From: Streptacidiphilus albus JL83
GTDB lineage: Bacteria > Actinomycetota > Actinomycetes > Streptomycetales > Streptomycetaceae
DNA: 64,000 nucleotides
Direction: 5' to 3'
Assembly (NCBI RefSeq): GCF_000744705.1
Contig: NZ_JQML01000001.1
Location: 4,598,017 to 4,662,016 of the forward strand
The position numbers and the translations under genes were made by a program. Shown one piece after another: positions 1 through 64,000 of the stretch. The notes below the pieces were generated by a model, which had not been told where the DNA came from, made no database searches, and was given only the letters and a program-made list of their open reading frames with translations. Positions within the stretch are counted from its first letter, which is position 1. Every line of letters begins with the position of its first letter.

Positions 1-95
1 GACGAAGCGCACCCGGGCACAGAAGGTACTCGGGAGCATCGGATGAGCTCGGCGTGTGGAGACGCTCGCCCATTGCGCCGGTCCAAGGTGGGCCG

Positions 96-1016
96 TCATC
101 CTCCGCTGCTCGCCTGCCATAGATCCAATATCACGTTGTCCAATGCCTTGGTCCGCTGCCGATACTTCTTCGCTGCAGGCTCCGGGTCACGGCCGCAGCG
201 TACGGCCCATAGCCGGTCCAATGCCGTGATGGCATCCAACTCAAGCAAGGCAGCAGCGCCGAGTTCGAACCGGTTGGGGGCGATGGCGGGGGTGCCGTCC
301 TCGGCTTCGCCGACCATGGCGCCGGCCAGCGCCCACGGCCTGCTGTGCGAGATGCTCGACAGCGAGTTGTAGTAGGCAGGCCGGTTGGGAAGGAGACGCT
401 TGGCCATGTCGGTCAGGGCAGGCCGGATCGTCTCGCGGTCACCAGCCTTGGACTCCACGACATCCTTCGTCACGGTGAAGCCACAGTCGCGCAGGCGCTG
501 TGCGAAGTGGTCGCAATCGGATTCCAGGCTGGCCAGGAATCCGGCCCGGCCCATGGCGGATCCTGCCGGGAATTCCTTTGCGGCTCTGGCGCGATCCTTG
601 TGGTCGTTGAGGATGGTCACCCCGTACCGAAGGAGCCGCCGCTCAATGCTGAGCTCGGGTTCCATCAGGTAATTGGCCAGGGCAGCAGCCTCACAGGCGG
701 CGCGGGACAAGAGGGATGCCGCGTAGAGGGGGATCCGTGAGCCTTCGAGCAGGGTGATGGTGCTGAGGATGTAGTCGCGAGCGCCAGCGGCCGTGTATCC
801 GGCAACACTGTTCCCGGCGCGCCATAGGAAGCGGCGCGCCTTGGCTCGGTCGTCGCTACCGCGGTTGATGGCCGTCTGCTCGGTCTTCTGCGGGCTGGTG
901 GCCCCGGGCTTCTGCCCGTAGTCGTCGGCGTTGGCGTCGAACTCCGCGATGGAGTCGTCGAGGACCTTGCGGGAGAGAGTAATGATGCGGGAGGAGGCGA
1001 TGGCATCGGTGGTCAT
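96..1016 (-). CDS. hypothetical protein, 306 aa
   Basis: Function not recognised. The product is a mostly helical, soluble protein with no signal peptide, membrane segment or clear catalytic motif; residues about 55-130 are alanine-rich helices with charged breaks (for example LLEGSRIPLYAASLLSRAAC). The start chosen is the ATG at 1016. No Shine-Dalgarno is visible, but a TACAGT hexamer lies seven bases upstream of the ATG, as expected for a leaderless mRNA, which is common in actinomycetes. Its neighbour is the insertion sequence starting at 1127. It resembles hypothetical proteins of actinomycete accessory regions. The frame is well supported by third-position GC bias; the function is unknown. 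Confidence 0.75.
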   Translation of the reverse strand: MTTDAIASSRIITLSRKVLDDSIAEFDANADDYGQKPGATSPQKTEQTAINRGSDDRAKARRFLWRAGNSVAGYTAAGARDYILSTITLLEGSRIPLYAASLLSRAACEAAALANYLMEPELSIERRLLRYGVTILNDHKDRARAAKEFPAGSAMGRAGFLASLESDCDHFAQRLRDCGFTVTKDVVESKAGDRETIRPALTDMAKRLLPNRPAYYNSLSSISHSRPWALAGAMVGEAEDGTPAIAPNRFELGAAALLELDAITALDRLWAVRCGRDPEPAAKKYRQRTKALDNVILDLWQASSGG

Positions 1017-1116
1017 GCGAGGGACTGTAAAGACTCTGTGGCGCCATCTGCCATGGGTTTCCGTGCGGGTCGTCCAGGATGCAGGTCCTTCTGGCGCTGG
1101 GGTCCTGCTCGACCTC

Positions 1117-1126
1117 GGCCAGGACC
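1117..1126. repeat. IS target-site duplication, left copy
   Basis: GGCCAGGACC, repeated at 2710-2719 on the other side of the insertion sequence. Joining the flanks through one copy of it rebuilds a 39-bp sequence that also occurs, uninterrupted and with two mismatches, at 11524-11562. Confidence 0.88.
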
Positions 1127-2709
1127 CAATGCCGCGAAGCTTAAGTTGATCAAGGAGTGGTTCGCCGGGGAGCTGCCCGGTGCGCTGCTCAACGTCCCGT
1201 CAGTCGTGCGGCTAGGGTTGCCGCATGGTTCAGGGGTCCGTCGAATCGGATGGTCCGGTCGCGCGACCGGACCAGGTGTCGTTGGGAGTCTTGGTTGCGG
1301 CGGTGCCGCGATTCAAGGTCGATGAGGCCGCAGCGGTGTGCGGGGTGGCCGAGCAGCGTCGAGGGGGCAAACTCCCTCCGCACGTGACCGCCTATCTGAC
1401 GATGGCGCTGTGCCTGTTCTCTGACGACGCGGCCGAGGAGGTCGCGCAGAAGGTCACCGGATCGCTGTCGCAGTTCGGCGTGTGGGACGCCGCGTGGGAA
1501 CCGCCGACGTCGTCGGGGATCACCCAGGCGCGCAAGCGGCTGGGCCGGGATGTGCTGCGCGAGACGTTCTACCGGGTGGCAGAGCCGGTGGCCACCAGTG
1601 AGACCCGGGGCGCGTGGCTGCGCGGATGGCGCCTGATGGCCATCGACGGTTTCGACCTCGACCTTCCCGACTCGGCCGAGAACGCAGCCGAGTTCGGTTA
1701 CGCCGGCAACGACCAGTCCCGCTCCGCGTTCCCCAAGGCCCGGGTGGTGGCCGTCGTCGAGTGTGGTTCGCACGCCTTCGTCGACGCCGAGGTCGGCCCG
1801 TGGAACCGCAGCGAGAAGGCGATGGCGGCGTCGCTACTGCCCTCGATCTCCACTGACTGGCTGCTGCTGGCCGATCGGGGCTTCTACAGCTTCGCCGCGT
1901 TCAGCGCCGCTGCCCAGACCGGGGCGGCGCTGTGCTGGCGGGCACCGACGCAGCTGTCGCTGCCGGTCCTGAAGGTCCTGTCCGATGGTACGTATCTGTC
2001 GGCCCTGGTTGATCCGCGCCTGCGCGGCCGGCAGCGGGAGGAACTGCTGCAGGAGGCGAAATCCGGTGCGAAGCCGGACCCGGCCGCCGCCCACGTGGTG
2101 CGGATCGTGGAGTACGACGTCCCCGACCGCGACGGCGGGGAGCTGATCTGTCTGATCACTACGGTCACCGAGCCGGAGGACGCGACCGCCGCTGAACTGG
2201 CGGCTGCCTATCACCAGCGGTGGGAGGAGGAAGCCGCGAACGGCCAGCTGAAGACGGTTCTGCGCGGCCCTGGGAAGGTACTTCGGTCCAAGAGCCCGGA
2301 CCTGGTCCACCAGGAGATCTGGGCCTACCTGCTGGTCCACTACGCGATCAACTCCCTGATCTGCCAAGCCGCGACCGGTGCCGACATCGACCCGGACCGG
2401 ATCAGCTTCCTCAGGACCCTCAACATCGTCCGCCGCACCGCCACCGGGACGGCGGCCTTTCCCCCCTGAACGCTGGGAAGCGGTCAAGGCGGATGTTCTC
2501 GCCACGCTTGCCGCGCGCCGAAACTGCAACCCAGCGCGCCGCCACCGCTCCTACCCACGTGTGGTCAAGCGCGCCCGCCACAACTCCTACCGGGTGAAGA
2601 GGACTTCGGATGCAGGCACCCGACACGCGGGGCCACCGAGCCTGAAGTTCGCCTCACTCGGGACCGCACCGCCCGCCACTCCAAGATCAACTTAAGCTTC
2701 GTGGCATTG
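1127..2709 (+). mobile_element. IS4-family insertion sequence, 1,583 bp
   Basis: The left end (1127-1162) and the reverse complement of the right end (2675-2709) match over about 35 bases with only three differences. Both begin CAATGCC and contain CGAAGCTTAAGTTGATC. The ten bases GGCCAGGACC occur directly outside each end (1117-1126 and 2710-2719), giving a 10-bp target duplication. The element carries one transposase gene of the IS4 type. The near-intact ends and exact duplication suggest recent insertion, although the transposase frame is interrupted near its end. Confidence 0.92.
1225..2695 (+). pseudogene. IS4-family transposase, frameshifted near the C terminus
   Basis: This is a DDE transposase that cuts and joins the IS ends. 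It has an IS4-type N-terminal domain (residues about 15-110) and a DDE core. The visible catalytic motifs are MAIDG (first Asp), LLADRGFYS (second Asp) and YHQRWEEE, the Y-x-x-R-W-x-x-E type motif with the Glu. The ATG at 1225 gives 414 residues to a TGA at 2467-2469. Reading then continues in the +1 frame (FPPERWEAVKADVLATLAAR...) to a TAA at 2693-2695, inside the right end. The break lies at TTT CCC CCC TGA; five Cs instead of six would restore one frame of about 489 residues. It is either a homopolymer insertion mutation or a shift-prone CCC-TGA site. Confidence 0.88.
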
Positions 2710-2719
2710 GGCCAGGACC
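2710..2719. repeat. IS target-site duplication, right copy
   Basis: GGCCAGGACC, an exact copy of 1117-1126, directly abutting the right terminal inverted repeat of the IS4-type element. Confidence 0.88.
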
Positions 2720-2793
2720 CCCGGGAGCAGTCACCCGAAACCACACTGGCGCGCTCACCGATCACGGGCACCGGGGCCGTTCTCTGTCCGGGC

Positions 2794-3207
2794 CTACTGC
2801 TGAGGCGGTACGCCCCAGGTGGCCGCGCCGACCGCGCCGGAGGGCTGCTGCGGCATGGCGGGCGGTGTGGCCATCTGCTGCTGCGCTGACGTCATCGCGA
2901 CCTGCGGCACCGCGCGCCGGAACAGGCCTGTAATAGTCATGTTGTCCTTCCACGGTACCGAGGTGAACTGGTCCAGATGCCAGCCCTCCCTTTCGACGGC
3001 CTCGATCATCTCGGCAATGTCAGCGATCGGCCGGGACAGAACCGGCGAGTGGGAGACGGCGCCACGGAACTGGGCGATGAAGATGGAGCGGCCTTCTGCG
3101 GCTGCTCGGCGGGCGTGGTCGGACATTTTGTCGGCCTTGGCGGCCTTGATGAATCCCACGTTGTGCTCCGCTTCGCCTGGGTTGGTGAGAGGAGGCCAGG
3201 TTTCCAC
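2794..3207 (-). CDS. hypothetical protein, 137 aa, Pro/Gln-rich tail
   Basis: Function not recognised. Residues 1-100 form a compact, charged, probably cytoplasmic domain (IAEMIEAVEREGWHLDQFTS region). The last 35 residues are rich in Gln, Pro and Ala (PPAMPQQPSGAVG), as in flexible tails. It resembles small hypothetical proteins often found in streptomycete accessory regions. The start is a GTG at 3207 with no convincing Shine-Dalgarno. The gene points towards the right end of the IS element, whose insertion lies just downstream of it. Confidence 0.7.
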   Translation of the reverse strand: METWPPLTNPGEAEHNVGFIKAAKADKMSDHARRAAAEGRSIFIAQFRGAVSHSPVLSRPIADIAEMIEAVEREGWHLDQFTSVPWKDNMTITGLFRRAVPQVAMTSAQQQMATPPAMPQQPSGAVGAATWGVPPQQ

Positions 3208-3453
3208 CGTTGTGCGGGTTCCGTGACGGCGGTTGCCATTTCGTGACTCGCTGTCTGCTCCGTGCTGTCGGTGCTCGGCGTTACGTGATCTTCGTGGATC
3301 GCGGTCCTCCGTTCCGCTTCACCCGCAATGGAGGAGACGAAGCACACCCGGGCGGAGAAGGCCCCGGGAGCACGCCGAGTTGCGTAACTTGTTCAGGGCG
3401 ACCTCGCGGCTGCCCGCTCGGGCCGCGGAATCCAACGCGAGACTGGGGGATCC

Positions 3454-4044
3454 ATGAGCGTCAGCATTCAGATATCGGCCCTCGCTGGCGTCATCGTAGG
3501 TTCCGCCGCCTCGTACGTGACTAGCTCTCTGGCCGAGCGTGCCCGCTGGCGCCGCCAACAGGACGTGCGCTGGGACGAGAGAAGGCTTGCTGCTTACGCG
3601 GACTACATCAGCGCCGTCAAGGACATCATCGCCATTGCACAGAGGATGGCCTCTCAGCGCGGTCTCTCGGAAGACCGCGCCACACCAGTGGAGCCGACGG
3701 CCGCAGAACTTGAGCGACTCCATGAGGCTGAGGTGCGTCGCGCCGCTCTGATCGAGACCGTCAGGCTGTTGACGGACACGGACACGATCACCGCAACCCG
3801 GGAGCTGAACCACACCGTGTGGCATCTTGCGGAGCTTGCACGCGGTCAGGTCCCCGGAGATCAGCAGACATGGAATACGGCCTTCGCGGAGTACAGGCAG
3901 GCTCGTGATGCGTACCACCGTTGTGCCCGGGCGACCCTCGGAATCTCGGGCGTAGCCATTTCACGAGACCAGACATGGCCACCTCGATGGAAGCCTGTCG
4001 CAGGGGAAGGCCCCGATGGCGGAAGTGGTCTACCGCCTGCCTGA
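3454..4044 (+). CDS. membrane-anchored hypothetical protein, 196 aa
   Basis: The N-terminal 25 residues (ISALAGVIVGSAASYVTSSL) form one hydrophobic segment that probably anchors the protein. It is followed by a basic stretch (RARWRRQQDVRWDERR) and a long helical cytoplasmic domain with coiled-coil character (residues about 40-160). This architecture is common among streptomycete accessory hypothetical proteins, and no enzyme motif is visible. The ATG at 3454 follows GGGGGATCC, a good ribosome-binding site. The downstream neighbours are the first cassette genes on the same strand, starting 110 bases later. Function unknown. Confidence 0.75.
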   Translation: MSVSIQISALAGVIVGSAASYVTSSLAERARWRRQQDVRWDERRLAAYADYISAVKDIIAIAQRMASQRGLSEDRATPVEPTAAELERLHEAEVRRAALIETVRLLTDTDTITATRELNHTVWHLAELARGQVPGDQQTWNTAFAEYRQARDAYHRCARATLGISGVAISRDQTWPPRWKPVAGEGPDGGSGLPPA

Positions 4045-4153
4045 ACATCACCGTTGTCTGACGCCGAGTTGACGCCCTCTTCTGATTCTCGGCGTGCCGG
4101 CGCTACGGTGCGCAGCATCCCGGTACGGTCCGGGGGAGCGAAAGGTGATCGCC

Positions 4154-4360
4154 ATGAAGCTCAAGTTCATCGGCACCACGTCTGACGGCGGCCAGTGCCC
4201 AACGCTGTACGAGATCGAGGGCGACCCCGAGCGGGTGGTCGTCCAGGGCGACATCCTCGACGACCCCGAAGCCCTCTCGCAGCTCCGGGACGTCCTGCCC
4301 AAGGAGACTTTCGTCATCGTGCCGAAGGCGCTGCTGGCCCGTTTCGGCCCCAAGGAGTAG
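4154..4360 (+). CDS. small acidic cassette protein, copy A (68 aa)
   Basis: This is the first gene of cassette copy A. The 68-residue product contains QCPTLYEIEGDPERVVVQGD and ends in RFGPKE. It aligns along its length with the 74-residue protein at 11729-11953: each has C/S-P-T-x-Y, a VVQG or LLQG motif, a D-A/E-x-x-L helix, then E-T-F/V-x-x-x-P. No known domain is recognised. The ATG at 4154 follows AAAGGTG; an in-frame GTG at 4145 is an alternative. The next gene starts four bases after the stop, so the two are almost certainly co-transcribed. Confidence 0.82.
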   Translation: MKLKFIGTTSDGGQCPTLYEIEGDPERVVVQGDILDDPEALSQLRDVLPKETFVIVPKALLARFGPKE

Positions 4361-4364
4361 CCGC

Positions 4365-4904
4365 GTGGCTGAGCGCATCCCCGGCGACAAGATCCTTGAG
4401 TTCTTCCACGACGGGTTCCGCCACACCGCCTGGCGACTGGAGACGCGCCGTTCCTACGCCGCCGACCAGCGCAGCGAGGCGTACCAGCGCTTCCTGAGAG
4501 GCGAGCCGCGCCAAGCGGCTCCCGACAACCCGTGGTCGGCCATGGTGCGGGAGCAGACCGGCAAGGGGAAGCGAATCGAGCGGGTACGTCTCCTCGACGA
4601 CCCGCTCACACAGAACCAGCAGTACAGCCTGACGAGCGTCTCCGAGAACCTGGAGGCGGGCGAAGACGTCCGCTACCTGCGGCGCGCCGACGCCGCCGAG
4701 CAGCACCTCCCTGATGAGGACTTCTGGCTGTTCGACGCCCAGCGTGCGGCCCGGTTCCACTGGGACGAGTCAGGATGGGCGACGCATCTGGAACTGGTCG
4801 ACGACCCGGCGGTGGTACTGACGTACTGCCAGGCCCGCGATGCGGCCTGGCACTACGCGATCCGCTACGAGGAGCTCACGGCGCAGGTACCTTCGGCTGT
4901 GTGA
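4365..4904 (+). CDS. DUF6879 family protein, copy A
   Basis: The 179-residue product belongs by appearance to the DUF6879 family, cytoplasmic proteins almost always encoded beside an XRE/DUF5753 regulator in streptomycetes. Visible family features are the basic middle segment ending IERVRLLDDPLT, the LEAGEDVRYLRR motif and the LPDEDFWLFDAQRAARFHW segment. Copy B at 11934 shares AGEDVRWLPR and LPGNDFWLID. It starts at GTG 4365 and its stop overlaps the next start (GTGA at 4901-4904), so translation is coupled. By analogy with XRE/DUF397 pairs it may be the effector or partner of the regulator, but this is inference. Confidence 0.85.
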   Translation: MAERIPGDKILEFFHDGFRHTAWRLETRRSYAADQRSEAYQRFLRGEPRQAAPDNPWSAMVREQTGKGKRIERVRLLDDPLTQNQQYSLTSVSENLEAGEDVRYLRRADAAEQHLPDEDFWLFDAQRAARFHWDESGWATHLELVDDPAVVLTYCQARDAAWHYAIRYEELTAQVPSAV

Positions 4905-5743
4905 GCACCGATTTTCAGCAGGCCCGAGGTGCCCTCGGTGCGCGGTTGCACGAACTGCGCGCCGAGGCCGGCCTCACCGGCCGCGGACTCGCGGAGCGCC
5001 TGGGCTGGCCGCAGTCGAAGATCTCGAAGCTGGAGAACGGCAAGCAGACTCCGACGTCGACCGATCTGACGGCGTGGGCGCAGGCCGTCGGAAAGCCCGA
5101 GGCAGCCGGGGAGCTCGTCGGCCGCCTGCGCGGGCTGGAGACCCGATTCAGGTCGTGGAAGCGGCAGCTCGCCGCCGGCCACAAAGTCCGACAGGAAGCG
5201 TCCGGAACGGAGGAGAGCAACGCGGAAACGGTCCGCGCCTTCGAGCCCTCGATCATTCCCGGGATCTTCCAGACGGCCGCCTACGCCCGGCACGTGCTGA
5301 CCAACTTCAGCGAGCTGCAGCAGACGGCCTTCGACGTCGAGGACGGTGTCCGCGCGCGCTTGAAGCGCCAGGCCACCCTGTACGAGCCAGGCCATCTGTT
5401 CCGCGTCGTGGTCTGGGAGGCGGCACTCCAGACGCCCTACTGCCCAGCGAACGTGATGGTGGAGCAGCTCGACCGACTCAATGGCCTCATCGGTCTGGAC
5501 ACCGTCCAGCTTGGTGTTCTACCGCTGCGAGTGCCTCTCAAGGCGTCGCCCAAGCACGGGTTCTGGATCTTCGATGAACGGCTAGTGATCGCTGAAACGG
5601 TGAGTGCCGAGATGTGGCTCGACGATGCCGCCGACGTGGCGCTGTACAGCAGACTCTGGGAGGAGTTCCACGCTGCCGCGGTCTACAACCGGCAGGCGCG
5701 ACGCCTGATCAGTCTGGCGCAGGCTGCTTTTGAGACTTCGTGA
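4901..5743 (+). CDS. XRE-family regulator with DUF5753 domain, copy A
   Basis: The 280-residue protein has an N-terminal helix-turn-helix (residues about 10-65: LGARLHELRAEAGLTGRGLA, then LGWPQSKISKLENGKQTPT) and a C-terminal DUF5753 domain (about 95-275) with the typical FEPSIIPGIFQTAAYAR entry motif. Proteins of this type include WhiJ and the abaA-locus regulators, which control development and antibiotic production together with a small DUF397 or similar partner. Here the partner position is held by the DUF6879 protein whose stop codon overlaps this start (GTG 4901). It probably binds DNA near the cassette, which is inference. Confidence 0.9.
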   Translation: MSTDFQQARGALGARLHELRAEAGLTGRGLAERLGWPQSKISKLENGKQTPTSTDLTAWAQAVGKPEAAGELVGRLRGLETRFRSWKRQLAAGHKVRQEASGTEESNAETVRAFEPSIIPGIFQTAAYARHVLTNFSELQQTAFDVEDGVRARLKRQATLYEPGHLFRVVVWEAALQTPYCPANVMVEQLDRLNGLIGLDTVQLGVLPLRVPLKASPKHGFWIFDERLVIAETVSAEMWLDDAADVALYSRLWEEFHAAAVYNRQARRLISLAQAAFETS

Positions 5744-5817
5744 GAATCTCTGCGAAGCGCTCGGAGCGGCGATCGAATACTTGAGAATCATCGGCTGTTT
5801 CGTGAATCACGGGGCCT

Positions 5818-5823
5818 TACCGT
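5818..5823 (+). promoter_or_regulatory. putative -10 element of a leaderless transcript, copy A
   Basis: TACCGT sits seven bases before the ATG at 5831, and no Shine-Dalgarno precedes that ATG. In copy B the equivalent TAACGT sits six bases before its ATG. This spacing puts the transcription start at the initiation codon. A clear -35 box is not visible. Confidence 0.45.
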
Positions 5824-5830
5824 CGATGGC

Positions 5831-6079
5831 ATGGCAGATCCCGCAGTCTCCACGCTGCAGCCGCTGGCCTCACCTGTGCCCGTACGCCAGCCCCTGTCGC
5901 CGTCGCAAGAGTTCCGTGTCCGAGTCGCCCGCAACGACCTTGATCGTGTGCGCGGCCGTGACCTGTCCGCCGTCCCGGCATCCGAGCTGCAGTTGGAGAT
6001 CGGGGCAATCGTGTCCTCGCTCTACAACGTCCTGCAGGTCGTCGAGGACCTCGCCGTGACCAGCGGGGAGGAGACGTGA
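5831..6079 (+). CDS. small cassette protein 4, copy A (82 aa)
   Basis: Function not recognised. The 82-residue product is soluble, with a proline-rich start (PLASPVPVRQPLSPSQEF) and a helical, acidic C-terminal half (LQLEIGAIVSSLYNVLQVVE). It is nearly identical to the 80-residue protein at 13384-13626 apart from the last residues. There is no ribosome-binding site and a -10-like hexamer lies just upstream, so the mRNA is probably leaderless. Its stop overlaps the next start (GTGA at 6076). The helical segment suggests a protein-protein partner role, which is not demonstrable here. Confidence 0.82.
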   Translation: MADPAVSTLQPLASPVPVRQPLSPSQEFRVRVARNDLDRVRGRDLSAVPASELQLEIGAIVSSLYNVLQVVEDLAVTSGEET

Positions 6080-6273
6080 TCCCCTTCGCCGAGCACCGGC
6101 CCGAGACGGTCCCCGTGGACGTCTGGACCGAGTACGTGCAGTTGATGTCCGCCGCCACCTACGGGAAGGTCCGGCCGTCCGGGTGCGCGCGGATCAACGA
6201 GATATACGCCCTGGTGCCCGAGATCCGCGACGCCGGACGCGACCTGGAATTCGGGCAGAGGTGCATCGCATGA
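6076..6273 (+). CDS. small cassette protein 5, copy A (65 aa)
   Basis: Function not recognised. The 65-residue soluble protein begins MIPFAEHRPETVPVDVW and ends RDLEFGQRCIA. It matches the product at 13623-13820 over its whole length, with conserved AEHRPETV, WxEYVxLM and AGRDLEFGxRCI segments. Both ends overlap neighbouring genes by four bases (GTGA at 6076, ATGA at 6270), a sign of translational coupling in a tight three-gene unit. The conserved Cys near the C terminus could bind metal or take part in contact with the following cysteine-rich protein, but that is speculation. Confidence 0.8.
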   Translation: MIPFAEHRPETVPVDVWTEYVQLMSAATYGKVRPSGCARINEIYALVPEIRDAGRDLEFGQRCIA

Positions 6274-6491
6274 CCGAGCACCCGGTGGTGGCCGCCGACG
6301 CCCTGCCGTCGATGAGCACGCCGGAGATAGCGCCGGGCTTGTGCTGCGAGTGCGGTGACCACACCGACCACAGCCGGATCCTCGGCAGCGTCGACCAGGC
6401 CTCCGGGCCCGGCTGGACCGTGCTGATCTGCCCGTCCTGCGACTTGAAGCCGAGGCCGCGGCCCGGCCGGGGGCAGAACCGGTCGCTCTGA
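6270..6491 (+). CDS. cysteine-rich zinc-ribbon-like mini-protein, copy A (73 aa)
   Basis: The 73-residue product carries GLCCECGDHTDHSRI and, 32 residues later, VLICPSCDLKPRP. The two C-x-x-C knuckles with intervening histidines look like a zinc ribbon, so a structural zinc and a role in nucleic-acid or protein binding are likely. The tail is basic (RPGRGQNRSL). It is almost identical to the protein at 13817-14038. The start ATG at 6270 overlaps the previous stop. A hairpin conserved between the two copies follows the stop codon and separates this gene from the DUF6907 gene. Confidence 0.82.
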   Translation: MTEHPVVAADALPSMSTPEIAPGLCCECGDHTDHSRILGSVDQASGPGWTVLICPSCDLKPRPRPGRGQNRSL

Positions 6492-6496
6492 AGACT

Positions 6497-6540
6497 GCCG
6501 TCCGGGCAGACCAAGCCCCCACGGCGGCTGCTCGGACGGC
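6497..6540 (+). terminator. conserved spacer hairpin, copy A
   Basis: The arms GCCGTCCGGGCAG (6497-6509) and CTGCTCGGACGGC (6528-6540) pair over 13 positions with one G-U pair, around an 18-base loop. The same stem in copy B (14044-14088) has the Watson-Crick version, so the pairing is preserved despite a base change. No U-tract follows, so it may attenuate, protect mRNA ends or act as a binding site rather than terminate. Confidence 0.55.
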
Positions 6541-6654
6541 ACTTGGCCGGCCCTCCCGTCTCCTGCGTGGAGGCAGCGACGGGACGGCCATCGACGGCCC
6601 CGGCCGGCGTCCAAGCATCCGCTGGCCCGGGCCGGCACCGACAAGGGAGAACAG

Positions 6655-7016
6655 ATGGTGATCGACTATCTCGGGCGACCCTGTCCGGCCTGGTGCTCGG
6701 GGCGACACGAGAGTGAGCGTCCCTGGCACGGAGTGACATACCACGAGTCCGAGCCGGTGAAGCTGGAGGTGCTGGCGGATCCGGTCGAGGTCCAGTGCAT
6801 CGCGGGCATGGTCCAGCACCCGGACGACGCCGACCCGCGCAAGCGCAACGTCTTCGCCTGGTCCTGGGCGGCGATCTCGGTGACGATGCACCAGCCGGCG
6901 GACGTGATCGCGTACGCGGACATGCTCAGCGACTTCGCGGACCAGCCCGGGAGCTCGCCGGCGTACTGGCCACCGCCCAGGCCGAGGACCACGCCGCCCG
7001 CTCCGACCGGACGTGA
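6655..7016 (+). pseudogene. DUF6907 family protein, copy A, frameshifted
   Basis: The gene begins with ATG 6655 after AAGGGAGAACAG. Residues 1-100 are a DUF6907-type domain: the start is LGRPCPAWCSGRH (C-x3-C plus H, probably metal binding), then FAWSWAAISVTMHQPADVIA. After ADMLSDFADQ (about 6945) the frame is lost. Shifting frame at the run CAGCCCGGG restores RELAGVLATAQAEDHAARSD and a TGA at 7014-7016, the same ending as intact copy B (14174-14530). One missing base therefore explains the break. Read as is, the frame runs on meaninglessly to 7353 into the opposite-strand gene. Confidence 0.78.
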
Positions 7017-7131
7017 AACCTTGGGCAACTTGCCCACGGGTTTCCCCGATCCGATTCGGAGGTGGCACTTGAGGCTGGCCTCAGCAATGCAGGTGGGGAC
7101 AGGTGAGCTCTCGGTGCTTGTTGCGATAGCT

Positions 7132-7152
7132 ACTGGGGTGATTCACCCCAGT
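7132..7152. terminator. 10-bp perfect inverted repeat at the gene end
   Basis: ACTGGGGTGA, one central T, then TCACCCCAGT form a perfect palindrome that includes the stop codon of the minus-strand gene ending at 7143. The centre is too short for a classic terminator loop, but the stem can open to give one. It separates that gene from the convergent cassette copy A; an operator role is also possible. Confidence 0.4.
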
Positions 7153-7853
7153 TGTTGGAGGTCACGCGTCGGCTGGGTCTGCATCGCGGTTCGGTGCAGC
7201 TGGAGAAGTCCGCAGCTGCCCGCGGTTAGCACGAGCCCGAAGAGGGTGAAGAAGCCGTCTTCCCGGACGAACCTCGCCTGCCAGTGGTTGTACTGGCTGG
7301 CTGAGATCGGCGTCCATGCGGCTTGGTTGAGGTCGAGCGTCGAGATCTCGTAGCGCGGGCCCGGCAGGACCTGGGTTGAGCCCTTGGCTATTCCCATGGC
7401 GATGCCGCCGATCACGACGGCGGCGCACAGGAGGGCGAGAAGACCGAGCGCCAGGCGTACGCGCAGACCAGGGAACATGGCCCTCCGGAGCATCCGATCG
7501 ACGGCACGGTCGGTGGCCTTCTGCTGGGCGTCGGGGCGTGAGCGCCGTCCCGGCGTTATCAGCATGAAGGCTAGGGGCAGCCAGAGCCAGCCGGGGATGA
7601 GGACGACTGCTGCGACCTGGGACAGGTCGTTGTGGTCCAGGAGAACCCGGTCGGAGGGCCACGATGTGATGCTGTCGACTGCCGCCAGGATGAGCAGTGC
7701 CGCGCCGGCGGTGGCGGCGACGGCGTCCGCCACGGCGCAGGCGCGTGACCGTATGCGCCACTGCGCTAGTCGCGTCCGCGAACCCAGGTAGGCGACGAAG
7801 TCCTCGCCTGATGTGGCCTGATGCGAGAGTCCAAGATCGTCCGATGTCGACAC
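7143..7853 (-). CDS. four-helix membrane protein, unknown function (236 aa)
   Basis: The product has four hydrophobic segments: about residues 45-65 (VAATAGAALLILAAVDSI), 80-105 (VAAVVLIPGWLWLPLAFMLI), 145-170 (LALGLLALLCAAVVIGGIAM) and 205-220 (FFTLFGLVLTAGSCGLL). Charged loops lie between them. It is probably a cytoplasmic-membrane protein and no family is recognised. The start is a GTG at 7853. There is no Shine-Dalgarno, but TACCCT sits six bases upstream, again consistent with a leaderless transcript. It converges with cassette copy A. Confidence 0.75.
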   Translation of the reverse strand: MSTSDDLGLSHQATSGEDFVAYLGSRTRLAQWRIRSRACAVADAVAATAGAALLILAAVDSITSWPSDRVLLDHNDLSQVAAVVLIPGWLWLPLAFMLITPGRRSRPDAQQKATDRAVDRMLRRAMFPGLRVRLALGLLALLCAAVVIGGIAMGIAKGSTQVLPGPRYEISTLDLNQAAWTPISASQYNHWQARFVREDGFFTLFGLVLTAGSCGLLQLHRTAMQTQPTRDLQQLG

Positions 7854-7983
7854 GCCGCGAGGGTACTCGGCCCTGGGGACCGGGGGGACCGGTTTCCGGG
7901 GGGTTGCTGCGCCCGTTTGACAAGCTGCCGAACCAATTCGGCGCGGCTGCCCCTGGGGCGCGGGCGCTGTCCCGCTTGGTTGG

Positions 7984-8169
7984 CTACCAGATCTTGCGGG
8001 TGACCAGCTCGACCCATTCGCGGTCGCGGTCGCCGGGCACCATGCGGCCGAACGCCGCCCAATCGGCAGCGAGGGCCTCGTACATGGGCGTCTCGCACCG
8101 GCGCCGTCGGCGAGATGGGTGCGGAGCGGCAGGGCGGGCGAGGTCGACGGGCGGGGCGATAGTGGTCAC
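7984..8169 (-). CDS. small hypothetical protein, 61 aa
   Basis: A short frame starting at GTG 8169. The N-terminal third is proline and arginine rich (HPSRRRRRCETP), and the C-terminal half is a plausible folded segment (YEALAADWAAFGRMVPGDRD, ending VTRKIW). No domain is recognised. It lies between two minus-strand genes and could be expressed with the lipoprotein gene upstream. The ribosome-binding site is weak (CCAGG), so its reality rests mainly on codon bias. Confidence 0.45.
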   Translation of the reverse strand: MTTIAPPVDLARPAAPHPSRRRRRCETPMYEALAADWAAFGRMVPGDRDREWVELVTRKIW

Positions 8170-8260
8170 GCCTGGTTCAACGGGGCAGCCGTTCGGCCGG
8201 GCACGGCGGACGGGGTCAACCGATCCGGTGAACGAGGCGGCCAGTCCTGTCGGCTCCGGG

Positions 8261-8797
8261 TTACTGTGCGCCGGCCTGGATGGCGAGGAAGAGGGTTCCT
8301 ACGGCCGCCAGCTGCGTGGTTCCGGCGATGATGTCGGCGATGCCCTTGCCGGCCTCAGTAGCGTTCAGCTTCGCGGCGCCGTCGTAGCACAGTGAGGTAC
8401 CAGTGGTGTAGTCGGCGAGGGTCTTCGCCCAGTGCGACTGTGCCTGCGGGTCGGGGATGGGGCCGTAGTCCACAGCACTGGTCGTGGCGCTGGCGAGGAT
8501 GGCGCAGTCGCCGCCCACGGCCGAGACGTTCTCGGCGCTGGCGTCCGATTGGAGCCGGGTGAAGTCGGTTCCAAACGTGCTGATGTCGGCCTTGCCGCCA
8601 CCGTTGAACCAGGCGGCGACCTTCTGCGCCATGGAGTCGCCGGTGCCGCTGTCGGGCGTGGCCGACGCCGCGGTGGCTGCTGGCCCGGTGGCGGTTGCCG
8701 TAGCGGTCGGCTTGGCGGTGCCGCTGCTGCAGGCGCCCGCTCCCAATGTCACGACGCCAAGCAGTACTGCCGCACCCAGAGCCCTGGACGTGGTCAT
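8261..8797 (-). CDS. putative lipoprotein, 178 aa
   Basis: The N terminus MTTSRALGAAVLLGVVTLGAG followed by Cys is a lipoprotein signal peptide with lipobox GAGAC; the mature protein would start at Cys23 and be tethered outside the membrane. A Thr/Ala-rich linker (residues 27-50) leads to a folded domain of about 120 residues containing two further cysteines (GGDCAIL and TSLCYDG) that could form a disulfide. The ATG at 8797 follows GGGGGAAC. Function unknown; it resembles streptomycete extracellular lipoproteins of accessory regions. Confidence 0.82.
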   Translation of the reverse strand: MTTSRALGAAVLLGVVTLGAGACSSGTAKPTATATATGPAATAASATPDSGTGDSMAQKVAAWFNGGGKADISTFGTDFTRLQSDASAENVSAVGGDCAILASATTSAVDYGPIPDPQAQSHWAKTLADYTTGTSLCYDGAAKLNATEAGKGIADIIAGTTQLAAVGTLFLAIQAGAQ

Positions 8798-9174
8798 GTT
8801 GCTGTTCCCCCAGTGATCCGCGAGGGCACAGACGGCCCTCTCCTGTTCCCCGTGCGCTTGAGCGCTGCGCGGAACATGATCGCACGCAGGTACGACGAGA
8901 TCCGGTTGGGAGCGTCAACTGAGCTTCGGTCCTGGAGTTCGAGCGCGATTGATTGTCGCAGCGCGGCCGGCGACCGTTGCCGGGGGCGGCTTGCCCTCTC
9001 GCATACGCGACAGCACGAAGATCATGGTTCGCGACTCCGGCGGGCGGAGTCGCAAATTTGTGGTGGCCACGACGGCCAGCGCAACCACGGTCGTGATGAA
9101 CGTGGTTGCCGCCTGCGAGCGGGCCTCGGGCCTGGCCCGGGCCCGCTAGGCTGCCCTCCCAGTGATCAACACCC
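8798..9174. other. intergenic region between divergent genes
   Basis: This stretch has no convincing gene. It separates the minus-strand lipoprotein gene from the plus-strand secreted-protein gene, so it should hold both promoters. A strong hairpin, GCGACTCCG / CGGAGTCGC with a five-base loop at 9031-9053, is followed by AAATTTG and looks like a terminator or regulator-binding dyad. Confidence 0.5.
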
Positions 9175-9744
9175 ATGGGGGGAACCTTGCGGACACGCAT
9201 ACGCCGCACCGCCGTTCTGGCTGCTGCGGCCGGACTTCTTGCCGTGCTGCCGGGCAGCGTCGGCACCGCACAGGCAAGCGGTACGGCCTACGTCGGCAGC
9301 TTCGACGTCGTCACCTACGGCATCCCTGCCACCATCCACCCAGGCCAGGTGGTGTACGCCCACACCTTCTTCATAGACCGGTCCAAGTACCGGCTGAAGA
9401 GCGACGGCTACGGACTGCTGATCGTCCCGCCGAAGGGGTACGCGACCCCGACCGTGCAGGTGGAGTGGCGCGACCCGTCTACGGGCGTGTGGCACGACGG
9501 CAACGGGACCGAGGACATGGGCTCCTATCAGCTCGACGAGCCCATGGACTTGTGGCGGACCTACGCACCCAACAAGTGGTATCGAGTCGACTTCGAGATC
9601 AAGTTTGGAACGAAGACCCCTGTCGGGAAGTGGCAGGTCTACGGCGAGGGCCTGGACACTACATACCTGATCGATTCGTCAGGCCATGGGGCCGGCTTCC
9701 TGGACGAGGAACTCCCAGTCAATCCGATCCGGGTAGTGCACTGA
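9175..9744 (+). CDS. secreted protein with Sec signal peptide, 189 aa
   Basis: The N terminus has a basic start (RTRIRR), a hydrophobic core (AVLAAAAGLLAVLPGSV) and an AQA-SG cleavage site, so the protein is exported and released. The mature part (about 155 residues) looks beta-rich, with many aromatic and Gly residues (VEWRDPSTGVWHDGNG, WRTYAPNKWYRVDFEIKF), like a carbohydrate-binding or jelly-roll fold, but no family is certain. The ATG at 9175 lacks a ribosome-binding site. A TTG at 9187 preceded by GGGGGGAACC may be the true start and would still give a complete signal peptide. Confidence 0.8.
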   Translation: MGGTLRTRIRRTAVLAAAAGLLAVLPGSVGTAQASGTAYVGSFDVVTYGIPATIHPGQVVYAHTFFIDRSKYRLKSDGYGLLIVPPKGYATPTVQVEWRDPSTGVWHDGNGTEDMGSYQLDEPMDLWRTYAPNKWYRVDFEIKFGTKTPVGKWQVYGEGLDTTYLIDSSGHGAGFLDEELPVNPIRVVH

Positions 9745-10028
9745 CGCGGCGTGATTTTGCGAGCGTACGGGCAGTCGCCGACAGAGCGCTTCGCATCGGT
9801 TGTCCCCACTGTGGATAAACCTTGTCGGCGCATGTTCGAATAGCTGTCGAATGGCGACCGGGCAGTGCCGGGCGGGTCAGCCGAAGACGTGGGTGTACAG
9901 CAGGTAGGCCGGGCCGGCGAGCATGGACAGCGCCCAGGTCGGTGGGCTCGGCGGCGGGGGCCGGGACACGGAACTCGGCGAAGGCTATGGTCCCGTGTAC
10001 ACAGCGAGCGACCAGCAGGAGAGCGCCC

Positions 10029-10436
10029 GTGGCCCGGCCGCGAACAGGCGAGATGCCCATCCAGCACGTCCGCGCCGCCGACGACGACTGGGCGGACCTG
10101 GACACCGCTTCAGACGGTCGGCGCCCCGAGGTCGTCCGTGAGCTCATCCGCTGGTATCTACGCCGGCCTGGCTCCCGGCTTCCGGACCGGCCGCCGGCTG
10201 CCGACTGGTCGGCAGAACGAGTGACCGCAGCTCTGGAGTGGTTCGCATCGCTCGGCCACGAGGTCGATCCGGGGGCGTCGGAACTCGGCGAGGACGGCCG
10301 TCCGCTGTGGCGCTGCCAGAGGTGTGGCAGTCACGTCTCTATGAGCACCAAGGGCAAGGCACAGTCACCGAGCGGGAATGCCCGGTGCGTCCACGAGTTG
10401 GCTCGCGATGATCCGTCAGCAGGGCAGCAGACCTAG
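10029..10436 (+). CDS. ribbon-helix-helix-like protein with a Cys motif (135 aa)
   Basis: The GTG at 10029, eight bases after AGGAG, gives a product starting MARPRTGEMPIQHVRAADDD and continuing EVVRELIRWYLRRPG. This matches the short beta strand plus two helices of CopG/Arc-type DNA-binding proteins seen in actinomycete plasmids (MARPRTGxTP... family). Residues about 100-125 contain LWRCQRCGSHVSMS, a C-x2-C knuckle, and a later Cys (NARCVHEL) that could bind zinc. It may be a plasmid or accessory-element regulator; the DNA target is unknown. Confidence 0.7.
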   Translation: MARPRTGEMPIQHVRAADDDWADLDTASDGRRPEVVRELIRWYLRRPGSRLPDRPPAADWSAERVTAALEWFASLGHEVDPGASELGEDGRPLWRCQRCGSHVSMSTKGKAQSPSGNARCVHELARDDPSAGQQT

Positions 10437-10579
10437 ATCTTTAGCCATTCGAGCGAGCAGGGAACGAGCAGCGTCCCTTGAACCCCTCGCCGGGATTGCA
10501 TGTCCACCGGCGGGATGCGCGGGAAGTCCATCCCCGTGCAGCGCGCCGCCCGCCCCCCGGGGTTGGCGGCGCGTCGTGC

Positions 10580-11077
10580 CTAGTGCTGTGACCGCGAAGG
10601 TTCGCCGGGTTCGTGGTCCATGCCAGGTCGGCGAGGGGGCATCCGCTGAAGCGAACGACTGTTGGCAGCCGCCGAAGGTTTCCCGCCACACTCGGCCATC
10701 TCCTCGGGAGAGAAGCGAGTGATCTTCCTTCCCGCTTCGGTCTCCACCAGGGTCAACGCGCCAATCCAGTCCCCGTCTTCGGGATACTCCCAGTTGGCCG
10801 CCTCCTCAAGAATCGCCGGAAGCTGTTCACGAGGCACCAGCTCGCCGGGCTGGAGTCCGTTCCCCCCGGAGGGGGACGTCCACGGCGCGATTCGGTGGAC
10901 CTCGATCCACCCACGATCGATGAGAGAGAGCAGGATCCCCGCCAGCTCGCTGACCGGTCGGGACTGGTCGACCTCGTCGAGGTCGCCCCAGACCCCAGGC
11001 AGGATATCGATCTCATAGGAATTGACCATGAAGGCATCCTCAGCCTTGGTCAACGCGTCCCGCTCTTGCTTGCTCAC
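10580..11077 (-). CDS. hypothetical protein, 165 aa
   Basis: Function not recognised. The first 130 residues form a compact acidic domain typical of streptomycete accessory hypotheticals: PGVWGDLDEVDQSRPVSELA, then a short helix (IDRGWIEVHR), then ANWEYPEDGDWIGALTLVET. The protein ends in a basic, Pro/Arg-rich tail. The start is a GTG at 11077. No signal peptide or membrane segment is present, so it is cytoplasmic. Related proteins often sit near phage- or plasmid-derived genes. Confidence 0.72.
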   Translation of the reverse strand: MSKQERDALTKAEDAFMVNSYEIDILPGVWGDLDEVDQSRPVSELAGILLSLIDRGWIEVHRIAPWTSPSGGNGLQPGELVPREQLPAILEEAANWEYPEDGDWIGALTLVETEAGRKITRFSPEEMAECGGKPSAAANSRSLQRMPPRRPGMDHEPGEPSRSQH

Positions 11078-11213
11078 TCAGCAATCGTCGCAGAGGCCGC
11101 GGACACGACAGGCCTCGGGAGCACTGACCAGGACATCCCAACTCGGAGCCACCCCGGCGGTCCGGGCCCGGCGAACCCTCCCGGTCATAGCACTAGCGAG
11201 AAGGAGCAGCGCC

Positions 11214-11426
11214 GTGGAGCAGCAGGCGACAGTGAGGCAGCGGCGGACGATGCCGGCCGAGGTCGGGCGGATGCTGGCCGAGGCGAGGATGCGGGCCGGG
11301 CTGCGAGGGAACGAGGCCGCGCGTCTGCTGGGGCTCTCGGCCGGCTACCTCGTCGATCTGCACGACTTGGGGAATGGCCCCCATCTCTCAGTAGCGACGA
11401 CGATCGGCTTTGTCCCAACTGCGTAG
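11214..11426 (+). pseudogene. truncated XRE-type helix-turn-helix gene
   Basis: GTG 11214 follows AAGGAG by eight bases. The 70-residue frame starts normally for the family (TMPAEVGRMLAEARMRAGLR, then NEAARLLGLSAGYLVDL), which is the first four helices of an XRE domain. After YLVDL the expected recognition-helix and dimer sequence is missing. The frame runs into unrelated residues and stops at 11424-11426. Relatives of this N terminus normally continue for over 200 residues with a DUF5753-like part, so this looks like a remnant fused by deletion or recombination near 11365. Confidence 0.65.
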
Positions 11427-11728
11427 GCAACATCGGGCTGAGCTGATCAGACTGCGGATCCAGCAAGCCTTGTCCCTGAGCGCCACCGTCGAACCGTTCT
11501 GGTGCGGTGCGGTGCGGTGGTCGGGGGTCCTGCTCGACCTCGGCCAGGATCACCGGGAGCAGCCTACGGGCCGGGTGAGGCCGAGTTGACGCCCGGACTG
11601 CCCGGCGCTTGGTGCATGCGAGCCCGATTCCTCAGGTTGGCGCCGCAAGTTCCGCATACTCGTAGCGCAGTCGACAGCGGAGCGTGCAAGCTCAGTCACA
11701 CCGCACTTCCGACTGAGAGGTGACCGTC
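11427..11728. other. remnant region upstream of cassette copy B
   Basis: No intact gene is visible. The stretch holds a copy (11524-11562) of the sequence into which the insertion sequence at 1127 was inserted, in a frame that reads GVLLDLGQDHREQ. It also probably holds the promoter of cassette copy B, whose first gene starts at 11729. Confidence 0.5.
11524..11562 (+). repeat. unoccupied paralogue of the IS target site
   Basis: These 39 bases match the joined flanks of the insertion sequence (1099-1126 plus 2720-2730) with two mismatches. Both copies can be read in the same frame as GVLLDLGQD(P/H)REQ, so they may be remnants of the same unknown coding sequence. Confidence 0.75.
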
Positions 11729-11953
11729 ATGGCACTGCACAAGCTCGGCCAGGACCCCGACTCGCCCGAGGGCAAGTCCCCGACCGTGTACTACGACGAC
11801 GAGACCGACAACTACCTGCTGCAGGGCTGGAAGGTCCCCGACGCCGAGCGGCTCGCCCAGATGGACATCCCCGACCACGAGACCGTGATCGAATTCCCCC
11901 GGCGGATGATGCAGTTCTTCCCGGAGGTCAACGGTGGCGGCACCGACGCTTGA
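11729..11953 (+). CDS. small acidic cassette protein, copy B (74 aa)
   Basis: This is the first gene of cassette copy B. The 74-residue product contains KSPTVYYDDETDNYLLQGW and HETVIEFPRRMMQFFPEVN, and aligns with the protein at 4154-4360. It is strongly acidic in the first half. The ATG at 11729 lies eight bases after GAGAGG. Its 3' end overlaps the following DUF6879 gene by 20 bases, again implying coupling. The level of similarity to copy A is clearly lower than for the later cassette genes. Confidence 0.82.
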   Translation: MALHKLGQDPDSPEGKSPTVYYDDETDNYLLQGWKVPDAERLAQMDIPDHETVIEFPRRMMQFFPEVNGGGTDA

Positions 11954-12449
11954 GTACCTGCTGAGTACCTGCGAGCACTCAGCAGTTCACCTGGAAATGC
12001 GTGACGGCTACATGCTCGACGATCCGCTCTACGCCGCCTGGAAGGCCGGGCACCGGAACGATCCGGCGGACCGGGCGTCATGGTGGCGGCCCTGGCAGCA
12101 GACCATCACGGACACCGTGTCGCGCGGGGTTGCGGTGCGCCGCGCGCGTATCGTCTCCGAGCCCGTCAGCGAATACATCCGCTTCGAGTACGACGTCACG
12201 TTCACCAACCTCGCCGCCGGCGAGGACGTCCGATGGCTTCCCCGAGCCAGAGCCACCGACATCGCTCTGCCGGGAAACGACTTCTGGCTGATCGACGGCA
12301 GCGTGGCCATGGTCCATCACTTCAGCGGCAACGGTGACTTCGTCACTGAAGAGGTCACAGCCGACGCCGCCGTGGTGAAGCTCTGCGCCTCGGCTTTCGA
12401 AGCGGTCTGGGAACGAGCGATCCCGCACGGCGACTACCGGCCCGCCTAA
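11934..12449 (+). CDS. DUF6879 family protein, copy B
   Basis: The 171-residue product is of the DUF6879 type. The segment RRARIVSEPVSEYIRFEYDV matches IERVRLLDDPLTQNQQYSLT of copy A, and AGEDVRWLPR plus LPGNDFWLIDGSVAMVHHF match the family core. The start is a GTG at 11934 inside the end of the preceding gene. It is followed after 18 bases by the XRE/DUF5753 gene. The family pairing is known from genome context in streptomycetes; the biochemical role is not established. Confidence 0.85.
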   Translation: MAAPTLEYLLSTCEHSAVHLEMRDGYMLDDPLYAAWKAGHRNDPADRASWWRPWQQTITDTVSRGVAVRRARIVSEPVSEYIRFEYDVTFTNLAAGEDVRWLPRARATDIALPGNDFWLIDGSVAMVHHFSGNGDFVTEEVTADAAVVKLCASAFEAVWERAIPHGDYRPA

Positions 12450-12467
12450 GCCGACAGTTGGGGGACT

Positions 12468-13322
12468 GTGTCACCGACATCAGCAGCGTCCACAGTTGAA
12501 CAGGCCAGGCAGGCCCTGGGCCAGCGCCTCCGCGAGATCCGGCTCGATGCCGGTCTGACCGCGCGGGCGCTGGCCGCGTTGTGCGGATGGCACGAGGCGA
12601 AGTGCTCCCGGATCGAGCACGGCAAGGTGACGCCGTCCGACGTCGCACTGCGTGCATGGACGCTCCACTGCGGCGTACCCGAGCATCTTCCCGACCTCGT
12701 CGCCACAGCCCGGGGCATCGACGGCATGTACGTCGAGTGGAGACGGATGGAGCGGGCCGGCCTCAAGCAGGCGCAGGAGAGCGTGAAACCGCTGTTCGAC
12801 CGCACCCGCCGGTTCCGCATGTACCAGTCGTGGGTTGTCCCCGGCCTTCTGCAGACCGAGGCGTACAGCACGGCTGTTCTGAACACGATTGTCTCACTGC
12901 GGGGTGTTCACGACGATGTCGCCGAGGCGGTGGCCGTGCGTATGGCGCGGCAGGCCATCCTGCGCTCACCCGACCACCGCTTCGCTGTCCTGGTCGAGGA
13001 ATGGGTTCTGCGTACGGTGATCGGCGACGTGGACACGATGGCTGCCCAGCTCGGCCATCTGATCCAGGTGGCGTTGTTGCCGTCGGTGAGCCTGGGCATC
13101 ATTCCCATGGGGACGCGCCGCGGCGCAGGATGGCCGGTCGAGTCGTTCACGCTGTACGACGACGAGCAGGTGAACGTGGAGCTGGTATCCGCGCACCTGA
13201 CGGTGACGCAGCCGCACGAGGTGTCGATGTACGCGCAGGCATTCTCGGATCTGTCGGCCCTGGCCATGTACGGCGGGCAGGCTCGGCGACTGATCGGTGC
13301 GGCGATTCAGTCCCTCGGGTGA
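12468..13322 (+). CDS. XRE-family regulator with DUF5753 domain, copy B
   Basis: The 284-residue regulator has an N-terminal helix-turn-helix (residues about 15-70: LGQRLREIRLDAGLTARALA, LCGWHEAKCSRIEHGKVTPS) and a C-terminal DUF5753 domain (about 105-280) opening with YQSWVVPGLLQTEAYSTAVL. It starts at GTG 12468 after GGGGGAC. It shares organisation with copy A but diverges in sequence, notably in the recognition-helix region (EAKCSRIE against QSKISKLE), so the two probably read different operators. Expected role: DNA-binding control of the cassette or of development and metabolism genes, as for WhiJ-like proteins. Confidence 0.9.
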   Translation: MSPTSAASTVEQARQALGQRLREIRLDAGLTARALAALCGWHEAKCSRIEHGKVTPSDVALRAWTLHCGVPEHLPDLVATARGIDGMYVEWRRMERAGLKQAQESVKPLFDRTRRFRMYQSWVVPGLLQTEAYSTAVLNTIVSLRGVHDDVAEAVAVRMARQAILRSPDHRFAVLVEEWVLRTVIGDVDTMAAQLGHLIQVALLPSVSLGIIPMGTRRGAGWPVESFTLYDDEQVNVELVSAHLTVTQPHEVSMYAQAFSDLSALAMYGGQARRLIGAAIQSLG

Positions 13323-13371
13323 CCTCCTGCAAGTAGTCGCATGTTCATTGTGGCCGGTTTCCGGCTGTCCC

Positions 13372-13377
13372 TAACGT
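13372..13377 (+). promoter_or_regulatory. putative -10 element of a leaderless transcript, copy B
   Basis: TAACGT lies six bases before the ATG at 13384 and a TTGTGG lies 18 bases further upstream (13348-13353) as a possible -35. There is no Shine-Dalgarno. The same layout precedes copy A. Confidence 0.5.
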
Positions 13378-13383
13378 CGAGTC

Positions 13384-13626
13384 ATGGCAGATCCCGCAGT
13401 CTCCACGCTGCAGCCGCTGGCCTCGCCTGTGCCCGTACGCCAGCCCCTGTCGCCGTCGCAAGAGTTCCGTGTCCGAGTCGCCCGCAACGACCTTGATCGT
13501 GTGCGCAGCCGTGACCTGTCCGCCATCCCCGCATCCGAGCTGCAATTGGAGATCGGGGCGCTCGTGTCCTCGCTCTACAACGTTCTCCAAGTTGTCGAGG
13601 ACCTGGCCACCGAGGGGGAGACATGA
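13384..13626 (+). CDS. small cassette protein 4, copy B (80 aa)
   Basis: The product is nearly identical to copy A (5831-6079) from the first residue (MADPAVSTLQPLASPVPVRQ) through NVLQVVEDLA, differing mainly at the last few residues. It is a proline-rich N-terminal segment followed by an acidic helical domain; the function is not recognised. Sequence identity with copy A begins abruptly at the start codon, as the sequence before it is unrelated except for the -10-like hexamer. The stop overlaps the next start (ATGA at 13623). Confidence 0.82.
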   Translation: MADPAVSTLQPLASPVPVRQPLSPSQEFRVRVARNDLDRVRSRDLSAIPASELQLEIGALVSSLYNVLQVVEDLATEGET

Positions 13627-13820
13627 TCCCCTACGCAGAGCACCGGCCGGAGACGGTCCTCGTGGCCGTCTGGGTCGAGTACGTGAAGCTGATGACCGCC
13701 GCCGGCTACGGCAAACTGACCCCGCCCGGGGTGGCACGCCTGGACGCGATCTACGCGGCCTCGCCGGAGATCCTCGTCGCCGGCCGGGATCTGGAGTTCG
13801 GGCCGAGGTGCATCGGATGA
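13623..13820 (+). CDS. small cassette protein 5, copy B (65 aa)
   Basis: The 65-residue partner of copy A (6076-6273) retains AEHRPETV, W-x-EYV and AGRDLEFGPRCI. The middle third has changed (TAAGYGKLTPPGVARLDAIY), mostly conservatively, so the protein is under selection rather than decaying. Both ends overlap neighbours by four bases (ATGA). Function not recognised; it is soluble and probably part of a complex with the flanking small proteins. Confidence 0.8.
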   Translation: MIPYAEHRPETVLVAVWVEYVKLMTAAGYGKLTPPGVARLDAIYAASPEILVAGRDLEFGPRCIG

Positions 13821-14038
13821 CCGAGCACCCGGTGGTGGCCGCCGACGCCCTGCCGGCGATGAGCACACCGGAGATAGCGCCGGGCTTGTGCTGCGAGTGC
13901 GGTGACCACACCGATCACGGCCGGATCCTCGGCAGCGTCGACCAAGCTTCCGGGCCCGGCTGGACCGTGCTGATCTGCCCGTCCTGCGACTTGAAGCCGA
14001 GGCCGCGTCCCGGCCGGGGACAGAACCGGTCGCTCTGA
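13817..14038 (+). CDS. cysteine-rich zinc-ribbon-like mini-protein, copy B (73 aa)
   Basis: The 73-residue product differs from copy A at only about two positions (for example DALPAMS for DALPSMS and DHTDHGR for DHTDHSR). The GLCCECGDHTDH and ICPSCDLKP knuckles are intact, which supports a bound zinc. It follows the previous gene with ATGA overlap and is followed by the conserved spacer hairpin. It is probably a nucleic-acid or protein-binding accessory factor; the function is unproven. Confidence 0.82.
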   Translation: MTEHPVVAADALPAMSTPEIAPGLCCECGDHTDHGRILGSVDQASGPGWTVLICPSCDLKPRPRPGRGQNRSL

Positions 14039-14043
14039 AGACT

Positions 14044-14088
14044 GCCGTCCGGGCAGACCAAGCCCCCCACGGCGGCTGCCCGGACGGC
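14044..14088 (+). terminator. conserved spacer hairpin, copy B
   Basis: GCCGTCCGGGCAG (14044-14056) pairs perfectly with CTGCCCGGACGGC (14076-14088). A second dyad, GTCCCGTC / GACGGGAC (14101-14108 and 14127-14134), follows. Both are also recognisable in copy A. They lie between the mini-protein gene and the DUF6907 gene and suggest post-transcriptional control of the last gene. Confidence 0.55.
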
Positions 14089-14173
14089 ACTTGGCCGGCC
14101 GTCCCGTCTCCCTGCGTGGAGGCAGTGACGGGACGCCCCCCATGGCCCGGCGCCGACTGGAGGAGAGACGAGC

Positions 14174-14530
14174 ATGGCGGACCACCTCGGTCGACCGTGC
14201 CCCCGGTGGTGCACGGTCTACCACTCCGGCCAGGAGGGCTGGAAGGGCGACCAGTTCCACGTCTCGGCACCGGTCGAGCTGGACCTGACGGACTCGGTCG
14301 GCGTGCGCATTGCGATCGACATGTACCAGTACCCGCTGGCGACCCGGCACACCCGGCGCCAGGTGTACGCGTCGCTGGTGACTGAACACGGCGGCGACGA
14401 ACTGACCGCGCCGGACATCCTCACGCTCGCCGACGGCCTGGTCGTCTACACGGAGCGGCTGCGGCGGTTCGCCGCAGACCTCGTCCAGGCCCAGGCCGAG
14501 GACCACGCCGCCCGCTCCGACCGGACGTGA
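14174..14530 (+). CDS. DUF6907 family protein, copy B (118 aa)
   Basis: This is the intact counterpart of the frameshifted gene at 6655. The 118-residue product starts MADHLGRPCPRWCTVYHSG, with a C-x3-C and His set typical of DUF6907 proteins, then a beta-rich middle (VSAPVELDLTDSVGVRIAID) and a helical end (LRRFAADLVQAQAEDHAARS). It is cytoplasmic and probably metal-binding. DUF6907 genes occur widely beside small regulatory genes in streptomycete mobile regions. It is the last gene before the tRNA-Lys and is convergent with it. Confidence 0.85.
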   Translation: MADHLGRPCPRWCTVYHSGQEGWKGDQFHVSAPVELDLTDSVGVRIAIDMYQYPLATRHTRRQVYASLVTEHGGDELTAPDILTLADGLVVYTERLRRFAADLVQAQAEDHAARSDRT

Positions 14531-14586
14531 TCGTCAGCCGTTCAAGCGAGCAGCGCCCGACATGTCCGGTTCCCTGACGCACGAAA

Positions 14587-14615
14587 AGCCCAGGTCATGG
14601 GCTCTGACCTGGGCT
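14587..14615 (-). terminator. intrinsic terminator of tRNA-Lys
   Basis: AGCCCAGGTCA / TGACCTGGGCT form an 11-bp perfect stem with a seven-base loop. On the minus strand it is followed by TTTTCGT, as expected for the end of the tRNA-Lys transcript. Confidence 0.85.
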
Positions 14616-14623
14616 CAAGGATG

Positions 14624-14696
14624 TGGGCCGCGTGGGGCTCGAACCCACAACCTACGGATTAAAAGTCCGCAGCTCTGCCAATTGAGCTAGCGGCCC
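14624..14696 (-). tRNA. tRNA-Lys (UUU anticodon)
   Basis: The minus strand folds as a complete cloverleaf: acceptor GGGCCGC/GCGGCCC, D-arm with CTCAATTGGCAGAG, anticodon loop CTTTTAA (anticodon TTT) and T-arm GTGGGTTCGAGCCCCAC. CCA is not encoded. Its 3' end faces the accessory region at lower coordinates, the usual orientation of a tRNA used as an integration site. Confidence 0.97.
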
Positions 14697-14792
14697 GGCG
14701 GCCGACGGACGCGTCCTGGAGGGACAGTTCACCAGCCGTTGTGATCCTACCCGGAGAAGCCCGGCGCTTGGCCACCGGCATTCCGATTGCGG

Positions 14793-15728
14793 CTATGCGG
14801 ACTTGAACACCTGGCGGTCGTGCCAGGCGATGTGCGGCGTGGCCACCGCCTTCCCGCGGTGGCGCGGGAGGGACAGCCGGACACCGTCCAGGGCGGCCAC
14901 CGCCGCGCCGGCCGGTCCGGCCGAGGCGTAGAGGCCGGAGACCCGGATGGTCCGGTCCTCCGTCAGGCCCAGGGCCCCCAGGTCGAACAGGCGGTGGTGG
15001 AGCGCGCACAGGGCGAGCGCGTTCGAGACCTCGTCCGGGCCGTTCTGGCTGTGCCAGCGGACGTGGGCGGCCTCGATGCCGGCCGGGTAGCCGCGCAGCG
15101 CGCCGTCGTAGCCGCACATGGAGCAGGCGTGGCCGTAGGCGGCCAGCACCTCCTCGGCGAAGCCCGAGCGCCGGGTCCTCGGCCGGAGGCGGTAGCCGCG
15201 CGGGTCGGCCAGGGCGCCGCTGAGCGCCGACTCCAGCAGCGACACCTCCAGCCCCCGCAGGTCCAGGCCCGCCTGCTCGCAGATCGCCGCCTCCAGCGAG
15301 CCGGTGAAGTGCTGCTCCAGCAGCAGCCGGACGGCCACCGCCATCGTCCCCGCGTCGCTCAGCAACCGCTCCGCCTCGGGACGCAACCGACCGACCGCCC
15401 CCAACTGCCGCAGCAGCGGCCCGCTCTCCCGGAGGTCGGGGGTGATCGGCCTGCCGTCCGCGTCGGTGATGTCCCAGAGTTCGCGCTCCAGGTGGACGAA
15501 CGGCATGGCCGCCCGGTCCCGTGCGGAGCCCTTCCGGGGCGGGCCGTACTCGTTGATGAGCCGGCTCACCGGCTCCTCGGCGTCGAGGTACGCCGCGTGG
15601 CTGCTGCCGTGCGCGGCCAGGCGTCCCAGCAGCCACAGCAGGAGCAGGGGCTTGTGCGGGGCCCGGCGTCCGCCGATGTTGGCCTTGCGCAGTCCGGCGA
15701 GCGCGCTCAGCAGTTCGTCCCTGGTCAC
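14793..15728 (-). CDS. HNH endonuclease with sulfur-binding-like domain
   Basis: The 311-residue protein resembles ScoMcrA/SprMcrA-type restriction enzymes, which bind phosphorothioate-modified DNA and cut it. The N-terminal domain (about 1-165) has the family signature APHKPLLLLWLLGRL near residue 23. The C-terminal domain is an HNH nuclease: Cys202 and Cys205 (CSMC), then IEAAHVRWHSQNGPDE (His222, His226), Asn236, and CALHHRL (Cys241, His244-245). It would act as a type IV (modification-dependent) barrier to foreign DNA. No dnd modification genes lie in the window. It starts at GTG 15728 and is a single gene. The family assignment is fairly sure; the substrate is inferred. Confidence 0.82.
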   Translation of the reverse strand: MTRDELLSALAGLRKANIGGRRAPHKPLLLLWLLGRLAAHGSSHAAYLDAEEPVSRLINEYGPPRKGSARDRAAMPFVHLERELWDITDADGRPITPDLRESGPLLRQLGAVGRLRPEAERLLSDAGTMAVAVRLLLEQHFTGSLEAAICEQAGLDLRGLEVSLLESALSGALADPRGYRLRPRTRRSGFAEEVLAAYGHACSMCGYDGALRGYPAGIEAAHVRWHSQNGPDEVSNALALCALHHRLFDLGALGLTEDRTIRVSGLYASAGPAGAAVAALDGVRLSLPRHRGKAVATPHIAWHDRQVFKSA

Positions 15729-15754
15729 GGGGAACAGCCTGCCACCGACGCCGA

Positions 15755-15800
15755 AGGGCCGTTGCCCGCTCCCGGAGATCCGGGAGCGGGCAACGGCCCT
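15755..15800. terminator. 21-bp stem terminator
   Basis: A perfect 21-bp stem (15755-15775 with 15780-15800; arms start AGGGCCGTTGCCCGC) and a four-base loop lie between the helicase stop codon (15830) and the HNH gene start (15728). It is a very stable terminator for the minus-strand helicase gene. Confidence 0.85.
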
Positions 15801-15829
15801 CAGCTCAGTTCTTCAGACCTGCAAGGAGG

Positions 15830-18157
15830 TCAGCTCTTCCAGCGGGGCTTGCGGTCGGCCGAGGCCGAGCCGCCGTTGTAGCTGCCGCTGCCGCGGTCGT
15901 CACGGCGCTGGAAGCCACCGGTCGGACGGCTGCCGCCGGCAGCCGGACGGTGGTCGTCGCGACGGCCGAAGGCCGGACGGCTGCCACCGGACGAGGGGCG
16001 GTCGCTGAAGGAGCGGCTGCCGCCGCTGCGGTCGTCACGGCTCTGGTACGGGCTGGACGGGCGGCCACTGCGCTCGCCGTAGCTGCCGCCACCGCCACTG
16101 CTGCTGCGGCCCTGGTAGCCACCGGAGGAGCGGCTCTCGCCGCCGCCGAAGGAACGGCCGCCGGCGCTGCCGCCGCGGTCGTCACGACGCTGGAAGCCAC
16201 CGGTCCGGCTGTCCCGGTCGCCGAACGACGGACGGCTGCTGCCGCGGTCGTCACGACGCTCGAAGCCGCCGCGCTCGCTGCCGCGGTCGTCACGGCGCTG
16301 GAAACCGCCGCGCTCGCCACCGCGGTCGTCACGACGCTGGAAGCCACCGGAGGAGCGGCCGTCCCGGTCCCGGTCACCGAACGACGGACGGCTGCTGCCG
16401 CGGTCGTCACGGCGCTGGAAACCGCCACGGTCGCCACCGCGGTCGTCACGGCGCTCGCCGCCACGGTCGTCACGGCGCTGGAAGCCACCACGGTCGCCAC
16501 CGCGGTCGTCACGACGCTCGAAGTTGCCGCGCTCGTCCCGCACCGACGAGGTGCGCGCCGGGCGGGCCGGCTCCTCCTCGACGATCGCGCCGGCCTGGGC
16601 CGGGACGACCACCTCGGGCGTGCCCTCGGCCGCCTCGGCCGCGTCCGCCACCGGCTCGTCCTCGATGCCGAGGGCGACCCGCTCGCGGGCGGCGCGGGCC
16701 GCCAGGCGGTCGGCGTCCTGACGCAGGTCGGCAGCGTGCTTGGTGGCGCGCTCCAGCTCGCGGGTCAGCTCCTGGACGTCGCGCTCGGCCTGCTTGGCCT
16801 GGGTCGCGACGGACTCGGCCTGGACCTCGCTGAGCGAACGGGCACCGGTGATCTTCACCATGTCGGCGTCGAAGGAGCCGTCCACGATGTGGCGGGTGGC
16901 CTCGACCCCGGCGTCCTCCAGCAGGCGGAAGACCGAACGGCGCTGGTGCGGCAGGATCAGCGTGACGACCGTGCCGGAGCGGCCGGCCCGCGCGGTGCGG
17001 CCGGAGCGGTGCAGGTAGTCCTTGTGGTCACCGGCCGGGTCGACGTTCAGGACCAGGTCGACGTCGTCGACGTGGATGCCGCGGGCCGCGACGTCCGTGG
17101 CGACGAGGACGTTGACGTAGCCCTCCTTGAAGTCGGCCAGCGTCCGGGTGCGGGCGCCCTGGGTCATGCCGCCGTGCAGGGCGTCGGCCAGCACGCCGGC
17201 GTCGCGCAGCTGCTCGGCGACGCGGTCGCAGCCCATCTGGGTGCGGACGAAGATGATCGTCTTGCCCTTGCGGGCCGAGATGGCGTTGGTGACCGGGGCC
17301 TTGTCCTTGGGCTTCACGACCAGGACGTGGTGGGTCATGGTGGTGACCGCGCCGGCCGAGGGGTCGACCTCGTGCGTGACCGGGTTCTTCAGGTAGCGCT
17401 TGACCAGGGTGTCGATCTCGTTCTCCAGCGTGGCGGAGAACAGCATCCGCTGGCCGCCGGCCGGGACCTGGTCGAGGATCTCGGTGACCTCGGGCATGAA
17501 GCCCATGTCGGCCATCTGGTCGGCCTCGTCCAGGACGATGACCTCGGTCTCGTTCAGCGAGCAGGCGCCGCGGTCGAGCAGGTCGCGCAGTCGGCCGGGG
17601 GTGGCGACGAGGATGTCGACGCCGCGCTCCAGCGCGTAGATCTGGTTGGACATCGAGGTACCGCCGCACACGACCTTGAGCCGCAGGCCGAGCACCGAGC
17701 CGTAGGGCTCCAGGGCGTCGGCGACCTGCATGGCCAGCTCGCGGGTCGGGACCAGGATCAGACCGCGGGGGCGCTTGGCCTGGCTGCGGCTGCCGCCGAG
17801 GCGGGTGAGCAGCGGCAGGCCGAAGCTCAGGGTCTTGCCGGAGCCGGTGCGGCCACGGCCGAGGACGTCCTTGCCGGCCAGCGCGTCCGGGATGGTCGCG
17901 GCCTGGATCGGGAACGGCTCGGTGACGCCCTTCTTCGCGAGGGTGCGGACCAGGTCCTGGTGGAGGCCGAGGTCACCGAAGGTCACCTTGGGCTCGGTCG
18001 GCTCGGCGGCGGTGTCCGCGTCGGACTCGACAGCAGCGTCGAGGACGTCGGTGGTGGTGTCTGCAGGGGTGGAGTCGGTGGTGCTGACCGTGGCGGCGGC
18101 AGAGGCTTCGGAGCCGTTTTCGGGCATGACGAAGCGGTCGTCGTCAACGAGAGACAT
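15830..18157 (-). CDS. DEAD-box ATP-dependent RNA helicase with RGG-type tail
   Basis: This enzyme unwinds RNA, typically in ribosome assembly and RNA decay, and is often cold-induced. Starting at the ATG at 18157 (seven bases after GGAAGG), it has 775 residues. The Q-motif is near residue 60-85. Motif I is GRTGSGKT (102-109), followed by PTRELAMQ, VLDEADQMADMG (DEAD, about 205), LFSAT and, in the second RecA domain, HRSGRTARAG. From about residue 565 the tail is a low-complexity series of RRDDRGG, GGFQRRDDRG and SFGDRD repeats ending DRKPRWKS, likely RNA binding and phase-separating. It is a monocistronic gene with a terminator 30 bases downstream. Confidence 0.95.
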   Translation of the reverse strand: MSLVDDDRFVMPENGSEASAAATVSTTDSTPADTTTDVLDAAVESDADTAAEPTEPKVTFGDLGLHQDLVRTLAKKGVTEPFPIQAATIPDALAGKDVLGRGRTGSGKTLSFGLPLLTRLGGSRSQAKRPRGLILVPTRELAMQVADALEPYGSVLGLRLKVVCGGTSMSNQIYALERGVDILVATPGRLRDLLDRGACSLNETEVIVLDEADQMADMGFMPEVTEILDQVPAGGQRMLFSATLENEIDTLVKRYLKNPVTHEVDPSAGAVTTMTHHVLVVKPKDKAPVTNAISARKGKTIIFVRTQMGCDRVAEQLRDAGVLADALHGGMTQGARTRTLADFKEGYVNVLVATDVAARGIHVDDVDLVLNVDPAGDHKDYLHRSGRTARAGRSGTVVTLILPHQRRSVFRLLEDAGVEATRHIVDGSFDADMVKITGARSLSEVQAESVATQAKQAERDVQELTRELERATKHAADLRQDADRLAARAARERVALGIEDEPVADAAEAAEGTPEVVVPAQAGAIVEEEPARPARTSSVRDERGNFERRDDRGGDRGGFQRRDDRGGERRDDRGGDRGGFQRRDDRGSSRPSFGDRDRDGRSSGGFQRRDDRGGERGGFQRRDDRGSERGGFERRDDRGSSRPSFGDRDSRTGGFQRRDDRGGSAGGRSFGGGESRSSGGYQGRSSSGGGGSYGERSGRPSSPYQSRDDRSGGSRSFSDRPSSGGSRPAFGRRDDHRPAAGGSRPTGGFQRRDDRGSGSYNGGSASADRKPRWKS

Positions 18158-18570
18158 GAAGAACCTTCCGGGTGTCGGCACGCGCCTAGTCCGCGGGGTT
18201 CACCTACAACCGCCTCAATGCGGTCAGCCACGGAGTGCACGGTACGCGCCAGGGCGCCTGATGGGAGTAACGGCGGCGCCGGGCAAATGAAACAAACAAC
18301 GATCTACCAAGATAGCCTAGGGGGGACCTGGTGCGCAAATCACCCGTTCGGGGCATTGCACGTCACAAGAGGTCCTGACCATCGACAGACACACGCAGCT
18401 GCGCCCGGCAGTGCCTTGCCCTCGTGACAACAGCGCTGTGGCAGCGGGCATTCCCGCTGCCACAGAACTTTCTCACGCCGGGCGGGCGCGGACCGGCGGG
18501 CCTTCGCCGCCGTCACCGGCCACCACGCACCGCCACCCGCCGCCGTCACCGGCCACCACCCGCCGTCGGC
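18158..18570. other. upstream region of the helicase gene
   Basis: No gene is visible. The 413 bases should contain the helicase promoter and leader (minus strand). An AT-richer patch, AAATGAAACAAACAACGATC (18285-18304), and CTACCAAGATAGCCTAGG following it stand out from the GC-rich surroundings. The terminator hairpin of the next gene lies at 18436-18465. Confidence 0.5.
18436..18465. terminator. 13-bp stem hairpin after the lipoprotein gene
   Basis: CTGTGGCAGCGGG / CCCGCTGCCACAG with a four-base loop, about 105 bases beyond the stop codon of the minus-strand lipoprotein gene. It lacks a long T-run but is stable enough to terminate. Confidence 0.65.
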
Positions 18571-19125
18571 TCAACTCACCGGGGCGGCCGGGGCGGACTC
18601 GCTGGGTCGCGCGGATGCGGACGCAACGGGCGTGGCACTGGCGGATACTGAGGGCGCCACGGTCGCACTCGGGCTGGGGGTGCTCCCCCCGGGCCCACCA
18701 CCGGCGGCGCCACCGGCCGGGGCCGAGGGCGTCGCCGAACTCCCGCCCGCCGTACCGCCCTTGCCGCCCTGCGTGCCGCCGTCGCCGCCGTCGCCCGGCG
18801 CCCCGCCCGGGGTGGGGGTGACCGTGGACCCGGGGGTGGGTCTGGCGCCCGGCGAGCCGGCCGCTCCCCCGGCCGTCCCGGGGCCGGCCGTGGACCCGCC
18901 GAGTGCCAAGCCGTCGTCGCCGTGGTGCCGGCCGCCGCCACGCCCCTGGACGATGCCCTCCTGCGACCGGTTCAGCAGCGACCCGTCGCCCGAAGCCGAC
19001 GCACCCGGCGCGGCCGGCTTGTCGGCGCCCGCGACATCCGCGCATCCGCAGAGCGAGAGCAGGGCCAAGGCCCCGAGCGCGACGCCCCCGACTACCCGGC
19101 CGAACCGGAAATCTCCTGTGTCCAC
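18571..19125 (-). CDS. low-complexity putative lipoprotein, 184 aa
   Basis: Starting at GTG 19125, the N-terminal segment (VVGGVALGALALLSLCGCAD) is a lipoprotein signal with Cys at the membrane. The rest is disordered: Gly, Ala, Pro, Ser and Thr make up most residues (GGDGGTQGGKGGTAGG, STPSPSATVAPSVSASAT), with no domain. Such proteins may form a flexible cell-surface stalk. Strong repeat and codon bias make frame prediction slightly uncertain, but the signal peptide supports it. It lies 100 bases downstream of the metalloprotease gene on the same strand and may share its transcript. Confidence 0.7.
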   Translation of the reverse strand: MDTGDFRFGRVVGGVALGALALLSLCGCADVAGADKPAAPGASASGDGSLLNRSQEGIVQGRGGGRHHGDDGLALGGSTAGPGTAGGAAGSPGARPTPGSTVTPTPGGAPGDGGDGGTQGGKGGTAGGSSATPSAPAGGAAGGGPGGSTPSPSATVAPSVSASATPVASASARPSESAPAAPVS

Positions 19126-19227
19126 CCCTGCGACCCCGCCTTCCTTCGCCCGGGACCGCCACCGGCCGGCCCCGCTCGTTCAACGGCGGCGCCGTCGCAA
19201 AGGACACGGCAGGCGGCGGACCGGGGC

Positions 19228-19611
19228 TCAGCCGTAGCCCAGCTCGTGCAGCCGGGCGTCGTCGATCCCGAAGTGATGGCCGATCTCGTGCGCCACCGTC
19301 ACCCCCACCTGCCGGACGACCTGTTCGGCGGTGCCGCAGATCCGCAGGGTCGGCAACCGGTAGACGGTGATCCGGTCCGGCAGCACCCCGGCGTACCACT
19401 CGCCGCGCTCGGTGAGCGGTGTGCCCTCGTAGAGGCCGAGCAGTTCCGAGCCGACCGCGACACCTCCGGCGACACGCCCGGACACGTCCGGCTCGGGTTC
19501 GTCCTCGACCAGGATCACCACGTTGTCCATCAGCCTTGTCAGTTCGGACGGCACCCGGTCCAGCGCCTCGCCGACCAGTTCCTCGAAACGCTCCCGGTCC
19601 ATCTCCAGCAC
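19228..19611 (-). CDS. metallopeptidase family protein (minizincin), 127 aa
   Basis: This is a small zinc-dependent peptidase-like protein of the zincin_1 (formerly DUF1025) family. The HExxH motif VAHEIGHHFGI is near the C terminus, with downstream Asp (IDDARLHELG) as is usual. Upstream is the family segment MDNVVILVEDEPEPD and the LGLYEGTPLTER motif. It starts at GTG 19611, four to five bases after GAGGAG; an ATG at 19602 is the alternative. It is cytoplasmic with no signal peptide. Substrates of the family are unknown. The gene precedes the tRNA-Glu on the opposite strand. Confidence 0.88.
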   Translation of the reverse strand: MLEMDRERFEELVGEALDRVPSELTRLMDNVVILVEDEPEPDVSGRVAGGVAVGSELLGLYEGTPLTERGEWYAGVLPDRITVYRLPTLRICGTAEQVVRQVGVTVAHEIGHHFGIDDARLHELGYG

Positions 19612-19737
19612 GTCGCTCCTCGGGGTCGATCGACCCCGGGCTCCGGGGCCGGTGGAAACCATTTTGGCGATACCCGGCTCCATCCCATATGCTTCTGAAC
19701 GTCCCCGACGGCCGCAAGGAAGCCGGGAGGGCCACCC

Positions 19738-19810
19738 GCCCTCATCGTCTAGTGGCCCAGGACGCCGCCCTTTCAAGGCGGTAGCACGGGTTCGAATCCC
19801 GTTGGGGGTA
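19738..19810 (+). tRNA. tRNA-Glu (UUC anticodon)
   Basis: Acceptor GCCCTCA pairs with TGGGGGT (one G-U pair). The anticodon stem-loop is CCGCCCTTTCAAGGCGG (anticodon TTC), and the T-arm is ACGGGTTCGAATCCCGT. It is the first of three tRNA genes on this strand that probably form one transcript. Confidence 0.97.
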
Positions 19811-19843
19811 CGCATTAAACCGCGTGCAGGTTCGCCTGTACGA

Positions 19844-19917
19844 GGCCTCGTGGAGCAGTTGGTTAGCTCGCCACCCTGTCAAGGTGGAGGTCGCGGGTTC
19901 AAGTCCCGTCGAGGTCG
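19844..19917 (+). tRNA. tRNA-Asp (GUC anticodon), copy 1
   Basis: Acceptor GGCCTCG / CGAGGTC, anticodon loop CTGTCAA (GTC) and T-arm GCGGGTTCAAGTCCCGT fold as a standard cloverleaf. The whole gene is repeated identically at 30055-30128. Confidence 0.97.
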
Positions 19918-19945
19918 CAGTGCTCTCCCTTTCGAGGGTGATCAC

Positions 19946-20019
19946 GGCCAGGTAGCTCAGTTGGTACGAGCGACCGCCTGAAAAGCGGTAGGTCGGCGGT
20001 TCGACCCCGCCCCTGGCCA
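19946..20019 (+). tRNA. tRNA-Phe (GAA anticodon)
   Basis: Acceptor GGCCAGG / CCTGGCC, anticodon stem-loop ACCGCCTGAAAAGCGGT (anticodon GAA) and T-arm GGCGGTTCGACCCCGCC. It is the third tRNA of the cluster and is followed at once by an intrinsic terminator. Confidence 0.97.
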
Positions 20020-20032
20020 CAGTGCAGTGGAG

Positions 20033-20064
20033 AAGGCCCCGGCGAGGAGACTCGCCGGGGCCTT
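20033..20064 (+). terminator. terminator of the tRNA Glu-Asp-Phe unit
   Basis: AAGGCCCCGGCGAG, loop GAGA, CTCGCCGGGGCCTT: a 14-bp perfect stem followed by TCTGTT. Confidence 0.9.
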
Positions 20065-20144
20065 TCTGTTGGGACGGGCGGAATTCCCGTGCCGTTCGAC
20101 TTCGCACCGGCCGTCCCCTCCCTGGCCGTCCCGGCCCTGAGCGG

Positions 20145-20801
20145 CTACGCCTGACCGGTGGCCGCACCCGGGCCGGCCCGGGCCCGGCGGATCCAGCGGA
20201 GGACGAAGACGCTGCTCACCGCCGCCAGCGCGCACCAGGTGGAGACGAAGGCGGCGTCCCAGAGGGTCAGGCAGACCGCAGCACCCAGGCCGCAGACCGC
20301 GCCGAGCGCAATGATGTCCCGCTGCCCGGCGGCGAGCAACGCGCCCACCGTGGCGAGCAGGTAGCCGGCCGCGACCAGCCGGGAGGCGGGGACGCCGACG
20401 CCGTAGCGGACGGTGTGGCCCACCGCGTCGGCGGTGACCGGGCCGGAGGCGACCGCCAGGGCCAGCACCGCCGAGGTGGCCAGCCCCACCGCGACCAGGC
20501 CGAGCAGCAGCAGCCGACGGGCGGGGGCTGCCACCAGCAGCACCGCGATCGGGACCAGGGCCGGGAGCAGCGGGTAGGCGATGACCGCCCAGAGCGTACG
20601 GGCGAGCGCGGCCTCACCCGGGCCGACCCGGCCCTGCTGTCCCAGCCAGACCACCGACTCGATCAGCTGGTGCGTGCCGAGCACCAGCGGCAGCGCGGCC
20701 AGCGGCAGCTGCCGGAGCCGGCGGACGTGCACCAGGCAGACGACGCCCACGGCAGCGACCGCGCTGCCGGCGACCAGGTCGGCGGTCGGGCTCCAGCACA
20801 C
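20145..20801 (-). CDS. DUF6629 family membrane protein (218 aa)
   Basis: The protein starts at GTG 20801 (nine bases after AGGAGG) as MCWSPTADLVAG, the diagnostic N terminus of DUF6629 proteins. About seven transmembrane helices follow, for example AVAAVGVVCLVHV, LPLVLGTHQLIESVVWL, AVIAYPLLPALVPIAVLLVA and LLGLVAVGLATSAVLALAVA. It is an integral membrane protein of unknown function; the conserved HQLIESVVWL helix and the Cys-Trp start are family hallmarks. It sits between the tRNA cluster and the two-component genes and has its own ribosome-binding site. Confidence 0.88.
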   Translation of the reverse strand: MCWSPTADLVAGSAVAAVGVVCLVHVRRLRQLPLAALPLVLGTHQLIESVVWLGQQGRVGPGEAALARTLWAVIAYPLLPALVPIAVLLVAAPARRLLLLGLVAVGLATSAVLALAVASGPVTADAVGHTVRYGVGVPASRLVAAGYLLATVGALLAAGQRDIIALGAVCGLGAAVCLTLWDAAFVSTWCALAAVSSVFVLRWIRRARAGPGAATGQA

Positions 20802-20821
20802 AGCTTCCCGCCTCCTCGACT

Positions 20822-20926
20822 CCCGCGAGGGCGCCCCCTCGCGGGCTCCGCCCACCGCGTCCGCTCACCGCGTCCGCTCACAGCGTCCACTCGCGGGCTC
20901 CGCTCACAGGTCCTCTCGCAGGATAG
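20822..20926. repeat. short repeats upstream of the DUF6629 gene
   Basis: A 10-bp hairpin (CCCGCGAGGG / CCCTCGCGGG, 20822-20845) is followed by direct repeats of CTCGCGGGCTCCGC and of CCGCGTCCGCTCA. The region lies between the kinase gene end and the DUF6629 start and may be a repeat-derived mRNA leader. Confidence 0.5.
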
Positions 20927-20996
20927 GGGGCGGCGCCGACGGATCACGGAGACACGGCCCGGCCGCCTCTGGACGCCCGCCGACCGGGCCGGGTGG

Positions 20997-22151
20997 TCAC
21001 CTCGGCCGCTCCGGCAGCCGGAGGGTGACCTCCAGGCCGCCGTCCGGGCGGGCCCGGGCGAGCACCTGGCCGCCGTGGGCGAGGGCGACCGCCCTGACGA
21101 TGGACAGCCCGAGGCCGACTCCGTCGTGGGTCTGGTCCCGTCCGCTGCGGCGAGTGTTGCGGCCCCGGTGGAACGGTTCGAAGAGCTCGTCCAACTGCTC
21201 CGGCGGGACCGGAGCGCCGTCGTTGGCGACGGCCAGCTCCACCCAGCCGGGCTCGGACGGCCGGGTGACCACCCGCAGCAGCCCGCCCTCGCGGTTGTAC
21301 GCCACCGCGTTCTCCAGCAGGTTGGTCACCGCGATGCCCAGCAGCGCGACATTGCCCGCCAGCGGGACGGGGTCGAGCTGCGCCTCCAGCCGCAGGGCGC
21401 GCGCGCCGCTGCGGGCGGCGACCCGGTCCAGGGCCTCCGCCGCGACGTCCGCCAGGTCGTCCTGGACGATGTCGCCGACGCCCTGCTCGGAGCGGGCCAG
21501 CACCAGCAGGGCCTCGATCAGGCGCTGGGCGTTGCGGGTGGACTCGGCGACGTCCTGGGCCATGGTCCGCCACTGCTCGTCGGTGGCCGCCGGCTTGGCC
21601 AGGGTGACCTCGACCGCCGCCCGGGTCACCGACAGCGGGGTGCGCAGTTCGTGGCTGGCATTGGCGACGAAGCGGCGCTGGGCGGCGAAGGCGGCGTCCA
21701 GGCGTTCCAGCATCTCGTCGAAGGTGTCGCCGAGTTCCTTGAGCTCGTCGTGCGGTCCGGGCAGGTTGAGCCGCTCGTGCAGGGTGGTGTCGGTGGCGCG
21801 CCGGGCCGCCGCGGTGATGGCCGCGATCGGCCGCAGCATCCGGCCGGCGATCCACCAGCCGACCAGCGCGGACATCGCCACCACGACGAGCAGCAGCAGC
21901 AGCGCGACCCGCAGCAGGTGCGAGGCGGCGGCGTCGCGGATCTGGTCGCTGAGGCCGACGATGTGGTCGTGGTCGGGGTCGAGCCGGCTGGGGATCGCGT
22001 CGGCGGGCAGCGGCCGGAAGATGAACCGGTAGAACGCCGTGGTCAGGGCCAGCACCAGGATGCTGCCGCCGACGGTGAACAGGGCGGTGTAGGTGAGGGT
22101 GAGCCTGGCCCGGACGGTCATCGCCGGAAGCCGGAGCCGGCTGCCGCTCAC
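20997..22151 (-). CDS. sensor histidine kinase of a two-component system
   Basis: This 384-residue membrane kinase senses a signal outside the cell and phosphorylates the response regulator encoded just upstream. TM1 is at about 18-40 and TM2 at 80-102, with a short extracytoplasmic loop of about 40 residues. A HAMP linker (about 103-155) follows. The H-box is SHELRTPLS with His167, the N-box is LLENAVAYN (about 281), and the G-boxes include LDELFEPFHRG and DGVGLGLSIV. The start overlaps the regulator stop by four bases. The redox genes transcribed before it suggest it monitors redox or metal state, which is inference. Confidence 0.95.
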   Translation of the reverse strand: MSGSRLRLPAMTVRARLTLTYTALFTVGGSILVLALTTAFYRFIFRPLPADAIPSRLDPDHDHIVGLSDQIRDAAASHLLRVALLLLLVVVAMSALVGWWIAGRMLRPIAAITAAARRATDTTLHERLNLPGPHDELKELGDTFDEMLERLDAAFAAQRRFVANASHELRTPLSVTRAAVEVTLAKPAATDEQWRTMAQDVAESTRNAQRLIEALLVLARSEQGVGDIVQDDLADVAAEALDRVAARSGARALRLEAQLDPVPLAGNVALLGIAVTNLLENAVAYNREGGLLRVVTRPSEPGWVELAVANDGAPVPPEQLDELFEPFHRGRNTRRSGRDQTHDGVGLGLSIVRAVALAHGGQVLARARPDGGLEVTLRLPERPR

Positions 22152-22810
22152 AGGGCGATCCGGTAGCCGGCCCCGACCAGGGTCTCGACCAGGTCGGGCG
22201 GGCCCAGCTTGCGCCGCAGCCGGTTGACGGTGACTCGGACGGTGTTGGTGAACGGGTCCGCGTGCTCGTCCCAGGCGCGTTCGAGCAGCTGCTCGTGGCT
22301 GAGCACCGCGCCGTCCGCACTGAGCAGCACCTGCAGGACGGTGAACTCCTTGGCGGTCAGCGGGACCGGTCGTCCGGCCCGGTGGACGGTGCGCCGCAGG
22401 GTGTCCATGGTGAGGTCGCCCCTGGTCAGCAGCGCCGCATGGGAGCGGCCCCGGCGTCCCAGCGACTGGACCCGCAGGGTCAGCTCGGCGAAGGAGAAGG
22501 GCTTGCCGAGGTAGTCGTCGGCGCCCAGGGTCAGCCCGTCCACCCGGTCGTCGGTGCCGGAGAGCGCGGTGAGCATCAGGATCATCGGGGCGTCGGCCTG
22601 GCCGGCCAGCGCCTGGCAGACCTCGTCGCCGGATAGCCCGGGCAGGTCCCGGTCGAGCACGAGGACGTCGTAGACGTCGCCGTTCACCTCGGTCTTCTCC
22701 AGCGCCTCGGTGCCGTCGTGGCAGACGTCCACGGCCATCCCCTGGTCGCGCAGGCCCTCGGCAATGCGTGCGGCCAGGCGTTCTTCGTCCTCGACGACCA
22801 GGATGCGCAT
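22148..22810 (-). CDS. OmpR/PhoB-family response regulator
   Basis: The 220-residue regulator has a receiver domain (1-120): acidic pocket VVEDEE, phospho-acceptor Asp53 in VLDRDLPG, and the conserved Lys in LGKPFSF. A winged-helix output domain (about 130-218) shows LTAKEFTVLQVLLSADG, NTVRVTVNRLRRKLG and ETLVGAGYRIAL. It starts at ATG 22810 with GGGAG upstream. It overlaps the kinase gene (four bases) and follows the FMN-binding gene by four bases, so all four genes from 24789 down are probably one operon. Confidence 0.96.
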   Translation of the reverse strand: MRILVVEDEERLAARIAEGLRDQGMAVDVCHDGTEALEKTEVNGDVYDVLVLDRDLPGLSGDEVCQALAGQADAPMILMLTALSGTDDRVDGLTLGADDYLGKPFSFAELTLRVQSLGRRGRSHAALLTRGDLTMDTLRRTVHRAGRPVPLTAKEFTVLQVLLSADGAVLSHEQLLERAWDEHADPFTNTVRVTVNRLRRKLGPPDLVETLVGAGYRIAL

Positions 22811-22814
22811 CCCG

Positions 22815-23345
22815 TCATTCTCCCTCGGACGGTCGGACTCCGGCCGGAGCAGCGGCCCGGGCCGAGGGTCGCGGGGCGGCCGACCGGGAGGCGGACGGCG
22901 CGGTGCGGGCGGCCTGGGCCGCCTTGTCGAGGGCGGCCTGGAGCGACTGGGCGTAGCCGTCGGAGGTGTAGGTCGCACCGGAGACCACGTCGATGTCCGC
23001 GCCCTGGGCCTTCAGCGCCTCGGCGGTGAGGAGCGGCAGCGCATAGGAGTCGATCTCGCTGCTGCGCCCGCCGGAGGTCTGCTGCAGGACGGCCACACCG
23101 GTCAGCTTCCCGGCCTTCAGCACTGCCTGGACCTGCATGGTCCCGTAGCGGGTGGGGACGGAGCTGCCGGTGTAGCTGCCGCTCGCGGTGGCGGGCGGCG
23201 CGGCGGCGGCGCCGGTGGAGCTGTTCACCGCCGGGGCGGACCCGCCCAGCGCCGGCCGGAGGGCGCCCCCGGTCCCGGCCTTCACCCCGATGATCAGAGC
23301 GACGCCGGTCGTGGTCGCGGCCAGCGCCATGGTGGTCCTGCGCAT
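22815..23345 (-). CDS. extracytoplasmic FMN-binding domain protein
   Basis: The 176-residue protein has an N-terminal membrane or signal segment (MALAATTTGVALIIGVKAG), a flexible linker, and an FMN-binding domain (about 58-145). The DVVSGATYTSDGY motif contains the Thr (Thr125) that in NqrC/RnfG-like domains carries covalently bound FMN, attached by ApbE. It should act outside the membrane as an electron carrier. The gene follows the ferric-reductase-like gene by about 20 bases in the same operon, so the pair probably forms an electron path across the membrane. The C-terminal tail is Ala/Pro-rich and disordered. No apbE gene is present in the window. Confidence 0.9.
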   Translation of the reverse strand: MRRTTMALAATTTGVALIIGVKAGTGGALRPALGGSAPAVNSSTGAAAAPPATASGSYTGSSVPTRYGTMQVQAVLKAGKLTGVAVLQQTSGGRSSEIDSYALPLLTAEALKAQGADIDVVSGATYTSDGYAQSLQAALDKAAQAARTAPSASRSAAPRPSARAAAPAGVRPSEGE

Positions 23346-23364
23346 GCAGCCTCTCCCTTCCTGG

Positions 23365-24789
23365 TCAGAACTGGAACGCCTCGATGTGGATCCGGTGGCG
23401 GGGGACGCCCGAGCGGCGCAGCTCGGCCCGCACCGACTCGGTCATCCCGACCGGTCCGCAGAGGTAGACCTCGCGCTGGGCGAGGTCGGGGACCATCCGC
23501 CGGAGCTCGGCGCCGCGCAGCGGGTCGTCGTGGGCGCCGCCGCGCGGGCCGGTCCGGGCGAAGAGGCCGAAGCCCCGCCTGCGGGCGATGGACTCCAGTT
23601 CCCCGTAGAGCGCCAGGTCCTCCGGCTGCGAGGCCCGGTAGACCAGGACGACATCGGCGCCCTGCCCCGGCAGGGTCTCGTAGAGGGCCCGGAGCGGGGT
23701 GATCCCCGCGCCGCCGCCGATCAGCAGCGTCCGTCGGCGCCGCCTGCCCCAGCGTGCGCTCCGGCGCGCGGTGAAGGCTCCGTAGGGGCCCTCGAACCAC
23801 ACCCGGGTGCCGGGCCGCAGCCGGCCGAGGCCGGCGCTGGAGTCCCCGAGGTCCTTGACCGTGATCCGCAGGCCGTCGGCCCGGGGCGCGGCCGAGAGCG
23901 AGTAGGGGTGGGACTGCCACCACTGGCCCCGGGCCAGGAAGCGCCAGCGCAGGAACTGCCCGGCCTCGGCCCCGAGCCGGTCGAGCCGGCGGCCGCGGAG
24001 GTGGACGGAGACCACGCCGGGGCCTTCGACGACCACCCGCTCGACCCGTACCCGGTGCCGCAGCGAGCGGGCGAGCGGCAGCGCCACCCGGAAGAGCAGT
24101 ACCGCGGCGGCCACGGCGATGTGGGCGGCGGACCAGAGCACCCGGTTGCGCAGCGAGGCGGAGAACTCGGTGCCGACCGCGAACTCGTGGGCGAAGGCCA
24201 GCCCGATGGCCAGGTACACCAGCAGGTGGACGTGGTACCAGGACTCGTAGGAGAGCTTGCGCCGCACGGCGCGGGCGGAGACCACGCCGACCAGGACCAG
24301 CAGTCCGAGCGAGATCGCGGAGAGCCAGACGTCCGGGTAGTCGAAGATCACGCTGACGCCCTCGGCCACCGGGTTCCGCCCGGACTGCCAGGCGTAGCCG
24401 AGCACGATCAGCACCGCGTGGGCGCAGGCCAGGCCGACGGTGTACTCGCCGAGCGCGCGGTGGTGGCGGGCGACGGTGTCCGAGCCGACCCGGTTCTCCA
24501 GCCAGGGCACCCGCGCCATCAGCGCGACCAGGACCAGCAGCAGGTAGGCGGCCAGCAGCCCGGCGATCCGGCCGGCCGCGGTGAGGCAGGCCGCGCCGTT
24601 GTCGAGCGAGCCGGGGATGGTGTTCTGCCACCAGACGAAGAGGACCGGCGGCACTCCGGCCGCGATGGCCAGCAGCAGCGCCCAGGAGCGGAGCCGGTGC
24701 GGTGCGACCAGTCCGTCGATACCGCCCGGAGTGCCCGCGCGGCCCCGGTGTCGGGCCTGCTGCGAGGGGGGTGTGCCCACGGCGGTCAT
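23365..24789 (-). CDS. ferric-reductase-like transmembrane flavoprotein
   Basis: The 474-residue protein passes electrons from NAD(P)H through FAD to membrane haem. It has an N-terminal ferric-reductase-like membrane domain (about 30-240, six helices) with paired histidines for haem (RHHRALGEYTVGLACAHAVL; WYHVHLLVYLAIGLAFAHEF). An FAD domain (HPYSLSAAP) and an NAD(P) domain (GGGAGITPLRALYE; VYLCGPVGM) follow. The start ATG at 24789 begins MTAVGTPPSQQ. It is the first gene of an operon with the FMN-binding protein and two-component system. Likely acceptors are the FMN protein and then metal ions or other extracellular oxidants, which is inference. Confidence 0.93.
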   Translation of the reverse strand: MTAVGTPPSQQARHRGRAGTPGGIDGLVAPHRLRSWALLLAIAAGVPPVLFVWWQNTIPGSLDNGAACLTAAGRIAGLLAAYLLLVLVALMARVPWLENRVGSDTVARHHRALGEYTVGLACAHAVLIVLGYAWQSGRNPVAEGVSVIFDYPDVWLSAISLGLLVLVGVVSARAVRRKLSYESWYHVHLLVYLAIGLAFAHEFAVGTEFSASLRNRVLWSAAHIAVAAAVLLFRVALPLARSLRHRVRVERVVVEGPGVVSVHLRGRRLDRLGAEAGQFLRWRFLARGQWWQSHPYSLSAAPRADGLRITVKDLGDSSAGLGRLRPGTRVWFEGPYGAFTARRSARWGRRRRRTLLIGGGAGITPLRALYETLPGQGADVVLVYRASQPEDLALYGELESIARRRGFGLFARTGPRGGAHDDPLRGAELRRMVPDLAQREVYLCGPVGMTESVRAELRRSGVPRHRIHIEAFQF

Positions 24790-24947
24790 GAGCGGCTCCG
24801 GTCGGTGCGGCTGCGGGTGCTGTTCGGTGCGTCGCGGCACCGGCTCCGGTCGGCCGGTGCGACAGGGTGTCGCCCGGCACCTCCGCCAGGTACCACCAGC
24901 ACTCTCGCCGCAGCGGCCTAACACTGCGGTAACAGCCGCCGCCCGGG

Positions 24948-25760
24948 CTACCGCAGGGCCGGGGCCACCGCCGGGGCGGCCGAGGAGGCGTTCGAGTCGT
25001 GGTCGGAACTCCCGCCGGACTCCCCGCCGGTGGTGCCGCCGGCGACCAGCCCCACCACCAGGAACAGCACCAGCAGCGCCTTCGCCGCACCGCTGAGCAC
25101 CAGCGGCCGGGTGGCCGAGACCACCGGCCCGGTCGGCCGGTCGCCGTCGCCGAACAGCCGCTTGGGGTAGGCGGAGGAGAGCAGCAGGCTGTACGCGCCG
25201 AACCGCATGGAGAAGCGGAGGACCGCCGCCGTGGCCTCGAACAGCGGCCTCGGCATCCGGCCGAGGACCAGCACGACCAGCCAGACGAAGAAGGAGAGCA
25301 CGGTCCAGCCGCCGACGGCCAGCGCCTGGACGATCGCGGCCGGGATCATCAGCAGCAGCCGGAAGAAGACCGCGAGCCGGTTCAGCGTCCCGGGCCGCAC
25401 CTCCACCTGGACCAGGTGGTCGACCGGCAGGAACAGCGCGAACGGCGGGTAGCTGTCGACCAGCAGCATCGAACTGGAGGCCACCCGGGTCTCGTAGGCG
25501 AGGTAGCCCGCGAGGTAGCGGGCGGTCGGGGCCGGCATCCGGCCCAGCACCAGCGCGCCGAACCAGGCCGCGACCACCACGAAGAAGGCGACGACGGACA
25601 GCGCCCAGACCACCACGTACTGCGGGATCAGCAGCAGGTGGCGCAGCAGCACGGTGAGCCGGCGCTGGCGGCCGGGCTCCGGGACGTCCAGGGCCGGCAG
25701 CCATTCACCGGCCCCGTGCTCCCGGGGTGGTTCCGGTGCTGCCCAGGTGGCGTTCGCCAT
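24948..25760 (-). CDS. DUF4389 family membrane protein
   Basis: The 270-residue protein has two DUF4389 repeats. Each begins with a re-entrant hydrophobic pair (LTVLLRHLLLIPQYVVVWAL; LAVFFRLLLMIPAAIVQALA) followed by an FFxxxAxWFxxLxLGRMP-type motif (GALVLGRMPAP and VVLVLGRMPRP). A further hydrophobic segment lies near the C terminus (LLVLFLVVGLVAGG), followed by a Gly/Ser-rich tail. The start ATG is at 25760. The family's function is unknown; it is often near metabolism or stress genes in actinobacteria. It is divergent from the phosphodiesterase gene at 26091 and separated from the reductase operon by 158 bases. Confidence 0.88.
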   Translation of the reverse strand: MANATWAAPEPPREHGAGEWLPALDVPEPGRQRRLTVLLRHLLLIPQYVVVWALSVVAFFVVVAAWFGALVLGRMPAPTARYLAGYLAYETRVASSSMLLVDSYPPFALFLPVDHLVQVEVRPGTLNRLAVFFRLLLMIPAAIVQALAVGGWTVLSFFVWLVVLVLGRMPRPLFEATAAVLRFSMRFGAYSLLLSSAYPKRLFGDGDRPTGPVVSATRPLVLSGAAKALLVLFLVVGLVAGGTTGGESGGSSDHDSNASSAAPAVAPALR

Positions 25761-26090
25761 GTCCGCGCTCCTTCGGCCGGGCCGCCCGTCGCCCCGGTGC
25801 GTCCACGCTCGCAGCTGGGGCGTGGCCGGGCACCCCGGCGGACCCGTCCGGTCGACCCGCGCCGGCCGCGGACCGCGGGCCTGCACCGCTCGCCGCTCGC
25901 GGATCGCGGTTCGCGGTTCGCGGTCCGCACTGCCGTCCTCCCGGCGAACTCCCGGTGTCGGCCGGGTGAATGCTTGGACCGGCGGACCAAGGGAGCCCGG
26001 GCGCGGAGGGCCCCGGGCGGGCCGGGGCCGCGGCGCCGGTGGGTAGGGTGCCGCCAACCCCCCTTCCCCCGAACGAACGGAAGAACAGCT
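25761..26090. other. divergent promoter region with 7-bp tandem repeats
   Basis: No gene is seen. This spacer must hold the promoters of the DUF4389 gene (minus) and the phosphodiesterase gene (plus). Four consecutive seven-base units (GCGGATC, GCGGTTC, GCGGTTC, GCGGTCC) lie at 25899-25926 and could be a regulator-binding array. Confidence 0.5.
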
Positions 26091-26975
26091 GTGTCCAGTA
26101 CCTGGCCCGCCGGCCCCCGCCGCGTCCTGGTCGTCGGCATCGACGGCGTCCGACTCGACCTGCTCCCGGAGCTGGACACCCCGCACCTGGACTCCGTGGC
26201 CGCGGCCGGCTTCCTGGCGCCGGTCGAGGTCGACGAGGCCACGCCGACCATGTCCGGGCCGTGCTGGGCCACCATCGCCACCGGTGTCGGCGTCGCCAAG
26301 CACGGCGTCTTCGGCAACCACTTCGGCGGCAACCGGCTGGACGTCTTCCCGGACTTCACCACCCGGCTGGCCTCGGCCCACCGGCGGCGCACCTTCGCGG
26401 CCGGCGGCTGGGAGCCGCTGTTCCTGGCCCGTGAGGGCGGCCCGCTGTTCGCCGCCCCCGGCCGGCTCTCCTACGTGGCACCGCTGGAGGACTCCCCGGA
26501 GGCCTGGGAGGTCTGCGACGAGCGGGTGACCGCCGAGGCCGTGTACGTGCTGGGCGGCGCGGACGACCCGCAGGCGTCCTTCGTCTACCTGGGCGCGGTC
26601 GACGAGACCGCCCACTTCCTGGGCTGCGGGGCGGAGTACCGCCGCTCGATCGCCCTGGCCGACCAGCGGCTGGGCCGGCTGCTGGCGGCGGTCCGCGGCC
26701 GCTCGACCCATGCCGAGGAGGAGTGGACGGTGATCGTGGTGACCGACCACGGCCATGTCGACGCGGGCGGCCACGGCGGGCGCAGCACCGTGGAGCGGAC
26801 GGCCTGGGTGGCCGCCTCCGGCCCCGGCATCGCGGCCGGCGGGCCGGTCCTGCCGGTCCGCCACGTCGACGTCGCGGCGCAGGTCTACGCCGCCCTGGAG
26901 ATAGCCCCCGACCCGCACTGGACCCTGGAGGGCCGCCCGTTCACTCCGGCCGCCGAACCGGCGCCGGTCGGCTGA
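26091..26975 (+). CDS. alkaline-phosphatase-superfamily phosphodiesterase
   Basis: The 294-residue enzyme belongs to the nucleotide pyrophosphatase/phosphodiesterase type. Metal and catalytic segments are VVGIDGVRLDLL (first Asp), PTMSGPCWATIATG (nucleophile Ser/Thr region), GAVDETAHFLG (Asp and His) and VTDHGHVDAGGHGG (Asp-His and His). Two metal ions should be bound. It starts at GTG 26091 with GGAAG upstream. There is no signal peptide, so it is probably cytoplasmic, unlike many relatives. The gene stands alone with a terminator after it. The substrate is unknown; it could be a nucleotide or phospholipid-type diester. Confidence 0.9.
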   Translation: MSSTWPAGPRRVLVVGIDGVRLDLLPELDTPHLDSVAAAGFLAPVEVDEATPTMSGPCWATIATGVGVAKHGVFGNHFGGNRLDVFPDFTTRLASAHRRRTFAAGGWEPLFLAREGGPLFAAPGRLSYVAPLEDSPEAWEVCDERVTAEAVYVLGGADDPQASFVYLGAVDETAHFLGCGAEYRRSIALADQRLGRLLAAVRGRSTHAEEEWTVIVVTDHGHVDAGGHGGRSTVERTAWVAASGPGIAAGGPVLPVRHVDVAAQVYAALEIAPDPHWTLEGRPFTPAAEPAPVG

Positions 26976-26995
26976 GCCCCCGGCGTACTCCTGGC

Positions 26996-27045
26996 AGCGG
27001 CGCGCGCCCGCCCCGGTCCCGACGACCGGCGGCGGGCGCGCCGTT
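26996..27045 (+). terminator. terminator after the phosphodiesterase gene
   Basis: GGCGCGCGCCCGCC pairs with GGCGGGCGCGCC around an inner CCGG / CCGG pairing, a long GC stem of about 15 bp 20 bases after the stop codon. Confidence 0.7.
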
Positions 27046-27231
27046 GGGTACCGGGGGTCTGTGTACGCAGAGGGCCTGTTGCCGTGCACCCGTTCGGCGC
27101 TATGTTGACACAAAGTCTCATAAGCGGCCCGCACCTCGCCTCCGGCGGCAGACCTCCACCGAAGGCCGGTACGGACCGCATTCGCCGTACTACGCTCTGC
27201 CAGGGCCGAGCCGGAGCCGCAGGAGGACGTC

Positions 27232-29094
27232 ATGCCCGCCGTTTCCACCGAACACGCGCAGCTGCGCCCGCGCCGGGTCGCCTTCGACTGGAGCGACACC
27301 CCGCTGCACTGGGTGCCGGGCGACCCCTTCTCCACTCACATGATCAATGTGCTGCACCTGCTGCTGCCGGCCGGTGAGCGCTGGTTCGTCCACGTCTACA
27401 AGCAGATCCTGCCGCTGGTCCGCGACCCCGCCCTGCGCGAGGACGTGATCGGCTTCATCGGCCAGGAGGCGATGCACGCCCAGGCCCACTCCACCGTGCT
27501 GGACCACCTGCGGGCCCAGGGGCTCGACCCCACCCCGTACACCGAGCAGATGGACTGGTTCTTCGAGCACCTGCTCGGCGACACCACCGCGCCGCCGCTG
27601 GGCCGGCGCTGGTGGCTGATGGAGCGGGTCGCGATCATCGCCGCGATCGAGCACTACACCGCCGTCCTCGGCAAGTGGGTGCTGGACGCGGAGGGCTTCG
27701 AGCGGTACGGCGCCGACCCGATGATGCTGGACCTGCTGCGCTGGCACGGCGCGGAGGAGGTCGAGCACCGCTCCGTCGCCTTCGACGTCTTCCAGCACCT
27801 GGACGGCGGCTACGGGCGGCGGCAGCGGACCATGGCCATCGTCTTCCCGACCATGGCCTGGCTGTGGGTGCGCGGGGTGAAGTTCTTCCTGGCGAACGAC
27901 CCCGAACTCACCCCCGCCCAGCGGCGGGCGGCCGAACCGCACCTGCGCGACTGGGTCAGGGCCGGACGGGCCGACCTGGTCCCCGCGCCGAAGATGCTCC
28001 TCGCCGCCGTGCCGCGCTACCTGCGCCGCCGCTACCACCCCTCACAGGAGGGCTCGACCGCGAAGGCCCTGGCCTATCTGGCGAGCTCCCCGGCCGCGCG
28101 GGCGGCCGAGGCAGCCGCCGCGCCGCCCGTGCTGGAACTGGTCGTGGCCGGGCGCGGCCGTCCGGCCGAGGACGTCGCCGAGCTGCGGCTCGCGGCGGCC
28201 GACGGGGGCGAGCTGCCGGCCTGGGAGCCCGGCGCCCACCTGGACCTGCTGCTGCCCTCCGGCCTGGTCCGGCAGTACTCCCTCTGCGGCGACCCGGCCG
28301 ACCGCTCGGCCTACCGGATCGCGGTCCGGCTCACCGAGGACAGCCGGGGCGGCTCCCGCGAGGTCCACCAGGCACTCACGCCCGGCGCGCGGATCGACGC
28401 GCACCCGCCGCGCAACCGCTTCGCCTCCGGCGACGACCCCGAGCGCCCGCAGTTCTTCGTCGCCGGCGGCATCGGCATCACCCCGATCCTGCCGAAGGTC
28501 CGCGCGGCCGCCGCCCGGGGCGCCGACTGGCAGCTGCTCTACCTCGGCCGTTCGCGCCCGACCATGCCCTACCTCGACGAAGTCGAGGCTCTGGACGGGC
28601 TCGGGGCCGTCGAGGGGTCGGTCGGACGGGTCCGCGTCGTCGCCACCGGGACCGAGGGCCGGCCCGACCTCGCCGCCGCGCTGGCCGGGGCCCCGGCCGA
28701 CGCCGAGGTCCAGGTCTGCGGCCCGGAAGGGCTGACCGACGCCGTGGTCGCCGCCCTGGCCGAGCTGCGCCCCGGAGCCGAGGCCCGGCTGGAGCGCTTC
28801 CACCCCGCCGGGGGCGCGGCGGACCAGGCCGACGCCGAGGTCGAGGTCGAGCTCGCCCGCAGCGGCCGGACGGTCACCGTCCCGGCCGCGCGCAGTGTGC
28901 TCGGCGCCCTCCGCGAGGAACTGCCCGACCTGCCCTACTCCTGCGAGCAGGGCTTCTGCGGCACCTGCCGGGCCACCGTGCTGGCCGGGACGCCGGACCA
29001 CCGCGGCGAGGCGCTGACCGAGGCGGAGCAGGAGGACTCGATGCTGCTCTGCGTCTCCCGCAGCCGGGACGGCCGACTGGTGCTGGACCTCTGA
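27232..29094 (+). CDS. fused diiron oxygenase-like and FAD/2Fe-2S reductase
   Basis: The 620-residue protein joins two modules. Residues 1-280 are of the PF10118 'metal-dependent hydrolase' type, a ferritin-like fold with putative diiron ligands: Glu79 and His82 (QEAMHAQAH), Glu140-His141, and Glu175/178 with His179 (GAEEVEHRS). Residues about 310-530 are a ferredoxin-NADP-reductase-like module with RQYSLCG (FAD) and VAGGIGITPIL (NAD). The last 90 residues are a plant-type [2Fe-2S] domain with Cys571, 576, 579 and 607. The chain therefore carries its own electron supply and is likely a self-sufficient oxygenase or desaturase on a lipid-like substrate; this is inference. ATG 27232 follows AGGAGG. 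Confidence 0.9.
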   Translation: MPAVSTEHAQLRPRRVAFDWSDTPLHWVPGDPFSTHMINVLHLLLPAGERWFVHVYKQILPLVRDPALREDVIGFIGQEAMHAQAHSTVLDHLRAQGLDPTPYTEQMDWFFEHLLGDTTAPPLGRRWWLMERVAIIAAIEHYTAVLGKWVLDAEGFERYGADPMMLDLLRWHGAEEVEHRSVAFDVFQHLDGGYGRRQRTMAIVFPTMAWLWVRGVKFFLANDPELTPAQRRAAEPHLRDWVRAGRADLVPAPKMLLAAVPRYLRRRYHPSQEGSTAKALAYLASSPAARAAEAAAAPPVLELVVAGRGRPAEDVAELRLAAADGGELPAWEPGAHLDLLLPSGLVRQYSLCGDPADRSAYRIAVRLTEDSRGGSREVHQALTPGARIDAHPPRNRFASGDDPERPQFFVAGGIGITPILPKVRAAAARGADWQLLYLGRSRPTMPYLDEVEALDGLGAVEGSVGRVRVVATGTEGRPDLAAALAGAPADAEVQVCGPEGLTDAVVAALAELRPGAEARLERFHPAGGAADQADAEVEVELARSGRTVTVPAARSVLGALREELPDLPYSCEQGFCGTCRATVLAGTPDHRGEALTEAEQEDSMLLCVSRSRDGRLVLDL

Positions 29095-29199
29095 CCGCAC
29101 CCCTCTCCATGGCCACCGCCTCTCCATGGCCACCGGCCACGGCCGCGACCCCGGGCCGCCAGGGTCGCGGCCGGACCGGTGCCCGGGGAGACTGATGCC

Positions 29200-29955
29200 G
29201 TGACAGCTGACGAGGCGGACGCCGCGCGCCCCCCGGACGGGCCGGACGGCCAGGCGCACGAGGGCGAGGCGCACCAGAACGGCATCGGCGGCCGGCTGAA
29301 CTGGCTCCGGGCCGCCGTGCTCGGCGCGAACGACGGGGTGGTGTCCACGGCCGGCCTGGTGGTCGGCGTGGCCGGGGCGACCAGTTCCGCGGACGCCCTG
29401 CTCACCGCCGGCCTGGCCGGACTGCTGGCCGGCTCGCTGTCGATGGCGGCCGGCGAGTACGTGTCGGTCAGCACCCAGCGGGACTCCGAGCAGGCCGCCC
29501 TGGACCAGGAGCGCCAGGAGCTCCGGACCACGCCCGAGGCCGAGCTGGCCGAACTGGCCGGGCTCTACCGGGCCAAGGGCCTGGACGCGGAGCTGGCCCA
29601 GGCAGTGGCGGTCCAGCTGACCCGCCACGACGCGCTGGCCGCGCACGCCGAGACCGAGCTGGGCATCGACCCCGACGGGCTGGCCAACCCCTGGCACGCC
29701 GCCTTCGCCAGCTTCCTGGCCTTCACCGTGGGGGCGCTGCTGCCGCTGCTGGCGATGGTGCTGCCGCCCGCGTCGGTCCGGCTGCCGATCACCGTGGTGT
29801 CGGTGCTGGCGGCGCTCACCGGCTGCGGCTGGATCAGCGCCCTGCTGGGGAGGGCCCCGGTCCGCCCGGCGGTGCTGCGCAACGTGGCCGGCGGCGCCCT
29901 CGCCATGGCGATCACCTACGGCGTCGGCGAGCTGCTGGGCGCCTCCGGCGCCTGA
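29200..29955 (+). CDS. VIT-family iron/manganese transporter
   Basis: The 251-residue membrane protein belongs to the VIT1/CCC1 family, which moves Fe2+ or Mn2+ out of the cytosol. TM1 carries the signature NWLRAAVLGANDGVVSTAGL. TM2 ends in GLLAGSLSMAAGEYVSVSTQ, and the cytoplasmic metal-binding helix (about 95-150) is rich in Glu and His (REDSEQAALDQERQEL-like region and TRHDALAAHAETELG). Three C-terminal helices follow. It starts at GTG 29200. It lies 100 bases after the diiron fusion gene and may match iron supply to it or relieve iron excess. Confidence 0.93.
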   Translation: MTADEADAARPPDGPDGQAHEGEAHQNGIGGRLNWLRAAVLGANDGVVSTAGLVVGVAGATSSADALLTAGLAGLLAGSLSMAAGEYVSVSTQRDSEQAALDQERQELRTTPEAELAELAGLYRAKGLDAELAQAVAVQLTRHDALAAHAETELGIDPDGLANPWHAAFASFLAFTVGALLPLLAMVLPPASVRLPITVVSVLAALTGCGWISALLGRAPVRPAVLRNVAGGALAMAITYGVGELLGASGA

Positions 29956-30013
29956 GCCCGGGCCTGCGGGCCCGGTGCCCACCTGCGGTTCGACCAGGGG
30001 GCTGCGGATGGAG

Positions 30014-30019
30014 TACAGT
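30014..30019 (+). promoter_or_regulatory. putative -10 box of tRNA-Asp copy 2
   Basis: TACAGT lies 35 bases before the tRNA, with TTCGAC 19 bases further upstream as a weak -35. The spacing is slightly long, so this is tentative. Confidence 0.35.
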
Positions 30020-30054
30020 TCCGTTGTCGCACAGCAAGCGGGTGCGTCGCTCAA

Positions 30055-30128
30055 GGCCTCGTGGAGCAGTTGGTTAGCTCGCCACCCTGTCAAGGTGGAG
30101 GTCGCGGGTTCAAGTCCCGTCGAGGTCG
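30055..30128 (+). tRNA. tRNA-Asp (GUC anticodon), copy 2
   Basis: The 74 bases are identical to 19844-19917. It is a complete cloverleaf with its own downstream terminator, so it is expressed as a single-gene unit. Confidence 0.97.
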
Positions 30129-30132
30129 CATG

Positions 30133-30174
30133 ATGCAGAAGGCCCGGATCCGAATGGATCCGGGCCTTCTGCAT
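30133..30174. terminator. 19-bp stem terminator of tRNA-Asp copy 2
   Basis: A perfect 19-bp stem (30133-30151 with 30156-30174; arm starts ATGCAGAAGGCCCGG) with loop GAAT, followed by TTTCC. It begins five bases after the tRNA. Confidence 0.92.
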
Positions 30175-30382
30175 TTCCGCAGGCCATCCAGGGAATGTGA
30201 CCTGGATCACTTAAGTATTCTTTACCTTCTCATACCTTTTCCCGCGCCACCAGGAACAACAGCAGCAGAGGTAATTTAATATATACAATTGCACACAAAA
30301 ACCAGTGGCCCCGCAGGTCCCGAACGGAACGCAGGACTGGCCGAAAACATACTTGACGGGTCCCCCGGCCGGAGAAAAACAA
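30175..30382. other. AT-rich island between two terminators
   Basis: No gene is visible. Bases about 30195-30305 are strikingly AT-rich for this genome (for example AGTATTCTTTACCTTCTC and GGTAATTTAATATATACAAT). The stretch is isolated by the tRNA terminator on the left and the bldC terminator on the right. It could be a nucleoid-protein (Lsr2) site or contain the promoter of a small RNA. Confidence 0.55.
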
Positions 30383-30416
30383 AGCCGTACCGAACCCGGC
30401 GGAGTTCGGTACGGCT
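30383..30416. terminator. terminator of bldC
   Basis: AGCCGTACCGAAC / GTTCGGTACGGCT form a 13-bp stem with an eight-base loop. The minus strand continues TTTGTTTTTC after the stem, so it is an intrinsic terminator for bldC; the plus side also ends CTGCTTTTC. Confidence 0.92.
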
Positions 30417-30518
30417 CTGCTTTTCAAGATCCTCGGCCTACTGCGTGCCGAACGGATGCGCCCGTCGCTGGGACATCCGACGCGGAAGGACGAGGGCAAG
30501 ACTCGGGTCCGCCCGGCC

Positions 30519-30725
30519 TCAGACTTCGCCACGCTGCTGCGGGATACCCGCAAGCAGCGCACGAACCTCGGCCTCACGGTAACGACGATGCCCACCGAGC
30601 GTACGGATCGACGTGAGCTTGCCGGCCTTGGCCCAGCGAGTGACCGTCTTAGGGTCAACGCGGAACATGGTGGCAACCTCAGCCGGCGTCAGCAGCGGTT
30701 CGGCATCAGGGGTGCGAGCGGTCAT
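30519..30725 (-). CDS. bldC: BldC, MerR-like developmental regulator
   Basis: The 68-residue protein is a single MerR-like winged helix-turn-helix. It runs LLTPAEVATMFRVDPKTVTR, then WAKAGKLTSIRTLGGHRRYR, ending in a short tail (IPQQRGEV). In Streptomyces BldC binds direct repeats head-to-tail and holds back the onset of sporulation. The length and the RTLGGHRRY wing are characteristic. It starts at ATG 30725. As known for streptomycetes, the valine dehydrogenase gene lies a short distance upstream on the opposite strand. A terminator follows 100 bases after the stop. Confidence 0.96.
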   Translation of the reverse strand: MTARTPDAEPLLTPAEVATMFRVDPKTVTRWAKAGKLTSIRTLGGHRRYREAEVRALLAGIPQQRGEV

Positions 30726-31344
30726 GAGCGGCCTCCTCGGGAGAACCGAACCAACACGGTTCTTTCCTTCAAATTCTGCACCTTGGACCGGGATGCCCGA
30801 AATGGCGCACACCGACCAAGTCGGTAATAGGACGAACGGCTTGTCCTCGGCACTACAACTACACCATCCGTCCAGTTCCATCGGCCAAACCGTCGGAATT
30901 GACCCCTGCGGGGCCAAGTCTCGACGGATGCAGATGGACCATCCCATAGCGGACAGTCACGAGATGGTGACGATCGGTCATGGTCTGGACCAGTCCCCCC
31001 GCTCCCCCGCGAAGACGTTCAGATCCCCCGTGGTGCGGGCCGCCGTTTCCGCGTCTTTGCGGAAGAAGGTCGGCACAGTCCACAGTGAGGCTGGTTGTCC
31101 TATTTTGGCACGGTGAGAGTACTTCGAGTCAACGGTGAGTCACATCACGTTTGTAACACCTTGACCCGATCCAGGACGTTGGTCCTATGTGGGTGGGGGA
31201 TAAGTGACTCTGTGATGCATGAGGGAAGGATGCCACGCGTGTCCGACAGCTCCCGTGTTCGAACGTGGCGCGATCCGTCGTGGCGGAACCCCGCCAGGGC
31301 CTGCCAGGACTGCTCCGTGAACGATGACCCCAGGTCAGCGGCGT
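30726..31344. other. long bldC upstream region (619 bp)
   Basis: No convincing gene is seen on either strand. The region precedes bldC (minus strand) and follows the end of the gene at 31345 (also minus). It is less GC-rich than its surroundings and should contain the bldC promoter and any control sites. A minus-strand TTGACT at 31123-31128 is a possible -35, but no good -10 is spaced correctly. Confidence 0.6.
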
Positions 31345-32349
31345 TCAGTTCGCGTACTGCAGTTCCTGGATGCGCCGCCAGCGCTCGGTGATCGCCCGGT
31401 AGGACAGGCCCGCCAGCACCCCGTCCCCGGCCCGCAGCGCGGCCACTCCGGCCGCGACCTGGCGGGCCGTGTGATCGTCCGCCAGCGAGGCCTCGGGGAC
31501 GGCGTGGACCAGGCCGCCGTAGTCCAGCTCCACCAGCGAGCGGGGGTGGAACTCCTCCAGCCAGCGGCCGACCTCCTCCACCGCGTCCACCAGCGGCCCG
31601 TCGTCCAGGTTCTCCCGCAGCACCCGGAAGCCCCGGGCGAACCGGCGCCGGGCCTGGGCCATCGGCGTCCGGTAGCGCAGCACCGGCGCGGGGGGCTCCT
31701 CCGCGCCGCCGGACGTCTCGCCCGCCGCGGTCCCGCCGGTGCCACCGGTCCCGGCCGCGTCCTCCTCCGGCTCCGCCGACTCGGCCGGGCCGCCCGGCCC
31801 GGTCGGCCGGGCCGGCAGCGAGGGCAGGGCCGGCCGCGAGGGCACGAACTCCCGCTCGCCGTCGTCGAACAGCAGGAACCACGAGACCGGGACGTTCCAG
31901 GTGCTGGTCAGGATCCACGGACGGCCGTCCGGGTGCTCCTCGCGCCAGCGCTCCCAGTCCGCCTCGGCCTGCTCCCGGACGACCGGCGGCAGCAGCGCGT
32001 CCAGCAGCGGTTCGGGCAGTGCGCCCTGCAGCTCCTCCAGCGCGATCCAGCTGCGCAGCCGGGTCCACCAGGGGCAGAGGTAGACCACGCCGTCCAGCTC
32101 CTGGACGAAGGCGTCCCGGCTCTCCCGCTCGGGCACCGCCACCGGCGGGACGGCGATCAGGTCGGCCAGCCGGCGGCGGCCCTCCTCCAGGGCCGTGGCG
32201 GGGGCGCTGCCCGGGTCGCGGCGCTCGTCGGCGTAGACCTGCCAGTACGACCGCTCCGGCTCGGGAAAGGCCGTCAGCGGCTCGTAGACGCGCAAGTAGG
32301 CGGCGTAGGGGGGCCGCACCGAGGTCCGCAACGTAGGCACGTCTCGCAT
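31345..32349 (-). CDS. conserved hypothetical protein, 334 aa
   Basis: Function not recognised. The protein starts at ATG 32349 as [20 protein letters not shown]. The first 180 residues are rich in Trp and aromatic residues ([40 protein letters not shown]). An Ala/Gly/Glu-rich disordered linker follows (about 190-230), then a helical C-terminal domain ([40 protein letters not shown]). It is soluble and cytoplasmic. It sits between bldC and the divergent vdh gene, a position held by a conserved hypothetical gene in streptomycetes. Confidence 0.85.
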
Positions 32350-32600
32350 CGTCGCACGGCGGCGGGCTCCTGTGGCCCGGAAGCGCGTGCTCCGGCACGA
32401 ACACCGGGAAACCGGCGGCCTGCGGCGAGGAGAACGGATCCAGTACCCGGACCGGTCCCCACAGCCCGCCCCGGGGGATCTACGCTGCTGCCATCCCACC
32501 GGTGCCGCCCCACCGGTGCCGCCCAACCTGCGGCAGCGACGGCGGTACTCACCGCGTCCGCACCACCGTCGCGGACGCCGTCCGACATGGAGTCACCACC

Positions 32601-33734
32601 GTGACCGACCAACAGCACCGCTCCGGAGTCCTGCACCGGATCTTCGCATCCGAGTCCGCCGCCGCCCCCGGCGACAGCCACGAGCAGGTCGTCCTCTGCC
32701 ACGACCGCGACAGCGGCCTCAAGGCCGTCATCGCGATCCACTCCACCGCCCTGGGCCCGGCCCTCGGCGGCACCCGCTTCCACGCGTACGCCAGCGAGGA
32801 GGAGGCCGTGCAGGACGCGCTGAACCTGGCGCGCGGCATGTCCTACAAGAACGCCCTGGCCGGGCTCGACCTCGGCGGCGGCAAGGCTGTGATCATCGGC
32901 GACCCGACGAAGGTCAAGACCGAGGCGCTGCTCCGCGCCTACGGCCGCTTCGTCCAGTCCCTGGGCGGGCGCTACGTCACCGCCTGCGACGTCGGCACCT
33001 ACGTGGCCGACATGGACGTGATCGCTCGCGAGTGCGACTACGTGACCGGCCGCTCGCCCGAGTACGGCGGCGCCGGGGACTCCTCGGTGCTGACCGCCTT
33101 CGGCGTGTTCCAGGCCATGCGGGCCTGCGCCCAGCGGCGCTGGGGCGCCCCCACACTGGCCGGACGCCGGGTCGGCGTGGCCGGTGTCGGCAAGGTCGGC
33201 CACTACCTGGTCGAGCACCTGCTGGAGGACGGCGCCACGGTCGTGGTCACCGACGTGAACCAGGCCGCGCTGGACCGGGTCAGGACCGCCCACCCGGGCA
33301 TCGAGGTGGCGGCGGACGCCGCGGCGCTGATCCGGGCCGACCTGGACGTCTACGCCCCCTGCGCGCTCGGCGGCGCCCTGGACGACGCCACCGTGGCCGC
33401 GCTGACCGCCTCCGTGGTCTGCGGGGCGGCCAACAACCAGCTGGCCCACCCCGGCGTCGAGAAGGACCTCGCCGACCGCGGGGTGCTGTACGCCCCGGAC
33501 TACCTGGTGAACGCCGGCGGGGTGATCCAGGTCGCGGACGAGATCGAGGGCTTCGTCTTCGAGCGGGCCAAGGCCAAGGCCGCCAAGATCTTCGACACCA
33601 CCCTGGAGATCTTCGCCCGGGCCGAGGCCGACGGCGTGCCCCCGGCCGTCGCCGCCGACCGGCTCGCCGAGAAGCGGATGGCCGACATCGGCCGGCTCCG
33701 CTCGATCCTGCTCCCGGGCGACCGTCGGCGCTGA
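32601..33734 (+). CDS. vdh: valine dehydrogenase (Glu/Leu/Phe/Val family)
   Basis: This enzyme oxidatively deaminates valine and related branched-chain amino acids with NAD, feeding acyl-CoA precursors for polyketides. The 377-residue protein has an N-terminal dimerisation and substrate domain with [12 protein letters not shown], the catalytic lysine region [19 protein letters not shown], and the Asp of [10 protein letters not shown]. The C-terminal NAD domain has [12 protein letters not shown] and [11 protein letters not shown]. It starts at GTG 32601, eight bases after GGAG. Leu dehydrogenase is nearly indistinguishable by sequence, but bldC-vdh linkage favours Vdh. Confidence 0.93.
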
Positions 33735-34108
33735 CCCGGCCGCCGCCGCTCGCTCGGCCGCCCGGCCGGCCGAGCGGCGGTCCGGACAGGAACGCCGTTC
33801 TCACCTGATGCCCCCGAACGGGGGATGCCGACTGCTCGTACGGGGGATAATCGTCCCGGAGCGGTCACGCCGACCGCCCCGGGAAGTGTCCGGCAAAACC
33901 CGCCCGCTACGCTTGTGACCTGCACCGACACGGTCACTTGGAGGGGCAGCGTGCGCAACGTCGCACGGGCGGCGTACCGTACGGCGCTGTAAGCAGGTAC
34001 CGTTATTGCTCAAAGGACCGACCCTCTCACTCCGCGAGGGGTCGTTTCTCATCATGAACGCGTGTCAAGACTCGGGGCCATGAGCCCCGTCGTTGAGGGG
34101 GTCGAGCC
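33735..34108. other. intergenic region between vdh and the DUF3073 gene
   Basis: No gene is seen. A GU-containing hairpin, CGACCCT with GGGGTCG at about 34019-34045, followed by TTTCTCATC, resembles a terminator. A second hairpin (CGGGGC / GCCCCG, about 34074-34090) lies 20 bases before the DUF3073 start codon. Confidence 0.5.
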
Positions 34109-34360
34109 ATGGGGCGCGGCCGGGCCAAGGCCAAGCAGACAAAGGTCGCCCGCCAGCTGAAGTACGGCGACGTGGGTTTCGACCCGTCACGCCTGGCCAA
34201 CGAGCTGGGTGCATCGCCTTCGAACGTGTCGGTCAATCCGGAACCGTTCGAGGATGACGACGAGGACGATGATCCGTACGCCTCGTACGCACAGCTGTAC
34301 AACGGCGAGGACGACGACGAGGACGACGAGGGCGCGGGCCCGTACCGCAAACAGGCCTGA
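34109..34360 (+). CDS. DUF3073 family protein (83 aa)
   Basis: The small cytoplasmic protein has a basic start (MGRGRAKAKQTKVARQLKYG) typical of DUF3073, a short conserved middle (DPSRLANELG) and a highly acidic C-terminal half (EDDDEDDDPYASYAQLYNGE, DDDEDDEGAG). The basic-acidic layout suggests nucleic-acid or ribosome association, but the function is unknown. ATG 34109 follows GAGGGGG. It is almost always located beside purM in streptomycetes, as here. Confidence 0.93.
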   Translation: MGRGRAKAKQTKVARQLKYGDVGFDPSRLANELGASPSNVSVNPEPFEDDDEDDDPYASYAQLYNGEDDDEDDEGAGPYRKQA

Positions 34361-34489
34361 GCTCGTCCAGCCAGTCGAACAGCCGATCCGGTGGCAACCG
34401 GGTCGGCCATTCGGCGTTCCCGGGGCGGTTGCGCGCCGGTCCTGTGCCGAGCGGCGGCGGCCGGACGGCCGGGCCGGGCCCCGGAACGG

Positions 34490-34526
34490 CTGGAGGGGGC
34501 GCAGCCGACGGCCGCGCCCCCTCCAG
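34490..34526. terminator. bidirectional terminator between DUF3073 and purM
   Basis: CTGGAGGGGGCGC / GCGCCCCCTCCAG, a 13-bp stem lying between convergent genes. Confidence 0.85.
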
Positions 34527-34552
34527 GTGTTCCGGGTGCCCAGGGGCGCCGA

Positions 34553-35635
34553 TCAGGCCTCGTACGCCCCGTAGAGGGCCGCGCCGCCGTTGTCCCACTC
34601 GCCGCCGCGGTCGACGACGTCGCCGAGCAGCCAGGCCTCGACGTCCCGGTCCGCCAGCACGGCCAGCACGGTGTCCACGGACTCCGGCGGGACGACCGCG
34701 ACCATGCCGACGCCCATGTTCAGGGTCTTCTCGATCTCCAGCGTCTCCATCCGGCCGACCTCGGCCACGGTGTGGAAGACCGGCAGCGGGTTCCAGGTGC
34801 CCCGGTCGAGCCGCGCGTGCAGCCCCTCGGGGATGACCCGGGCCAGGTTGGCGGCCAGGCCGCCACCGGTGACGTGGGAGAAGGCGTGGATCTCGGTGGA
34901 CCGGGCCAGGGCCAGGCAGTCCAGCGAGTAGATCCGGGTCGGCTCCAGCAGCTCCTCGCCGAGGGTCCGGCCGAACTCCTCGACCTGCCGGTCGAGCTTC
35001 CAGCCGGCCTCGTTCAGCAGCACGTGCCGGACCAGCGAGTAGCCGTTGGAGTGCAGTCCGGAGGCGGCCATGGCGATCACCACGTCCCCGGCGCGCACCC
35101 GGTGCGCGCCGAGCAGGGCGTCCGCCTCGACCACGCCGGTGCCGGCGCCCGCGACGTCGTACTCGTCCGGGCCGAGCAGCCCGGGGTGCTCGGCGGTCTC
35201 GCCGCCGACCAGGGCGCAGCCGGCCAGCACGCAGCCCTCGGCGATGCCCTTGACGATCTGCGCGACCCGCTCCGGGTGGACCTTGCCGACGCAGATGTAG
35301 TCGGTCATGAACAGCGGCTCGGCGCCGCAGACGACCAGGTCGTCCACGACCATGCCGACCAGGTCGTGGCCGATGGTGTCGTGCTTGTCCAGGGCGGCGG
35401 CCAGGGCGACCTTGGTGCCGACGCCGTCGGTGGCCGAGGCCAGCAGCGGGCGCTGGTAGCGCTTGAGGGCGCTGGCGTCGAACAGCCCGGCGAAGCCGCC
35501 GATGCCGCCGACGACCTCGGGCCGGGTGGCCTTGCCGACCCACTGCTTCATCAGTTCGACGGCGAGGTCGCCGGCCTCGATGGAGACGCCGGCGGCGGCG
35601 TAGGTCGCGCCGGTGCTGGTGGTCTGGTCGCTCAC
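34553..35635 (-). CDS. purM: phosphoribosylformylglycinamidine cyclo-ligase (AIR synthase)
   Basis: PurM closes the imidazole ring: FGAM + ATP gives AIR, step five of purine synthesis. The 360-residue length is standard. Family motifs include GIGGFAGLFD, LASATDGVGTKV, DLVGMVVDDLVVCGAEPLFM, LVGGETAEHPG, ASGLHSNGYSLVR and FSHVTGGGLAANLARVIPEG. It starts at the codon ending at 35635 (MSDQTTSTG). It lies 109 bases downstream of purF on the same strand and is probably cotranscribed with it. Confidence 0.98.
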   Translation of the reverse strand: MSDQTTSTGATYAAAGVSIEAGDLAVELMKQWVGKATRPEVVGGIGGFAGLFDASALKRYQRPLLASATDGVGTKVALAAALDKHDTIGHDLVGMVVDDLVVCGAEPLFMTDYICVGKVHPERVAQIVKGIAEGCVLAGCALVGGETAEHPGLLGPDEYDVAGAGTGVVEADALLGAHRVRAGDVVIAMAASGLHSNGYSLVRHVLLNEAGWKLDRQVEEFGRTLGEELLEPTRIYSLDCLALARSTEIHAFSHVTGGGLAANLARVIPEGLHARLDRGTWNPLPVFHTVAEVGRMETLEIEKTLNMGVGMVAVVPPESVDTVLAVLADRDVEAWLLGDVVDRGGEWDNGGAALYGAYEA

Positions 35636-35744
35636 GGGAACGGCCCTTCCGGGTCGGGGTGGATCGGGGAACCGCAGCGGCGGGACTGCGAACGGCGCAG
35701 CGATTTTCCGAGTCGGGGGTGGGTCTGAGGAACGCTGGGCCGGG

Positions 35745-37328
35745 CTAGGGGCGGCGCAGCGCGTCGGCGCCGCCGATTCCGCCGAGCATGGACTGCACGC
35801 CGTCGGCGTCCGAGCGGAGCTTGCCGCCGCCGCGCACGCCCGGGGCCTTGGCCGCCGAGGCGATCTCGGCCTCCAGCAGGTGCTTGCCGAGCAGCTGCGG
35901 GTCGGGCAGCTCCATCGGGTACTCGCCGTCGAAGCAGGCCCGGCAGAGCCGGTCCTTGGGCTGGTCCGTGGCCTCGACCATGCCCTCGATGGAGATGAAG
36001 GAGAGCGAGTCCGCGCCCAGCGAGGAGCGGATCTCGTCGACCGTGAGGCCGTTGGCGATCAGCTCGGCCCGGGTCGCGAAGTCGATGCCGAAGAAGCAGG
36101 GCCACTTGATCGGCGGGGAGGAGATCCGGATGTGGACCTCGGCCGCGCCGGCCTCGCGGAGCATCCGGACCAGCGCGCGCTGGGTGTTGCCGCGGACGAT
36201 CGAGTCGTCCACGACGACCAGGCGCTTGCCCCGGATGACGTCCTTGAGCGGGTTCAGCTTCAGCCGGATGCCGAGCTGCCGGATGGTCTGGTTGGGCTGG
36301 ATGAAGGTCCGCCCGACATAGGCGTTCTTGACCAGGCCCGAGCCGTAGGGGATGCCGCTCTCCTCGGCGTAGCCGATGGCGGCGGGCGTCCCCGACTCCG
36401 GGGTCGCTATCACCAGGTCGGCCTCGGCCGGGGCCTCCCGGGCCAGCCGGCGCCCCATCTCGACGCGCGAGAGGTGGACGTTGCGCCCGGCGATGGTGGT
36501 GTCGGGACGGGCCAGGTAGACGTACTCGAAGACGCAGCCCTTGGGCTTGGCCTCGGCGAACCGGGAGGTCCGCAGCCCGTTCTCGTCCACGGCGATCAGC
36601 TCGCCCGGCTCGACCTCGCGGACGAAGGTCGCGCCGACGATGTCGAGTGCGGCGGTCTCCGAGGCGACCACCCAGCCGCGCTCCAGCCGGCCCAGCACCA
36701 GCGGGCGGATGCCCTGCGGGTCACGGGCGGCGTAGAGGGTCTGCTCGTCCATGAAGACCAGCGAGAAGGCGCCCTTGACCTTCGGGAGCACCTGCTGCGC
36801 GGTCTCCTCGATGGTCAGCTCGGGGTGGCCCGCCAGCAGCGCGGTGACCAGGTCGGTGTCGTTGGTGACGGCCGACCGGCCGGAGCGGGAGGTGTGCTGC
36901 TCACCGGGGAGCTCGGCGACCATCGTCGCCAGCTCCGCGGTGTTCACCAGGTTGCCGTTGTGGCCGAGCGCCAGCGAGCCCTGGGCGGTGGCCCGGAAGG
37001 TCGGCTGGGCGTTCTCCCACACGGAGGAGCCGGTGGTGGAGTAGCGGGCGTGGCCGACGGCGATATGGCCGAGCAGCGCGCCCAGGGAGGTCTCGTCGAA
37101 GACCTGCGAGACCAGACCCATGTCCTTGTAGACGAGGATCTGGGAGCCGTTGCTCACTGCGATACCGGCGGACTCCTGTCCGCGGTGTTGCAGGGCGTAC
37201 AGCCCGAAGTAGGTGAGTTTGGCGACCTCTTCACCGGGGGCCCAGACACCGAAGACGCCGCAGGCGTCCTGGGGGCCCTTCTCGCCGGGAAGGAGGTCAT
37301 GGCTGAGTCGTCCGTCACCGCGTGGCAC
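35745..37328 (-). CDS. purF: amidophosphoribosyltransferase
   Basis: PurF catalyses the first committed purine step, PRPP + glutamine to phosphoribosylamine. It starts at GTG 37328 with a short propeptide (MPRGDGRLSHDLLPGEKGPQ) before DACGVFG, where the Cys becomes the catalytic N-terminal residue after processing. The glutaminase domain shows ALQHRGQESAGI. The PRPP motif is VVVDDSIVRGNT. Cysteine residues near the C terminus (DRLCRACFDGEYP) fit the iron-sulfur-containing class. The product is 528 residues. The start has no strong Shine-Dalgarno. Confidence 0.97.
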   Translation of the reverse strand: MPRGDGRLSHDLLPGEKGPQDACGVFGVWAPGEEVAKLTYFGLYALQHRGQESAGIAVSNGSQILVYKDMGLVSQVFDETSLGALLGHIAVGHARYSTTGSSVWENAQPTFRATAQGSLALGHNGNLVNTAELATMVAELPGEQHTSRSGRSAVTNDTDLVTALLAGHPELTIEETAQQVLPKVKGAFSLVFMDEQTLYAARDPQGIRPLVLGRLERGWVVASETAALDIVGATFVREVEPGELIAVDENGLRTSRFAEAKPKGCVFEYVYLARPDTTIAGRNVHLSRVEMGRRLAREAPAEADLVIATPESGTPAAIGYAEESGIPYGSGLVKNAYVGRTFIQPNQTIRQLGIRLKLNPLKDVIRGKRLVVVDDSIVRGNTQRALVRMLREAGAAEVHIRISSPPIKWPCFFGIDFATRAELIANGLTVDEIRSSLGADSLSFISIEGMVEATDQPKDRLCRACFDGEYPMELPDPQLLGKHLLEAEIASAAKAPGVRGGGKLRSDADGVQSMLGGIGGADALRRP

Positions 37329-37428
37329 GTGACCGAGTCTAGGGCAGTACCGGACCACCGGCCGAACGGGGATGAAGCCCAGGTCACCGGCGATCGCGGG
37401 AACACGCGTAGATCCGAGCCCAGGGAGC

Positions 37429-38292
37429 TCAGCCCATCACAGGGAGTAGCGCCGAGAGGTCGCTGCGTTCCCCGCCCGCCGTGAGTTGCGCCACTCCGCC
37501 CTCGGCTCCGGTGAGCTGCGCCCAGGTCGTCCGGCCGGTGGCGAGGCGGATCCACGGCAGCGGCGCGGTCTCGACCACATTGGGCGGCGTGCCGCGGGTG
37601 TGCCGGGGGCCGGCCACGCACTGGACCACCGCGAACGGGGGGATCCGCAGCTCCACGGAGCCGCCGGGGGCCTGGGCGGCGAGGGAGTCGGCGAGCAGCC
37701 GGGTGGCCGAGGCCAGGGCGTGCCGGTCGTGCGGGAAGGCCTCGGGCGCGGGGTAGCGGTCCGGCAGGGCGGCGGCGAGGTCGTCGGCGTGGACGACGGT
37801 CTCGACCAACCGGGTGACCAGGTAGTCGTCCAGCAGCATCGGGCCGAAGCGGATCGGCAGCCGGAGCGCGGGCGAGAGGTCCTCGGCGAGCAGCTTCAGC
37901 GCCCGGTCGACGGCGTGGTCGAGGGCGGCGGCGACCTCGGCCGGGCTGCCGCCGAACTCCGCCGCCCCGCGCTCCCGGGCGTGGTCGGCGATGGCCGGGG
38001 CACCGGTCCGGGTCGCGGCCACCCAGTCGGTGGGCGCCAGCGGGGCGGCGTCACCGGTCGACAACCCGAGGTTGTCGCTCAGCGAGTCGAAGACGCTGCC
38101 GAGGTGGGCGACCAGCTCCCGGACCCGCCAGTCGCCCAGCCGGGTCGGCCCGGCCAGCAGTCGCTCGGCCTCGGGGTCGGCGCAGAGCCGGGCGACGGCG
38201 CCGCGCAGCGCCTCGGCCTGGGCGGCCAGGGCGGCCCGGGACTTCAGCCGGTCGTAGCTGCGGGGACGGGGGGTACGGGCGGCGGGTGGCAT
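37429..38292 (-). CDS. mycothiol-dependent maleylpyruvate-isomerase-fold protein
   Basis: The 287-residue protein belongs to the MDMPI/DinB-like metalloenzyme group, which uses mycothiol, the actinobacterial thiol. The N-terminal four-helix domain has LGDWRVRELVAHLGSVFDSL, LDHAVDRALKLL and LVETVVHADDLA, supplying the His triad for a divalent metal. The C-terminal sterol-carrier-like part (GSVELRIPPFAVVQCVAGPR) completes the family layout. It starts at ATG 38292. The precise substrate is unknown. The neighbouring intradiol dioxygenase hints at aromatic-ring degradation, but the gene is also a regular neighbour of purF in streptomycetes. Confidence 0.88.
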   Translation of the reverse strand: MPPAARTPRPRSYDRLKSRAALAAQAEALRGAVARLCADPEAERLLAGPTRLGDWRVRELVAHLGSVFDSLSDNLGLSTGDAAPLAPTDWVAATRTGAPAIADHARERGAAEFGGSPAEVAAALDHAVDRALKLLAEDLSPALRLPIRFGPMLLDDYLVTRLVETVVHADDLAAALPDRYPAPEAFPHDRHALASATRLLADSLAAQAPGGSVELRIPPFAVVQCVAGPRHTRGTPPNVVETAPLPWIRLATGRTTWAQLTGAEGGVAQLTAGGERSDLSALLPVMG

Positions 38293-38419
38293 GGCAGCGA
38301 GGGTAGAACCGATCACCGCCCGTCGCCAGGACCGGGGCGGGGCGGGATCGGAGCCCGGCCGGGATGCCCTGCGCCCTCGGCCCGGGCCGTGTCGAGCCGG
38401 AGCTCCACGGGCGCGGCGC

Positions 38420-39349
38420 TCATCCGGCCGCTCCGGCCGGCCCGTGGTGGAACGGCCCGTGGTGGACCGGCCCGCTGTCCGCCAGCACGATGTCGAAGTC
38501 CAGCCGCCACCAGGGGGCCGTGAGCCGCCGCCCCTCGGGTCCGTGGCCGGCCGGCTGCCGCCGGAACTCCACGACCAGGGAGTCCTTCACCCCGAAGACC
38601 GCGTCGGAGCCGAGGTGGGGGTCGCCGGCCGCGAACACATGGGTGGTCAGCGTGCGGTAGCCGGGGGCGGTGACCAGGAAGTGGATGTGCGCCGGGCGCA
38701 TCGGGCCGCGCCCGGCGGCGGTCAGCAGCTCGCCGACCGGTCCGTCGTGCGGGATCGGGTACGGGGCCGGCCGCACCGACCAGAAGCGGTAGCCGCCCTC
38801 GGCGTCGGTGAACAGGTGCGCCCGGTTGGCGACCGGCCCGCCCTCGTACTGGACGTCGTAGTAGCCGTCCTCGTCGGACTCCCACAGCTCGATCCGGGCG
38901 CCGGGCACCGGGCTGCCGTCGGTGCCGCGCACCGTCCCGGCGACGTAGCAGGGCTCGCCGGAGGCCACCCCGGCGATGTCCGCGCCCAGTTCGGCCCGGG
39001 GCGAGCCCTCGACGAAGAAGGGCCCGAGCACGGTCGACTCGGTCACCCCGGCGTCCCGGCCCGGGTGGTTGGCCCCGACGGTGGCCATGGACACCCCGAG
39101 CACGTCGGAGAGCAGGATGAACTCCTGCCGGGCGGGGCCGCTCAGCTGCCCGGTGCGGGTGAGGAAGTCGATACCGAGCGCCCACTCGGCCTCGGTCAGT
39201 CCGACCTCGCCGACGAAGGCGTGCAGATGCCGCACCAGGGCCTGGAGGACGGTGCGGAAGCGGTCGTCCGAGGCTCCGTCGAAACTTGCTTGCACCGACC
39301 GGGACAGCTCACCGAGCATGTTCTCCGGCTTCGGGTCCGCTGCTGCCAT
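38420..39349 (-). CDS. intradiol ring-cleavage dioxygenase
   Basis: This non-haem Fe(III) enzyme cleaves catechol-type rings between the hydroxyls. The 309-residue length and the N-terminal helical domain (residues 1-100, ARQEFILLSDVLGVSMATVG) match catechol or hydroxyquinol 1,2-dioxygenases. The catalytic domain has VTESTVLGPFFVEG, the ligand Tyr region WESDEDGYYDVQY, the second Tyr region (EGGYRFWSVRPAPYPIPHDG), and GPMRPAHIHF with the two His ligands. Hydroxyquinol dioxygenase is the best guess. The C terminus has a His-rich tail (GPVHHGPFHHGP). It is divergent from the SDR gene. Confidence 0.9.
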   Translation of the reverse strand: MAAADPKPENMLGELSRSVQASFDGASDDRFRTVLQALVRHLHAFVGEVGLTEAEWALGIDFLTRTGQLSGPARQEFILLSDVLGVSMATVGANHPGRDAGVTESTVLGPFFVEGSPRAELGADIAGVASGEPCYVAGTVRGTDGSPVPGARIELWESDEDGYYDVQYEGGPVANRAHLFTDAEGGYRFWSVRPAPYPIPHDGPVGELLTAAGRGPMRPAHIHFLVTAPGYRTLTTHVFAAGDPHLGSDAVFGVKDSLVVEFRRQPAGHGPEGRRLTAPWWRLDFDIVLADSGPVHHGPFHHGPAGAAG

Positions 39350-39490
39350 GGCTGGGCCGCCCTCGTGGTTCGCTCGCCCGGTCGCCCGGGCACCGGCGCG
39401 TCAGTGTGTCGGCGCACAGCGTCCGCCCGCCGCCCCCGTCCGTGCAAGCCCGCCTCTGCCCGCCTGTCAGTTCACCCGAGGAGCGCCGCC

Positions 39491-40276
39491 ATCAGCAACC
39501 CCGGCACAGAGACCCCCGGCACCCGCCCGCTCGCCCTGGTCACGGGGGCCGGACGGGAGCGGGGCATCGCCTTCGCCGTGGCACTGCGGCTGGCCGAGAC
39601 CGGCTGGGACGTGGCCTTCAGCCACTGGCCGCAGTACGACGCCGGGATGCCCTGGGGCCGGGACACCGACGCCGCGGCCCGACTGGGCGAGCGGCTGACC
39701 GCGCTCGGGGCGCGGTCGCTCGCGGTCGAGGCCGACCTGGCCGACCCGGCGGCGCCGGCCGCGCTCTTCGACACGGTCCAGCGGGAGCTGGGCCCGGTGA
39801 CCGCCCTGGTGCTGCTGCACGCCGAGTCGGTCGACTCGGACCTGTCCGGCACCACGGTCGAGAGCTTCGACCGGCACTTCGCCGTCAACGCCCGTGCCAC
39901 CTGGCTGCTGGTCCGCGAGTTCGCCGCGCGCTTCACCGGCGCACCGGAGTCGGCGGTCGGCCGGATCATTGCCTTCACCAGCGACCACACGGCCGGCAAC
40001 CTGCCCTACGGGTCGAGCAAGGGCGCGCTGGACCGGATCGTGCTGGCGGCCGGCCAGGAGCTGGCGGGGCGCGGGATCACCGCCAATGTCATCAATCCGG
40101 GCCCGGTGGACACCGGCTGGATGACCTCGGAACTCATCGCGGAGATCGTCTCCTCGACCCCGCTGGGCCGGCTCGGCACCCCGCGCGACGCCGCGCACCT
40201 GGTCGGCTTCCTCTGCTCGCCGGAGGGCGGCTGGATCAACCGGCAACTGCTGATGAGCAACGGCGGGCTGGCCTGA
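39491..40276 (+). CDS. SDR-family oxidoreductase, unusual start
   Basis: The short-chain dehydrogenase/reductase has a Rossmann fold with VTGAGRERGIAF (coenzyme binding), a long loop, FTSDHTAGNLPYGSSKGALD (YxxxK catalytic pair) and NVINPGPVDTGWM. The C terminus GGWINRQLLMSNGGLA is typical. From the codon at 39491 it has 261 residues. That codon is ATC, seven bases after GAGGAG; no ATG, GTG or TTG is suitably placed. The next in-frame GTG upstream, near 39406, has no ribosome-binding site. Sequence before ATC looks non-coding. Substrate unknown. Confidence 0.88.
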   Translation: MSNPGTETPGTRPLALVTGAGRERGIAFAVALRLAETGWDVAFSHWPQYDAGMPWGRDTDAAARLGERLTALGARSLAVEADLADPAAPAALFDTVQRELGPVTALVLLHAESVDSDLSGTTVESFDRHFAVNARATWLLVREFAARFTGAPESAVGRIIAFTSDHTAGNLPYGSSKGALDRIVLAAGQELAGRGITANVINPGPVDTGWMTSELIAEIVSSTPLGRLGTPRDAAHLVGFLCSPEGGWINRQLLMSNGGLA

Positions 40277-40336
40277 CCGCCGGTCCTCGGCCACCAGCTG
40301 CCGCAGCCCGGTCGATCCGGGCTGCCTCCCGACGCG

Positions 40337-40374
40337 CTGCTGCCCCCGTGACCGGTCGGTCACGGGGGCAGCAG
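40337..40374. terminator. bidirectional terminator between SDR and purL
   Basis: CTGCTGCCCCCGTGACC / GGTCACGGGGGCAGCAG, a 17-bp perfect stem with loop GGTC between convergent genes. Confidence 0.9.
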
Positions 40375-40395
40375 CGGTCGCGCTCTGACGTGTCG

Positions 40396-42650
<2,255 letters not shown>

Positions 42651-42651
<1 letters not shown>

Positions 42652-43340
42652 CAGGCGCTCACCAGCTGCTTCAGGATCGAGGCGAAGAATCCGAGCCCCT
42701 CGGTGCCGGATCCGGTGCCGGGTCCGGTCAGCGGCTCGACCGCGTGCTCCGGGTGCGGCATCAGGCCGACGACGTTGCCGGCGGCGTTGCTGATGCCGGC
42801 GATGTCGCGGTAGGAGCCGTTGGGGTTGACGTCGAGGTAGCGGGCGACCACCCGGCCCTCCGCCTCCAGCGCGTCGAGGGTGTGCTCGTCGGCGACGAAG
42901 CGGCCCTCGCCGTTCTTCAGCGGAACGGTGATCTCCTGGCCCTGCTCGTAGGCGTTGGTCCAGGCGGTGCCCGCGTTCTCGATCCGCAGCTTCTGGTCGC
43001 GGCAGACGAAGTGCAGGCTCTCGTTGCGGGTCAGCGCACCGGGCAGCAGGTGCGACTCGCAGAGCACCTGGAAGCCGTTGCAGATGCCGAGCACCGGCAT
43101 CCCGGCCCTCGCCTGCTCGATGATCGTGTCCATCACCGGCGAGAAGCGCGAGATCGCACCGCAGCGCAGGTAGTCGCCGTACGAGAAGCCGCCGGGCAGC
43201 ACGATCGCGTCGACCTGGTGCAGGTCCTGGTCGCGGTGCCAGAGGGCGACCGGCTCGGCGCCTGCCAGCCGGACGGCTCGCTGGGCGTCACGGTCGTCGA
43301 GGGAGCCGGGGAAGGTGACTACGCCGATGCGAGCGGTCAC
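42651..43340 (-). CDS. purQ: phosphoribosylformylglycinamidine synthase subunit PurQ
   Basis: PurQ is the class I glutamine amidotransferase subunit that supplies ammonia to PurL. The catalytic Cys is in [11 protein letters not shown], and the His and Glu in [25 protein letters not shown] is the family loop. The product has 229 residues. The GTG start at 43340 overlaps the purS stop by four bases. Confidence 0.98.
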
Positions 43341-43588
43341 TTCTCCTCCTCCACCCTCACGGTGAAGTCCTCGATGACGGTGTTGGCGAGGAAGGTCTCG
43401 GCGGCTTCCCGGATACGGGCGAGGGCGGCGTCATCGACCGGCCCTTCCAGTTCCAGCTCGAAGCGCTTGCCCTGACGGACGTCCGCGATCCCGGCGAAGC
43501 CCAGACGCGGCAGCGCGCGCTGCACCGCCTGGCCCTGGGGGTCGAGGATCTCCGGCTTGAGCATGACGTCGACAACGACGCGTGCCAC
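43337..43588 (-). CDS. purS: phosphoribosylformylglycinamidine synthase subunit PurS
   Basis: The 83-residue PurS bridges PurQ and PurL in the FGAM synthase complex. It has the family [20 protein letters not shown] start, a [20 protein letters not shown] core and a [12 protein letters not shown] end. It begins at GTG 43588 six bases after GGGAG and is the first gene of the purSQL operon. Confidence 0.97.
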
Positions 43589-44129
43589 GGGTACTCCCGG
43601 TGGTTTCTGGTGCGGGGGGACTTCCAGACTACCGGGGGTCGGAGCGGGCTTTGGATTCTCGTCCACGGCGACGCGCGTAGACAGCAATGGCCGCACGGAT
43701 GATCGCACAAACGGGGGGTGGGACTCCGGAGTCGGGCTCCGCCCCTGTTCCGGGCCCCGGCCGGGCCGGGGCCCGGGCAAAGGAACAAGGGCCCCGCAGT
43801 CGGAATTTACCTCTTTCGTCGCATTCGGACAGAGAGTTCCGACTCCGACCACAACCCGCCCCGCTACGCATTAGCAGGACCCGGCACCGGCTGTCCACAG
43901 GTTTCGACAGGGTATCGGCGAGGTATCGAAGCGACACGGAATATCGGACAGAAAATCCTGCCTCATCGATTTTCTCGGGATTTAGGGGCAGAATGAGCCC
44001 ATCGGCCGCAGTGTTGTTCCGCAGCCGGTCAGCAGTGGTGTCCGCAGAGTTGCGGGCAGCAGAACATACCTCCGACCTGCGGGCTTGGACCGTCGCTGCG
44101 GCGATGCCAATCCCGAGAGGATTGGCATC
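43589..44129. other. divergent regulatory region between purSQL and lsr2
   Basis: No gene is convincing on either strand. The spacer should carry the purS promoter (minus) and the lsr2 promoter (plus). It includes GC-rich hairpins (GGGCCCCGGCC / GGCCGGGGCCC near 43762) and AT-richer patches (GGAATTTACCTCTTTCGTC near 43801; ACAGAAAATCCTGCCTCATC near 43949) suited to promoters or nucleoid-protein binding. Confidence 0.5.
44103..44129 (+). promoter_or_regulatory. 11-bp hairpin abutting the lsr2 start codon
   Basis: GATGCCAATCC / GGATTGGCATC form a perfect 11-bp stem with loop CGAGA. It ends one base before the ATG at 44130. The Shine-Dalgarno GAGAGG lies in the loop and 3' arm. The stem in the mRNA would hold the ribosome-binding site, and at the DNA level it is a strong dyad. 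Confidence 0.72.
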
Positions 44130-44447
44130 ATGGCTCAGCGCGTAGTGGTCACTCTCTCCGACGACATCGATGGTGGGACGGCCGAGGAAACCGTGCAGTT
44201 CGCGGTGGACGGCAAGTCGTACGAGATCGACCTGTCCACCCAAAACGCCGAAAAGCTGCGGAACATGCTCGCGCCTTATGTGGCCGCAGGTCGCAAGCAG
44301 AACCGAGCCGGCAAGACGGTCAAGCACACCGAGATCGCCCCGGATCCGAAGACGGTCCGCGCCTGGGCGCAGTCGCGCGGGATCGATCTGCCGGCCCGGG
44401 GCCGACTGCCGAAGCACGTGTACGAGGCCTTCGCCGAGGCGAGCTGA
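44130..44447 (+). CDS. Lsr2-family nucleoid-associated protein
   Basis: The 105-residue protein is a functional analogue of H-NS. It binds AT-rich DNA and silences horizontally acquired genes. The N-terminal beta/helix oligomerisation domain is MAQRVVVTLSDDIDGGTAEE. The C-terminal AT-hook-like domain contains VRAWAQSRGIDLPARGRLPK; the RGR equivalent here is the ARGRLP loop. Streptomycetes usually have two Lsr2 paralogues; which one this is cannot be settled from sequence alone. The start ATG at 44130 sits directly after a perfect hairpin. It is separately transcribed, divergent from purSQL. Confidence 0.95.
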   Translation: MAQRVVVTLSDDIDGGTAEETVQFAVDGKSYEIDLSTQNAEKLRNMLAPYVAAGRKQNRAGKTVKHTEIAPDPKTVRAWAQSRGIDLPARGRLPKHVYEAFAEAS

Positions 44448-44690
44448 GCCCGCACGGACCGGAGCCGGAGCGGGCGGGGGCACGGGCCTCCCGCCCGCAT
44501 CCCGCCCGCTCCCGCCGGACACCGGACACTGGACACCGGGGTCCAGCGTGGGGGCAAAACAGACTTTTCTGCCCTGATCGTGGCGAAGCACCCATCCGCG
44601 TTGATCACCTCTCGGGGGATGGGCTAATGTTCTTCTCAGCGGAAGACGCCGCAGACGAAAGCCGAAAGGCCAGGTCAACGGGGTCAACTC

Positions 44691-44765
44691 GCAGGTGTAG
44701 CTCAGTAGTAGAGCGCTCCCCTTCCAGGGGAGAGGCACAGTGTGCAATCCCTGTCACCTGCTCCA
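44691..44765 (+). tRNA. tRNA-Gly (UCC anticodon)
   Basis: Acceptor GCAGGTG / CACCTGC, anticodon arm CTCCCCTTCCAGGGGAG (anticodon TCC) and T-arm ACAGTGTGCAATCCCTGT form a cloverleaf. The T-loop is TGTGCAA rather than TTCGA, slightly unusual. The 3' CCA is encoded. Confidence 0.93.
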
Positions 44766-44875
44766 CTCGACGCTCCGAGGGGATGGCGAAAGCCGCTCCG
44801 AGGATCAGGTAGAGTAGAGCTCGCCGGAACGGACCGGAGGCCGAAAGGCCGAAGGAAAGCGAAGGCGAACGCCAC

Positions 44876-44950
44876 GCGGATGTGGCTCAGTGGTAGAGCA
44901 TCACCTTGCCAAGGTGAGGGTCGCGGGTTCGAATCCCGTCATCCGCTCCA
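44876..44950 (+). tRNA. tRNA-Gly (GCC anticodon)
   Basis: Acceptor GCGGATG / CATCCGC, anticodon arm ATCACCTTGCCAAGGTGAG (anticodon GCC) and T-arm GCGGGTTCGAATCCCGT. The 3' CCA is encoded. It follows the other tRNA-Gly by about 110 bases on the same strand. Confidence 0.97.
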
Positions 44951-44957
44951 GTAGGAC

Positions 44958-44988
44958 CGAAGGGCGCACTCGTCGAGTGCGCCCTTCG
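44958..44988. terminator. terminator of the tRNA-Gly unit
   Basis: CGAAGGGCGCACT / AGTGCGCCCTTCG, a 13-bp stem with loop CGTCG, followed by TCGTTTCC. It also faces the convergent purC gene. Confidence 0.9.
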
Positions 44989-45053
44989 TCGTTTCCCGGC
45001 CCCGGCGCCCGTGCCCGCGCGTCCCGGGGGGACGCGGGGCGTGGGCGCGGCGG

Positions 45054-45971
45054 TCAGCTCCAGTTCTGGCCGGTGAGCCGCTCGTAGGCCTCGACGTACT
45101 TCTCCCGGCTGAGTTCCACGATCTCGGCCGGCAGCGCCGGCGGCGGCTCCTCCGAGCGGCGGTCCCAGCCCGAGGCGGGCGAGCTCAGCCAGTCCCGGAT
45201 GAACTGCTTGTCGAAGGAGCGCTGGGCGCGACCCGGCTCCCACTCGTCGGCCGGCCAGAAGCGGGAGGAGTCGGGGGTGAGCACCTCGTCCCCGATGACC
45301 AGCTGCGGCTGCTCGCCGGGGGCAGCCGGAAGGGTGCCGAACTCGAACTTGGTGTCGGCGAGGATGATCCCCCGGTCCCGGGCGATGTCACGGGCCCGGC
45401 TGTAGACCGCCAGGGTGGTCTGCCGCAGCTGGGTCGCGGCCTCCGCGCCGACCCGGCGGGCGACCTCCTCGTAGGGGACGTTCTCGTCGTGCTCGCCGAC
45501 CTCGGCCTTGAGCGCCGGGGTGAAGATCGCCGCAGGCAGCTCCGAGCCGTCGACCAGGCCCTCGGGCAGGGCGATCCCGCAGACCGTGCGGAACTGCTGG
45601 TACTCCTCCAGCCCCGAACCGGTGAGGTAGCCCCGGGCCACGCACTCCACCGGGAGCATCTCCAGGTTGCGGCAGACCAGCGTGCGTCCGGCCCAGTCCG
45701 CCGGGGCCCCCGCCGGAACCTCGGTCGAGATGACGTGGTTGGGCACGATGTCGGCCAGCCGGTCGAACCACCACAGCGAGAGCTGGGTGAGGATCCGCCC
45801 CTTGTCGGGGATGTCGGTCGGCAGCACCCAGTCGAAGGCCGAGGTGCGGTCGCTCGCGACCATCACCAGCTCGCCCTCCTCGTTCCGGTACAGGTCCCGG
45901 ACCTTTCCGGTGTGCAGGTGGATCAGGCCGGGCACCTGAACCGGCACGGGCTTCTCGACAAATCCGCTCAA
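45054..45971 (-). CDS. purC: SAICAR synthetase
   Basis: PurC joins CAIR and aspartate with ATP to make SAICAR. The 305-residue length suits the single-domain form. Motifs: GKVRDLYRNEEG, VASDRTSAFDWVLPTDIPDK, VECVARGYLTGSGLEEY, IILADTKFEFGTLP, VIGDEVLTPDSSRFWPADEW and SFDKQFIRDWL. It starts at the codon ending at 45971 (MSGFVEKPVPVQVPG). It is separated from the next pur gene (purD) by two unrelated genes. Confidence 0.98.
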   Translation of the reverse strand: MSGFVEKPVPVQVPGLIHLHTGKVRDLYRNEEGELVMVASDRTSAFDWVLPTDIPDKGRILTQLSLWWFDRLADIVPNHVISTEVPAGAPADWAGRTLVCRNLEMLPVECVARGYLTGSGLEEYQQFRTVCGIALPEGLVDGSELPAAIFTPALKAEVGEHDENVPYEEVARRVGAEAATQLRQTTLAVYSRARDIARDRGIILADTKFEFGTLPAAPGEQPQLVIGDEVLTPDSSRFWPADEWEPGRAQRSFDKQFIRDWLSSPASGWDRRSEEPPPALPAEIVELSREKYVEAYERLTGQNWS

Positions 45972-46152
45972 GGTGTGTCCCTAGGTGGAAGACAGGAGGG
46001 TGGGGGCCGCTCCGAGTCTGTCACAGCGAATTCGCCGCGCCCCACGGCGCAAGCCCGGACAACAGTGGACAACAGTGGACAGCCTGAGTCCGATTCTGAC
46101 GGGACTTCGCGCCGGAACCCGCGCCGGAACCCACACCGGAGGTGCGGAGCGT

Positions 46153-47670
46153 TCAGTGGACCTTGCAGATGCGGTCCAGCAGGTTGGCGGTCGCCCGCTG
46201 CACCCGCTCGTCCGTGTGGGCCGGCCGGTCCAGCGCCGGGGACCAGGAGAAGGTGCCGCTGGCGAAGACGTACGCGCCGCTGGGCGCGCGGTGCAGCGAG
46301 GTCTCCTGGTAGCGGGGCGCCCCGGCCGCGTCCCGGTACGGCGAGTGCGCCAGCAGGGCCCGCTCGCTGTGCGCCGGCAGCGGCACCCTCGGGTAGTAGC
46401 GGTCGGACTCCCCCGCCACCAGCCCCGGGATCCGGTCGCCGTCCTGGAGGCCGGTGCCCTCCCACAGCCAGTGGTCGGTGTTGTGGACCACCATCGGCGT
46501 CGGCTCCGGCACCCGGCCCGCGTACTGGACGCCCAGCAGCAGCTGCTCCGGCTCGCCCTGCTCCCGCCAGAGGGCGCTGCGGGCCGGGGCGGCGCGGCGC
46601 TTGCGGCAGGTGAGCAGCCGGTCCGGCTCGCCGGTGATCCCCGGGTCCAGCTCGACCTGCCAGTACATCGAGTTGGCGCTGAGGAAGACCAGCGAGGTGC
46701 CGCCGTCCCGGGCGGCCTCGACCGCGCGGCGCATCGGCACCGACCAGTACTCGTCGTGGCCGGGGAAGACCAGGCCCCGGTAGCGGCCGGGGTCGATCCG
46801 GCCGGCGTGGAGGTCGGTCGCGTTGGCGTAGGCCAGGTCGTAGCCGTAGCGCTCGGCCCAGCGGATGAAGTCGTAGGCGTGGCCGATGTGCAGCGGCAGC
46901 CCGGCCCCCGCGTAGGGGCGGTCGAAGGAGACGGTGACGGCGGCCTCCTCCTCCCCGAGCAGCTCGCCCTTCTCGTTCCAGGCGTGGTAGAGGCTGGCCC
47001 CGGACCGGCCGTCCTCCGGGTAGAGGTTGTAGGCCTGCCAGGTGACGTCGGGCAGCAGGAGCAGCAGGTCGGCGGCGCTGTCGGCGGGCGCCCGGACGGT
47101 GAACGGGATGTGGCTGCGGTGCCGGTTGTCGGCGGTGGTGAGCACGGCGACATAGGCGCCGGGACTCCAGTGCGGCGGGATCTGCAGCCGCCAGGACATC
47201 CACCAGTGGTGGCAGGAGACGGTGCGGTCGGCGACCAGCGGGGCGGGCTGCACCAGCCCGGACAGCCGGGGGCTGGCCGAGACGTGCCGGGCTCCGTCCC
47301 CGCCGTAGTGGCCGATCCGGTAGACGTCCACGGTGAAGCCCTGGGCCGGGCGGACGCTGACCCGCAGGTCGAGCGAGCCGCCGAGGTCGGCGCCGGGCGC
47401 GGCGAAGCCCTTGATCTGGCCGCCCACGTCGTCGGAGGCCCGGGGCCGGCCTGGGTCGCCCGGGTCGGGGAACTGCTCCGCGTCGAGCGGCTGGCGGGCC
47501 CCGGGGAGCGGCCCCTGCCGCTGCCCCCGGTCGACGTACCAGGGGACGATCAGCCCGGTGTCGTCGAAGTACTGGTCCGCACCCCGGAGCCAGGGCAGCG
47601 GGCCCTGGCCGAAGGGATCGGTCGCTCCGTGCGCGAGCGCACCGGACTCCCACCGGCGAATCTGGTCCAT
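46153..47670 (-). CDS. N,N-dimethylformamidase beta-subunit-like protein
   Basis: The 505-residue protein resembles the C-terminal part of the large subunit of N,N-dimethylformamidase, an iron amidohydrolase. Indicative segments are DVYRIGHYGGDGARHV, PDVTWQAYNLYPEDGRSGAS, PLHIGHAYDFIRWAERYGYD, GRYRGLVFPGHDEYWSVPMR and a beta-sandwich end (YVFASGTFSWSPALDRPA). No signal peptide is visible. It starts at ATG 47670. The actual substrate in this family is mostly unknown, and DMF need not be it. A palindromic site at 47806 lies in its upstream region. Confidence 0.72.
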   Translation of the reverse strand: MDQIRRWESGALAHGATDPFGQGPLPWLRGADQYFDDTGLIVPWYVDRGQRQGPLPGARQPLDAEQFPDPGDPGRPRASDDVGGQIKGFAAPGADLGGSLDLRVSVRPAQGFTVDVYRIGHYGGDGARHVSASPRLSGLVQPAPLVADRTVSCHHWWMSWRLQIPPHWSPGAYVAVLTTADNRHRSHIPFTVRAPADSAADLLLLLPDVTWQAYNLYPEDGRSGASLYHAWNEKGELLGEEEAAVTVSFDRPYAGAGLPLHIGHAYDFIRWAERYGYDLAYANATDLHAGRIDPGRYRGLVFPGHDEYWSVPMRRAVEAARDGGTSLVFLSANSMYWQVELDPGITGEPDRLLTCRKRRAAPARSALWREQGEPEQLLLGVQYAGRVPEPTPMVVHNTDHWLWEGTGLQDGDRIPGLVAGESDRYYPRVPLPAHSERALLAHSPYRDAAGAPRYQETSLHRAPSGAYVFASGTFSWSPALDRPAHTDERVQRATANLLDRICKVH

Positions 47671-47805
47671 GACCGCGCCCACCCCCTGACTCTGGTCCGC
47701 ACGCCGGGCGGAAGACCACCGCCCGAGCCGTGGCCGTACCGTACAGCGGAACATGACGTGCCGTCAGGACGACAGAGCGTCACATTCGGCTGCCGACTCA
47801 TCACT

Positions 47806-47828
47806 GCACGTACTCTCATCGTACGTGC
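47806..47828. promoter_or_regulatory. inverted repeat upstream of the DMFase-like gene
   Basis: GCACGTAC, seven bases, GTACGTGC form an 8-bp perfect inverted repeat that resembles a homodimeric-regulator operator (TetR/LuxR-type size). It is about 136 bases upstream of the minus-strand gene starting at 47670. Confidence 0.5.
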
Positions 47829-47863
47829 TGACTATCCGTCGGAGCACTGTTGGTGGAGATCCT

Positions 47864-49519
47864 TCATCGCAGTCGCACGGCTTTCTCCACGTGCACGCCG
47901 AGATCGGCCAGCCAGCGGCGCAGCGGGGCGTCGTCGGCCTGCTCGACCGCGAGCGCCACCGGGACCGCGAAGTCGTTCCGCCGGACCCCGCCGACGATCA
48001 GCACCGGCCCGTCGAGCCAGTCGAGCCCGGGCTCGGCGACGCCGGCGTCCAGGGCGGTGCAGCAGACCAACGCCGACAGGTGCTCGCAGACCAGGTCGTG
48101 CCCGGTGCGACGGGGCTGCTGCGCGGTCTCGGCGGAGCGCTCGGCCAGCCCGGCCAGCCGGTCCGGGAGCGCCGCGCCGTCGGCGGCGGGACCGACCAGC
48201 GGTCGCAGCCGGTCCAGGACCCGGGCCAGGTCGACCGGTTCGCCGGGGTCGGCAGTGAGGCCGGCGCCGCCGCCGGCCGCCAGCGCGGCCTCCAGCTGGG
48301 CGGCCTGGACCCGCCAGGTCCGTTCGACCACGGCCTGCGGGTACTCGTCCCAGTCGACCGGGCCCGCCCCGGCCGGTCCGGCCCCCGGCCGGTCGAAAAG
48401 GTGGCCCGCGGTGCCGTAGCCGGCGTAGAAGTGCCGGGCCGCCAGCAGCGAGACGGCCTCGTCGATCCGGCCCGGCTCCTCCAGCAGGTCGCAGGCCGGG
48501 CGTTCGCCGAGGCGGCTCTCGAAGCCCTCGGCCAGCCGGTCCCGCCGGGAGAGCTCGGTGAGCGCGGAGACCACGCCCGCGTCCAGCCGCCCCGGCCAGC
48601 GGCCTATCCGCCAGGCCGGCAGAGCGACCCGGGTCAGCAGCCGGTCCCAGCCCGCGTAGGCCAGGCCGACCTGCTCCTGGGCGGCGATCCGCTGCCCGTA
48701 GTCCACCTGCTTCGCCTGCTCCGAGGCCCAGGCGGCGACGGCCCGCTCCATCTCGGCGGCATGGACCCGGCTGCGGCGCAGCAGCACTGCGGCCGTCCTG
48801 CCGACCAGCCGCAGCGCCGGACGCCGCCAGGCGGGCGCCGAGGGGGCGTCGGCGGCGAGGCCGAGGGCAGCGTCCAGGCCCCGGACGAAGCGGCGGGCGG
48901 CGGCGATGTCCGGGTCGGCGGAGCAGGCGGTGCCGGCGATGACCGGCGCCAGCAGGGCGCGGAGCTCGGCGACCCGCATCCACCAGATGAACGGGGAGCC
49001 GATGACCAGGGTGGGCGCGACCGGCTCGGCCGGACCGCGCCGGTCCAGGACGTCGGCGCCGGCCCGGGGCCCGGCCTCGGAGCGGTGCCGACGGGGCGCG
49101 GGCGGGTCCTCCAGCCAGCTGTCGCAGTCGGGGGTGAGCACCACCCGCTCGGGCGCCGGGACCTCCATCCGCTCGGCGACCTCGCGGACCAGCCGGTACA
49201 GCTCGGGGGCCTCGGTCTCGGCCAGCGGGACCTCCGGGGTCTGCGGGCGCTCGGCCCGCAGCACGGCGAGGGCGAAGCCGGCCGTGCCCAGCAGCACCGC
49301 CAGGGCCACCGCGGAGACCGTCCAGCGGGCGATCCCCCAGGCACCCGCGTCGGCCGAACCGGCCGCCCCCAGCCGCCCGGTGAGGCCGCCGAGGATCAGC
49401 ACGGCCGCGACGGCGGCCGGGAGCACGGCGACGGCCAGGGCACGGCCGCGAAGTCGCAGCACAGCCTGTGCGCGTGCCCGCGCCGCCTGCATACCGGCCG
49501 TGGCGCTGGTACCGGCCAT
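47864..49519 (-). CDS. membrane protein resembling a degenerate M48 peptidase
   Basis: The 551-residue protein has two N-terminal membrane helices (LRGRALAVAVLPAAVAAVLI; TVSAVALAVLLGTAGFALAV). After these come segments that recall the HtpX/M48 layout: ERVVLTPDCDSWLED (cf. beta-hairpin), TLVIGSPFIWWMRVAELRAL. At the place where an M48 protease has HExxH, this chain reads LAPVIAGTACSADPD, so the zinc motif is absent. The rest is a large soluble region with Arg-rich helices. It probably is not a protease. No function is recognised. Confidence in the frame is high; the family link is tentative. Confidence 0.75.
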   Translation of the reverse strand: MAGTSATAGMQAARARAQAVLRLRGRALAVAVLPAAVAAVLILGGLTGRLGAAGSADAGAWGIARWTVSAVALAVLLGTAGFALAVLRAERPQTPEVPLAETEAPELYRLVREVAERMEVPAPERVVLTPDCDSWLEDPPAPRRHRSEAGPRAGADVLDRRGPAEPVAPTLVIGSPFIWWMRVAELRALLAPVIAGTACSADPDIAAARRFVRGLDAALGLAADAPSAPAWRRPALRLVGRTAAVLLRRSRVHAAEMERAVAAWASEQAKQVDYGQRIAAQEQVGLAYAGWDRLLTRVALPAWRIGRWPGRLDAGVVSALTELSRRDRLAEGFESRLGERPACDLLEEPGRIDEAVSLLAARHFYAGYGTAGHLFDRPGAGPAGAGPVDWDEYPQAVVERTWRVQAAQLEAALAAGGGAGLTADPGEPVDLARVLDRLRPLVGPAADGAALPDRLAGLAERSAETAQQPRRTGHDLVCEHLSALVCCTALDAGVAEPGLDWLDGPVLIVGGVRRNDFAVPVALAVEQADDAPLRRWLADLGVHVEKAVRLR

Positions 49520-49994
49520 GTTCGGATCACCCCCTGCCGCTGACGCTCACCGCCCCGGTCGTCCGGGTCGGATCAGGTCCTTGTCTGATCCGACGCGCAA
49601 CCGGGGTGAGGTGTTCCAGGAACGGTCCGGAACCACTCGGATCGGTGATTCCCTCTGGACCGCAGCTTGCCCCCTCGCCGCTCGGTGTACCCGCGCGGCA
49701 CCGCGCCGGAGGCCCCTGGACGAGGCCTGGCCGAGCGGTCCAGGGCACCATAAGGCCGAGGGCGGCCCATCGTCAGCCGGATCGGCTTCCCGTCACTCGA
49801 AGGGTTCGCGGGCTGCGGCTGTTCGCGCCCGCAGCGACGGCGGACGGCACCGGGCCGGGGTGTTGCTCCCGCCGGGTGGCGCCCCGCCGGACGACGAACG
49901 GCCGGACGACGAACGGCCGGGCCCGGAGGTGCCGGGCCCGGCCGAGGTCGCGCGGGTGCTGCTGAACGGTGCCCCTGGTGCGGGGGCGGCGGCG
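49520..49994. other. intergenic region with GC-rich repeats
   Basis: No gene is convincing. The stretch contains a partial dyad (GGATCAG / CTGATCC near 49578), two direct repeats of GGACGACGAACGGCC at about 49889-49918, and the purD terminator hairpin. It also should include the promoter of the minus-strand gene ending upstream at 49519. Confidence 0.5.
49915..49943. terminator. purD terminator hairpin
   Basis: GGCCGGGCCCGG / CCGGGCCCGGCC, a 12-bp perfect stem with loop AGGTG, about 50 bases beyond the purD stop codon on the minus strand. Confidence 0.7.
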
Positions 49995-51239
49995 TCAGAC
50001 CTGGGCGGCGATGTCCCCGCGGTGGTGCGCACCGGCCAGACCGATCCGCTCGGTCGCCGCGTAGGCCCGGGTCCGGGCCTCCGCGATGTCCCGGCCGGTC
50101 GCGGTGACCGACAGGACCCGACCGCCGGCGCTGAGCACGGTCTCGCCGTCCTCGGCCAGCCGGGTGCCGGCGTGCAGGACGTAGCTGGTGCCGTCGGCGG
50201 CCTCGGCCTCGGCCAGCCCGGTGATCGGGTCGCCGCTGCGCGGGGACTCCGGGTACCCCTCGGCCGCGATGACCACGGTCACCGCCGCGCCCTCGCGCCA
50301 GCGGAGCTCGGGGAAGTCCGCCAGGTGACCGGTGGCGGCGGCGTGCAGCAGACCGCCCAGGGGCGTCTTCAGCCGGGCCAGCACGACCTGGGTCTCCGGG
50401 TCGCCGAAGCGGGCGTTGAACTCGATGACCCGGACCCCGCGCGAGGTGATCGCGAGCCCGGCGTACAGCAGGCCGGAGAACGGGGTGCCCCGGCGGCGCA
50501 GCTCGTCCACGGTGGGCTGGAGGACCGTCTCCAGGACCTCGTCGACCAGCTTCGGGTCGGCCCAGGGCAGCGGCGAGTAGGCGCCCATGCCGCCGGTGTT
50601 GGGGCCCTCGTCGTTGTCGTAGGCGCGCTTGAAGTCCTGGGCGGGCTGGAGCGGGATCACCGTCTCGCCGTCGGTGACGGCGAAGAGCGAGACCTCCGGG
50701 CCGTCCAGGAACTCCTCGATGACGACGCGCTCGCAGGAGGCGGCGTGGTCGACGGCGGCCTGCAGGTCCGAGGTGACGACCACGCCCTTGCCGGCCGCCA
50801 GCCCGTCGTCCTTGACCACGTAGGGCGGCCCGAACGCGTCGAGGGCGTGCGCGGCCTCCTCCGGCGTCGTGCAGACGTAGGAGCGCGCGGTGGGGACGCT
50901 GGCGCCCGCCATCACATCCTTGGCGAAGGCCTTGGAGCCCTCCAGCTGGGCGGCCTGCCCGCTGGGCCCGAAGACCGGGATGCCGCGCTCGCGCACGGCG
51001 TCGGCGACGCCCGCCACCAGCGGGGCCTCCGGGCCGACGACCACGAGCTCGGCGCCCAGGGCGACGGCCAGGTCGGCGACGGCGGCGCCGTCCAGCGGGT
51101 CGACCGGGTGGACCTGGGCGACCTGCGTGATCCCGGCGTTGCCGGGGGCGCAGTGCAGGGCGGTTACTTGCGGATCGAGCGAGAGCGCGCGGCACAGGGC
51201 ATGTTCGCGGGCGCCGCCGCCGATAACGAGGACCTTCAC
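49995..51239 (-). CDS. purD: phosphoribosylamine-glycine ligase (GAR synthetase)
   Basis: PurD joins phosphoribosylamine and glycine with ATP. The ATP-grasp protein starts at GTG 51239 ([16 protein letters not shown], as expected of the family) and has 414 residues. Motifs: [74 protein letters not shown] and [14 protein letters not shown]. No Shine-Dalgarno is obvious close to the start. It is monocistronic. Confidence 0.97.
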
Positions 51240-51548
51240 AGGTCCGAGCCTAGTGCCTGTGCCCGGGGCCTCCGACTGTCCTGCCGACGCATCCGGACGT
51301 AACACCGCAAATCACCCCGGGGTCAGGTCTCCCACCGCCGGAGCACCCACCCGTACGGGTGAGACTGCTTCGGCCCCGGTGACCCCCTGGGCAGCGCCTC
51401 GACCACCCCCGAAACACTTGCCCCAGAAGTTTTCGCACAACAATCCCAGCGAATCTGCAACCATGGTCAGCCATTTGGCGGTAAGAACATGGTGTTTGAC
51501 GACTGGGACAATCGGGCCCGATGGGCCGAAGGACAGGGAGTTCTCGCG

Positions 51549-52355
51549 GTGAGCCAGCCCGATATGCAGCCCGAAGAGAGCCCCTGGGGTTCCGATTCGG
51601 CTCCGGAGGAGCAGCGGTCCGCCGCAGCGGCCGCCGCCAACCCGTCCCGCAGTGCGGCCGCGACCAGCGGCACCCGGGGCCGTGACCTCAGTGTCCGACA
51701 GTTCCCGCTGGGCGACTGGGGCGAGCCGGCCGAGCGTCTTGAGGAGCTCTACCGCTGGTCGGAGGAGCGCGCGCTGGAGGCCGTCGACTGGTACCACCGG
51801 GACCGCCGCTGGAAGCGGCGCGGCGCCAGGGTGCTCCGCTACCTCGCCGTGCTGCTCGGCATCGGCGGCGCGGTGCTGCCGCTGGTCGGGCTGACCGGTC
51901 TCTGGGACAAGGGCGTCGACTGGGGCTACGTGCTGCTGCTGCTGGCCGGCGCCTGCCTGGGCGCGGACCGGGTCTTCGGGCTGACCAGCGGCTGGATGCG
52001 GGACATCAGCACCGGCCAGGCCCTGCAGCGCCGGTTGGAGGCGTTCCAGTTCGACTGGGCCTCGGAGTGCGTCCGCGAGGTGCTCGGCCCGACCGAGGGC
52101 ACCGCCAGCGAGGCGGCCGAGCGCTGCCTGGGTGTGCTGCGCCGCTTCTGCGAGGACGTGTCGGACATGGTCCGCACCGAGACCTCGGAGTGGATGCTGG
52201 AGTTCCGCGCCTCGATGACCCAGCTGCCGACGCAGGCGGCCGGCGTCTGGGGCGGACGGGCCGAGGGCTCGGGCGCCCAGGTGCGGGTGCTGCCCTCGCT
52301 GGGCGGCCGGCCGACGATGCCGCGCCAGCGCCCGCCGGAGTCCCCGCTGCGCTAG
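51549..52355 (+). CDS. SLATT-like two-helix membrane protein
   Basis: The protein starts at GTG 51549 (268 residues), eight bases after AGGGAG. A frame start at ATG 51489 would add 20 residues but lacks a good ribosome-binding site. After a disordered N-terminal 60 residues, the core (about 75-170) has an amphipathic helix ([20 protein letters not shown]) and two membrane helices ([40 protein letters not shown]). This is the pattern of SLATT domains, membrane effectors found with nucleotide-second-messenger defence systems and also in core actinobacterial genes. No such partners lie next to it here. Function unknown. Confidence 0.7.
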
Positions 52356-52379
52356 CGGGAGGAGCCGGACGGACGGTGT

Positions 52380-52410
52380 CGGGGCGGGTACGCGATGCGT
52401 ACCCGCCCCG
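52380..52410. terminator. 14-bp stem terminator
   Basis: CGGGGCGGGTACGC / GCGTACCCGCCCCG with loop GAT, 25 bases after the SLATT-like gene. It lies between convergent genes. Confidence 0.88.
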
Positions 52411-52444
52411 TCGCGCGGTACGGGGCGGCAGCGGGCGCGGTGCG

Positions 52445-52512
52445 GCCGGGGCCCGGTCGGGGCCCGGTCGGGCTCAGGGTCGGGTCCGGCTCAGGGTCGG
52501 GTCCGGCTCAGG
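52445..52512. repeat. short tandem repeats near a gene end
   Basis: GGGGCCCGGTC occurs twice and GGGTCGGGTCCGGCTCA twice in tandem, running into the stop codon of the minus-strand gene at 52508. They could vary in number between strains. Confidence 0.6.
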
Positions 52513-53155
52513 CGAAGACGACCATCGAGCCCTGGCTGAGGGCGCGGACGGCAGCCGCGTGCAGACCGGTCCAGGCGTGTCGCTCGCGGGCGAAGGGGCC
52601 GTCGTTCCCGGGCGGGGGGTAGGCCGGGCCCTCCAGCGTCGTCGGCGCGACCGGACGCACCGGGATCGGCGGCAGCTGGTGGTCGATCCCGATGTACGGG
52701 GCCACCGCCTGCAGCTCCCGGAGCAGGCCCTGGGCCGAGCCCAGCGGACCGCCGGCCGCCAGCAGCGCGTCGTCGACGATGGGCAGCTCGAAGTCGATCG
52801 GCACGTAGGCGCCCGCGTGGTCGAAGTGCCAGACCAGGTGCGAGCGCTCGGCCGCGTCCTCGAACATCTCCAGCAGCTGCTCGTAGTCCCCGCCGAGTTC
52901 GTCCACCGGGGTGACGTCCAGACCGGTGAGCTGCAGCAGGTAGGCACGGCGCAGGAAGTGCAGCGAGTCGTAGTCGAAGGCCGCTATCGGCTCGACGTCC
53001 CCGCTGAGACCGGGCATGTAGCGGAAGATCGGCACCTCGGGCAGGCCGCAGGCGGTGAGCGAGGCGTTGTAGACCGCGAGGTCCTCCGCGAACGGGTTGT
53101 CGGGGCTGTGGACGAGCACATCGACGAGCGGGACGAGCCAGATGTCACAGGCCAC
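52508..53155 (-). CDS. conserved hypothetical protein, 215 aa
   Basis: Function not recognised. It starts at GTG 53155 as MACDIWLVPLVDVLVHSPDN and has 215 residues. It is acidic in the middle (ELGGDYEQLLEMFEDAAERS) with HLVWHFDHAGAYVPIDFELP, a strongly conserved-looking core, and a Pro-rich segment (LPPIPVRPVAPTTLEGPAYP). The product is soluble with no signal peptide. It resembles a hypothetical family common in streptomycetes. It is transcribed towards the SLATT-like gene. Confidence 0.82.
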   Translation of the reverse strand: MACDIWLVPLVDVLVHSPDNPFAEDLAVYNASLTACGLPEVPIFRYMPGLSGDVEPIAAFDYDSLHFLRRAYLLQLTGLDVTPVDELGGDYEQLLEMFEDAAERSHLVWHFDHAGAYVPIDFELPIVDDALLAAGGPLGSAQGLLRELQAVAPYIGIDHQLPPIPVRPVAPTTLEGPAYPPPGNDGPFARERHAWTGLHAAAVRALSQGSMVVFA

Positions 53156-53273
53156 GGGCACTCCTGGGCGCGTAGGCACCGGTGTCGGGAAACGGTCGGG
53201 TCAACCCTAACTGCTGAGCTGCCGCCGGTCAGCGGTCCGGCGAGAGTGATCAAACAATCGCGCGGCCCGGACC

Positions 53274-54143
53274 TCAGGCCGGGTGCCTGGGCTGCGGCAG
53301 GGCCGCCTCGACCACGGCCTCAGCCGCCCCGACCGCCTCGGCGGCCCCAGTGGTCTCGGCAGCCTCAGCCGCCTCGGCGGCGGAGCGGTGCAGGGCGAGC
53401 CGGAGCCCGGCGGCCCCAGAAGTGTCCGGGCTCTGCCCGCACAGTTCGGCCATCTGCGCCAGCGACTCGTCGTTGTAGCGCAGCAGCATCCGGTGCACGG
53501 CCCGGAAGTCGCCGGCGAGCATGTGGTCCGCCAGCTCCTCGTGGCGGGACCAGCAGTACTGGGCGATGTCGGTGCGGGCGCGCAGGTAGGGCGCGGCGAA
53601 GATCCAGTACTGGACCCGCAGCCAGTCCAGGTAGTCGGTCATCCGCCGGTTGCCTGCCAGCGCCGAGAGTTCGCTCCAGAACCGGCGGTCGCAGCCGACC
53701 AGCAGGTCCAGCTGGCCGTTGCGGGCCGCCTGGGCGGCGGACTGGGCGCGCCGCCGGAGGGACTCCAGCCGCTCCGGGGCGGGCTCCGGCCAGGGGGTGC
53801 CGGCCGCGAGGGCGTTGCCGACCCGGCGGAAGATCGCGTCCATCACCAGGGTCCGGGCCTCGACGACCTCCAGGTAGTCCGCGAAGCTCAGCAGCGGGAC
53901 GGTGAAGCCCCGGTTGGGCTCCATCCACAGCAGGTCCTGGGCGGTGAGGTCGACCAGGGCCTCACGGACCGGGGTCGCCGAGACGCCGTACAGCTCGGCG
54001 ATCTCCTTGACCGTGAACCGGGTGCCCGCCGGCAGCCGGCCGGCCATCATGTCCTCGCGCATCGCGCCGGCGATCTGTTCGCGCAGGCTGTTGCGCTGTA
54101 CCGCGCCCTGGGTGTCGGGACGGAGGAGGGCGCCGGGCGGCAT
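53274..54143 (-). CDS. GntR-family regulator with FCD domain
   Basis: The 289-residue regulator has a winged helix-turn-helix at about 20-80 (IAGAMREDMMAGRLPAGTRF, then IAELYGVSATPVREALVDLT) and a helical FCD domain (about 95-235) that binds small carboxylate effectors. The last 40 residues are an unusual Ala/Glu run (AAEAAEAAETTGAAEAVGAA). The start ATG at 54143 follows GAGGAGG by seven bases. The class III aminotransferase gene begins upstream on the same strand, 148 bases away, so the two may be regulated together. Confidence 0.92.
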   Translation of the reverse strand: MPPGALLRPDTQGAVQRNSLREQIAGAMREDMMAGRLPAGTRFTVKEIAELYGVSATPVREALVDLTAQDLLWMEPNRGFTVPLLSFADYLEVVEARTLVMDAIFRRVGNALAAGTPWPEPAPERLESLRRRAQSAAQAARNGQLDLLVGCDRRFWSELSALAGNRRMTDYLDWLRVQYWIFAAPYLRARTDIAQYCWSRHEELADHMLAGDFRAVHRMLLRYNDESLAQMAELCGQSPDTSGAAGLRLALHRSAAEAAEAAETTGAAEAVGAAEAVVEAALPQPRHPA

Positions 54144-54290
54144 GACGGTCCTCCTCAAGGGGGTGGGGATGCTGGATGATTACGACGAAACGGACTCCAG
54201 CGTAAACAGTACGGCCCCGAACGCCGCCGCACAGCGGAATTCGGGGCCGCATTGGTCCAGACCTCAGGTCAGCGGTCCGGTCCGGGCAGG

Positions 54291-55646
54291 TCAGACGGTG
54301 TGCGCGTCCGCGAGGGTCAGCACCTCGTCCAGGATGGCCAGGCCCTCCTTGACCTCCGCGTCGCTGCTGTTGCACGGCGGGACGACGTGCAGGCGGTTCA
54401 TGTTGACGAACGGCCACAGCCCGCGCTGCTTGCAGGCGGCGGCCAGCTCGGCCATCGGCGCGGCGGCGGGGCCGGCCGCGTTGTAGGGGGTCAGCGGCTC
54501 GCGGGTGGCGCGGTCCTTGACCAGCTCCAGGGCCCAGAACACGCCCATGCCGCGGACCTCGCCGATGACCGGGTGGCGGTCGGCCAGCGCGCGCAGCCCC
54601 GGGCCGATGACGTCCGCGCCGAGACGCTTGGCGTTCTCGACGATGCCCTCCTCGGCCATGGCGTTGATGGTCGCCACGGCGGAGGCGCAGGCCAGCGGGT
54701 GCCCGGAGTAGGTCAGGCCGCCCGGGAACGGGCGCTCGGCGAAGGTCGCGGCGATCGCGCCGCTGATGGCGACGCCACCGAGCGGGACATAGCCGGAGTT
54801 GACGCCCTTGGCGAAGGTCAGCAGGTCGGGGACGACGCCCCAGTGGTCGGCGGCGAACCACTCGCCGGTCCGGCCGAAGCCGGCCATGACCTCGTCCAGG
54901 ATGAAGACGATGCCGAAGCGGTCGCAGATCTCGCGGACGCCGGCCAGGTAGCCGGCCGGCGGGACCAGGATGCCGGCGGTGCCGACGACGGTCTCCAGGA
55001 TGATCGCGGCCACGGTCTGCGGGCCCTCGAAGGCGATGGTCGCCTCCAGGTGCGCCAGCGCGCGCTCGCACTCCTGCGCCTCGTTCTCGGCGTGGAAGTT
55101 GGAGCGGTAGGCGTAGGGGCCCCAGAAGTGGACGATGCCGGAGACGCCGGTCTCGTTGGCCCACCGGCGCGGGTCGCCGGTCAGCGCGATCGCGTTGGCG
55201 GTGGCGCCGTGGTACGAGCGGTAGGTGGAGAGCACCTTCTGCCGACCGGTGTGCAGCCGCGCCATCCGGATGGCGTTCTCGTTGGCCTCGGCGCCGCCGT
55301 TGGTGAAGAAGATCTTGTCGAGGTCACCGGGGGTGCGCTCGGCGATCAGGCGAGCGGCCTCGCTGCGCACGTCCACGGCGAAGGCCGGGGCGAAGGTGCA
55401 GAGCTTGCCGGCCTGCTCCTGGATCGCCGCGACGACCTTGGGGTGCTGGTGGCCGATGTTGGTGTTCACCAACTGGGAGGAGAAGTCCAGGAATCGGTTG
55501 CCGTCGTAGTCCCAGAAGTACGAGCCCTCGGCACCGGCCACGGCGAGGGGATCGATCAGGGCCTGGGCGGACCACGAGTGGAAGACGTGGGCACGGTCGG
55601 CGGCCTTGACGGCCTGCCCCGTAGCGGTGTCGACAGGGATGCTCAT
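54291..55646 (-). CDS. class III PLP aminotransferase
   Basis: The 451-residue enzyme transfers amino groups between an amine or omega-amino acid and a keto acid. PLP-site features are SFYHGA-like TYRSYHGATANAIAL, FILDEVMAGFGRTGEWFAAD and the Schiff-base Lys in LTFAKGVNSGYVPLGGVAIS. FFTNGGAEANENAIRMARLH is the phosphate-binding loop. It starts at ATG 55646 (MSIPVDTATG). It most resembles omega-amino acid-pyruvate or similar aspartate-aminotransferase-family enzymes. Substrate not determined. The GntR gene downstream may sense a related metabolite. Confidence 0.93.
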   Translation of the reverse strand: MSIPVDTATGQAVKAADRAHVFHSWSAQALIDPLAVAGAEGSYFWDYDGNRFLDFSSQLVNTNIGHQHPKVVAAIQEQAGKLCTFAPAFAVDVRSEAARLIAERTPGDLDKIFFTNGGAEANENAIRMARLHTGRQKVLSTYRSYHGATANAIALTGDPRRWANETGVSGIVHFWGPYAYRSNFHAENEAQECERALAHLEATIAFEGPQTVAAIILETVVGTAGILVPPAGYLAGVREICDRFGIVFILDEVMAGFGRTGEWFAADHWGVVPDLLTFAKGVNSGYVPLGGVAISGAIAATFAERPFPGGLTYSGHPLACASAVATINAMAEEGIVENAKRLGADVIGPGLRALADRHPVIGEVRGMGVFWALELVKDRATREPLTPYNAAGPAAAPMAELAAACKQRGLWPFVNMNRLHVVPPCNSSDAEVKEGLAILDEVLTLADAHTV

Positions 55647-55756
55647 GCGCGCCAGCCTACGGAGGCCGCCCAGGCGCGAGAACGGACACTGTGGTAGGCG
55701 ATCCGGAAGCACGGCGACACCTTGTCAATCCGCACGCCGCCGGACCGCCCGGCCGC

Positions 55757-56227
55757 CTACGCCTGGGCGGGCGACATGCTGTAGGTCAGGAAGACGGTCT
55801 TCACCGCGTGGCGGTCGTAGAGGCCGCGGGCGCGGTAGTTGTCCTCGGCCGTGTTCCAGCGGATCACCGGCCAGCCCTCCTCGGCGCCGATCCGGTTCAG
55901 CTCGGCCAGCAGGGCGTCCGCCGCGCCGCCGCCGCGGTAGGAGGGGTCGACGAAGAGGTCGTCGAGGAAGCCGCAGGTCCCGCGCAGCGGGGTGTCGTAG
56001 GCACGGTAGTGAGCGAGGCCGACGGGGGTGCCGTCGGCGTCACGGGCGATCAGGCAGCGGGTCTCCCGGGCCGGGTCGTGGATCCAGGACCAGGCGCGCT
56101 CGTAGTCGGCGTCGGTGAGCTCGGTGCGGTAGAAGGCGGCGTAGCCCTCGAACAGCTCGCGCCAGCGCGGCTTGTCCTCGGGGTGGGGCGGAGTGATGGT
56201 CAGTCCGGTCGTCGTCGGCCCGGTCAT
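55757..56227 (-). CDS. GNAT acetyltransferase 1
   Basis: The 156-residue acetyl-CoA-dependent N-acetyltransferase has the GNAT motif A: FLDDLFVDPSYRGGGAADAL, with R/Q-x-x-G-x-G/A pyrophosphate loop YRGGGAAD, followed by WNTAEDNYRARGLYDRHAV. It starts at ATG 56227. It lies three bases from the next acetyltransferase gene, so the three genes 57433-55757 form one unit. Substrate unknown; it differs clearly from the two paralogues upstream. Confidence 0.92.
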   Translation of the reverse strand: MTGPTTTGLTITPPHPEDKPRWRELFEGYAAFYRTELTDADYERAWSWIHDPARETRCLIARDADGTPVGLAHYRAYDTPLRGTCGFLDDLFVDPSYRGGGAADALLAELNRIGAEEGWPVIRWNTAEDNYRARGLYDRHAVKTVFLTYSMSPAQA

Positions 56228-56229
56228 GG

Positions 56230-56826
56230 TCAGCCTCGTTCCAGTCGTTCCGTCAGTCGGGCCCTGGCGGCGGGCCACTCGTCCAGCAGCAGCGAGAAGT
56301 AGACGCTGTCGCGCCAGCTGCCGTCCGGGCGCTGCCGCTCCCGGCGGTGCACGCTCTCGCGCCGCGCGCCCAGCCGGGCGATGGCGTTCTGCGAGCGCAG
56401 ATTGAAGATGTCGGTGCGCCACTGGACCCGGCCCATGCCCAGCTCCTCGAAGGCGTGGGTGAGCAGCAGCAGCTTGGACTCGGTGTTCACCGCCGTCCGC
56501 CAGGCGGAGCGGGCGTACCAGGTCCAGCCGATCTCCAGTCGCTCGTCCCTGGCGTCGATCTCGTGGTAGGTGGTCCAGCCCAGGGCCCGGCCGGAGTCGC
56601 GGGCGACCACCGCGAAGGCGAGCTGCTCGGGGGCGCGGGCCAGCAGCATCGCGGCGACGGCGCGGAGCTCGTCCTCGGTGCGCGGGGCGGCGACCGGCAT
56701 CCAGCGCCAGATCTCCTCGTCGGCCGCACCGGCGGCGAAGAGCTCCGGGACGTGGTCGAGGGCCAGCGGCTCCAGACGGACGTGACGGCCGGTGAGCGTG
56801 GTGGGGGCGGGTGTCCTCGCGGTCAT
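56230..56826 (-). CDS. GNAT acetyltransferase 2 (RimJ/RimL-like)
   Basis: The 198-residue protein is of the RimJ/RimL type, which acetylates protein N-termini or small amines. Typical features: LTGRHVRLEPLALDHVPELF at the start, LEIGWTWYARSAWRTAVNTE as the acetyl-CoA region, LLLTHAFEELGMGRVQWRTD, and LRSQNAIARLGARRE. It is a close duplicate of the following gene (56837), most similar in the middle third. It starts at ATG 56826. Confidence 0.93.
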   Translation of the reverse strand: MTARTPAPTTLTGRHVRLEPLALDHVPELFAAGAADEEIWRWMPVAAPRTEDELRAVAAMLLARAPEQLAFAVVARDSGRALGWTTYHEIDARDERLEIGWTWYARSAWRTAVNTESKLLLLTHAFEELGMGRVQWRTDIFNLRSQNAIARLGARRESVHRRERQRPDGSWRDSVYFSLLLDEWPAARARLTERLERG

Positions 56827-56836
56827 GGCGCCGCCC

Positions 56837-57433
56837 TCACCCCTCCGCGAGCCGGGCGGTGAGCCGGGCCCGGGCCGTCGGCCACTCGTCGGCCAGCATC
56901 GAGAAGTAGACGGTGTCGCGCCAGCTGCCGTCCGGCCGCACCCGGTGCCGCCGGTGCACGCCCTCGGGCTGCGCGCCCAGCCGGGCGATGGCGTTCTGCG
57001 AGCGCAGGTTGAGGTGGTCGGTCTTCCACTGGACCCGGCCGATGCCCAGGTCCTCGAAGGCGTGGGTGAGCAGCAGCAGCTTGGACTCGGTGTTCACCGC
57101 CGTCCGCCAGGCGGAGCGGCCGTACCAGGTCCAGCCGATCTCCAGCCGCTCGTCCCTGGCGTCCCAGTCCATCAGCGTGGTCCAGCCGACGGCCCGCCCG
57201 GAGGCCAGGTCGATGACGGCGAAGGGGACGTAGGAGTCCGTAGCGGCGAGCAGCCCGGCCGCGACGGCGCGGAGCTCGTCCTCGGTGCGCGGGGTCCAGA
57301 CGCCGAGCCAGCGCCAGACCTCGTCGTCGTCGCCGCCGGCGGCGAAGAGCTCGGGGACGTGGTCGAGGGTCAGCGGCTCCAGTCGGACGTGACGGCCGGT
57401 GAGCGTGATGGGCGAAGGCGTCTTGGCAGGCAT
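56837..57433 (-). CDS. GNAT acetyltransferase 3 (RimJ/RimL-like)
   Basis: The 198-residue paralogue of the 56230 gene has near-identical segments (DARDERLEIGWTWYGRSAWR; NTESKLLLLTHAFEDLGIGR). The first 20 residues and the region around 70-100 differ (VWTPRTEDELRAVAAGLLAA), so substrate specificity may differ. It starts at ATG 57433 and heads the three-gene cluster. No ribosome-binding site problem is seen. The tandem copies probably arose by local duplication. Confidence 0.93.
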   Translation of the reverse strand: MPAKTPSPITLTGRHVRLEPLTLDHVPELFAAGGDDDEVWRWLGVWTPRTEDELRAVAAGLLAATDSYVPFAVIDLASGRAVGWTTLMDWDARDERLEIGWTWYGRSAWRTAVNTESKLLLLTHAFEDLGIGRVQWKTDHLNLRSQNAIARLGAQPEGVHRRHRVRPDGSWRDTVYFSMLADEWPTARARLTARLAEG

Positions 57434-57524
57434 GATCAGACTGTAGGCAGCTTTTGAACTAGGTGCAAATAGTTTCTGCACTAGTGCAGATGTCGACCCC
57501 GGTGGGCCGCCCGGCAGACACAGC

Positions 57525-57560
57525 GCGGCCCCGCCGCTCCGGAGGGAGCGGCGGGGCCGC
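57525..57560. terminator. 16-bp stem terminator of purA
   Basis: GCGGCCCCGCCGCTCC / GGAGCGGCGGGGCCGC with loop GGAG, 40 bases beyond the purA stop codon on the minus strand. Confidence 0.9.
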
Positions 57561-57599
57561 AGGCACTGCAGCGATTTCCGGTCGGTCAGGACCGGAGGC

Positions 57600-58985
<1,386 letters not shown>

Positions 58986-59018
58986 TTACACCGAGAGATT
59001 ACCCGAGGAAGGACCGCG

Positions 59019-60233
59019 GTGTCGGCTGCGCAATCGGCGGGAGAGGCCCTTCTGGTGGTGGTCTCCCCCGTGGCACTGGCCCTGGACGGCGAGTCCGTAC
59101 GGGTCGCCAGGGACGTCCTCGGGGCCGCCTTCGCGATGAAGGCGGTGGTGCCCGAGGACCTCGCCGAACTGGAGCACGCGCTGTCCCGCAGGGGCAGAAG
59201 GCGACTGGTTGTGATCGGTGACGATCAGGCCCTGCACGAGGTGGTGCAGCTGCTCCACCGGCATGCCGAGCTGGAGGCCGGACCGATCGGGATCATCCCG
59301 GTCGGAACCGGGCAATCACTGGGCCTGAGCAGGTCGCTGGGGGCGGCGAGCCGCCCGGTCGAGGCGGCCAGAGCGGTGGCCCGGGGCGCGGAACGCCGGC
59401 TCGACCTGCTGGTCGACGAGGACGGCGGAGTCGTCCTCGGGAACCTGTGGATCCCCGGCCGCGCGGAGCCGCGGGCGGGCCGCGCGGAGGGCTCGGAACC
59501 GGGTCCGCGCGAAGCCGGCGGAGGCCCTCGGGCGACGTCCGAGCGAGCGTCGAATGAACGCACCATGGACGCCGATCCGCACGAGGCATGTTCGCCGAGG
59601 GCGAACAGCGCTGCCTCCGGGCGGGGCTCCGGCGGACTCATCGGGAGCTGGTGCTCCCAACTCGGACGCACCGCACAGGCCGCGGCCCGAGCCGTGACCG
59701 GCCCGTTGCTGGCCCACGGGGACGCACCGGCCGACGGCGAGGGCCTCGGGCACCGGGAACCGTGGCCCGGAGGGTCGGGGCAGCGCGGGAGCAGCGGCGG
59801 GCGGAGCGGGAAGAACGGGGAGTCCGCGGGCGCCGGGGCCGACCGCGCCGGGGCCGGGCGGCCCGGCCAGTACCTCCGGGTCGAGGCCGACGGCCGGCTG
59901 CTGGCCGACCTGGACCGACCGGTCGGCCCGGTCTCGGTCCGCAACGCCTCCGCCGCCGGGAGCGCCTCCGGGCTGTCCGTCCCCGACGACGGCCTGGTGG
60001 AGGTGCTGATCGGGACGGACGCCGAGCTCGGCGCGGCGCTCCGGGTCCGGGCCCAGCGGATCACCGTGACCGGCGGTACGGGCTCGACCGGGAACGGCTC
60101 CGCCCTGTTCACCTACGAGGCCGACCACACCCTCAGCAGCCCGGTCCACGAGCGCACCTGGACCGTCGTACCGGGCGCCTGGCGGCTCACCGTCCCGCTG
60201 GGCACCGGAACCGGCCCTCTCCGGACGGACTGA
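59019..60233 (+). CDS. diacylglycerol-kinase-like protein with degenerate active site
   Basis: The 404-residue protein resembles lipid kinases (DAGK_cat) in the N-terminal 120 residues: LVVIGDDQALHEVVQLLHRH aligns with GGDGTxNEV and IGIIPVGTGQSLGLSRSLGA with PxGTGNxxAR. The key Gly-Asp-Gly-Thr is replaced (GDDQA) and the Asn-Asp of GTGND is GQS. A long disordered Gly/Arg/Glu-rich insertion occupies about 150-290. The C-terminal part (GQYLRVEADGRLLADLDRPV; TWTVVPGAWRLTVPLG) is a beta domain as in DAGK-like proteins. It starts at GTG 59019. Catalytic activity is doubtful. Confidence 0.75.
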   Translation: MSAAQSAGEALLVVVSPVALALDGESVRVARDVLGAAFAMKAVVPEDLAELEHALSRRGRRRLVVIGDDQALHEVVQLLHRHAELEAGPIGIIPVGTGQSLGLSRSLGAASRPVEAARAVARGAERRLDLLVDEDGGVVLGNLWIPGRAEPRAGRAEGSEPGPREAGGGPRATSERASNERTMDADPHEACSPRANSAASGRGSGGLIGSWCSQLGRTAQAAARAVTGPLLAHGDAPADGEGLGHREPWPGGSGQRGSSGGRSGKNGESAGAGADRAGAGRPGQYLRVEADGRLLADLDRPVGPVSVRNASAAGSASGLSVPDDGLVEVLIGTDAELGAALRVRAQRITVTGGTGSTGNGSALFTYEADHTLSSPVHERTWTVVPGAWRLTVPLGTGTGPLRTD

Positions 60234-60250
60234 CGGTCCGTCCGGAGAGG
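60216..60250 (+). terminator. terminator hairpin enclosing the stop codon
   Basis: CCTCTCCGGACGGAC / GTCCGTCCGGAGAGG, a 15-bp stem whose five-base loop TGACG contains the TGA stop codon (60231-60233) of the kinase-like gene. Confidence 0.8.
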
Positions 60251-60348
60251 GGGTGTCGGCAGGCCGGTCCGGCTCCCGGCCCCTGCTCGGCGGCTGCCGG
60301 TGCACCCGACTTAACGGAGCCCTCATCTACGGATGGCAGACTCTTCCT

Positions 60349-60768
60349 ATGAGCATTCACAAGAACCTGCTGGGCGGCCCTGAGCCGACACTGCTTCCGG
60401 AGGACGAGCAGCCGTACCGGCTGCTGGCGGAGCAGTCCGCTTCGCCGGTCCAGGTCGCCGCGGACTTCCCGACGTTCTCGCTCGCCTGGGCCATGCTCGC
60501 GGACGACGCCTTCACCGAGGACCATGTCGTCGAGTCCTACGCCTACGCCCGCACCGGCTACCACCGCGGGCTGGACGCCCTGCGCCGGGCCGGCTGGAAG
60601 GGCCACGGCCCGGTCCCCTGGGACCACCGCGCCAACCGCGGCTTCCTGCGCTGCCTGGCCGCCCTGGCCCGGGCCGCCGATTCCATCAAGGAGACCGAAG
60701 AGGCCGATCGCTGCTGGCAGTTCCTCAAGGACAGCAGCCCGGAGGCCTACGCCGAGCTGAAGCGCTGA
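60349..60768 (+). CDS. DUF3151 family protein (139 aa)
   Basis: The cytoplasmic protein starts at ATG 60349 and shows the DUF3151 pattern: MSIHKNLLGGPEPTLLPEDE, PTFSLAWAMLADDAFTEDHV, YAYARTGYHRGLDALRRAGW and GPVPWDHRANRGFLRCLAAL. Function unknown; it is widespread in actinobacteria, commonly near fba, as here. No enzyme motif is visible. It ends 30 bases before a strong bidirectional terminator. Confidence 0.92.
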   Translation: MSIHKNLLGGPEPTLLPEDEQPYRLLAEQSASPVQVAADFPTFSLAWAMLADDAFTEDHVVESYAYARTGYHRGLDALRRAGWKGHGPVPWDHRANRGFLRCLAALARAADSIKETEEADRCWQFLKDSSPEAYAELKR

Positions 60769-60799
60769 CGCTTCGACAGCGCCGCCACCCGGAAGACAT

Positions 60800-60838
60800 C
60801 GCGCCCCCGTACCCGGTCGGACCGGGTACGGGGGCGCG
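60800..60838. terminator. 17-bp stem bidirectional terminator
   Basis: CGCGCCCCCGTACCCGG-type stem (60800-60816 with 60822-60838) with loop TCGGA between the convergent DUF3151 and fba genes. Confidence 0.9.
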
Positions 60839-60853
60839 TCGGTGCGCTGCCGA

Positions 60854-61876
60854 CTACTTCAGCCGGGTGCCCGCGGAGCGGAGCATCCGGGTGGCCTCGA
60901 CCACGCGGGCCGCCATCCCGGCCTCGGCCAGCTTGCCCCAGGTGCGCGGGTCGTAGGTGTTCTTCTTGCCGACCTCGCCGTCGACCTTCAGCACGCCGTC
61001 GTAGTTGCGGAACATGTGGTCCACGATCGGGCGGGTGAAGGCGTACTGGGTGTCGGTGTCGAGGTTCATCTTCACGACGCCGTTCTCCAGCGCGGTGGCG
61101 ATCTCCTCGGCGCTGGAGCCGGAGCCGCCGTGGAAGACGAAGTCGAACGGGTCCTTCTGGCCGGTCATCTTGCCGATGGCGTCCTGCAGCTCGCGCAGCA
61201 GCTCCGGCTTGAGGACGACGTTGCCCGGCTTGTAGACGCCGTGGACGTTGCCGAAGGACGCGGCCAGCAGGTAGCGGCCCTTCTCACCGAGACCGAGCGC
61301 CTCGGCGGTGCGGACGGCGTCGTTGACGCTGGTGTAGAGGTTGTCGTTGATCTCGTGCGAGACGCCGTCCTCCTCACCGCCGGTCGGGGTGATCTCGACC
61401 TCAAGGATGATCTTCGCAGCGTGGGCCTGGGCCAGCAGCTCCTGCGCGATCGCCAGGTTGTCGTTGAGGGTCTCGGCCGAGCCGTCCCACATGTGCGACT
61501 GGAACAGCGGGTTCTGGCCCTTGGCCACGCGCTCGGCGGAGATCGCCAGCAGCGGGCGGACATAGCCGTCCAGCTTGTCCTTGGGGCAGTGGTCGGTGTG
61601 CAGGGCGACGGTGACCGGGTACTTGTCCGCGACGATGTGCGCGAACTCGGCCAGCGCGACCGCGCCGGTCACCATGTCCTTGCTGTACTGACCGCCCAGG
61701 AACTCGGCGCCACCGGTGGAGATCTGGACGATGCCGTCGCTCTCGGCCTCGGCGAAACCGCGCAGGGCGGCGTGCAGGGTCTGGGTCGAAGTCACGTTGA
61801 TGGCCGGGTAGGCGAACTTGCCTGCCTTTGCCCGGTCCAGCATCTCGCTGTAGACCTCGGGAGTTGCGATGGGCAT
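60854..61876 (-). CDS. fba: class II fructose-bisphosphate aldolase
   Basis: This zinc-dependent glycolytic and gluconeogenic enzyme interconverts fructose-1,6-bisphosphate with DHAP and G3P. The 340-residue chain has PVTVALHTDHCPKDKLDGYV (zinc His and catalytic Asp), FQSHMWDGSAETL, EVEITPTGGEEDGV, GNVHGVYKPGNVVLKPELLR and FHGGSGSSAEEI. It starts at ATG 61876 (MPIATPEVYSE). An AT-richer segment about 100-150 bases upstream likely holds its promoter. Confidence 0.97.
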   Translation of the reverse strand: MPIATPEVYSEMLDRAKAGKFAYPAINVTSTQTLHAALRGFAEAESDGIVQISTGGAEFLGGQYSKDMVTGAVALAEFAHIVADKYPVTVALHTDHCPKDKLDGYVRPLLAISAERVAKGQNPLFQSHMWDGSAETLNDNLAIAQELLAQAHAAKIILEVEITPTGGEEDGVSHEINDNLYTSVNDAVRTAEALGLGEKGRYLLAASFGNVHGVYKPGNVVLKPELLRELQDAIGKMTGQKDPFDFVFHGGSGSSAEEIATALENGVVKMNLDTDTQYAFTRPIVDHMFRNYDGVLKVDGEVGKKNTYDPRTWGKLAEAGMAARVVEATRMLRSAGTRLK

Positions 61877-62405
61877 ACGAATCCGCTCCTGTCGGTGATG
61901 CGTCTACGGATACTGCTGCTTACCCCGACCAGGGCCGGGCACCAGGGGCATTGTCCCATCCCCGAGCTGCTGGTTCACCTCTACGAGGGACGAACAGCCA
62001 TGAATACCATCAGATACCTACGAAAATACTGAAAGGGATCTTACGGGTGAAGCGGCCCCCTTGCCGGATGAACTGCCGCCCGCCGTGGGAAGGCTGACGA
62101 CGAGCCCGGGGAGCGGGACCCCGGGGAGCGGGGCCGCGCGAGCAGGCCCGAGGGAGCAGGGGGTCTCATGGCAGTCAGGGCCGGCACCTCGGACGCCGAA
62201 GGCCCGACCGGGCGGACGCCGCGCCTCGGCCGCCGGGCCGCGGCCGTCGCCGCCGGAACCGCGCTGCTGTTCGGCGCCGGAGCCGGCCCGGGCGCGGCCG
62301 GAGCCGGCGACGCCGGTCTCGCGGTGCAGAACGCCGGGCGGCCGCTGCGGTCCGAGGACCTGCCCTTAACAGTGCGCGGCCAGCCGGGACCGCTAGTCTG
62401 CCCGG
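61877..62405. other. divergent region between fba and the DedA gene
   Basis: No confident gene. Bases about 61997-62040 are AT-rich and contain a ten-codon frame (MNTIRYLRKY, 62000-62032) after GAGGGACG, which could be a leader peptide or chance. A frame from 62168 begins like a signal peptide but runs on into the DedA gene in another frame, so it is not called. The region should hold the fba promoter (minus) and the DedA promoter (plus). Confidence 0.5.
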
Positions 62406-63137
62406 GTGACCACGACCACGACTCTCGCGTTGAACGTCCTCGACGCCAAGGCCCTGATCTCGCAGTTGGGAACGGTCGGTCTGCTCGCGATCATCTTCGC
62501 GGAGACCGGGCTGCTCATCGGCTTCTTCCTGCCCGGCGACTCACTGCTGATCCTGGCCGGCGTCGCCGCGTCCAGCGCCGGCCTGAAGGTCGTCGGCTCG
62601 CAGATGCCCATCGGCGTGCTGCTGGTCGGCGCGCCGCTCTGCGCCATCGCCGGGGCGCAGCTCGGGCACCTGCTCGGGGCCAAGGGCGGGGCGAAACTGT
62701 TCAACCGGCCGAACTCCAGGCTCTTCCGCCGGGAGCACGTGGAGAAGGCCGAGGCGTACTTCGTGAAGTTCGGCCCGGCCAAGGCCGTGCTGATGGCCCG
62801 GTTCATCCCGGTCGTCCGGACCTTCCTGAACCCGGTCGCCGGGACGCTGGAGATGCCGGCCCGGACCTTCCTGCTCTGGAACGCCATCGGCGGCGTGGTC
62901 TGGACCGAGGGGATGCTGCTGATCGGCTACAACTTCGGCGCGGCACTGGCCCCGGTGATCGACACCTACCTGGTGCCGGCGATGGCGCTGATCGTGCTGG
63001 TGTCGGTCTCGCCGATCCTGGTGGAGGTCCTGCGGGAGCGGAAGAAGCGCAGGCTCGGCCTGGTCGAGGCCCCGGCCGAGCAGCTCGACCCCGCCGGCGC
63101 GGGGGCCGGCAACGGCGGACGGCACCGCAGGGGCTGA
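62406..63137 (+). CDS. DedA-family membrane protein
   Basis: The 243-residue integral membrane protein is of the DedA/SNARE-associated (VTT) type, thought to flip lipids such as undecaprenyl phosphate or phosphatidylethanolamine. Signature segments: FAETGLLIGFFLPGDSLLIL (E-x-x-x-x-G-x-x-x-P-G-x-x-x), QLGHLLGAKGGAKLF, FGPAKAVLMARFIPVVRTFLN (R-F-x-P-x-x-R motif) and a G-x-x-W-Tx-x (GGVVWTEGMLLIGYNFG). It starts at GTG 62406. A hydrophilic C-terminal tail is Gly-rich. Confidence 0.93.
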   Translation: MTTTTTLALNVLDAKALISQLGTVGLLAIIFAETGLLIGFFLPGDSLLILAGVAASSAGLKVVGSQMPIGVLLVGAPLCAIAGAQLGHLLGAKGGAKLFNRPNSRLFRREHVEKAEAYFVKFGPAKAVLMARFIPVVRTFLNPVAGTLEMPARTFLLWNAIGGVVWTEGMLLIGYNFGAALAPVIDTYLVPAMALIVLVSVSPILVEVLRERKKRRLGLVEAPAEQLDPAGAGAGNGGRHRRG

Positions 63138-63165
63138 CCCGCCGGGCGGGAACCCACGGACGCGT

Positions 63166-63199
63166 CGCGGCCCGGACCGGATCACCGGTCCGGGCCGCG
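63166..63199. terminator. 15-bp stem bidirectional terminator
   Basis: CGCGGCCCGGACCGG / CCGGTCCGGGCCGCG with loop ATCA, between the convergent DedA and pyrE genes. Confidence 0.9.
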
Positions 63200-63222
63200 T
63201 CGCGTTCAGTCCCGGGAGCGGG

Positions 63223-63759
63223 TCACAGCCCCAGGTCGGGCAGCTGGTACGCCGCGAGGTAGGGCAGGCCCTGGGCCTCGATGACGGGGGCCGCGCCGCG
63301 CTCCACGATCACCGCGACCGCGACCACCTCGCCGCCGGCCTCGCGGACCGCCTCGACCGCGGTCATCGGCGAACCACCGGTGGTGGAGGTGTCCTCGACC
63401 ACCAGCACCCGGCGGCCCTTGACGTCCGTGCCCTCGATCCGGCGCTGCATCCCGTGCGCCTTCTGCGCCTTGCGGACCACGAAGGCGTCCAGGCGGCCGC
63501 CCCGCGCCGCGGAGGCGTGGAGCATCGAGGTGGCGACCGGGTCGGCGCCGAGGGTGAGGCCGCCGACCGCGTCGAAGTCCAGCTCCGCGGTGAGGTCCAG
63601 CATGACCTGGCCGACCAGCGGAGCGGCCAGGCCGTCCAGGGTGACCCGGCGGAGGTCGATGTAGTAGTCGGACTCCAGGCCGGAGGACAGGGTCACCTTG
63701 CCGTGGACCACGGCCTTGGACTTGATCTGCTCGAGAAGCGCGTCGCGGTGGTTGCTCAT
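63223..63759 (-). CDS. pyrE: orotate phosphoribosyltransferase
   Basis: PyrE makes OMP from orotate and PRPP in pyrimidine synthesis. The 178-residue product starts at ATG 63759 (MSNHRDALLEQIKSKAVVHG). Motifs are LSSGLESDYYIDLRRVTLDG, VRKAQKAHGMQRRIEG (the Lys/Arg-rich flexible loop) and the PRPP signature VLVVEDTSTTGGSPMTAVEA. Its ribosome-binding context is unremarkable. It is separated from the next minus-strand gene end by only 60 bases and may be cotranscribed with it. Confidence 0.96.
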   Translation of the reverse strand: MSNHRDALLEQIKSKAVVHGKVTLSSGLESDYYIDLRRVTLDGLAAPLVGQVMLDLTAELDFDAVGGLTLGADPVATSMLHASAARGGRLDAFVVRKAQKAHGMQRRIEGTDVKGRRVLVVEDTSTTGGSPMTAVEAVREAGGEVVAVAVIVERGAAPVIEAQGLPYLAAYQLPDLGL

Positions 63760-63818
63760 GAGGCACCAGCTTAGAGGCTCCGCGGCTCGGAGGCTCCGTG
63801 CCCCGGCGCCCCGGCGGC

Positions 63819-64000
63819 TCAGTGGCGCCGCCAGCGCCAGGTGGTGGTCGCTTCGAGCGGGTCGACCAGGGTGACCAGGCGCGGAGCGGTGTTCAGGCCG
63901 TTCGGCGGACCGGACTGGGGCTCCACGCAGAGCGCGTCCGGGCGTCCGTCGAAGACCACCAGCCACTCGCAGTCGGCGGTCATGCTCAGGCTCAGCTCGC
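63819..64000 (-). CDS. aldose 1-epimerase family protein, C-terminal part
   Basis: Only the last 59 residues are inside the window; the gene continues past the right edge on the minus strand. They read SLSMTADCEWLVVFDGRPDA, then LCVEPQSGPPNGLNTAPRLV, ending TWRWRRH. This matches the end of mutarotase-fold aldose 1-epimerases, including the conserved Cys-Val-Glu-Pro-(Q/x)-(S/T) segment with the catalytic Glu. Such enzymes interconvert sugar anomers. Confidence 0.82.
   Translation of the reverse strand, partial: ELSLSMTADCEWLVVFDGRPDALCVEPQSGPPNGLNTAPRLVTLVDPLEATTTWRWRRH

Follow-up and report, generated by a model that had tools for sequence, protein, structure and literature searches.

Enzymes fused to their own electron-transfer partners are already known among P450s, AlkB-rubredoxin proteins and flavodiiron proteins. 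In the self-sufficient P450s of the CYP116B type (CYP116B46, P450 RhF), an N-terminal heme P450 domain is followed on a single chain by a phthalate dioxygenase reductase (PDR)-type FMN/NAD(P)H/[2Fe-2S] reductase, and in CYP116 P450s a C-terminal module of this kind carries electrons from NAD(P)H through FMN and [2Fe-2S] to the heme (PMC7260179). Natural fusions of a diiron enzyme to electron-transfer partners include AlkB-rubredoxin (PMC10113152) and the flavodiiron-rubredoxin-reductase proteins (PMC9364112). Unlike in the protein described here, the reductases of these two systems are unrelated to the PDR module. AlkB has a membrane histidine-rich diiron fold and flavodiiron proteins a beta-lactamase-like fold, both unrelated to the ferritin-like fold.

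Among ferritin-like enzymes, the arylamine N-oxygenases AurF and CmlI (PF11583) are four-helix bundles with the ligand layout E, xExxH, E, HxxEExxH. AurF-type assays use NADH/PMS as an artificial reductant (PMC6783550); the protein described here differs in carrying a dedicated reductase on its own chain. The set of three His and four carboxylates of the AurF site has been described as largely unique to N-oxygenases, in a study of the CylC/NocO dimetal halogenases that places D135, H139, E196, D226 and H230 around that site and reports the motifs QExxH and HxxDExxH for the halogenases (PMC12101540). In the literature searched, largely open-access papers, we found no case of a PDR-type reductase joined to a ferritin-like dimetal oxygenase, no functional study of the PF10118 family, and no mention of COG3687 or Metal_hydrol; PF10118 itself is named in one paper, in a context that does not bear on its function.

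The window (the whole 64,000-nucleotide stretch of Streptacidiphilus albus JL83 DNA that was analyzed, part of a complete 9.9-Mb genome) contains an unbroken open reading frame of 620 codons with an ATG start, in which a PF10118 domain is followed by a PDR-type reductase (Table 1). GC content by codon position (0.79/0.51/0.96) gives the strong coding signal of a real gene. The PF10118 match scores 263 bits against a curated cut-off of 33.2 and covers model positions 2–246 of 247. Residues 300–620 align over their whole length with phthalate dioxygenase reductase 2PIA (E 1e-42). Their nearest PDB sequences are the reductase halves of CYP116B P450s (6LAA, E 1e-58; 6KBH, E 1e-49). Based on the Pfam domains and these full-length alignments, we conclude that both claimed halves are complete, as a preliminary description made from the letters had held when it proposed one 620-residue chain of a PF10118-like domain and a complete vanillate-demethylase-type reductase. 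The search for similar fusions that it called for recovered the same fusion in ten more Streptacidiphilus assemblies; thus, the fusion is not a sequencing artefact, and a frameshift or assembly error as its source is ruled out.

Table 1 Features of the fusion gene and of the recurrent neighbourhood (window positions unless a locus is named)
Feature	Position	Strand	Basis
Fusion gene: PF10118 dimetal domain + PDR/VanB-type reductase, 620 aa	27232..29094	+	Orthologues fused alike in 10 other Streptacidiphilus assemblies
Ribosome-binding site AGGAGG	27221..27226	+	Seen in sequence 5' of ATG
PF10118 (Metal_hydrol) domain, residues 13-273	27268..28050	+	Pfam E 3.1e-78; ferritin-like four-helix core
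E49, predicted metal ligand, helix 1 (32-62)	27376..27378	+	Invariant 192/192
Q78-E79-x-x-H82-x-x-x-H86, helix 2 (66-95)	27463..27489	+	Invariant 192/192
E140, predicted ligand, helix 3 (122-152)	27649..27651	+	Invariant 192/192
H172-x-x-E175-E176-x-x-H179 motif	27745..27768	+	Invariant 192/192
Short Ala-rich linker, residues 286-299	28087..28128	+	Comparison with split relatives
PDR-type reductase, residues 300-620: flavin barrel, NAD-binding domain, C-terminal plant-type [2Fe-2S] ferredoxin	28129..29091	+	
Flavin-binding motif R-Q-Y-S (347-350)	28270..28281	+	Conservation across 153 reductase rows
Nucleotide-binding motif GGIGITP (412-418)	28465..28485	+	Alignment
[2Fe-2S] cysteines C571, C576, C579, C607	28942..29052	+	Each site 150/153 reductase rows; PF00111
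Recurrent M24/abhydrolase-SDR/PF10118/PDR neighbourhood	L126:3202-5936, L117:30-2671, L122, L280, L281		

The reductase half has the make-up of the PDR/VanB type: an RxYS flavin barrel, an NAD domain and a C-terminal [2Fe-2S] domain with four Cys. These redox motifs are near-invariant, with R347 and S350 found in 153 of the 153 reductase rows and Y349 in 152. The Fer2 domain (PF00111, residues 541–610) scores 50 bits, and the NAD_binding_1 match falls under its Pfam cut-off. Because the module is of the PDR/CYP116B type, the flavin is probably FMN rather than FAD. By homology, the NAD/FAD of the preliminary description is better read as NAD(P)H/FMN. No P450 domain was found by Pfam in the protein, and the 6LAA and 6KBH matches span the reductase half only; where CYP116B has a heme P450, this protein has a ferritin-like dimetal domain.

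We aligned the PF10118 domain with sets of 29, 37 and 192 homologues, the largest of which includes members only 23–30% identical to the window protein. Eight candidate metal-site residues (E49, E79, H82, H86, E140, H172, E176 and H179) are unchanged in 192 of 192 sequences, and E175 and E178 likewise never vary in the three alignments. Loss of the iron ligands in an alignment had been named as grounds for refuting the earlier proposal, and every proposed ligand is kept. The order E ... QExxH ... E ... HxxEExxH contains the ferritin-like dimetal carboxylate signature, that is, the pair of ExxH motifs known from ferritin-like diiron oxygenases (E79/H82 and E176/H179) and two further Glu (E49 and E140), together with a third His, H172, four residues ahead of the last Glu ligand. 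E79, H82, H172, E176 and H179 are predicted ligands, Q78 and E175 are assigned to the second shell, and H86 is an extra invariant His. In the AlphaFold2 model of the N-terminal domain (mean pLDDT 94.9) the invariant residues are spread over four helices. The ferritin fold proposed for PF10118 in the preliminary description is supported, and in place of its three E/H clusters we prefer to describe the site as a set of seven AurF-like ligands carried by four helices, with H86 in addition. H86 (27487–27489) lies four residues past ligand H82 and, by spacing, presumably occupies the position of the radical tyrosine of R2, Tyr122.

The predicted site is AurF-like, in that its layout matches the seven-ligand 3His/4Glu site of the N-oxygenase AurF. 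HxxEExxH is also invariant in the AurF-family alignment that we built, and H172, the AurF-type third His, is by motif spacing what we take to be the counterpart of AurF His223. Six of 29 PF10118 members receive a score from the PF11583 (AurF) model, the best of them E 5.5e-6 and 26.2 bits against a cut-off of 29.6, and a Pfam scan gave no PF11583 match in the window protein itself. Profile–profile comparison of PF10118 with AurF using hhalign is not significant (probability 0.4%, E 0.17), although it nonetheless superposes both ExxH motifs. We therefore claim an AurF-like site rather than membership of the AurF family. Compared at the motif level, the protein has the QExxH of the CylC/NocO halogenases, and its second motif is HxxEExxH, with E175 where CylC has D. 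E140 is invariant in PF10118 but not in CylC homologues (PMC12101540). R2 and the R2-like ligand-binding oxidases (R2lox) share the two ExxH motifs, whereas the PF10118 site has the additional His, H172, and the invariant H86.

Structural comparison supports a ferritin-like dimetal oxidase type of fold for the modelled N-terminal domain, which has no significant direct homology to the sequences of solved structures. The 50 Foldseek PDB matches listed are structures of R2, R2lox, AurF, CmlI, VlmB and aldehyde-deformylating oxidase, all ferritin-like, with R2 and R2lox at the top. Probabilities reach 1.00, but E values are weak (best 0.012) and TM scores are about 0.5. The full-length model finds its best matches, all through the reductase, in CYP116B46, a further CYP116B enzyme and PDR. 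The pTM of this model is 0.70, and relative domain placement in it is therefore unreliable.

The fused gene is present in 11 of 14 Streptacidiphilus genomes; in the remaining three it is split into two neighbouring genes. In assembly G070, which is of low completeness, the fused copy shows a frame break close to the N-terminus. We scanned 84,980 species genomes with an alignment of the fused protein and kept the best 80 of 364 relatives; among these, the fused proteins are all from Streptacidiphilus and the remainder are Streptomyces with two genes. The Streptomyces loci L131–L134, L136 and L137, in which both parts lie in one frame, were rejected as fusions, a stop separating the parts. Side-by-side gene pairs also occur in most Streptomyces checked, many mycobacteria, Dietzia and Rhodococcus, and on Dietzia and Rhodococcus plasmids the pair is independently annotated as 'metal-dependent hydrolase' then 'PDR/VanB family oxidoreductase'. 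Of 112 distinct PF10118 loci from Actinomycetota, 11 are fused. In 58 the reductase follows immediately downstream in the same orientation, in 2 it lies near, and in 41 it is absent from the flanks searched. At three Streptomyces loci the gap between the first stop and the second start is −1 to 3 nt, as in translationally coupled genes.

Fused sequences are monophyletic in the trees of both halves (support 100 each) and sister to Streptomyces adjacent pairs (support 95 and 92). Unlinked paralogous reductases branch away from the fused and adjacent ones. Judged from these trees and arrangements, the partnership of PF10118 with its reductase long predates the fusion. In split relatives the linker position is occupied by a stop and a second start, and their reductase carries a hydrophobic segment at its N-terminus. 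The simplest history would be a single, Streptacidiphilus-specific fusion of an old two-gene unit, in which that stop and the hydrophobic segment were lost. Another PF10118 clade of streptomycetes (support 98; L022, L073–L079 and similar loci) keeps the invariant metal-site residues and has no adjoining PDR reductase.

We consider it likely that the protein is a ferritin-like oxygenase with a dimetal, most likely diiron, centre, self-sufficient and driven by NAD(P)H. The layout would be that of the CYP116B P450s with the dimetal domain standing in for the heme domain, and electrons would pass from NAD(P)H to the flavin (probably FMN), the [2Fe-2S] centre and finally the two metals of the N-terminal domain, within one fused chain or between chains. 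The reduced pair would bind O2 and form a peroxo or higher-valent species that oxidises an organic substrate; we infer that the metals are iron and that the site acts as a monooxygenase. Against this reading stand the 41 loci without such a reductase nearby, the non-significant hhalign result for AurF, the weak Foldseek E values and the missing EphD-like neighbour in the window genome.

At the nine other Streptacidiphilus fused loci with searched flanks, two genes precede the PF10118–reductase fusion, one for an M24 peptidase and one for an abhydrolase-SDR fusion protein of the EphD/PRK05855 type (the latter fragmentary in one poor assembly). The order on a Dietzia plasmid is M24, abhydrolase-SDR, PF10118, reductase and TetR, and at Embleya and split Streptacidiphilus loci M24 and abhydrolase-SDR both lie on the opposite side. 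The combination of these two genes with PF10118 and the PDR reductase recurs across Streptacidiphilus, Embleya and Dietzia and is apparently an undescribed oxidative operon. EphD opens 9,10-epoxystearate, a fatty-acid epoxide, and is tied to mycolic acid metabolism (PMC7998700). Some mycobacterial PF10118 loci have this EphD-like SDR as a neighbour, Rhodococcus neighbours include acyl-CoA ligase, aldehyde dehydrogenase, SDR and flavin oxidoreductase genes, and on Acinetobacter plasmids a P450/ferredoxin set and thioesterases are found close to a related gene. With low confidence, these neighbours point to oxidation of lipids or hydrocarbons. A tentative substrate is a hydrocarbon or a lipid-like acyl chain, which might be hydroxylated or epoxidised and then passed to an epoxide hydrolase and a dehydrogenase. 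M24, EphD-like abhydrolase-SDR and TetR neighbours are absent at the fusion locus of the window genome, and the best match to the abhydrolase-SDR protein anywhere in that genome covers the abhydrolase half only (48%).

An AurF-like N-oxygenase, converting an amine to a hydroxylamine, nitroso or nitro product at the seven-ligand site with electrons from the fused PDR module, would fit the AurF Pfam matches in six PF10118 relatives and the presence of AurF, CmlI and VlmB among the structural matches listed. We regard it as unlikely. R2lox has a higher structural score than these three enzymes, the gene neighbourhood is lipid-like rather than amine-related, and the CylC-type C–H halogenases also have the three-His pattern and, like PF10118, a Q ahead of the first E (PMC12101540).

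It is improbable that the protein is instead a dimetal NAD(P)H oxidase or peroxidase, or a rubrerythrin- or ferritin-like iron-handling enzyme, in which the reductase clears O2/H2O2 or reduces ferric iron. Weak Ferritin_2 and Rubrerythrin matches agree with such a role, natural flavodiiron–reductase fusions can be pure oxidases (PMC9364112), and a VIT1/CCC1-type putative iron/manganese transporter gene (PF01988; 29179–29955, +), directly 3' of the fusion, would suit iron or manganese handling. This gene is syntenic with three fused-gene relatives, but there it lies 2–3 kb past the fusion, with a TetR gene and other sequence between, and a search of the remaining Streptacidiphilus flanks did not find it. 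The recurring neighbours in other genera are instead the SDR, abhydrolase, acyl-CoA ligase and aldehyde dehydrogenase genes.

A genuine metal-dependent hydrolase with a fortuitous or regulatory reductase is very improbable: the family label alone speaks for it, and it is opposed by the lack of any hydrolase fold among the 50 Foldseek PDB matches listed, by the ferritin-like kind of carboxylate/His site and by the long-kept association with an NAD(P)H reductase. The 'hydrolase' label, which has put PF10118 among candidate proteases (PMC8960859), is probably misleading, as the preliminary description had argued. An oxidative reaction of the fusion protein is a strong inference from its sequence and model, and the fusion to a reductase strongly suggests that the PF10118 family performs oxidation, not hydrolysis. 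The reasoning is comparable to that for the AibH2-like proteins of the amidohydrolase family (PF04909), where a family labelled 'hydrolase' was linked to electron-transfer genes of its own and the proteins were recast as monooxygenases partly through adjacent Rieske genes (PMC10401708).

Whether PF10118, labelled 'metal-dependent hydrolase' in actinobacteria and proteobacteria, constitutes an unrecognised branch of AurF/CylC-like seven-ligand dimetal oxygenases with a dedicated PDR reductase, of which the Streptacidiphilus protein is the first self-sufficient form known and a diiron counterpart of CYP116B, seems to us evenly balanced. PF10118 was found in 118 of 150 Streptomycetaceae genomes sampled and also in mycobacteria, Acinetobacter, Pseudomonas and Burkholderia. 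If the oxygenase reading is correct, a family so common in Streptomycetaceae has the wrong functional label, and the fusion identifies the redox partner of many split relatives. The one-chain enzyme should then need just NAD(P)H, O2 and substrate, a practical entry point that does away with the redox-partner search usual for diiron enzymes.

The place of the M24 and EphD-like genes at other fused loci is taken in the window by a type I phosphodiesterase/nucleotide pyrophosphatase gene (26073–26975, +), which was not found in the searched flanks of relatives. Downstream synteny with three fused relatives (VIT1, BldC) is retained in the window genome. The BldC family developmental regulator (NF033787; 30519–30947, −) is about 95–97% identical in the syntenic relatives, and its true start is probably downstream of the listed one. 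Based on their translations, genes at 20997–25704 (−) encode a two-component sensor/regulator, a small FMN-binding-like protein and a ferric-reductase-like membrane flavoprotein; together they may form a cluster for electron export or respiration.
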